Source: Ianthella basta
Lineage: Eukaryota > Porifera > Demospongiae > Verongiida > Ianthellidae
Assembly (NCBI GenBank): GCA_964019415.1
Contig: OZ025872.1
Coordinates: 7,805,822-7,869,821 of the forward strand
Reading direction: 5' to 3'
Length of the DNA stretch: 64,000 bases
Translations under genes and position numbers: made by a program
The notes under the pieces: model-generated
Seen by the model: the letters and a program-made list of their open reading frames with translations, nothing else
The model's database searches: none
Told to the model about the DNA's origin: nothing
Shown: in pieces, positions 1 through 64,000 of the stretch
Numbering within the stretch: position 1 is the stretch's first letter
Layout of the letters: the number at the start of each line of letters is the position of its first letter

Positions 1-24460
<24,460 letters not shown>

Positions 24461-24463
24461 CTC

Positions 24464-25557
24464 CTGTATGGGGTACACACAGTAACACAGTGAGTGCATG
24501 CCTTCACCAAGTGGACCCTCTGAGAGGAACACCATATTACTTTGGAATATGAGCCCAGTACATTAGACATATTAGGCATAAATACATTACTAGAACAGAC
24601 ACCCACTGGGTGAGACCATAATGCAGTGGACTAGGCAAATAGTGGAGAGGGTCTAGCATGCTAGAATAGTGAGGTCACACACAGGAAGGTGGGCAGTGCC
24701 TGTAGACCTGCCTCTGTACAAACTGTCACTTGTCTGTCAGGTGTGATACTATGAATAATGGTACAGTATACCAATGAATACACTCAACACTTGGCACTCA
24801 GCCCAAGGTGTGTCCCACCTACACACCCACATCTCCCTTGAGTGGCAGCAAGAGTACTCTGCTAGTCAAGAACCCCTTTCATAGGTATCAGGTGACCTTG
24901 CTGCAGTATTGTTTCAAGTAACAATTTGTAGAGGTCCACTTTCTGGTGTCTATTATATACAGAGATACCAATCCTGCAATGGGTCCAGGAAGGAATCTTC
25001 CTACTTAAGACTAAGTATAGTGTGTAGCTGGCTAGCTAGACTGTCTCTGGTATTGGGAGGCACATGTAAACATAACACACATGTACATGTGCACACACTG
25101 ACCCTGTTAGGGTGTGCATCTTGCTCCTGTGGTTTGTCTACAATGTGGCCTGAAGGTGATAAGACAAGGTTCTCCTGTCCTGAGCTGCTCCAAATGTAGT
25201 CCGAAGGAGAAGGGACAAGATGCTCCTGTCCTGAGCTGCTCACAATGAGGTATGGAGGAGAGGGGGCATGTTGCTCCTGTCCTGACTTGCTCTCAGGCTC
25301 ATTTTTTGACTTGTCTGACCTGTTCTCCATCCTGGAGTAGGGTGGCAAATGGGACATGACACTGAGCAAAAATTATGTAGCTTAGATAATCATATTTCAC
25401 TAAGAAGTGAAAGGAGACACTGCTAGTTCAAATCATATAGAAATCACCTCTGACCTGCTATGACAGGGAAAGCATGATGGCTTCATTTGTGTGACTTACA
25501 AAGTCCAACCAAAATGTCTGATGGAAGTAATTTGAAATACTAATCAATAGGGAAGAT
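24464..25557. other. 5' flank of paralog 1
   Basis: No exon found. The minus-strand ORF at 25001-25369 has imperfect 17-20-residue repeats (SSSGQEHLVPSPS-like) at 25,130-25,300, a small in-frame minisatellite of uncertain meaning. Most of this stretch is absent from paralog 2. Confidence 0.4.
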
Positions 25558-26152
25558 TACCGTATATGTCCGTATAGAGGCCCGGCTCAAATAGAGGCTG
25601 GGGCTCGAATGGAAGCCGGGGCTCGAATAGAAGCCAGGGTCCAAGCAAGGAATCTTTAATAGAGGCTGGGGCTCGAATAGAGTTCGGGTTCGAATTGAAG
25701 TCGGGTCTGGAATCCACATACTGGCACTCATCAGGACCTGAGGTGTACACTTTAGGTATGAATCTAACCCAGTGCAACGCATGTTGACTTACTGAAGTTC
25801 CCGGCCCCGCTGCAGTATAGCAATGTCCAAGTCTGAAGAGAAGCTCACCGCGTAGCTATGTTTTCCTGCAGCTAAAGGTAGTATGGGGCGAACATAGTGA
25901 AGCCGCGAAAGAAGCCAATGTGAGGGAGATATGGGAGTCGCTGGACGAGAACGAAGTGCGAGCTTCCTTCTCAGCGCATACGAATGGACAGCAGCCATGT
26001 CTTAACAGAGATTTTATATAGGAAACATGGCCAGGAATCAGTTCATTTTAATAGAGGCCGGGCTCAAATAGAAGCCAGGCTCGAACAAAGGCCGGGTCAA
26101 AAACCTCTTGAAAGAAATAGAGGCCCAGGCCTCTATTCAGACATATACAGTA
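25558..26152. mobile_element. MITE with TA target and AATAGAGGC subterminal repeats
   Basis: Termini CCGTATATGTCCGTATAGAG and, inverted, CTGTATATGTCTGAATAGAG flanked by TA. Both ends carry several AATAGAGGCTGGGGCTCG-type repeats. Tc1/mariner-like TA duplication is likely. The interior minus ORF has no recognisable domain. Confidence 0.75.
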
Positions 26153-27930
26153 AGTCAATTTGATTGACCATGATGCACCAAAGGAGCAATTAAAGATGTG
26201 TGCACGATGTTTCTAGATGTCAGAGTACATTGCACATTCCACATCTTCGTGTCCGGAGATTTCCTATTGTTCACTTAAATGTACGTGATACTAGGAGTTG
26301 TGCTGAGCATATAATTCCTAGTGCACATAGCAAACAGAGTTCTGGTGTGCAAAGCGTTTAGCTAATAGCAACTCAGCTTCAAAATTCGTGTCTATATGAG
26401 GGCAACATACGATTTAATACTTCATGTAGGGGGAAATGTCGACATCGCTCGAATGTTTAGCAACGTTGCTCGACAGATTCAACGATTCAACTGACGCCCT
26501 TTGCGCCATGCCTCCCTTAGTGTAAGAGTTAGCTAGCTACGTCAGGACATCATCAAAGCAGTGATTCGTGTGACTTAACCTGTGGATACCCGTAAATTCT
26601 CTGTTATTCTTGTAATGAGTTTACTAAGTTTGTAGGGGATCGTCACATACTGCCCTTAGCTGTGCTACATTATAGGGGTTTGCCATTCTTTGGTCAAAGC
26701 GCGAGCTGACTTTCGTTCTATCCTTGTAAGTAAAACAGTGGACGAGTGGACAGTTGCGCAATCCCTCAAGCACCCGATGAATCAGTAGTGCACCTACCTG
26801 GTCTCTAAACAGCACGCAGCTGAAGACGTTGAGTCTCAGACAGGAATCGGATCCCGCAGAGGCCTGGCTAGACCACAATAGTACATGCTGGTCTAAGCGT
26901 GTTAATAACATTCATTAGGGCATTAATGATATTCATATTTGGATCCACCGTATATGAGGGAACTACTGCTGACGGTGACGTCATGACGCCACGCTTGTGT
27001 TATTTTTTATCCAACATGTGCCTGAGCATGCACGGAGAAAACAGATTTAGAGCTAGCTCTGGACTAGCCAGGGTACTGCGTTAAATTGATGGTTGTATGT
27101 GTTTGTGTCACTACATGCGTACCTGTCTGTTCCCCAGTGTGTGTGCATTGCAGTATGCTACTGATGATTGAAGCCACTTACTATTTAGGGATCGGCTGAC
27201 CAGCCACTTACCTCATGATCAGCCAAGCAGACACACTGATGGAGATGAAAAGGTATATTGTATGTGTGTGTGTGTGTTTTATGGAGATGATCACTAATGT
27301 ACGAACCTGATCAGCCAAGAAACACTGATGGAGATGGCAAGGTGTGGTGTGTGTGTATGTCTGACACTGTTTGGTGTGTGTGTTTTATGTTTTGTGTAGT
27401 ACCCACACAAGGTGCCTTTACATGTGTCTGTTTTGTGTGCGTGTTGTGTCCATGTATACGTGTGTATGTGCCACAGGTGTGACACAACACTCTTCTGTCG
27501 CCAGCTGTCATCCAGGAGGTGGTTGATTCAGTCCCTCACACCTCACACGTTACCTCTCCCCTTTGTAGGATAAATAGAGAGAGATTCTTCTTCATTTCTC
27601 CTTTACTCATCTTACTTCCACAGAAGTATAACCATTAAAAGTATACTCAAACAGTGTACATGAGTGTGTTTGTGTGAGTGTGTCCTCTGTGTGGGTGTAT
27701 GAGGGGATTGGTGTGTTTGTGTTGGGCTCCACTGCTCTTTCCAGACCTTCACCATCATGTTCCTAGAAGAGCAACAATAGGAGGAGGTAAAGTCAATGTT
27801 GTCCCCAGTAGCTCTGAGGTGTTTGGTGCTGATGGAAGACGACCACCTCAGACAACACACCACCACACCTCCCACACTACCTACCAACCACACCCATCAC
27901 TGTACAAGTGCGCGTGCACACACACACACA
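26153..27930. other. Upstream block conserved between the two copies
   Basis: 26,385-26,870 and 27,480-27,930 match 61,560-62,060 and 62,300-62,750. No open frame is conserved. It may hold promoter or untranslated sequence for the ankyrin gene (~2 kb upstream), but no defined motif supports this. Confidence 0.35.
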
Positions 27931-28398
27931 CTTGAACTTGAACTTGAAATCTGCCCACAGCACGAAGTGCTGTGATGGCAGGGCCCTGGGCAACCTGGGC
28001 CAGCAGCACGGGGAACGTCCTGGGTGACACAACCCCCTGCCACTATCTAGCGCATTGAAGATGGCACTCCCCATGGATTGCGAGTCCAAAGGCGAGTCAG
28101 AGAAACCACCACCAGAATCTGGACTACTCCTCACGAAACGGTGGTGGCTGCGGACCCTGGATTCAGCGGCTAACGGGCACCAAAAAGCCGTCAGGCTATA
28201 GATATGGTACCCGCTCGACTGGTCGCCACGCGTAGCCTCGATGGCCGACATGAGTTCCAGTCAAGGTCGCTCCAAACGAATCCAGGGGGTGTGGTGGAAG
28301 GGATGGATAAAAGGAAGCGGAGCCTGTGCCGCGGGCTTGATGGTTTCGAGTTGTCTTCCGCGCGAACACGTGGCTAACCGCCGCCATTTTGGTGACGT
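27931..28398 (-). mobile_element. SINE/LINE-like retroposed insertion with (TTCAAG)n tail
   Basis: Splits a CA tract that is continuous in paralog 2 (62,745-62,800). On the minus strand it starts near an ATGGCGGCGG motif and ends in short CAAGTT tandem repeats (27,931-27,947), a retroposon-type tail. A minus ORF (28251-27940) has no domain I recognise. Confidence 0.55.
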
Positions 28399-28411
28399 CA
28401 CACATACACCA

Positions 28412-28412
<1 letters not shown>

Positions 28413-28490
<78 letters not shown>
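28413..28490. repeat. (CA)n microsatellite
   Basis: CA tract with one CAGA interruption, immediately right of the retroposon-like insertion. Confidence 0.95.
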
Positions 28491-28492
<2 letters not shown>

Positions 28493-29368
28493 GTCATACA
28501 CTAAACATACACTACTACACAATTCATGTAATCACATGCACCGAGCACACACCATGTACAAAGACATAACTAGATGCAAGAACACACACACACACATACA
28601 GGCACACACAGTCGTGCACACGCAACCATCCCTCCCACAACCATTGGAAACATGCCATTTGTAAGATGTAAAGTAGCATAATTGCCGAGCGACGAGCGTA
28701 AGTGAGCGAAGCGAGGCCATTGATCACTGTCTATTTGAGCCTCGGTGATATATATCCAATATTTATATCGCACGACATGTGACTGAGCATGTGACTCCGT
28801 CACGTGACGGCTTGTCTTTTCAAGGGCTGCTTATGCTCCTGTTCGGCCGCTCATCTTTGCTGGCGTGCTCCTGCAGAAGAGGGGCACAGAAGGAGAGCAG
28901 ATGGGAATGGCAACAACACGGCTGCATCCAGCACGCCGAGGGGGCCACACTGCAAGATGGTGCGCGCGACTTGATACAGAGACAGCGGGGCAAAGATAGG
29001 CCAGACTAGAAGCAAATGCAGCGGCAGTCCAGGCTTGAGGAGCTTTGGCAGTAACAAACAAGGCTCTTGGCTACTAAGACAACGTTAACTCCAATCTGTA
29101 ACATCACATTACACTTGTCTACTGGCCACGCATTCATGCTGCGAGGCAATTCTTATGTGCTTAGCGTATGCCTAGTTTTAGCTATTATTAATGCGAGTCT
29201 GGCTATAGCCATACTGTTTACTAACTGATCTCATGAATGTGAGAGTGGACACCATTTTCATCTTATGATAGGTGCTATGGGTCACCTGGCACTTTAGGTG
29301 TACGTATGACTGCACTGCAGCCAAGACATATCATATGAGCCCCCAGCAGCAGCAGCATGCCAACTGGA
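28491..29368. other. Spacer with copy-1-specific insertion at ~28,681-29,170
   Basis: The insertion begins with GAGCGACGAGCGTAAGTGAG and includes GAGCGAAGCGAG. The paralog 2 flanks join directly near 62,885. No protein recognised. Confidence 0.45.
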
Positions 29369-29478
29369 ACACACGGTACATAGCCTAGAGCACACTGTAC
29401 ATAGCTTAGAGCACACTGTACATAGCTTAGAGCACACTGTACATAGCTTAGAGCACACTGTACATAGCCTAGAGCACA
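29369..29478. repeat. 21-bp minisatellite, five units
   Basis: Unit GAGCACACTGTACATAGCTTA repeated with few changes. In paralog 2 the same place has at most one unit (~63,085). Confidence 0.9.
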
Positions 29479-29887
29479 CAGGAGTGGAGTAGGCACATAA
29501 TGAGATTCATGACAAGCTCTGGGACCTGTATCACCATGAAGTTCCTAAACCATGAATACGATTAATTGTAGGGGCTGGAGACAGATGGTCAGTATTCCAC
29601 TGCCCCTGGGTTACTGAGATGTGCAAGAGAGATAGGAGACAGAAGGCTAGGGGGTTGGCCAGGCCATAGCTGAGCCTACATCAAGCTGAAGAGTTAAAAA
29701 AAAACAAGGGGACCTCTCTAATGAGGGCAGTACCAACTGCCCCAGCTACATAGAGATGTGTACAAAACTACCTCTGAAAAAAGGGCACCTCTCACACACT
29801 TACACTGAAGGGCAGTTTTACGCACACACACACCTCCAACCAACCACTGACAGCTTGACATCTTCTCCTTCACTGTGCTGTAATTAT

Positions 29888-30060
29888 TTTTTTACAAGGA
29901 AGAATAGCTGACCATTGGAATTGGGGACTATGTTAGAATAATACGGCTTTTCTCAAGCAGCTCAATTTGCTTGGAATTCTTAGCAGCTACTGCTGTGGTA
30001 GTACCCATCTACATTAAACCATCTTTAAATGTGTCAACCAGAAATGTGTGGAACTTCGGA
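29888..30060 (-). pseudogene. Relic of the GTPase exon
   Basis: About 170 bp closely match 3,000-2,835 and 49,345-49,182 of the two GTPase exons (for example GACCATTGGAATTGGGGACT and AATACGGCTT). It has lost bases and frame. It lies just downstream, on the minus strand, of the death-fold exon array, which suggests a third, largely deleted paralog or a misplaced copy. Confidence 0.85.
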
Positions 30061-30073
30061 AACAAAAGACTTC

Positions 30074-30262
30074 GTATAGGGAGGATTGACTCACATGTTA
30101 CACTGAGTACCCTATAGAGTAGTCTGACTATGTATAGGGAGGACTGACTCACATGTTACACTGAGTATCCTATAGAGTAGTCTGACTGCGTATAGGGAGG
30201 ACTGACTCACATGTTACATTGAGTACCCTATAGAGTAGTCTGACTATGTATAAGGAGGGCTG
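30074..30262. repeat. 58-bp minisatellite, 3.2 units
   Basis: Unit GTATAGGGAGGACTGACTCA followed by CATGTTACACTGAGTACCCT and ATAGAGTAGTCTGACT, starting at 30074, 30132, 30190 and 30248. Confidence 0.92.
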
Positions 30263-30292
30263 ACACATTACGTACGTATGTATCTCACTAAC

Positions 30293-30473
30293 CTCTCAAT
30301 TAGTGTGCTTCAAATTCACCAACGTCTTCAAACTTCAGACATCAGGTGTTCTGGTTACAACCTCTGATGGTTTGGTGTGCTGGATACTAACCAGTCTGCC
30401 AGCCAGGTACTCTCCTTCTCCTTCCATCCTCTTCACTTCATTGCTAACTTCTCTTGGTATACCTCTGTCAGCA
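30293..30473 (-). pseudogene. Degenerate beta-type death-fold exon
   Basis: Homologous to 31492-31298, but short deletions after VYQEKLA shift the frame and a TGA follows TRTPDV. Splice-site remnants GCAG and GTTAGT remain. It is the last recognisable exon of the array. Confidence 0.75.
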
Positions 30474-33400
30474 CTGCATGGGAAAACAGCATTGATTTTG
30501 ATACACACACACAGGGTGAACAAGCTTGAGTGTGTGTGTGTGTGTGTGTGCGTGTGTGTGTGTGTGTGTGCGTGTGTGTGTGCGTGTGTGTGTGTGCGTG
30601 TGTGTATGTGTGTGTGCGTGTGTGCCAAACATCATCACTCCTCTTTTCCCGCATGTGTTACATATCACACTGTCATAGTGCAGTACTTGAACACTCATGC
30701 ATGTGGGTTGTTACTACAGTACAACTCACTCTTCAGGTGGTTCATAGCACAGCCATGTTTCTCCAGAACTTTACAGGCTTCCGGCAATACCTCTGCATGT
30801 TTGGTCAACAGAGATTGAACAATATGCTCCAACCCCCACCTTCCCTGACTAGCCTCCTCAAGGCACTCTTCTGCTGTTAGAAGACGCCTAGTAAAGAGCT
30901 CATTCAGTACTGCAGGGTGAGAATACGTATAGAAATCACTTGATCACTCACTGCTTCATACACTGTGCTGTGTATGCATTTTCACTACATAGTATACACA
31001 TTGACAACGAGACAAGCAAAACTGAGAGTGAGAAGGTGACAGAGGTCACGTGTTGACATCTTCCATGTCCACCATGAACATCTGAACAACTAAACACATC
31101 CCACCTACACTTGGCCCTTGTCATGGCAGCATGGCCACATCTTGACTGCACAAATGTGCTCAACTCGTACATTCAAGGTCCCTCCATTAACATAGGCAAT
31201 GATGATTCAGTGAATGATGGTTAGAAAGGATTGTAGTTAGGGTGGACTTGACTGTTGTACAGAGTTCACCACAGTGTAGTCTGACTACCTCACCAACCTC
31301 TCAACTTGTGAGCTTCATCAAAGTATTCACAGTAGTCAACCTTGTCCAGTAAGTCGGTTGTTCTGGTTGCAACCTCTGGTGGTTTGGTGCACTGGATACA
31401 GACCAACCAACCAGCCAGGTACCCTCCTTCTCCTCTCATCCTCTTCACTTCATCCTCGGTCACCAACTTCTCCTGGTACAACTCTGACAGAACTGTGTGG
31501 GATAGCAGCACTGATACACAGACTGGGCACACAAAACATTCTCACACTTTGTGACTGTGCTAATAGCAAAGGTATACAGTGTGTGAGTGCATGGGCCCGT
31601 GTGTGTTATGAATATATGTGTGTGTCCATGCAAAAACCCGGCTTCGTGTATTTTTGGTCAAAATTGAGATACTGCACATGGTGCATGATCTATGCGAAAG
31701 GCATCAACTGCTGCAGTGGCAGTTCCCATTTCCATTCCTACTGCGAGATATAGAAATTTTAAAACATGCTGGAATCTTTATTAATGACATTATAATATTC
31801 ATAAGCTGGTATAAAGATATTCATGATTACAATAAACATATTCATAGCCTCATGCATATTCAAAAGAGTAATCTTCATGCCAGTAAAAGAAGTCTTACAA
31901 GCATGCAATGACTCAAGTTGACCTACTAGGGCATCCCCTCTTATTATGTCCACTTTCCTTGCACACCGAACATGTACGACGCTTTGTTCCAGCAGTTGTA
32001 GGTAAGGAAGTTGGTTCACCTCCAGATCCTTGATGATTTTGCACTCCATCAGACTCCTGGTGAGGCTTTGGTGCACTTGGCTGTGGGCATGTTATATCTG
32101 CAGCCAGGTTGCAGGAACAGAATGGCCTTATCTTCTCAAAAAGGTACCACTGTCGTTCAAGATCCAACCCTTTTGGGAGAATCTGTTGCGGAGTGTCTGT
32201 GGCATTTGGACGGCATTTTAGGATCTGAATGCTGTGCTCAGGTGACTGAGAATATTTGCGAACGAAAACAACTCCAGGGTGCTGATGATCAAAGCGAAAT
32301 GTGTGATAGGATGTAATTAATGGTAATACTTTGAAATACTCAGAGAGAAACCGAGACCAATTGAAGAATTTGACTAGAGTTTCCCCATCAGTTGCAGTAA
32401 TCACTTGAGGAATGTTTCCTCCAACCTGAGATGAGTTCCTTACAATGCTGCTATGCAGTTGATGGTGTCAACTCTGGTCCTTCTATACAGTTTCTTAATC
32501 AGACCAAAATGTCTGTCTGGGGCGAATTTAGTATGGCCAGCAAGCATGAATGCCAATTTGACCGTCTTGTTCTGTCCCATGAGAACACGGTACGAAAGTT
32601 ACTGAATTAGGCAGTTATTCTTATTCTGCCCAACACAGTTGTCAGCATGCAAGAGGAAGTGATCTTCCTTCTGTCCATGGTTGGCCAAGTAATGGTGAAC
32701 CAAACTGACAGTTGCATTTGCCCCTTTCCCCACATTCTCTGACTCATCAATCAGATAATTGACCTGTGTCCCTAGAGGTTCACATGCCATTCCAAAAATT
32801 TGGCACTTCCTAGCCATCAGAAAGAAGGCTGGTCCTGGCTGCTGCGGATTATTCGGAAAATGCACTTGCTGTGCATAGTCGAAGCTATAGTGCATGGTAG
32901 ACGAATGGTTACCATCCGTTGTGGCATTCCTGCACTCAGCAATTTGGGCGTTATATCGCTCACGCTCTTCTTTAGCTAGGCGCAAATGTGCTTCTGCATG
33001 CTGCAGCCGCTCTGACTTCTCATCCTCTGATAGATGCGCCGATCGCATGATTTGCGCAATGTTCTGCTGACATTCGAAGCATAAATCTGAGGAGGGCTTC
33101 ATTGTAGCAATGTGTGGTATCAGTGCTTGCCAGAGATCGTAAAATTTACTTCTCCCTACAGGAATAACTCCAATTACTGCACAAGCAGCTCTGTAATCTC
33201 TATAGACTTTGCTTTTAGGCATGTCAGAAGGTAAAAGCAAAGTCTTGTCAGTTGCATTTGGCAGTCTACCTGGCAAAGGTGACCCATGTGTGATGCCAAC
33301 ATTTGTGATAAACTCTCGAACGCGAAAAACTTCAGAATACGCAATCTGGTTGTGCCTCGGTAATTTCGAATTTCCATGTAACCTTTGCACCACACCATTT

Positions 33401-36400
33401 CTGTCCACGGCTTTGCAGAGGTTCTCAAAGCGCTCCCTACCAATAATTATAACATGCACAAAGCAAAAGGTCTTCCTACAGATCTGTAGGCCATGCAAGT
33501 AGAAGCTAGTGAATGGCCAGAAAGTTGCCATGTCCCCGCGGTAGGAAGATGGCTTGCTGGCAGCGTTCGTACAAAGGGCATTGAGCTGAGCCATAACAAC
33601 TAGGTCTAAGTCCTTTCGAGCTAGCTGAAGACAGTTGCTACGAGTCAGGGTGATAGTGAGCTGAGAAAACTGACCTGAACATGGTGATTTGTTGGGCCCA
33701 AGAGTGCAGCCACAGGTTTCTGTCATGAACTTCACAATCTTGTCATCTTCCTCCTTGTCCTCGAAGCTGTGTTCCACACTGACTGCCGACGAATCACACA
33801 GATGCGGTGCATCTTCTTCCTGAGCTGGCTGGGTAACTCCTCCATCGCTCTGGCTCGTAGACGGCGAACAGAGACCTTCTTCCACTCCATTGCGGGCGCT
33901 AGCCGTCACTTCAAGTCCCTCTGCTTCTCCTTCGCGGGCGCTAGCCGTCACTTCAAGACCCTCTGCTTCTCCTTCGCAGGCAACGATCGTTACGTCGAAT
34001 TGTACCGAAGTTCGAAGTGAACTGAGATCCGTAATACCTTATTCGTCGTCGTCCGAATGTTCGGCGAGTGCACCCTGGTCTCTGGAAGCCTCGTACTCTT
34101 CTTCAGCAGTTCGGAACTCTTCCTCTAGTTGCGCTAAAACGCTTTCTAAATCCAAGCGTGATCTAACAGCCATCTTACTACGAAACTAGGCAAGGGAGGT
34201 ATCAAACGACAGGTCTCGCTGAGTTCTACAATCTCCAGTATGTCACTTGACGAAAACGCACACCATTCCGCAGATGCGAACGTTTCCATACGCGATTTCG
34301 TTTTTTCTGTTTCCTGAACATTATGCATATTTACACGAAGCCGGGTTTTTGCGTGGACGGCCACATATGCGTATATGTGTGTATAATACATGTGCATGCT
34401 TGTGTGTGCACAGGTGTGTGTGTGAGTGGCGTGTATGTGTAGTCTTGTCCCCAGACCCATCTTAAGCACGTGCATGTGAAGGGTCTTCGGACGAGACTAG
34501 TGTGTGCTTGTGGGAGGGGTGTGTGGGTGCACGTATGAGAGTGCATGAACACAACTTGATAAAACACAATATAGCAAAACTCACTCTTCAGCTCCTCCAC
34601 ATGGCAGCCATGTTTCTCCAGGACTTGATTTGTTTCTTGCACTACTTCAGCAGGTTTGAACAATACCACTTTATAAAGATGGTCCTCCCACACCCGCCCT
34701 CCCTTCCCAGCCACCTCAGAGCACTCTTCTCCTGTTAGGAGGTGTCTAGTGAAGAGCTCATTCAGTACTGCAGGGTGTGAATGGGTTTAGAAATCACTTG
34801 GCCACTCAATGCTTCATGCAGTGTGCTGTGTACACATGTCCACTACACAGTATATACTCAACAGTTGGACACATGTAAAAGGAACCAGAAAGTAAGACCC
34901 CTCCTACCCCTACCCCTGTATTGAAACAGTACAACAATCCTGTCAATAATTTTACAACACTCAGACTATGCTGCAAAAGTGCTTCTTTCCCAAATGCTAT
35001 TCACAAACATTTGTGTTCCCATTAACATTGGCTGCGTGTGAACTACTGAATCTTCTGACCGCCCACCAACCTCTCAACTGTGTTCCTTCCTCATTGTAGC
35101 CAAACTTGTCTATAAGATCAGCAGATTTGTCCACCACTTCTGGAGTTTTGGTGAACTGAATAGGGACAAGTTGGTCGGCCAGGTAGCCTCCTTTACTTTT
35201 CATCCTCTCCCATTCATCCTCAGTCACCAACCTTTCTAGGTACAGCTCTGATAGCACTGTGTGGGATATAACGTGAGAACACAACTCAAAGTCGGCCATT
35301 TTATCTTGCTCTCAATAAATAATTCAACTACTTCTGTACATTCACAACTGTGGGTCTAAACGTCATTATTATACAGTAATATAAGGCTACAAACTATATA
35401 AAGAACATATCAGCTAGTACAATGGACGGGTGGAGCTGTTTTAGTGAGTTCACTATTGACCAGTATGACCACCTCACCTTTCAGCTTATTTGCTGACTCA
35501 TTGTGTCCAAACTTGTATAACACATCTGCCGTCCTGGTCATCACCTCAGGAGGTTTGGAGCACAGTACTTTGTAAATTCTGCTAGCCAGGTATCGTCCTT
35601 CTCCTTTCAACATCTCCAAGTCAGTTTCAGCTACCAACTTCTTCTGGTACAACTCTGACAGCACTGTGTGGAACAATAGCAGCACTGATACACAGACTGC
35701 AGGGCACACAAAATGCACATCATGGGAACATAAATGTATCATACTGCAGTGTTGAAACTCACTCTGCAGGTCCTTCACTTGGCAGCCATGTTCCTCCAGC
35801 ACTTGACTGGCTTCTTGCACCACCTCTGTAGGTTTGGTTGACATGACGTGAGCAATATGGTCCTCCCACTCCCACCTCCATTTCCTAGCCACCTCAAAGC
35901 ACTCTTCTCCTCTTAAGAGGTGTCTAAGGAAGAGCTCATTCAGTACTGCAGGGTGTGAAAAGATTTAGAAATCACTTTACCACTCACTGCTTCATGCAGT
36001 GTGCTGTGTACGTATTTAATACACATTACAGTGACATGTAGTGACTGTACTCTGGCATCATAGCCATTGCCATGCAGGCCCAGCGGAACCGGTCCGGTTG
36101 CTCAGGCCATGGCCGGAGCAACTTTTCAGGAAGAACTGGAAATAACTTTAGAGGAATTAGGTAAAGTGTCCACCTAATAGTAATTCCCCAGACTTACCCG
36201 AAATGTTGCTCTTCTAAATATGGTTTTAATTGATGGATACAAGTATCCTACCAAATGTGGTCCTAATCTTGGTGACCAGGTCGGACACGACCGAGAATCA
36301 CCCTGCAGCAACACAGAACTGATGGTTGTTCATGCGACGCGACGGCCATTTTCAGCGGAAGCGATAAAATGGCGGGCCCTACTCTAGACGATCTCTAAAA

Positions 36401-38336
36401 GTAAACAAAGTCGATGAAATGTTCTGAGTACATTGTCGACGTTATTAAATTGTTTAAGCACATGTTCAAAGATGGCTTTCTCAAAACTGGCAGCGACTAC
36501 TCCCTTGCCCAATTTTCCGGATCATCCTTATCACCCCCTTCCAATTTTATAAAGTGCAGCTAAGTTTGGGAAAAAAGTGCAGCATTCTTGCCAGTCTGCA
36601 TGGTTTGACAAATGAAAATGACTTCATTTGAGAGAAAGAAGACGTTTTGTTCTGCCACGTGTGTATGACTGCTCTAGAATCAAAGAAGATGGATATCAAA
36701 AGAGGAGACCCAGCCTTCACAAATACAGGGTTGAGCAATTGGAAAGATGGCACTATTGGAGTGAACGAACACGAAGATTCTGCTTGCCACAAGGAGGCTT
36801 TGCAATTGGTTGTGGTTCTGCCAGCATATTGCCTGGATGTGGGTGAGATGCTATCCAAAACGCATGCTGATCAGAAGGATAACAGGCAGTGCCTACTAAG
36901 GTATCGTCAAAAACTAGGTTCTCGGCCCAATAAGGTATAGCTCTCCGTGGCGATGAAGATGAGAATGATTCTAACTTTATTCAGCTACAGAAATTGTGAT
37001 AATATTATAATTATTTTATTGCTTTCTCTGAACAGAATTATGGGAAGTGATGACTGAAGGAACTGTAAGAGTGGTAGTGTTTCAAGTGCATGTGAAAAGA
37101 AATTGCGAGCGAAGCGAGCAAAAATTTTTTTGCTTGGCCTGACCATCTCAAATTTCCTTCCTCCGGGTCTGCCATGGCAACATTTGCTTCATGTTTAGCT
37201 CATGTTCACATTTCTATTTCATGCCATGTAGTACAAATAGCATGATGTGAGTGAGTGAGCAAAGTTGCTGCCATTGTAACCAGTGTGTTGACTACCATTT
37301 CAATCAATGCCGGTACGGCAGCTGGCTTAGTTGTTATACTTAGTTCAATGTTTGTTGAGATCTCACCAACCTGTTAACTTCCTTACTATCTCTGTGTATT
37401 TAAACTTGTTCAGAATATCTGCTGTTCTGGTCAGCACTTCATAAGGTTTGGTGCACTGCACACTGACAACTCTGTCGTGGATGTAGCCTCCTTCTCCTCT
37501 CATCCTTTTCACTTCGTTACCAGTCACCAACTTCTCCTGGTACAACTCTGACAGCACTGTGTGGGATAGCAGCACTGATACACAGACTGGCCACGCAAAA
37601 CATTCGCACACTATGCTAATACCAAAGGTCTACAATGTGTGTGGGTACACAGTCACTGCTAAAGGTAGGAGGAACAGGTGCAGATAGGGAGGATTGGTGT
37701 TGAAGGCAACACTCACACAGTCTACACACAAGTTGACATGTAGAAAAGAGCAAACCTTTGATAGGCTTAACAGCCCTGTTGTACCACACCTCTCTCGCGT
37801 AGCCCTCCAACGCATCAAGGGTCTGCTGTACCACACCAGGCGGTTTTACTGCTGTTGTAAGAGCTAGCTCGTCAAACCACCAGCGCCCCGCCGCGCCAAC
37901 TCTGCTACACTCCTCACCGGTGATGACACGCCTCTCTGAATGAAGAGTCCTCAGGACTGCGAACACAAGGAAATAAGGAACCTTTCAACAGAGAAACCAC
38001 AGCGCGTGGATAGAGAACGGACAAGCCATAAGAATAGAGAACGAACCATAATGCGCGCGCAAATACTACTCAGACGTTCGGGTGTGGCTGCTCAATGAAC
38101 AGAGTTATCAGGGTGCTTGTGCAATTACCCAATGAAGAGCTGTGTACAAACTCCAAGTTCATGCCCCAACTCAACTTCGTACGTAGCTACATCACTCAGG
38201 CCGTGTCACCAACGTGTGTGCACGACTCCTCACCCACAACACGTACACCTTCTGTACACGTCATGTACTTACCATCTGTTGGAGCGAGACACGATGTATT
38301 CCCGTCAGTGCAAGGACAACATGTACTGTTCCCCAT
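30293..38336 (-). CDS. Myristoylation-type start followed by tandem death-fold-like exons
   Basis: Exons in order: 38336-38273, 37956-37756, 37556-37371, 35945-35763, 35663-35478, 35256-35071, 34767-34585, 31492-31298, 30909-30730, and the broken 30473-30293. The first exon reads MGNSTCCPCTDGNTSCLAPT. Gly2 and Cys6/Cys7 fit N-myristoylation with palmitoylation, implying membrane anchoring. Every internal exon is phase 1-1 and ~60-68 codons, so any subset can be spliced in frame. Two types alternate: alpha (LNELFTRHLLTGEEC...VLEKHGC) and beta (VLSELYQEKLVTEDEVKRM...LIDKFGYNEE). The helix spacing suggests a CARD/death-fold unit; this is an inference from pattern. No 3' terminal exon is found. 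Two transposons sit in introns. Confidence 0.6.
30532..30625. repeat. (TG)n with CGTG variants
   Basis: TG tract in the intron between the last two exons of the death-fold array. Confidence 0.95.
30730..30909 (-). CDS. Alpha-type death-fold exon
   Basis: 180 bp, phase 1-1, LNELFTRRLLTAEECLEEAS ... VLEKHGCAMNHLK. TGCAG acceptor, GTGAGT donor. Confidence 0.75.
31298..31492 (-). CDS. Beta-type death-fold exon
   Basis: 195 bp, phase 1-1, LSELYQEKLVTEDEVKRMRG ... DLLDKVDYCEYFDEAHKL. Three codons longer than its siblings. Acceptor ACAG, donor GTTGGT. Confidence 0.75.
31624..34358 (-). mobile_element. 2.7-kb TIR DNA transposon encoding a DUF7869-like protein
   Basis: The left terminus GTCCATGCAAAAACCCGGCT is matched by the inverse at 34358 leftward (GTCCACGCAAAAACCCGGCT). 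It sits in the intron between exons 34767-34585 and 31492-31298 and contains one protein gene on the minus strand. The target duplication is not resolved because the flanks are TG-rich. Confidence 0.8.
31913..34175 (-). pseudogene. DUF7869-like transposon protein with zinc knuckle, broken
   Basis: The main frame (to 32599) has acidic N-terminal repeats (EGEAEGLEVTASAR twice), then FECQQN and the hallmark HADNCVGQNKN. A TAA at ~32,601 follows CLIQ, and a frame change near 32,430 precedes the second frame (VITATDGETLVKFFNWSRFL, ending at 31913). The C-terminus has a CX2CX4HX4C zinc knuckle (CSVCKESGHNKRGC). An ATG at ~34,173 opens a short acidic leader ending at a stop ~135 bp later. I recognise the family as DUF7869-like from memory. 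One stop plus one frameshift indicate recent decay. Confidence 0.75.
34585..34767 (-). CDS. Alpha-type death-fold exon
   Basis: 183 bp, phase 1-1, LNELFTRHLLTGEECSEVAG ... VLEKHGCHVEELK. TGCAG acceptor, GTGAGT donor. Confidence 0.78.
35071..35256 (-). CDS. Beta-type death-fold exon
   Basis: 186 bp, phase 1-1, VLSELYLERLVTEDEWERMK ... DLIDKFGYNEEGTQLRG. ACAG-type acceptor, GTTGGT donor. Confidence 0.78.
35478..35663 (-). CDS. Beta-type death-fold exon
   Basis: 186 bp, phase 1-1, VLSELYQKKLVAETDLEMLK ... DVLYKFGHNESANKLKG. ACACAG acceptor, GTGAGG donor. Confidence 0.78.
35763..35945 (-). CDS. Alpha-type death-fold exon
   Basis: 183 bp, phase 1-1, LNELFLRHLLRGEECFEVAR ... VLEEHGCQVKDLQ. TGCAG acceptor, GTGAGT donor. 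Confidence 0.78.
36075..37160 (+). mobile_element. hAT (ZMYM/TTF-type) transposase fragment
   Basis: The plus frame at 36647-36940 reads FCHVCMTALESKKMDIKRGD then GLSNWKDGTIGVNEHEDSAC, the TTF zinc-finger pattern of hAT transposases. Upstream pieces (PLPNFPDHPYHPL, SAWFDK near 36.5-36.6 kb) are in other frames with stops. The catalytic hAT domain is missing. The boundaries given are loose: the left edge near CAGGCCCAGCGGAACC, the right near GCGAGCGAAGCGAGC. Confidence 0.65.
37371..37556 (-). CDS. Beta-type death-fold exon
   Basis: 186 bp, phase 1-1, VLSELYQEKLVTGNEVKRMR ... DILNKFKYTEIVRKLTG. ACACAG acceptor, GTTGGT donor. Confidence 0.78.
37756..37956 (-). CDS. Alpha-like first death-fold exon
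   Basis: 201 bp, phase 1-1, VLRTLHSERRVITGEECSRV ... DALEGYAREVWYNRAVKPIK. CGCAG acceptor, GTTTGC donor. Its closest relative is the orphan exon 45980-45777. Confidence 0.75.
38273..38336 (-). CDS. First exon with myristoylation/palmitoylation signature
   Basis: 64 bp from ATG to a GTAAGT donor, reading MGNSTCCPCTDGNTSCLAPT plus D and one base (phase 1), exactly the phase required by the next exon. It is supported by a diverged homologous exon at 46300-46229 with the same CPCT motif and donor. Confidence 0.65.
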
Positions 38337-39215
38337 ACTTGATCATGAGACAGAAAGATGGCCGACAATGAATGTCATTATCAGCTAATGATCAAAGACG
38401 ACAGTTACAAATGTGTAAGTAAAGCATGCATTATGAGGTAGTCTGGACTATCTGCAGAGATCGAAATTAAAGTTAAATTATAATTAAGACAACTATGGCG
38501 CTGCTTTTATTATAATAATATGATTATAGAATTGAAAGTCTTTACTTGACAATGTTTAGTCCCATGAGACATTTTGGGTAAAATTAGCTACTTTTAGAAC
38601 CTGTCTTTAGCAATCTAGCAATAATTACACATATCATTGTCTAGAGAAATTGGCAGTCAAATACATCCCCATGCACAGAGTGACCACACAGACATGCAGT
38701 AATGTAGATACAAGAGGACCACCATACTCATGAGACACACAATACAGTATGGTCCGAACCAATTTACTACATAATCAAAAGTGTGCACACATGGCACACT
38801 GCAAGTGTGAGGGCTGACAGGGAAGGTGTTTAACTTGTTCCTTTGAGTTCGTTCAGTCGCTGCACGAGACTCCCCAGGTTGAACTTGCTCATGTCCTGAC
38901 CTTCCTGTCCACCTGAGGTGCTGCTAGCGGGGAGAGGGTTGACGGGAGCAGGGGTAGAGTTCTCACTACCAGGGGCAGCTGGCTTACGAGCCTGAGGAGA
39001 GTATTTGTACAGAGAGGAAACGTTGAGTGATAAGAAGTGTTGTGACTTTTGCACTTGCATGCAGGGAGCTGCAACTTTAAGCACAGTTCCTTTTAGCTGG
39101 TTTGCTGCCTGGAGCAACACTGGGATTGTCCTTGGAGGCATCGATTCCAGCAGGGATGTTCTGTAAAATGAATTGTAACATGATCCATGGACCCATGTCT
39201 TAGTGTGTTTGTTCA

Positions 39216-39368
<153 letters not shown>

Positions 39369-40671
39369 CAAAGAATGCACAAATACACTCTGCAGGGAAG
39401 GAACAGAATACAAGTACACATGAGAATAAGTGCACGGAGCACAGATTGACAGAAACACTTTTCCAAGGAGTACAGTAAACAGCTACACTTAAGCATTGTG
39501 TCAGTCAATGCCAATACCATTGCACACACATGGATAGGGCCACCCCCTTCCCTCACAATACTGGACCAGGTAAAATATGCAACAAGATCAGAGTAAGACT
39601 AGAGGCCCAGAAGAGGCTGTCAGTGAAACAGCACTATGACACTATGCACACAGACACACACCCACACATTAGGTGTATACACATAATGTCCAACATTGCT
39701 AGTGAGTGGACTGTCTGGATCTGTCACACTAACTCTTGTTCTGTGCCTTGCAGCACTGTCGTTCATACTCCACCGCCTTCAGTCCCTCTTGACCCAGTTC
39801 TGGTAGTGGGGCAGTGTGTTTGAGGCAACAAACGCATGCAAGTCAAAGGAGGGGTGCTTCTCGGTCAAGGCATACAGCTCCCTGAATCCCTGGAGGGGAG
39901 AGGTAATGAGTAAAATGATTGGAAGCTCTTTGCAGAGGAGGCAGAGGGAGTGGTCAATACACCTCTTTAGAGCAATCCTGTACAATATTCACAAGGTCTC
40001 AACACAACTCCACTCATCATCTTTTGAACCACTGCTCCTTGTGTTATGTTATACTGGATCCTACATACCTCTAACTACTTGTATGTACAGTGTGTCTCAG
40101 GGCAGCTTGATATAGAGAATAATTCGCTGTACTACAAACACTACATACATGTCTACTGCCCTTTCTCACCCTCCTCCCTCCCCCTCTCACCTCTCGCTGT
40201 GTCTCCAGGGACCGGTCCCTCGTCTTGTCCAGTGCATCAGCAAGTGGTGTGGCCACCTCATCAGGGATGTCCACCAACACCAGCTGAGGTGGGCGCTTGG
40301 GCTGCACTCGGGAGGCTCCCTAATGGGAGAGGGTGGGGACAGATGTGGAGTATACCTAAGTATACAATTACACACACATACACAGACTGAGGGACACATG
40401 CAAATACACGTACACGCACAGACACACGCTTTGATGGCAAATCAGTAAAATTACTCTGACATGCATAGCGCAAAGCAAAAGTGACAGACAAGATGTCAGA
40501 AACTAGCTGTCACAGTACAGTCATTTGTTAGATGCACATTGCTGACGCAACACACACACCGATCACACACACATGAACACAAACACACAGCACACACAAA
40601 ACAACACACACAAAACAACACACACCCAAACACACCACCTTCACACACACAATCTTCACTAGTCTTCTTAC

Positions 40672-40813
40672 CTCTCTGGCCCCCTCTTTAGGTGAGGTCT
40701 TGGTCTGTGGTGCTGCACCCTCTCCACTCAGCCTCTTCTTGGCAATGGTCTTGCAGAGGTACTTGTACATGGCACTCTGTCAGCTGTCCTCCACCATGGT
40801 CAGGTGGTCCAGG

Positions 40814-40815
<2 letters not shown>
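40672..40815 (-). pseudogene. CKAP5-like exon with in-frame TGA and microsatellite acceptor
   Basis: Reads VLDHLTMVEDS, then TGA (40782-40780), then QSAMYKYLCKTIAKKRL in the same frame. The intron's 3' splice site is the last CAG of a ~185-bp CA tract on the minus strand, with no pyrimidine tract. Confidence 0.75.
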
Positions 40816-40817
<2 letters not shown>

Positions 40818-40892
<75 letters not shown>

Positions 40893-40913
40893 TGTGTGCA
40901 TGTGTGTGTGTGT

Positions 40914-41002
<89 letters not shown>
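40818..41002. repeat. (TG)n microsatellite abutting an exon
   Basis: Compound TG tract with CGCG and CATG interruptions. It forms the entire 3' end of the intron before exon 40815-40672. Confidence 0.97.
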
Positions 41003-41005
<3 letters not shown>

Positions 41006-41842
41006 AAGTGGGCATGTGTGCAATGTGCACAGAAGGGTACAGATTGGGAAGCTGCTGAACACTAATCCAATCCCACTGCACACAATTAGAAACACCCAGT
41101 GCTCTAAGCAAGCTGAGCACCAAAGGACTCACGCTGTCCCCCATGATGGCGACCAGGTGGAAGAGGATGGTCTTCACAGTGCGAAAGGGTGTGTCATCTT
41201 GGACCTGCCCCTCTGCGGTGCGGTCGTTGTAGCCAGTGAAGAAGTGGTGCACATTGAGGAGAAGCTGGTCAAAGTTGACTTGAGGAAGGATCTGGGAGAG
41301 CTGATGTGTCAGCTTCCAGAGTCACTAGAGAGGAAAGAGGAGACGGACAAGGAAGTACACTGACACAGAGGTACTGCTGAAAAGTGTTAAACTACATACA
41401 CTTGACCATTGCTCGACTGATCTCTGAACATATGCAAGCATCAAATTTTCAGCCAACTACCATTGAAGCTACTATAACCATTTATGCCAGTATTACACTC
41501 ATTAGTTGACTATCCACACAAAACTGCTGACCAATCACTCCATCAGAGAGGTGCCATACTCCTCAGAACATTACACCATAGTGCATGTATCAGGTACTCA
41601 CCTTCATGGCCATTTCAGTTAGCTTGGAGGGGTTGCCGTCCTGTCCAAGAAACTACAACATCACATGTAGAAGGGAACTAGAAGGAAGTGTGAGGAGAGC
41701 AAGCAGATCACTTAAAGCATCAGGTGTGTGTCCAATACAAACTCTGACATGAAGTGTGGAGTAGGTGGTGAGGAATGCATACATACATACTGTGACGAGT
41801 TTAATGACACTTTCTTTTTTCTTGATACCATACAAACATGCA

Positions 41843-41847
<5 letters not shown>

Positions 41848-41927
<80 letters not shown>
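41848..41927. repeat. (CA)n microsatellite
   Basis: CA tract in the intron directly after (minus strand) exon 42193-41964. Confidence 0.97.
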
Positions 41928-41929
<2 letters not shown>

Positions 41930-41963
41930 ACAGACGGACAGACTGACAGACAGCCAGACTTAC

Positions 41964-42193
41964 CCAAACAGTGCATTCTTTTCTCCGTCCTCAATCACTT
42001 TCAACATGAGAAAGTTGAAGGACCTATTGAGCTGAGCCACATCCTCCAACCTCAGCATCCTCTCATCCTGGAGGAGGGTCATCACATCACGCTCTGTCTC
42101 CACCAAGGTGTCTTGAGAGGCGGCAGCTGCTAGCTCCGGTTGACTGAAGGTGTTGAGGAGGCAGCTTGTGAGCCGCTTGCCCAGTAACATCAC
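41964..42193 (-). CDS. CKAP5-like TOG5 exon, open
   Basis: 230 bp, open frame VMLLGKRLTSCLLNTFSQPE ... LNRSFNFLMLKVIEDGEKNA, HEAT-like helices. Clear CTCAG acceptor and GTAAGT donor. One of the undamaged exons of the truncated gene. Confidence 0.78.
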
Positions 42194-44354
42194 CTGAGGA
42201 GAGAGGAGGTTGGAGAGGGAGAGTGAAAGGAGTGGAGAGGAGCTTAGGGAATAGTTGAAAGTCAAAACACAGCCAGTCCACACCCTGTCCTGCCCTGCCT
42301 ACCTGTTTGAGACACTCCGGAGAGTTAGCCTGTTGGAGCTGGGTGTTGAAGTTCATCCTCATCTGCATTAGGATGGCCCTCAGGAGCTGGAGGGAGAGGG
42401 ACAAGGAATGAGGAGGGTTAAGAAATTAGGAAATAATTTTAAATTGTACTGTTAACTAATGAGATAATCAGGGTGGAAGCACTATCGGGGGATCGTGCGT
42501 GCGTGTGTGTTTGTGTGTGCATGTCTGTGTGTGTCTGTGGCAATGGCCCACCTGATCCACATTTAGTTTGATTGTCGCAGTGTGCTCTGGCTTGGACAGA
42601 ATCTGATCCATCTGCAGCCCAACAAGATAAGATATGTCATCACAACAACAAGAGCTGCTTTACGTTCGTACTTGGCAGACTCAGTACCACTGATGGGCAC
42701 TACAACATGTATGTAGTTACTCATACTGTACTGTATGTCCCATATGTATGTAGTTACTCATACTGTACTGTATGTCCCAAATGTACATGTACGTCTATAT
42801 ATGGTGTACATCTACAATATACCACTACTACAACAGTACAACCAGATCCTACAGACTGGTCCTCTTATGATACAGTGGAGCTTTGTGAAGGGCACCTCTC
42901 TACAAAGCACAGCACCTCTGTAAACAGTGCAGAGAGGTCAGTCCCAAAGGTGACACCTACCCACACTGTATGTGGCTTAAGTACAGAGTCACAGTACACC
43001 GTACAGTGTTGGTGTGTGTTAGGTAGTTGTAGCCAGGGCAGCCAGCTGATGTGTACAATAGTGCTACAGTTAGGTGGCTGCATTACAGAGTGACCATTAG
43101 AGACAGGCTCCAACACAGGAATAGTTGGCTATTGCTTTGCAGTAGTACCCTTGAGCATTCCTTCCCACCTGTCTAAGGGCTGAGATACAAGCCTGCCCAT
43201 CACTGCTGGCAATCTGTGACACAATGAAGCTGATGGCTGCTGAAGTGGTGGCCATTTGACTTGGGGAGAAAGTGAGCGAGGGAGGGGGGTTTGCTAATAA
43301 CCTGCAAACATTGGAAAGGGAAGACAGCCACAGTGTGATTACAGAGAAGACAGACAAGAGTGATAGGAGAGAGAAACACTGAGGACACATGTAGTACTGG
43401 AGCATACTGATGGAAACTGTGTACTTATATACACACACAAGCAAGCATACACAGAATCACACAAGCTACACACAGCACTAAAGTGCACAGGCACAGAGAT
43501 ACACAACTAGTTTTGAAATTTCACACTGAGGCACCTCAAAGCCCTCCTACACACACACACACACAGACACACAAACACCACGCATGTCCCCAGGCCATAT
43601 GCTCACACGCACACATGCACATGCACACAGAAACACCACACTAACTTTGAAGTTTCATACTGCGGAAGCAAATAGTCCTCCAAGAGGTCCTCCTGCATGT
43701 TTGACAGCTGGCAGTTTGGCCAACTTGAGGACGGGAGCAGCAGGGTAGCAATACTTGGAGAAGTCCATCTTGAGGGGACCGTCTGGGACAGGGATAGCAG
43801 ACCGCTTGGGGGGGCGAGGCAGTAGGGGGTGGGGCCACTTCAGGCTCTGGCTCCTCGGCAGCAGGGGCAGGAGGCACAGGCGAGGGCTCCTTCGCTACAG
43901 TAGCATCAGGGTCTACTGCCATCCTGCAGACAGACAAGGGGCGGGTAGGAGGTACACATGGGCAATCTGTAAAGGTACTGTCACACTAGATGCGTACATG
44001 TATGTATTGAAGATACATGAACAACTAAGGCTGCTAACATTATAAGCCACTACACACATGTAGCATACTATACCAGGAAATGGTACTTCTTCCATGGGCC
44101 CACACAGTGTAGAATACCTCTTATTACAGTACATTAACATCCATATCACACCTTTGTTTGGATGCCACACCCTTGGCTCCACCCTTCTGTTGCGGTGGGG
44201 GTTGGTCATCTTCTTCCTTCTTCCTCTCCCCCTCCCCCTTGGCGTTGGGAGAGGACTGCTTCTCTTGTAAGGTGATTGTGGTGTTGGTCTTAGGAGAAGA
44301 CTTCTTGGCTGATCTGTGGATCTGCTCTTCGAGCATGGAGAGATCCTTATGATG

Positions 44355-44610
44355 GACCTGGGAGAGGGGAGGGGAGGGGAGGGGAGGGGAGGGGAGGAGA
44401 GGGGAGGGAGACAGCAATAAAGAGCGGTGTGTGAGGTGAGTGGGAGGAGGAGGGGAGGAGGGGAGGGGAGGAGGGGGAGGGGAGGAGGGGGAGACTGCAA
44501 TAAGAGTGATGTGTGAGGTGAGTGGGAGGAGGAGGGGAGGAGGGTAGGGGGGAGACAGCAATAAAGAGTGGTGTGTGGGGTGAGTGGGAGGAGGAGGGGA
44601 GGTGAAGGGA
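44355..44610. repeat. G-rich minisatellite in CKAP5-like intron
   Basis: GGGGAGG runs plus about three ~80-bp units containing CAATAAAGAGTGGTGTGTG and GGTGAGTGGGAGGAGGAGGG. G-rich on the plus strand, so C-rich in the minus-strand transcript. Confidence 0.85.
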
Positions 44611-45599
44611 AGCACGGACTCACCCTTCCCACATGCTTGTAGATTGCATCCCCCATGTTCTCATAGAAGATGACCAGTGTGTTGAGGGCAGCGTTCCGCA
44701 CAGAGCTGTCCTTCTCTCCAACAAAGGGAGCAATCTGCTGGACAGCCTTCTGAGGTGAGGGCTGACACACCACAAGGCCATTGTTCTGAACCAACACTCC
44801 AAGCATCTCCAGACATTCTAGGAGGGACAGGAGGAAGAGGATGGAGTGTGAGAAGTATCAAAGGAGAGGAAGGGAGAGTAGTAGAGAGGAAGGGAGAGTA
44901 GTAGAGAGGAAGGCAAAAGCAGGGAGAATAGAGAGGAAGGGAGGTAAGGAGAGATTAGGACAGAAAGAGAAAGGAACAGGCAAAACGTGAGTGCCAAGGA
45001 GTAGTGACTGAGAGTGGAAGGAGTGCACACACACAGTGTCCACTACTTTAAGTTATTCACACCACAAGGTGGTGCAATCAAGTTCTCACCAAATCTCTGT
45101 CGAGAGTTCTTTGACTTGAGTCCATCTGCCACATACCCAAACGGTTTGGGTGGAGCATAGAAGGAGCCAATCTGGTCAAACAGAGCACGAACCTCCTTGC
45201 GAACTGCATCCTTCGCATCGCCACTCTGGAGGGGAAAGGAGGGGAATTCCCCAGCAACATTACAGCTTAAACAAGCCAGAAGCACATAAAGACTGCACAA
45301 CAGAGATGTGATGCCTTCTACAATTGCCAAATTGCTCACTCTCCAGTGTGCATACGTACCTTTATGACGAGGAAGGGTAAGAAATTGTGGCCTCAAAGTC
45401 ACTCATCTGGTACTTCTTCTTGATGAGGAGGGCAAAGAGAGAGGATAGGAAGTCGAGGCATTTTAGGTTCACCGTGGTGTTGGTGTCACATAATCTGGGA
45501 GGAGGAGGAGGGGAGAGGGAGAGGGATCAAGGGAGGGTCTACCATATTAGACACACACACGTGGGAATAGACGTACTGCAGATGAAAGACACTTGTACA

Positions 45600-45632
<33 letters not shown>
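45600..45632. repeat. Short (TG)n
   Basis: TG dinucleotide run between the CKAP5-like 5' edge and the orphan death-fold exon. Confidence 0.9.
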
Positions 45633-45634
<2 letters not shown>

Positions 45635-45776
45635 GTCACTCAGTACAATTTGTAACTAAATGACACGCACAAAGTGACAAGAGTGGACTAGTCATACAAT
45701 GTACATGCACTCAAATGAGAAACATGCTCAGATGTAGCTGGTCTGTTCCTTTCACTGACCCCACACTAGAACACAC

Positions 45777-45980
45777 CTTTGATAGGAGTGACTACACTGC
45801 CGTACCACCACTCTCCTTGATGTTCCTCCAACAGGTCCAGTGCTTGCTGTATCATGCCAGGTGGTTTCAGTACAACACTCTGAACAAGCCACTCACTCCA
45901 GAGGTCTCCTCTCATCAGCCAAATTGTTCTGCACTCTTTGCTAGTGAAGACATGATTCGCCATATGTAGAGTCTTCAGAA
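45777..45980 (-). CDS. Orphan alpha-like death-fold exon
   Basis: 204 bp, phase 1-1, VLKTLHMANHVFTSKECRTI ... DLLEEHQGEWWYGSVVTPIK. TGCAG acceptor, GTGTGT donor. Homologous to 37956-37756. No further death-fold exon follows before the CKAP5-like segment. Confidence 0.65.
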
Positions 45981-46228
45981 CTGCACACACAATATAACAC
46001 ATATAGCTTCCCCATCGATATCAGTGAGAACATTCTCCCCACTAATTATATAAATAGCTATACTGACAAGGGTGGCAGAAAGGATCCAGGCTAGCTATAT
46101 AGCTAGCAGGGGCTGTTCAATCTCCCGCTACCAGTCGAATGACCCGTGTCCCTTCACTGATACATCCATGCACAGATAAGATGGCCTTAAGATTGGCTCC
46201 TTACAGTGTTCCCTTCAAGAGTACTTAC

Positions 46229-46300
46229 TAGGGAGCGGAGCGAGACACAGCCTTTCCTGTCGGTGCACGATGTACAAGGACAACCTCTTGCATCGGCCAT
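46229..46300 (-). CDS. Orphan Cys-rich first exon
   Basis: 72 bp from ATG to a GTAAGT donor, MADARGCPCTSCTDRKGCVS. Homologous to 38336-38273, but it lacks Gly2 and ends in phase 0, which does not fit the phase-1 exon at 45980. It is therefore probably broken or differently spliced. Confidence 0.45.
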
Positions 46301-46824
46301 TTTCGGAGCGCGCCAAAGTTCTATCCTCACTCTCGCTCCAAATAATTAGGAAATGGAAAATGAAATTAAAAAGGTAACAGATGCACACTACATACAGTCA
46401 GTGGAATAGGAAAGAATACATAGTCTACTAATACAAACACACAAAAACAAATACGTAGGGAATAATAGAATTTGAAAATAAAGAGACATGTGTACATGCA
46501 ATGAACATTGTCTTGTGGTACTTTGAGTTGAGCAAGAGCTGAGGTGGTCATCACATCAGCTAGTCTGCTTCCCTGTGTGGGACACAGTGGAGAGATAGGA
46601 GAGAATAGAACTGAAGGCAATGACAACAAGTGTGAAGTGGGCATGTATATGTGTGTGTGTGTATGTGTGTGTGTGTACTTGTGTAGTGAGTACATGGGTG
46701 GAGTGACGGTGGGTGAACACAGAAGGTTACAACTATGTTGCAAATTAGACCAATGGAGCAAGTTGCATGCCACACACATACAAGCGCACGCACACACACA
46801 CACGCATGCATGCACGCATGCATG

Positions 46825-46828
<4 letters not shown>

Positions 46829-46920
<92 letters not shown>
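46829..46920. repeat. (CA)n microsatellite
   Basis: CA tract starting 28 bp downstream of the paralog 2 stop codon, so inside its likely 3' UTR. Confidence 0.97.
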
Positions 46921-46923
<3 letters not shown>

Positions 46924-46947
46924 TTCATTCACTCTTCACCAACCTCT

Positions 46948-47240
46948 TCATTGCAACTCTTCCTTCATCATCTTCCCAAAAGATTGCATTTTTGGATGAC
47001 CTTCCACTTCACTAGCCACATCACAGTACTTTCGCAGAGTGTCCAAATTGGCATGACGTATCAAGTGGTCATACAGGATCTCTTTGGCATCTTCATTTGT
47101 TGCAGTGTTGATGTGTGATAATACCACTTCAGTGATTACTCCAATGCGTTTGAGCTTCAGCAGCTTTAACTTGGGATTCACGACTTCAAAGAACTCGGTC
47201 TCGTGTTTCTTGAGTAACTTTGATACTGAAACTGGTGAAA
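46948..47240 (-). CDS. Terminal CARD-like exon, paralog 2
   Basis: 293 bp to TGA, reading VSKLLKKHETEFFEVVNPKL ... ILYDHLIRHANLDTLRKYCD ... GKMMKEELQ. Helix pattern (L..F......V.P..LL..L...GVIT) fits CARD/death-fold domains. Confidence 0.8.
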
Positions 47241-50200
47241 CTGCATCGTATAAAGAGGAAGAGTGCCTTGAACCAACATAGTGTCCCCATAGGCATATGT
47301 GCAGTGTGCAGCATGGTAGCAATGTGAACAAGGCATGCATACTACATAGAATATTAAAAGTAACACACTGGGTCCCCTCAGTGCTAACACTACGTTTCTA
47401 TACAAACCATGTACAGTATAATGTATTGGGAGAGTGCACTTGACACAGTCCTTATCAGGTAACTACTGTCACAGCTGAAGTGCATGGCTGTCATCTTCTA
47501 TACTAGGGATACACTTGTTTACCGGCTACCCCTTGGGTTCCTTACCAGGTGGGCTAGCTCCAACTTTCTCAACCTGAGCACTGATTGGTCGAGGGCCACT
47601 GGGAGGAGAGGAGCTGCTATGCCTCTCTGAAACTGCAAAACACAGTACGTACACAGTGCAACGAGGAGTGCTAGACAGTTATACAAAAAGTACATAACTG
47701 TGTACATTGTCAATGTCAGTTACAGTGTTGGGGGCTCTATAATTTATAAAGGTTTAGAAGCAAGGTAGAGCTGACAGCAGGTAAGTAAAGAACAGGTAAG
47801 TAAAATAAAATTGCTCACCTCCTCGTGAAATGTTGTCCACTAGGTGGAGTATTTCTGGATCAGATGGGTGTGGTTGGAGCTAGAGGGTGAAGGAGAGAGA
47901 CAACGACTGAGGTCCATATAATAGAATAGCAATAGTTCATCAAAAGCACAATTGCACCTAGTCCAAATGCTTGCCCCGATGACTTAAGTGCCAGACTAAT
48001 CATGGGTGAATGGTCTGGAGCTAGTGTTTGGATCATGCACTGATATGAGCAGCACTCACCTCTACTCCTTCAACAGGATGGAACCACACCTGATAAGCTT
48101 TCAAGTACTCATGGTGCTTTGATGACAAACTACAAATAACAGTACGCCCACGTGGGGTAGCCAGGTGGGTGGGGGGTCCACAGGGACACGCAAAGCCATA
48201 AATGGTAGCTGCTTCATCACTGAACTTGGAACCAAATACGGCTTGGGTGGATGCTTGAATTGCTGCTTCAAATGTAGACCGAATGACACTGCAGCAATCA
48301 TGCAGTTCAGCTGCAGTACATCTTGAATGAATGGAGGGGACACTAGGGACGATAGTGATGTATCCGGGAGATTCTGCTATGTAAATGTTCAGCTCCTTCC
48401 ATTGAAACTGAATGGCCAAACGAGTGCTCTTCTCTGGAATCACCTGCCAATCTTCCTTCTTGGCTAGCTTCACTGCTAGGCGAGTGAAGATGCCTTGTGG
48501 AAGATCCTGGGTTGACACAAAGGCATTCTTTTCAAATCTGAAAGCCACTAGCAGTGGAGCCACACTGCCTGGTGCAGATGCTTGTGAAACCTGTGAAGGA
48601 AGTGCTGCCGGCATGAAATAATCAACTGTAGAGGCACCAGGAGGTGATAAGCAGGCTGTTACACCAAGGTGGCACAGGCAGCGTAGTAGCCACACTCGGT
48701 CCACCTCCTTGAGGATGCCCAGCTCATTGAAAAGACCTTCATCCAAGTTAAGGATGCCGGTCTTCTTAAATGTCTTGGCTGCCATGCACTTGGGAATCTC
48801 AGTGAACTGTATTGCAAGGAGCTTTGACACTTCCTGTAGGAACATGCTGTTGTCTGTGCAGACTGTGTCGGAGACATCAGTGTGATCAACGAAAGTGAAG
48901 ACTCCAAGGGAGTGAAATAACTGCAGAAGGCTACGGAATTCGCGACTTGGGTCGGCTGAACTGACACACTTCAGCTCATGGGCATGCTCCAATAGCTCAG
49001 CAAATGGGAAGAACTTCTGAGGAACCTTTCGGGTCACCATTTCAAAGTGAAACCATCCTATTGGTATCTTGGTTTTCAGGGCACCATCGGAATGGGAAAG
49101 GACCATACGGAGATCATTAATGCTGGCCTGGTCTTCTTGAGCTCGCTGTGAGGCTTCATCATGCTGCATATTATTCACAAGGAAGAATAGTTGACCATTG
49201 GAATTGGGGACAATATGGGAATAATACGGCTTCTTCTCAAGCAGCTCGATACGCTTGGAAATCTTAGCAGCTGCTACTGCAGCAGTAATGCCCATTTCCA
49301 TTAGCTGATCTTTGAATGTGCCAACTAGAACTGTGCGGAATGTCGGAAATCGGATATTCAGCGGTAATACACTCTCATTACTGGATACCTTGTATGCCAA
49401 GGTCTGGGCGCTGGAAAGAGATCGCAGTGTCGTTCCCCAAACTGTCTCTAAACTTGCCGTCATCTTCACCTCTGCGGACTCATTTGGCCGGTATGTGATA
49501 GGTACTGGCTGATCGAGGTTCAGGGCTGCATTGAAGACGTGCACGTAAGTACATGGGATGTCCAAAAGCAAGGGAAGGACATCTTGAAAGCTTGGCTGAC
49601 CAGCGGTGTCAAGCAAGTGGACGAACCTGGCACCATTTAGTTGCAGTTCTTCCTCTAGACCTGCACTGAGGTCCCGCATGAGGCTTGAGTGTGCTTCAAG
49701 GAATGCAGATTGGCTGGTTAGCGTTGGAAGAGAAGAAGGTACGGAATAGGGCGAGTCTCCTGCTTTGGGACCAACTTTTTCACGAGACGCACGAGAGGGG
49801 ATTTCACTGGTAACAGCAGATTGCTTGATTTTTGTCACCAGCTGTTTAGGTTTGGCATGGTGGTCTTCTGGAGGATCCTTTGGTATTGCTGCAGTGACAT
49901 GGTACTGGCGGCTGAGGCAGGATGACCTGATAGAGCAGGCCATCTTCTCATCAGAGAGCGGCAGCCAGACTAAGGTTCCTTCAACTGCATACTTCTCTGC
50001 CGAAATGGAGACAACTTCTGGCTTTGCCATGACAGGTGTGCTGATCTTGACTTCTTTTGGCTTGTTGTGCACCAAGAGGTGCTTCAAGCAGGATTTGCCT
50101 GTGGCAGGTGGGCCCATTATAATGTTACGGTTGATAGCGACATCTACAGATCCCTGCTTCTCCACTGCCTCCTCATAGTCAGGTAGCCATGAGGGTGGTT

Positions 50201-52389
50201 TCTGAGGTGCTGTAATGAACAAGAAGGGACACACAATTTAGACAAATAATTTATGCATACCTGAGACAAGCAATTATAACAATATGCAGGGTACTGTGTT
50301 ATAGGATACAGCTATTAGTGGGTAATTGGAAATATGTATACACGCTTTCTTGCACTCTTTCAAATATGAGTTGTTGCATCCATTAAACCATGATTGATCA
50401 AATACATGTGCATACAGAGTCCACAGTGCATGTAATTAACTGTATAGCAATGAATGACATAAAACACAAACCAAGTCAATGCTTACCAGAGTCAGCTATT
50501 TCCAGCAGCCTCCATGCAGTGTCAATGTCACCTTCATTAACAGCTTTGCATACTGTGTCATCAGCGAGTGCACCTGTACAAGTCCAAGAGGAGTAACACC
50601 TCACCGTTAACTGACAACATCCAACAACAACACTGGAATGTGCAAGGGTTCAGCCAGCTCTGAGGTGTAGGCCTTCTGAGGTGACAGGTGGCAGGTGTCA
50701 ACTGCTACCTGTCACCTGTCAGCTGCTATTGAGCATTGGAAGTAAGGACAACTGTAGAGGGTGACCATTCTACTGACTCTCCTAATGACATTACAGTTAA
50801 CCCAATCTGCTCAAACTAGAGTGAAGCACATTTCTGAAATTCACTGCACACATACACACAGGTGTCTTAGAGATTGCTACACCAAACCACATCAACCAAG
50901 AAACACCCATGCTCTGTGGCACATTACATAGTCACACTTCTGTAAGTTTATTCACTCTCTCTAAAGACTATTACAACTGTGATAATTAAGGACATACATG
51001 TGTGTAGATGAGCAAGGTTTTCAAATTTGTGTCATCAGTTGCTGACTCAGGTTATCAAAGGACTTCACGTAAGAGCTCAGCCATGGAACATACCAGTTGG
51101 TGAATGGTAACGTGGTCATGTGGGGGTGAGGTCATATAGTGTAACTTGATTGTTGGCCACTTTAGTGTGGGGCTCACTCAGGCTCATGCCATTGAATGAA
51201 GCACACTCACCTTTTAGGAGGAGCAGCTTTGCTACTCCTAAATGGCCTCCCTCAATGGCCAGATGTAATGGCGTCTTGGCTGCTCCTCCAGTGCTGGCAC
51301 TCTGCAACAGGAAACAAAGCAGGAGGTAACTGGACAAGGTGGAATGGAGGGGAATGCTATCATAATCACATAGCACATGATATAAGTGAACAACTGATTA
51401 CTGGTACTTTCTAGTAATAGATCCCGTTGCCATGGTAACGTGCATCTAAACGATGTTTCTAAACGTCGTAGACACCCTGGGTGTTGTTTCGCGCGTGGTC
51501 TATTTCGTCTAGCCGTGTTCTAATTCGACGCGCGGCGTTCGTGCCTATGCTCTAAATAGCGATTTAGAGCATGGGCGTGGCACGTGCGTCGTTCGCGCTA
51601 TGCTCTAAATCCCGATTTAGAGCATGGGCGTGGCATGCGCGTCGTTCGCGCCTATGCTCTAAATAGCGATTTAGAGCATGGGCGTGGCTTGGGCCCATGG
51701 TCTATAGCAGAGAAACTGCAGCTGTGATAACAATAGTAGCTAACTCCACAACATACGATGCACAGTTCGCTCAGCTTACTTGTTCGTCTACAAACAGGGT
51801 AAAGCAACAATCCGGCATGCAGCGGCCTCTGAACCAGAGCCAAGAAAGGAACTGGTTACGAGCTGGGAACAGGCTTAGGACACCGCTCTGGGAAACGCTG
51901 TGGCTGACGGGGCTGACAGTGAGTAAGCTTACGTTTAGCTTACGCTCCGCATCCACTGCCGACCTTTAGGGACATCTGCTGCGAGATGACAAACCCCATA
52001 ACCAAACGACGTTTTCTCGGCCATTGTCAGAAATTGCTAACTACTTCCGGAAGACGCGTGATGACGCAAGTACGAGTAGTTAAACTGCTTCGCTGCCGCT
52101 CCTTGCCTAATCGTTGGGATCTATAACACTTAAATGCTGACCAATCGGTGTCTCTGAAGATTTAGACCACTCAGCACTCGGGCGCTTCGTGCCCTCGCGC
52201 CTCGTGCTCTAAATCTCAGAGACACCTCTTGGTCAGCATTTAACTATTACATAGAGAATGCACTGACAGGCGTCCAGCCAAAACAGCCATTAATGTGACC
52301 TACTTGCACTTTCATATACTCATAACATAACCTTTGCTCTTCACACAACACACTGTGTATTAGACACACACACACACACGCACACACGC

Positions 52390-52475
<86 letters not shown>

Positions 52476-55400
52476 AGACATACACCAACACATGTCAACA
52501 TGCACACTCACACTGTACACACACCTTGACATGGTCTTCGGGGCTGAACTTGAACTGATCAATAACCAGCTCCACTACCTTCGCATGGCCCTTCTTTACT
52601 GCTAAATGCAGCATGTTGAATCCATCCTTGTCAGTACTGTTGATGAGTGAAGGCATCTTTGGTTCTAGGTGGCAAATGGTATGGCCATGACCTACCATTG
52701 CAGCCAGATGCAGAGCATTTCGTCCCAACTATATACACAAAGGGAATGCATGGCATTTAAATACACAACTGGCATAGGATGGACATACAAAACAGAACAG
52801 AAGACAGTGAAGTAAACATGTGCCAAGGGAACAAACGAGACATGTGGCTGATCATGAATTGTAGAGATCAATGAAGGCTTATGTTGATATTTTCTGGATT
52901 ACAGGAGGCTGGCTGCTATAGACAAGTGGTTGTATTATACAGCAACCACTATGGTACAGGTCCACTGTACTACCAGTTGTAGATGTCAACATGTCAGTAT
53001 AGTGTAAGTGAGGCACAACAGTGACAGTTGGGGGACTCTCCCATTCTCTAGCTTCCAACCCTTAGTTTGCATTAGTGCCCTATCTTCACTACATGAACTA
53101 ATGAGCAGTAGGGGTTGTGGTTAGACTCTGCCACCCTGTAAGACCTCAGCCTCACACCTTGGTCAATAACACATGAGATCAATTGTCACTTACCTTGTCC
53201 ACATCCATTACTGAGCAGCAGTACGTTTCCATTAGAACATCAATAAAGGCATTGTGACCATTGTATGCTGCTGTCAACAGAGGTGTCCTGCCCACCTGCA
53301 GGAACACAGCAGAGACAACAACAAGAGTGGAAGGTAATGTAAGGAGAGCATACACCACTGGTCATCACACATAATGTGGCTTTGAGGTGCCTACAATACT
53401 TTACGGTACATACTAGACTCAGCACACATGATACAAACATGTTGTTTAATTTTGGATCCAGAGAAGTCCGCTCAATTCCAACCCACTTCACAGCCTACAA
53501 CACTTAGGCACATGCATGCACTCTCATCACACAACACACAACCCACTACGGGTCCCAATGCACACTGCAAGACACCTTGTGATATAACACATACACCCAC
53601 ATTGTCACGTGCAGTGGTGTCCCCACTGTATTCATCAATTAGAACTTTGGCAAATTCAACGCGGCCATTCTGAGCTGCACAGTGCAGTAGAGAGGATCCA
53701 TTCTTGGTAGTGCTTTGAAGAAGTGCCTCCATCTTTGGTGCTAGGTAACGAAGTGCGTCAACATGACCACCTAGTGCAGCATGGTGCAGAGCATTGCTCC
53801 CTTCCTACATAAAGGAATGCCAAACAACTTAAGACCTGACTGCTACAGGAGTGGACACACACTATTCATGTACATGATGGATGTGTCACCTCATGCCTCT
53901 TAAAGGACACACAGTCTACAGTAACAGTGGCTACTAGCTGCAAGGCCACCGCCTTCGGCAGGCCCTGTATATAGGAGGGTAAACTGTAAAGTGGTCCAGT
54001 GCTTCCTGTAGGGGGATCTAGTGCGTCCTGTAGAGGGGTCCTGTGTGTTTGTCGCAGATCCAAGATGGCCGACGGTCGGTTCTTTTTGGATTTTCGCCGC
54101 ACACTCCTCGGCAGCAGCTTATTTTAGCATGTCTACCACCTTATATTGATGTGAGGTACAGCGTGCCATGGCTGGGAACGTTTGGTCGCTTTCCGTCGAC
54201 GCTCGCAGGAGGAGTTCACAAACAATGGTCGGGGCTCCTTTTTTGTATTGGCAGCATAGGAGCGTGCACGGAAAACCGTATATTTTCTCCATAAATTCAA
54301 GATGGCGGCCGGTCATTTGGAGGTTTTTCGCCGCGCACTCCTTGACAGGGGCTTCTTCGCGCACGTTGCCCCCTTAGATCGAGACCGGGTGTGGCATCCA
54401 TAATCTGGGAAAGTTTGGTGTCCATGCACCGTTGCTCGCGGGAAGAGTTCGCGAACAACCGTTCTGCTCAACTCCTTCTTAATATATATAGATGTACTAG
54501 GATAGCATGCAGAGTTGGGACCATCAGCAGAGCACATTAGGAGAAGGTACAATGTATTACAGGTGCAAGGAAACATGCCATGTCTGACAAAGAACTATAT
54601 AATTATGCTGAAATTGACTCCTCCAAGGTCACTCCACCAAGGTCACTCCATCAATGTGACTCACTATGTTCTGTGCAGCTACAGGGCAACCCTGTTTGAG
54701 ACATTCCTCTAATTTGTGCAAGTCCACATTTTGTGCTGCCACCAAAAAAACATACTCCAGTCCCTGTACAGGAGACACAATGGTGCTTTCATCAAATGCT
54801 GAGCAAAACACATTCCAATGCTGTAAAAAGTGACATATCAGGAATGACACCATTTATACATAGATAATAGTCATACAGTGCTGTACATGTTGCATGGGTT
54901 TTCACATGCAGGATGACCACAAAGTAAACAGAACTTGTGTCACCTCATTAAAGGGCACCCAGGTCACAGTGCCCATGCATGGCATGTATGAAGTGGCAGC
55001 ACTAGCTCACGTGACAGAGAGGCTACTTTACATTAATAAATAAGTGTGTGTACTATATCCATTCACAGTACTAAGTGAGAAAGTTCTCTATTAATTGGTG
55101 GAAGTGAACTGTGCATACTTTCAAGGTCTGGCCATACATCCAAATGTATCCCCGAATGTGCAGTATATAGAGTGTCCACACAGTACGGGTGTGCATCACA
55201 CATTAATGCACATTGAAGTGCTACGGGAAAATCCTCTTGAATCAAAGTGGTCAATTTGACAGTGAAACCAATTCACAATAGGAGAATTGCTCACAAGTTG
55301 AGAGTTGCTTATTGTAGAGATTAATCACTGGAAATTTTACACCAACCAGCCTTCTACACCAATGGTGTCTCAGGAGGCTGGGGGGGCATCATGCCCTATT

Positions 55401-58400
55401 GATGACAACCAGTGATCACAGCCTTCCCCCGCTAGTCATCCTACAAAGATGGTAGAGCCACAGACAGCTGTTTCGCCCTAGTTGGGGCTCATCAGTGTGG
55501 CGTACTGATGGATGGTAAGATGACTAGCTACTCTTGTGTCCACCACTAGTGGTGGACACAAGAGTAGCAGAGTAACATCCATCAGTACGCCACACTGATG
55601 AGCCCCCCCTGAGACACCATTGGTGTAGAAGGCTGGTCGGTGTAAAATTTCCAGTGATTAATCTCTGTCAACCAATCCTCAGCAGTGGTTCAACTGCTAC
55701 AAACTGTCCTTTGCTTATTGTACATGTATTTGTACATGTATTTGAGTTCTGGAAAGCAAGTAATGCTAACAGTCAAGAAATGAAACAGCAAATGAGCAGT
55801 GATAGCATAAGTAGGACTGATGTATTTGCTTGCTCAAAACAAATTACCAAGAGTTTTAACTTTGCCTATTAAATAAACTGTAGGTTTGCTAGTTCACTTT
55901 GGATAGAGAGCCAAATGACTCATAACACTGATCAGCACACAAAAACAAGCTAATGTTAACAACGTGCACTCACCTTCTGAGGGTCATCTATAATGCAACC
56001 ATATTGGTCAATGAGAATCTTTACAAGTTCGGAGTGTCCACTTGCATATGCCACCATCACAGGTGTCAAGCCTTCCTGCAAGAGGCAGAGATGGATACAG
56101 AGTATAGTGAGATGGAGAATGCAAAGGCTGATAGATCGCTGAATAATAATAATAACGTCATATTATTTATTATTGGGACAAAATTTACGGGTTATGAATG
56201 AAAATACACCTTTGTCACATGTGTATACTTGCCATAAGATAACCCACAGGTGGCTGAATCTTTGGAGGACAATCACAGGTCTAGCACGAACAAACACACA
56301 CACACACACAAGTACATTTGCATACATATGGAATAGTGTGTGTATGTGTACATGTACATTATAAAATGCTCAATCTGCAATTTAAAGTACAAATTATAAT
56401 CAGGTCTGACTTTTAAAGGGGATGTCAAAATGGGGTAGTTTACAATACCACTAGCCTGTGCGCACTGGTGGAATGAAGCCCTTGTAATGCCATCAACCTT
56501 GGTTGCCTAAGAGTATTGTGTTAGTGCAGTCACAATGTCTCATGATCGTGGATCAAAGGGTGCATTAAATTTAGATTACTAATAGTGCATGTGACCCAGT
56601 TCAATTGCAGACTTCCTTGGGTGAGGGGATCCGTTGCTATGTACAAGCAATCAAAGAAGCCAGGTTGCATTGCATGTCCAAGGCATTGACTTCTAGTTTT
56701 CGATAGGTTCAAGCCTCCTGACCATGCAATGAGGCTCATGTAGTTTTGTGTGCACCATTCAAATCACAGACATTTCTGGCCAAATCTTACAACAGTGCAT
56801 GAGTGGTGGACATTCTGTGGGTTACATTATACTCAAATAACTGTGCATACACTAAGTGACCTACCCACACAGCTGTCGGAGGACTGACATATGGACTAAA
56901 GACAACTTTAGTATAACGAATAGCAAACAAAACACTCCTCAACAAATGTCCACATGTACAACCACAAATACATGTCCATACATCCACACACTGCTTGCAC
57001 ATGCTAATAGACTTATTGATGTGCACAATGTCAAAACACAGTGCACCCTATGGCCAGCTGTAGCTTGTACAAAATACTATACAAAAGCACAATAGTGCAA
57101 ATTACAAACACCTAAATGATCACACTATAGGCAGCTCATTGCTCAACCTGCTATGCCACACTTCATATTACATTACATTTTAAGGAAATTATGTATGTAT
57201 CACAAGAAAACCTGCTACACAGAACACTAGAAAATGTGGACTAAGACCTCTCTAATGAGGGCAGTGCATACTGTCCCAGCTACATCAAGATGTGCACAAA
57301 GGTACCTCTGAAATATGGACACCTCTTAAATAAGAACAGAGCCTACTGTCCCAGCTACGCACATAGAGATGAATGCTAATTTACCTCTGAAATAAGGGCA
57401 ACTCTCTAACGAGGACAGTGCCTACTGTCTCAGCTATACAGGGATGCATACAAAACTACTTCTGAAATAAGAGTACCTCACTACTGTGGATAATTGGGTC
57501 GTTCCTACAGGTGCTCAGACTAGAAGGAACTGTGTCATTGTCGTGTACAGCATACAAATGCTGTACGGTGAGGAAACGCCTGTTGAAGGACCACATTAAA
57601 GTATTCATGGATAATCACTCAGTGCCTTACGCACGTGGTATCCATTATACTGTGTGTGTTCCACTCCTATACTGTGATAGGCTACGTATAATGGATAAGC
57701 ACATGCAGGCAATAGAATACACTACATGCACTTAGGGACACAATCAGCATTTTATGTGCCATAACACTTTGTGTCAGTGACATAACTATGGGTGGTGAGC
57801 ACACTCTATTTTAGAGGCACAAGGACTAACTTGAGTGCAATTGGCCTATCCCCCCCCCCCCCCCCCCACCCCCCCAATTATGATATAAAATGCACTCATA
57901 CACACACTACAAAGCACTAAAGAGTGTACGAATTTTGGTCATGAAATGATGAAGTTACCCTAGTAAATGCATGAATGGGCGGAATCACCCGCAGAACCAC
58001 ACTAATGCCAGCCTACGCTAGCTAGGCTACAAGGAAACATAGATGCTGGGGTCTGCTACTACTGGAACTACAGTACATGACTGTGGTATACATACTTGCC
58101 AAACGCACACACGCATGCACACACACCATTGTATGGTAAGCAGCACACAATTTTTACTGCATGGTTTATGTGGCTCTAATAGACAAATGTCCACATCTAC
58201 TGTCCCTGTGCAGTGCATCATGTATGTATGTTCAGAGATCACGAAATGTATCACACATACAATAAAATATGTAGACCAACCTTGGTTTTGGATTCTACAT
58301 CTAAATGACAGGTCTTCATGAGGTAATCAAGCATGGACAAATGACCCTCTCGAGCTGCCCAGTGTATGGCTGTGAAGCCTTGATCATCTGTATCAAAGAG

Positions 58401-61400
58401 GTGATCCTTCATCTTTGGGGCAAGGTACTCTGCAATGTCAACATGGCCTCCAATAGCACACGCATGAAAGGCATTCATTTCACCCTATAGTAAACAAAAG
58501 GAATAGGTTCACAACAGATCACCACCTGTACACACATGCAGGGTGCACACCTCAGGATGAAGAAGGAATTAGTGGATAGTAGGTGTGGGCGGTACATGTC
58601 ACATGGCTGCTGTGACATCTGCCCTATCTCATGAAACATTATACCAAGCTATAACATACTGCCATTCACTGTACACTGCCATCATTGCCAGGTATGTACA
58701 GTAATGTACTGAAGGCATGCATAGGTAATATTCAAATAGTTTACAATGCAAGCCATGCAATGACCGTATAGCCAGCTACTCAAGCAGCTGCCATTGTCGG
58801 TCATGATGTCAAAATGATAGTCTTTGTTATGCTACCCCCGTACAACTTTCAAATAGCAACCCTTTCACTTCACTAATGCCATCCTACGCTATAGCTAGGC
58901 TAGTAGGAAACATAGACAATGGGGTCTGCTATAGCTACTACTGGAACTACATGATTGTAGCATACATGCCAAAATAAATACACACACGCACGCACGCACA
59001 CACACACCATTGTATATAATGGAAAGCAGCACGCAATTTTACTGCATGGTTTATGTGGTTCTAGTATACAAATGTCCACATCTACTGTCCCCGTGCAGTG
59101 CATCATGTACATATGTTCAGAGATCACAAAATGTATCATACATACAATAAACAATGTATACCAACCTTGGTTTTGGGCATGCATAAGTAATATTCCAATA
59201 ATTCACAATACAATGCATGCCATAAATGTATTGTGGTGCAAAGTGTGACTGGACACATAACTCAAGGACACACACTCAGCATTCAAAGCACATGGAATGC
59301 CAATTGCATACGCCATGTCTATGGCATGGTTGGCTGACAGTGAGTGCAGCAACACATGACAATTAGGGGCACACACAATGACACCCAACCATTCATTGAC
59401 ACTTACGTCTACCGTCCTAGCTACATACAGATGTGGAAAAAGAAAGCTACTTCTAAAACAAGACACCTCTCTAATCATGGCAGTAGTGAATGAGGGCAGT
59501 AGTGATGGTTTCATTTCTAAACAACATTGTTAAGAGAAGAGAAATTCTCACCTACCCTACCCTAGCATCCACATTTGGCATGTGAATGGGGTGGTAGCAG
59601 GCAAGTTGACATGGTCAAGTGTTACAACCAAGCTACATCCCATATAGGGCAATTTGAGTTCCTTGCTAAGGGGCTTGCAAAGTCTCTGGGTTGGATGGTG
59701 AGATGTCTCTGTTTGGGTTAATGTGGAAATGGCAGTTCCTGCAGGTAGTGGGGTTCAACGCATCTTATGCTATCTTAGCCCAATTGCAGCTTCGAATCAA
59801 CAGAGAGATCATGGTATGCCGGTTTGATCAACATAGGATAGAAGTGACTGTAGGGGTGATAGTGGCCCTTCAAGGCCTGCATGGTCACTTTTGGGCACTC
59901 CCAGCTGTGAGGTCTGAGGAATAGTTTATTCTCATTGTTATCGATGTGATCAGGGCCATTCATCGGTATGCAGTATGTGGTCCAAGTCCCACCCCCACAG
60001 CATTAGTTCCAGACAGTATGGATGAAGATTGAAGGGGTGTTCACCATGTACAGTTTTGAAACGAATCATGTTTGCTTAGCAACAAGGCAGGCAAAAGTGT
60101 TGCTTTGTTACAGGTAGGGGTTTAACGAATACTCTTTATTATAAGTTTGAATATTCGTTGTTTCCAATGAATGAACAATTATTCGAATATACATTTCACC
60201 GGAAGTGATTACCAAATATGGCGGCCTTCTGAGAAACGATTACCGGGAAGTAAGAGGAGAAAGATAGATGAAGAGCAGAACGAGTGCACTTGACCTGACA
60301 AAAGCATTCTTCTGTTGTTACTGCATCAACCATGCAAGTTAGGAAGTGTTTCATTTCATAGACACATATCAACTGGTTCCTGAATGAAACAAGTTTCATG
60401 TGGTTGGAGGCCATTTTTAGGACGTCATATACCTACATAAAATTAATAATCAATAAAATCCTTCAATGACAATTAGGTGTACGTATGCACAGTTCAGTTC
60501 ACCCCACCACCTATTGATACTTGCAGTATGCATTGCCCTCACCTTAGTCCTGTGAAGGACGTCAGCACCATAACTTTCACAAAGCAGCTGAGCTAGATCT
60601 GTGTGTCCATACTGAGTTGCATAGAATAGAGCTGTCGAGCCATCCTGAAGGAAGGGTGTAAAAATGGACTGAACATCAAGTGTGTGCTTGTATGACATTG
60701 ATAAGGGAGTAACATCCACGCATATCACTTTACAAGGTACAAATATTGGGGGATTGAGTTCTAGGCAGTATGTATCCATAGAAAAATTGGAATGGGTACA
60801 GTGAGTAATTATACTACAATTCATACAAAATTTAATTGGTTCCTGTATACCCTGGCCTTCCATCAACTTGTTGTACAGTTCTACTCGTGTTCCAGGTACC
60901 TAACTTCCTCATGACATCTGAGGGCTTCATCTGGAACACAAACGTATGTTCATGCTCCTATGAAATGTTTCAAAACATTGCCCTGAGTCTACTTACATTG
61001 CTCTTTTCCTCAACGTTGCTTCCATTTTCAAGAAGATAGTTAGCCACCTCTGTGTGGCCATTCCATGCTGCCAACAGAAGTGGAGTGCCACCTTTCTGTA
61101 CATGAAAAAAAAACAGAAATCCGATGACATGACATGTCTACTAGTGTACCACACAAACTAGTGTACGTGCACTGATAACATTTCTAATCAAAAGTTATAA
61201 TGCAAAACATAGGAAAATTGGAAATGTAATTAAGTACAAATGAAAGTACTCCGAATTTCAAATGTGCTATGTTGGACAGAAATTGTGTTGTAATTTGAAC
61301 AAGTGCAGTTACCTCATTTTTTACATTCACTGGCATCCCTGCCCTACTAACTCCTTCACTTTGGTTAGGTCTCCTTCTTTGGCTGCATCCAGCAATTCCT

Positions 61401-61407
61401 TCTCCAT
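46948..61407 (-). CDS. Ankyrin-GTPase(COR-like)-CARD-like protein, paralog 2
   Basis: Exons: 61410-61313 (damaged), 61095-60997, 60644-60543, 58484-58281, 56075-55974, 54763-54665, 53804-53601, 53295-53194, 52728-52525, 51301-51211, 50573-50487, 50209-48060, 47879-47819, 47632-47546, 47240-46948. Lengths, phases and order match paralog 1. The stop TGA is at 46950-46948. The first ankyrin exon has lost 1 nt (98 bp), so initiation at ATG 61407 would end within ~26 codons. A working protein would need a later start, for example near the N-cap-like exon at 54763. The GTPase exon is intact. It has one linker exon (47632-47546) not found in paralog 1. Role in immune or death signalling is inferred from architecture. 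Confidence 0.7.
47546..47632 (-). CDS. Ser/Pro linker exon, paralog 2 only
   Basis: 87 bp, phase 1-1, VSERHSSSSPPSGPRPISAQ then VEKVGASPP. TGCAG acceptor, GTAAGG donor. No counterpart found in paralog 1 between 217 and 1409. Skipping it keeps the frame. Confidence 0.6.
47819..47879 (-). CDS. Short linker exon, paralog 2
   Basis: 61 bp, LQPHPSDPEILHLVDNISRG, phase 0-1, CTAG acceptor and GTGAGC donor. One codon shorter than paralog 1. Confidence 0.7.
48060..50209 (-). CDS. Large GTPase/COR-like exon, paralog 2
   Basis: 2,150 bp, ~716 open codons, colinear with 3862-1722 and nearly the same by eye. Walker A GPPATGKS, LLDTAGQ (canonical DTAGQ here, DTGGQ in paralog 1) and GTFKDQ. The COR-like region FHSLGVFTFVDHTDVSDTVC and the Cys-containing tail are retained, though several tail Cys differ (CPCGPPTHLA versus CPCEVCPTHLA). 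The intact frame in both copies suggests the exon is under selection. Confidence 0.87.
50487..50573 (-). CDS. Phase-1 linker exon, paralog 2
   Basis: 87 bp, GALADDTVCKAVNEGDIDT then AWRLLEIADS. Splice sites as in paralog 1. Confidence 0.75.
51211..51301 (-). CDS. Ankyrin exon, paralog 2
   Basis: 91 bp, TPLHLAIEGGHLGVAKLLL repeat. Phase 0 to 1. Confidence 0.85.
51536..51690. repeat. Three ~54-bp tandem units, each a palindrome
   Basis: Each unit carries TGCTCTAAAT, a 4-nt centre, then ATTTAGAGCA, followed by GGGCGTGGC and CGTCGTTCG. Confidence 0.92.
52130..52243. repeat. Foldback palindrome with GGGCGCTTCGTGCCC apex
   Basis: TTAAATGCTGACCAA pairs with TTGGTCAGCATTTAA, and inner GTGTCTCTGA with TCAGAGACAC. 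The apex is the reverse complement of the apex at 22957-23052. Confidence 0.85.
52366..52472. repeat. (CA)n microsatellite
   Basis: CA tract with CGCACAC variants; counterpart of 5230-5368. Confidence 0.97.
52525..52728 (-). CDS. Double ankyrin exon, paralog 2
   Basis: 204 bp, NALHLAAMVGHGHTICHLE and NMLHLAVKKGHAKVVELVI repeats. Phase 0. Confidence 0.85.
53194..53295 (-). CDS. Ankyrin exon, paralog 2
   Basis: 102 bp, VGRTPLLTAAYNGHNAFIDV repeat. Phase 0. Confidence 0.83.
53601..53804 (-). CDS. Double ankyrin exon, paralog 2
   Basis: 204 bp, NALHHAALGGHVDALRYLA and SLLHCAAQNGRVEFAKVLI repeats. Donor GTGGGT. Phase 0. Confidence 0.85.
53934..54492 (-). mobile_element. Non-autonomous Helitron
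   Basis: On the minus strand it begins TCTATATATATTAAGAAGG after an A (54492) and ends GCAGCTAG before a T (53934). A GC-rich hairpin with GCCTGCCGAAGGC precedes the end. The empty site is in paralog 1 near 8,500. The interior holds two diverged ~240-bp direct units (54,060 and 54,300), each with a TTTTCGCCGC motif. No Rep/Hel coding. Confidence 0.83.
54665..54763 (-). CDS. N-cap-like ankyrin exon, paralog 2
   Basis: 99 bp, GLEYVFLVAAQNVDLHKLEE repeat. The final codons differ from paralog 1 (AQNI versus TQDK). Phase 0. Confidence 0.75.
55317..55666. mobile_element. Foldback element carrying a hammerhead ribozyme
   Basis: Outer arms of ~58 bp (55317-55374 and 55609-55666, starting AGAGATTAATCACTGG) are inverse copies. 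Inner arms CGTACTGATGGATG/CATCCATCAGTACG and a perfect 42-bp palindrome (55527-55568, centre ACTAGT) follow. Absent from paralog 1 near 15,160. The left half contains a full hammerhead on the minus strand; the right half keeps only its first part. Confidence 0.85.
55437..55514 (-). ncRNA. Type I hammerhead ribozyme, complete
   Basis: Read on the minus strand: outer stem I CATCC (55514-55510), inner stem I GCCACA (55501-55496), core CTGATGA (55495-55489), stem II GCCC/GGGC (55488-55485, 55478-55475) with loop CAACTA, GAAA (55474-55471), stem III ACA/TGT with a 2-nt loop, cleavage triplet GTC ending at 55463, then TGTGGC (55462-55457) closing stem I and GGATG (55441-55437) closing the outer stem. 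All conserved core bases are present. Predicted cleavage is between 55463 and 55462. Confidence 0.88.
55974..56075 (-). CDS. Ankyrin exon, paralog 2
   Basis: 102 bp, EGLTPVMVAYASGHSELVKI repeat ending DDPQK. Phase 0. Confidence 0.82.
56076..58280. other. Intron with dispersed repeats
   Basis: No exons. Short CA (56293-56311), 75-bp-family repeats (57,240-57,470), a poly-C run (57,850-57,880) and the empty site of the 17.5-kb Helitron. Confidence 0.6.
58281..58484 (-). CDS. Double ankyrin exon, paralog 2
   Basis: 204 bp, NAFHACAIGGHVDIAEYLA and TAIHWAAREGHLSMLDYLM repeats ending VESKTK. TATAG acceptor, GTTGGT donor. Confidence 0.85.
58485..60542. other. Intron with partial tandem duplication
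   Basis: 58,860-59,180 repeats the intron and first ~16 bp of the exon at 58,000-58,297. GCATGCATARGTAATATTC recurs at 58,713 and 59,177. Contains 75-bp-family repeats at 59,400. No complete exon. Confidence 0.65.
60543..60644 (-). CDS. Ankyrin exon, paralog 2
   Basis: 102 bp, DGSTALFYATQYGHTDLAQL repeat. TTCAG acceptor, GTGAGG donor. Confidence 0.82.
60997..61095 (-). CDS. Ankyrin exon, paralog 2
   Basis: 99 bp, KGGTPLLLAAWNGHTEVANY repeat. ACAG acceptor, GTAAGT donor. Confidence 0.85.
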
Positions 61408-61410
61408 CTC
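61313..61410 (-). pseudogene. First ankyrin exon of paralog 2, frameshifted
   Basis: 98 bp against 99 in paralog 1. One base is missing in the codons for Cys-Pro (GGATGCCAGTGA versus GGATGCCCTGTGA), giving an immediate TGA. MEKELLDAAKEGDLTKVKEL is otherwise well conserved. Confidence 0.8.
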
Positions 61411-62760
61411 CTGTATGGGGTACACACAGTAACACAGTGACTGCATGCCTTCACCAAGTGGACCCTCTGAGAGGAACACCACATCACATTGCCATATGAG
61501 CCCAGTACATTAGACATATTATATAGGCACAAATACATTACTAGAACCTATTATTAACTTCGTGTCGATTTGAGGGCAACATACGATTTAATACTTCATT
61601 TTAGGGGATAATATCGACAGCGCTCGATTGCTTAGCAACGTTACTCGACAGATTCAACGCTTCAACTGACGCCCTTAGCGCCATGCCTCCATTACTGTAA
61701 GAGTTAGCTAGCTACGTCAGGACATCATTGAAGCAGTGATTCGTGTGACTTAACTTGTCGATACCCGTAAACTCTCTGCTATCCTTGTAATGAGTTTGCT
61801 CAGCGTGTAGGGGATCGTAAAAACTGCCCTTTGCTGTGCTACATTATCGGGAGTGGTTCGCCGTTCTTTGCTCGAACGCGCGAGCTGACTTTCGTTCTAT
61901 CCCGGTAGGTAAAACAGTGGACGAGTGGCACAGGCACGCAATCTCTCAAGCACCCGATGAATTAGTAGTGCACCTACCTGGTCTCTAAACAGCACACTGC
62001 TTAAGACTCTGAGTCTGAGCAGAAGACTCAGGGATCAGACCCCCGCAGAGGAAGAACAGGCGCGGTGACTACGGAGTGACTTCTTCGGTTTTCCAAGAAT
62101 GCTGACAACGACGTCATGATAAATACTTGCGCGCCACAGACATTTTTTTTAGAAAAAAATATGGCCACGCTTGAGTTATTCTATCCAATTGCAAGGCATC
62201 AGGCATTGACTGACCAATCATTTACCTGATCATGTGTGTGCTGTGTATTGTCCATGTATACATGTGTATGTGTCATGTATGTACCCATGCATCAGTCCAC
62301 AGGTGCGACACAACACTCTTCTCTCACCAGCTGTCATCCAAGAGGGGGTCAGGCACTCTGATTCAGTCCCTCACACCTCACACGTTACCTCTCCCCTTTG
62401 TAGGATAAACAGACAGAGAGATTCTTCTTCATTTCTCCTTCACTCATCTTACTTCCACAGAAGTACAACCATTCAAAGTATACTCAAACAGTGTACATGA
62501 TTGTGTTTGTGTGTGTGTGTCCTCTGTGTGGGTGGATGAGGGGATTGGTGTGTTTGTGTTGGGCTCCACTGCTCTTTCCAGACCTTCACCATCATGTTCC
62601 TAGAAGAGCAACAATAGGAGGAGGCAAAGTCAATGTTGCCCCCAATAGCTCTGAGGTGTTTGGTGCTGATGGAAGAGGATCACCTCAGGCAACACACCAC
62701 CACACCTCACACACTACCTACCAACCACACCCATCACTGTACAAGTGTGTGCGCGCGCAT

Positions 62761-62799
<39 letters not shown>

Positions 62800-64000
62800 C
62801 ACACACAGTCATGCACACGCAACTATCCTCCCCACACACATGAAAGCATTGGAAACATGCCATCTGTAAGATGCTAAATAGCATAATTTTAGCTATTATT
62901 AAAGTGGGTCTAGCTATAGCCATACTGTTTACTAACTGTTCTCATGAATGTGAAGAGTGGACACCATATTCATCTTATGATAGGTGCTATGGGTCACCTG
63001 GCACTTTAGGTGTATGACTGCACTGCAGCCAAGACATATCATGTGAGCCCCCGGCAGCAACAGCAGCATGACAATTGGACCCCCTTGTAAATAGCCTACC
63101 TCTTAGCACAACTAAGTGTGATTTGATAGAGGCTCATAGCTGCAATTTTCAATCCATCGTGAAAATGATGAACAGTACAGTAACTGTAGCTTTAATAAAA
63201 CGATGGGGAAGCAGGAAGCTTCGACCTGGGGGTCTTTGTCACTGTAAGCAGTTGACAAAGACCCCCGGGTTGAAACGTCCTGCTCCCTCATCGTTTTATT
63301 AAAGCTGCAGTACTGCTCATCATTTTCATGATCAACAACTACGTGTATTCATTGGTCAGTATCCATTACAGCCATTCTTGGAACCTTCCCCAATTCCCAC
63401 TGCTCAACAAACCTGCAAGGTGAGGAGGTCAAGGTGATCTGCTGATTGAAGTAGTTTATGGTGTAGTCCAAATAAGACATCTCCATAAATACACTGGTAC
63501 TACACAGACAACATAAATAGTGCATAGCGTAGAGTTTACCAGCTATATGTATACGTATATCTTATACCACGAGTACAAGCAGAGAGCCTGAGCTATGTAT
63601 ATTGCAAACTGATGCCTCTGGAATTAGACTAGGCATAGAGCACACAGTGTGGAGTGGACACGAGTAAGTACATGTAATTAGATTCATGACAAGCTCTGGA
63701 ACTGGGAGACTGGGAAGACCACCACGAAGTTCCTAAACCATGAATACGCTTAACCTTAGGGGTTGAGACCAGAGTGGTCATGTGAGGTTATGTCAGCATT
63801 CCACTACTGGTGGGTTACTGTGATGTGCATGAGGCAGAGTGCTAGGAGGTTGTACAGGCCATAGTTGAGCCTACATTATGCTGAGGAGTTAATAGGAAAT
63901 AAGGACACCTCTCTAATGAGGACAGTGTCTACTGTTCCAGCTACATAGAGATGTGTACAAAACTACCTCTGAAATAAGGGCACCTCCCTAATGAGGACAG
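61411..64000. other. 5' flank of paralog 2, duplicate of 24.5-29.8 kb
   Basis: Colinear in blocks with 26,385-29,800. Contains (CA)n at 62,760-62,798, a foldback at 63160-63332 and 75-bp-family repeats at the right edge. No exon seen. Confidence 0.6.
63160..63332. mobile_element. Foldback element with degenerate hammerhead motifs
   Basis: Arms of ~75-80 bp (right arm AAAGCTGCAGTACTGCTCAT inverse to the left). The right arm has GCAG (63248-63251), TTGACAA where CTGATGA is expected, GAAACGTC (63272-63279) and CTGC (63280-63283) closing stem I. The left arm carries a similar but more damaged inverse copy. Confidence 0.7.

What the first reader, a model, noticed from the sequence alone, without database searches (positions are those of the whole stretch)
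55437..55514. Complete type I hammerhead ribozyme on the minus strand
All invariant core bases (CTGATGA, GAAA, GTC cleavage triplet) and all three stems form by exact complementarity, including a 6-bp inner stem I, a 5-bp outer stem I across an internal loop, and a tiny 3-bp stem III. This layout matches Penelope-element/retrozyme hammerheads, but here it sits in a short foldback within an intron of an immune-type gene.
Basis: partly seen in the sequence, partly recalled or inferred. Interest (0 to 1): 0.9.

Follow-up and report, generated by a model that had tools for sequence, protein, structure and literature searches.

The report
Self-cutting RNA element with Penelope-type ends
The ribozyme motif is real and belongs to a small mobile "retrozyme" present in hundreds of copies in this genome; the way its copies sit in the DNA carries the fingerprint of Penelope-type jumping genes, which points to the helper that moves such elements.

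Summary
The hammerhead motif is real: Rfam Hammerhead_1, 42.5 bits, window 55457-55501(-). It is one copy of a family: a 46-nt core pattern finds 389 sites genome-wide, reversed control 0. The family forms non-coding units of about 347-374 bp, often head-to-tail, i.e. metazoan non-LTR retrozymes (PMC7229834). The window copy is one insertion: a head-to-head foldback, 55315-55710, flanked by TTGCTTATTG on both sides.

Of 49 independent insertions, 30 are head-to-head, 19 direct, none tail-to-tail. Outer RNA-sense 3' ends fall at two places about 40-44 nt apart, S and T (73 of 79). In 23 of 24 head-to-head insertions with both ends in these zones, one end is S and one T. Two hammerhead-bearing Penelope-like (PLE) families in the same genome obey the same rule, 21 of 21 listed pairs, matching the PLE "tail" and two-site internal initiation in print (PMC3846280, PMC11167929). 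Most likely PLE machinery integrates the retrozyme from one or both nicked target strands. PLE and retrozyme end sequences are not detectably related, and nothing was shown at RNA level. In the host intron the ribozyme is predicted to be masked by its inverted arm.

The parts
55457..55501 (-). type I hammerhead ribozyme core (stem I, stem II, palindromic stem III)
   Evidence: Rfam RF00163, 42.5 bits, E 1.7e-7
55462..55463 (-). predicted self-cleavage site (after GTC); origin of the unit numbering
   Evidence: GTC triplet in the sequence; cleavage itself not tested
55315..55551 (-). sense arm of the retrozyme insertion (unit 281-369 then 1-147); outer end is the short (S) 3' end
   Evidence: 97.0% identity to the 369-nt unit
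55544..55606 (+). inverted arm, part 1 (unit 281-348), holds only the 5' half of the hammerhead
   Evidence: 87% identity to the unit
55608..55710 (+). inverted arm, part 2 (unit 88-191); outer end is the long (T, 'tail') 3' end; units 349-369 and 1-87 are missing between parts 1 and 2
   Evidence: 90% identity to the unit
55527..55568 (.). perfect palindrome at the head-to-head junction (21 + 21 bp)
   Evidence: inverted repeat I3
55305..55314 (.). left copy of the target-site duplication TTGCTTATTG (12 bp TTGCTTATTGTA if the two element bases 55315-55316 are counted)
55711..55720 (.). right copy of the target-site duplication TTGCTTATTG (12 bp with 55721-55722)
55573..55606 (.). stretch complementary to the hammerhead's 5' half (55484-55517), predicted to mask it in a host transcript
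   Evidence: inverted repeat I2, 34 nt, 97%; fold
55959..56162 (-). open frame with a weak ankyrin match upstream of the element in the same-strand gene
   Evidence: Pfam Ank_2 2.5e-4, 22.0 bits, under the cut-off of 27.3; Ank 20.7 vs 21.1
53475..53804 (-). open frame with ankyrin repeats downstream of the element in the same-strand gene
   Evidence: Pfam Ank_4 7.5e-12, over the cut-off

Best explanation
The motif is the ribozyme of a non-autonomous retrozyme. Inferred cycle: tandem units are transcribed, the hammerhead (probably as a dimer, because stem III is palindromic) cuts them into monomers of about 350-370 nt that are circularised, and the enzyme of a resident Penelope-like element (PLE: reverse transcriptase plus GIY-YIG endonuclease) nicks a target on both strands roughly 8-15 bp apart and extends the nicked DNA on the retrozyme RNA. 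Reverse transcription starts at one of two fixed internal sites, S (in subfamily A mostly unit 144-153) or T (mostly 191-203). If one strand is extended, a direct array with one fixed 3' end results; if both are, a head-to-head foldback with S at one end and T at the other, as in the window copy. Shown here: the ribozyme motif, the family, the unit, target duplications, the two end sites, the one-of-each rule, and the same rule in resident PLEs. Inferred: cleavage, circles, and PLE action in trans. In the ankyrin-gene intron this copy is most likely an inert by-product of an insertion, its ribozyme masked by the inverted arm.
For: Rfam hit; 389 core copies, control 0; one array of 3.3 units without a difference between its units; subfamilies with units of 368-370, 366-374 and 347 nt; strong self-pairing of the unit, z -7.97, with S and T in its two unpaired stretches 141-160 and 179-207. 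Insertions: 53 segments; 2 unrelated hammerheads and 2 segmental duplicates dropped, 49 left: 30 head-to-head, 19 direct, 0 tail-to-tail. Outer 3' ends in the S or T zones: 73 of 79; 5' ends of the 19 direct arrays in those zones: 1 of 19. Head-to-head with both ends in zones: 23 of 24 are S+T, 1 S+S, 0 T+T (about 1.5e-6 if independent at p 0.5); 6 further head-to-head insertions have one end outside the zones. Boundary match of 8 bp or more: 32 of 49 against 0.66% of shuffled pairings (one of the 32 is element sequence, some lie a few nt off the boundary). The 30 head-to-head junctions all differ, so these are separate events. Resident PLEs: GIY-YIG 55 matches, a minimal hammerhead pattern 272 times, control 0, 21 of 21 listed head-to-head pairs S+T with a tail of about 35 nt, target duplications of 10 and 8 bp read directly in two loci. 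Literature: PAc cuts and extends both strands and starts internally at two adjacent sites whose spacing is the 'tail' (PMC11167929); A. vaga Penelope has head-to-head inverted repeats, 8-10-bp duplications, a 31-bp tail at one end, junction palindromes (PMC3846280).
Against: The end regions of retrozyme and the two PLE families are not clearly more alike than shuffles (best of six comparisons: 36 of 500 shuffles as good), so neither is shown to be the helper. No RNA data: no cleavage, circle or expression. The S and T zones, and the S/T border in the PLE lists, were set after seeing the data. The in vitro PLE study saw no difference of start site between the two strands (PMC11167929), so it does not predict the one-of-each rule. 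A reverse transcriptase fragment that is not a PLE by my judgement lies in the same window, so other helpers may exist; LINE insertions were not tested as a control. The two arms of an insertion are more alike than permuted arms (1.3% vs 3.3%, 0 of 20,000; 19 insertions), but for the window copy 12 of 18 foreign arms are closer than its own, and only 3 private variants are shared by both arms in the sample, so a single template is not proven. Covariation in the stems does not exceed shuffles.
Confidence: 0.78

Rival explanations
1. The retrozyme is moved by a LINE, and the head-to-head copies are ordinary twin-priming inversions as known for L1.
For: Target duplications of about 8-15 bp, 5' truncation and short overlaps at junctions also occur with LINEs (recalled); an RVT_1 fragment is present in the window.
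Against: In L1 twin priming the second primer starts at scattered internal places (recalled); here both starts are fixed and one of each is used in 23 of 24 cases. PLEs of the same genome follow the same rule in 21 of 21 listed pairs. LINE insertions of this genome were not examined as a control.
Confidence: 0.13
2. It is a DNA foldback element or MITE with terminal inverted repeats that happens to hold a hammerhead.
For: Inverted repeat arms, target duplications and a palindromic centre in the window copy.
Against: 19 of 49 insertions are direct arrays, 18 of them with one end only in the S or T zones; the 30 head-to-head junctions all differ in position, and the copy number per arm varies; a DNA transposon would copy one fixed inverted unit.
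Confidence: 0.03
3. A host-owned intronic ribozyme that regulates the ankyrin gene, as proposed for hammerheads in amniote introns (recalled).
For: It lies between ankyrin exons in sense orientation with an intact core.
Against: Hundreds of near-identical copies elsewhere; own target duplication; predicted masking by the inverted arm, 35 kcal/mol. No orthologue was available for a conservation test.
Confidence: 0.04
4. Satellite DNA spread by unequal exchange and recombination, without retrotransposition.
For: Identical head-to-tail units in one array.
Against: Dispersed copies with private target duplications and fixed 3' ends.
Confidence: 0.02

Closest known systems
Metazoan non-LTR retrozymes (Cervera & de la Pena 2020, PMC7229834; abstract, passages and sections 13, 14, 17 read, no supplements)
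   Same: Type I hammerhead, 170-400-nt tandem units, many dispersed copies, GC under 50%, target duplications longer than 4 bp, highly self-paired unit, PLEs in the same genome.
   Different: Head-to-head insertions, two fixed 3' ends and their one-of-each rule are not in the main text as far as I searched it ('inverted' and 'target site' occur 0 times there). The host here is not identified, so a new phylum is not claimed.
Penelope-like elements with hammerhead and 'tail' (Frangieh 2024, PMC11167929, parts 1-2 of 4 read; Arkhipova 2013, PMC3846280, passages and Discussion read)
   Same: Head-to-head inverted copies, 8-10-bp target duplications, optional tail of 30-40 nt at one end, palindromes at junctions, two adjacent internal start sites, tandem copies, hammerhead upstream of the start sites.
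   Different: PLEs encode RT and endonuclease; the retrozyme encodes nothing recognisable (longest ATG frame 42-78 aa in a tripled unit). No significant sequence similarity of the end regions.
LTR retrozymes of plants (PMC4918200, seen in listings only)
   Same: Hammerhead, circular RNA cycle, non-autonomous.
   Different: By PMC7229834, plant forms have type III hammerheads, LTRs, PBS, PPT and 4-bp duplications.

Membership tests
Hammerhead ribozyme, type I (RF00163) | covariance-model score above the curated threshold | tested here: met
   42.5 bits vs 34
Hammerhead ribozyme, type I (RF00163) | three stems that close in one molecule | tested here: inconclusive
   stems I and II close; stem III ACAGCTGT is a palindrome: at most 2 bp with a 4-nt loop, or 8 bp between two copies
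Hammerhead ribozyme, type I (RF00163) | self-cleavage in magnesium | not testable with these tools
   needs a transcript
Metazoan non-LTR retrozyme | type I hammerhead in tandem non-coding units of about 170-400 bp | tested here: met
   369, 366, 347 nt in the reference loci, 368-374 by spacing in others; longest ATG frame 42, 78, 45 aa
Metazoan non-LTR retrozyme | multiple dispersed copies | tested here: met
   389 core matches; 49 independent insertions studied
Metazoan non-LTR retrozyme | GC under 50% and target duplications longer than 4 bp | tested here: met
   GC 0.491, 0.478, 0.493; 32 of 49 with a boundary match of 8 bp or more
Metazoan non-LTR retrozyme | no LTR, primer binding site or polypurine tract | not tested
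   no dedicated search made
Metazoan non-LTR retrozyme | expression as circular RNA | not testable with these tools
   no RNA data
Penelope-like element (as a coding element) | RT and GIY-YIG open reading frame | tested here: not met
   unit has no long frame
Penelope-type integration signature | head-to-head inverted copies with a short target duplication | tested here: met
   30 of 49 head-to-head, 22 of these 30 with a boundary match of 8 bp or more
Penelope-type integration signature | optional tail of about 30-40 nt at one of the two outer ends only | tested here: met
   tail about 40-44 nt; 23 of 24 resolved pairs S+T; resident PLEs 21 of 21 listed pairs
Penelope-type integration signature | end sequence shared with a resident PLE | tested here: not met
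   not above shuffles for two PLE families; a third GIY-YIG locus gave no usable match; other PLE families of the genome were not examined

The most novel reading that the evidence does not exclude
Animal retrozymes are satellites of Penelope-like elements: a PLE complex holds one circular retrozyme RNA, uses its two start sites once each, one per nicked target strand, and so writes head-to-head or rolling tandem copies into the genome. The strict one-of-each rule would then report a single RNA engaged by two enzyme subunits.
Probability: 0.4. Interest if true: 0.8.

Novelty: new variant of a known kind. Interest (0 to 1): 0.68.

Why it matters
What moves animal retrozymes is open: PMC7229834 calls PLEs only 'a strong candidate', PMC11722881 (passages seen) leaves LINEs or PLEs, and the review PMC7761336 (passages seen) says the repeats show no conserved motif from which the helper could be deduced. 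Here the ends of the insertions supply such a mark, and hundreds of copies beside hammerhead-bearing PLEs make the question directly testable with one purified PLE enzyme and one short RNA.

Tried and rejected
Shared end sequence between retrozyme and PLEs: alignments of three retrozyme subfamilies with two PLE end regions did not clearly beat shuffles; a third GIY-YIG locus (L103, L104) showed a 69-bp shared inverted stretch and only a degenerate hammerhead-like motif on one side, no help. Covariation in stems I and II: not above shuffles. Single-template test: arms more alike than permuted, but not for the window copy, and private shared variants only 3, so left open. Target motif: only a mild AT excess next to the ends, 0.64 vs 0.56. 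Asymmetry of arm length between S and T arms: none, S longer in 13 of 23. (subfamily B end region, genome-wide) could not tell inner units from ends and was not used. The mir-3149 match in L009 is under its gathering score in a GT-rich stretch. Naming the host was not attempted with data; gene content reminded me of sponges (recalled only), so no species or phylum is claimed.

Printed record: searches combining retrozyme or hammerhead ribozyme with sponge, Porifera, Amphimedon, Penelope, twin priming, head-to-head, inverted repeat and target-primed listed no paper that, from titles and abstract starts, reports this end rule in retrozymes. Several lists were capped (20 of 41, 20 of 29, 20 of 80, 10 of 415, 12 of 50 shown); only open-licence papers are held, supplements were not seen, and two papers on PLE hammerheads were not held. 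PMC8490949 (passages) gave nothing on this point.

Full report
What is there. The window holds one Rfam match at gathering level, the type I hammerhead at 55457-55501 on the minus strand (42.5 bits). In the predicted fold of a 3.3-unit transcript the palindromes of the second and third ribozyme pair with each other over 8 bp, though their stem I is open in that fold, while the first ribozyme has stem I closed. This suggests, and does not show, a dimeric ribozyme; activity was not tested.

A family, not a single motif. The genome (209 Mb, 96 contigs) has 18 hits to the Rfam family in a search that scored 73 of 23,027 candidates, 257 DNA matches to the region with 40 of 900 candidates scored, and 389 sites of the 46-nt core with up to 3 mismatches against 0 for the reversed pattern. 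One array of 3.3 units shows no difference between its units. Three subfamilies have units of 369, 366 and 347 nt in the reference loci (spacing 368-370 and 374 in other arrays of the first two), GC 0.48-0.49 and no long reading frame. Of 79 sites with CTGATGAGNCCC in the 49 segments, 72 keep the full core. The unit is far more self-paired than shuffles (z -7.97, 0 of 100). These are features by which PMC7229834 describes metazoan non-LTR retrozymes.

Anatomy of insertions. I numbered the unit from the cleavage site and mapped 53 genomic segments. Two were unrelated hammerheads and two were segmental duplicates, leaving 49 insertions: 30 head-to-head, 19 direct, 0 tail-to-tail. The RNA-sense 3' ends that face outwards fall in two zones: in subfamily A, S at 139-161 (mostly 144-153) and T at 191-214 (mostly 191-203); in B 150-151 and 194-197; in C 140-150 and 176-196. 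73 of 79 outer 3' ends lie in the zones, while 5' ends of direct arrays do so in 1 of 19. The zones were chosen after seeing the data; the 5' ends and the PLE data below are the controls. Of the 30 head-to-head insertions, 24 have both ends in zones: 23 are S+T, 1 is S+S, none T+T (about 1.5e-6 if independent at 0.5); the other 6 have one end in a zone and one elsewhere. In the predicted fold of the unit, linear or circular, S and T lie in the unpaired stretches 141-160 and 179-207 on either side of a small hairpin. Boundary matches of 8 bp or more occur in 32 of 49 insertions against 0.66% of shuffled pairings; one of the 32 is element sequence and some lie a few nt off the boundary. All 30 head-to-head junctions have different positions, with overlaps or short fillers; a few are symmetrical or nearly so, as in the window.

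The window copy. It spans 55315-55710 between two copies of TTGCTTATTG (55305-55314 and 55711-55720). The minus-strand arm (55315-55551) ends at S and has the complete hammerhead; the inverted arm (55544-55710) ends at T and has lost its middle, including the 3' half of its hammerhead. Same-strand frames with ankyrin repeats lie on both sides: 58254-58484 and 53475-53804 over the Pfam cut-offs, 55959-56162 just under them; so the copy is very likely intronic, though splice sites were not mapped. A transcript through it pairs the hammerhead's 5' half with the inverted arm; forcing the hammerhead costs about 35 kcal/mol. I expect no useful cleavage there.

The same rule in resident PLEs. GIY-YIG endonuclease has 55 matches (150 of 176 candidates scored), several in inverted pairs. 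By coordinates, a minimal hammerhead pattern lies a few hundred bp downstream of it in several loci; it has 272 sites with up to 3 mismatches, control 0. Reading the ends of two families: one pair has a 10-bp duplication TCTACGTAGA and a tail on one side only, another an 8-bp duplication ATTGAATG and a tail on one side only. Genome-wide match coordinates (40 of 105 and 40 of 218 candidates scored) give 14 head-to-head pairs in the first family, the query locus among them, and 7 in the second (all 48 rows; one search had 6 after leaving out two fragments). All 21 are S+T, tail about 35 nt. The border between S and T was set by me in the gap of the end distribution. Because the search ranks long matches first, S+S pairs could be under-listed; T+T pairs are less likely to be missed, and none was seen.

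How it most likely works. PMC11167929 shows that a PLE protein cuts and extends both target strands and starts reverse transcription at two adjacent internal RNA sites, whose spacing is the genomic 'tail'; PMC3846280 describes head-to-head copies, 8-10-bp duplications, a 31-bp tail at one end and palindromic junctions. The retrozyme insertions share these marks. I infer that PLE enzyme integrates retrozyme RNA, probably circular, from one strand (direct arrays) or both (head-to-head). Why S and T are each used once is not explained in vitro: that paper saw no difference of start site between strands. One RNA held by two subunits would explain it. The arms of an insertion are on the whole more alike than permuted arms (19 insertions, 0 of 20,000), which fits, but for the window copy 12 of 18 foreign arms are closer than its own, and private shared variants are too few to prove it.

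Against. No sequence similarity ties the retrozyme ends to the two PLE families, so the exact helper is unknown. LINEs are not excluded by a direct control. Covariation of the stems is not above shuffles. No RNA evidence exists here.

Noticed in passing
L008 (C2:6408432) and L076 (C2:4117638): Other type I hammerheads, 37.2 and 35.7 bits in the genome search, with longer stem III loops and only about 30 nt of the retrozyme unit matched around the core.
   Followed up: partly
window 1662-3890 and 48033-50237, minus strand: Two paralogous open frames of 742 and 734 aa with a nucleotide-binding-like motif (GPPATGKS, judged by eye) and no Pfam match; one follows the ankyrin exons.
   Followed up: partly
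window 7812-8372, minus strand: Reverse transcriptase fragment (RVT_1 2.6e-10), LINE-like in my judgement; an overlapping frame 8072-8542 looks like its continuation but was not tested.
   Followed up: no
window 31913-34038, minus strand: Two neighbouring open frames (184 and 479 aa); the longer has a weak DUF7869 match under the cut-off; transposon-like by recall only.
   Followed up: no
G000:C2:8917730-8921060 (L103, L104): A third GIY-YIG pair with a 69-bp shared inverted stretch and a degenerate hammerhead-like motif (CCTACGTGGCCGAAACGTC) on one side only.
   Followed up: partly
window, e.g. 5131-5583, 15536-16127, 40577-41128, 46366-46999: Very long (GT)n/(CA)n runs, frequent enough to open spurious frames of 120-184 aa on both strands.
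   Followed up: no
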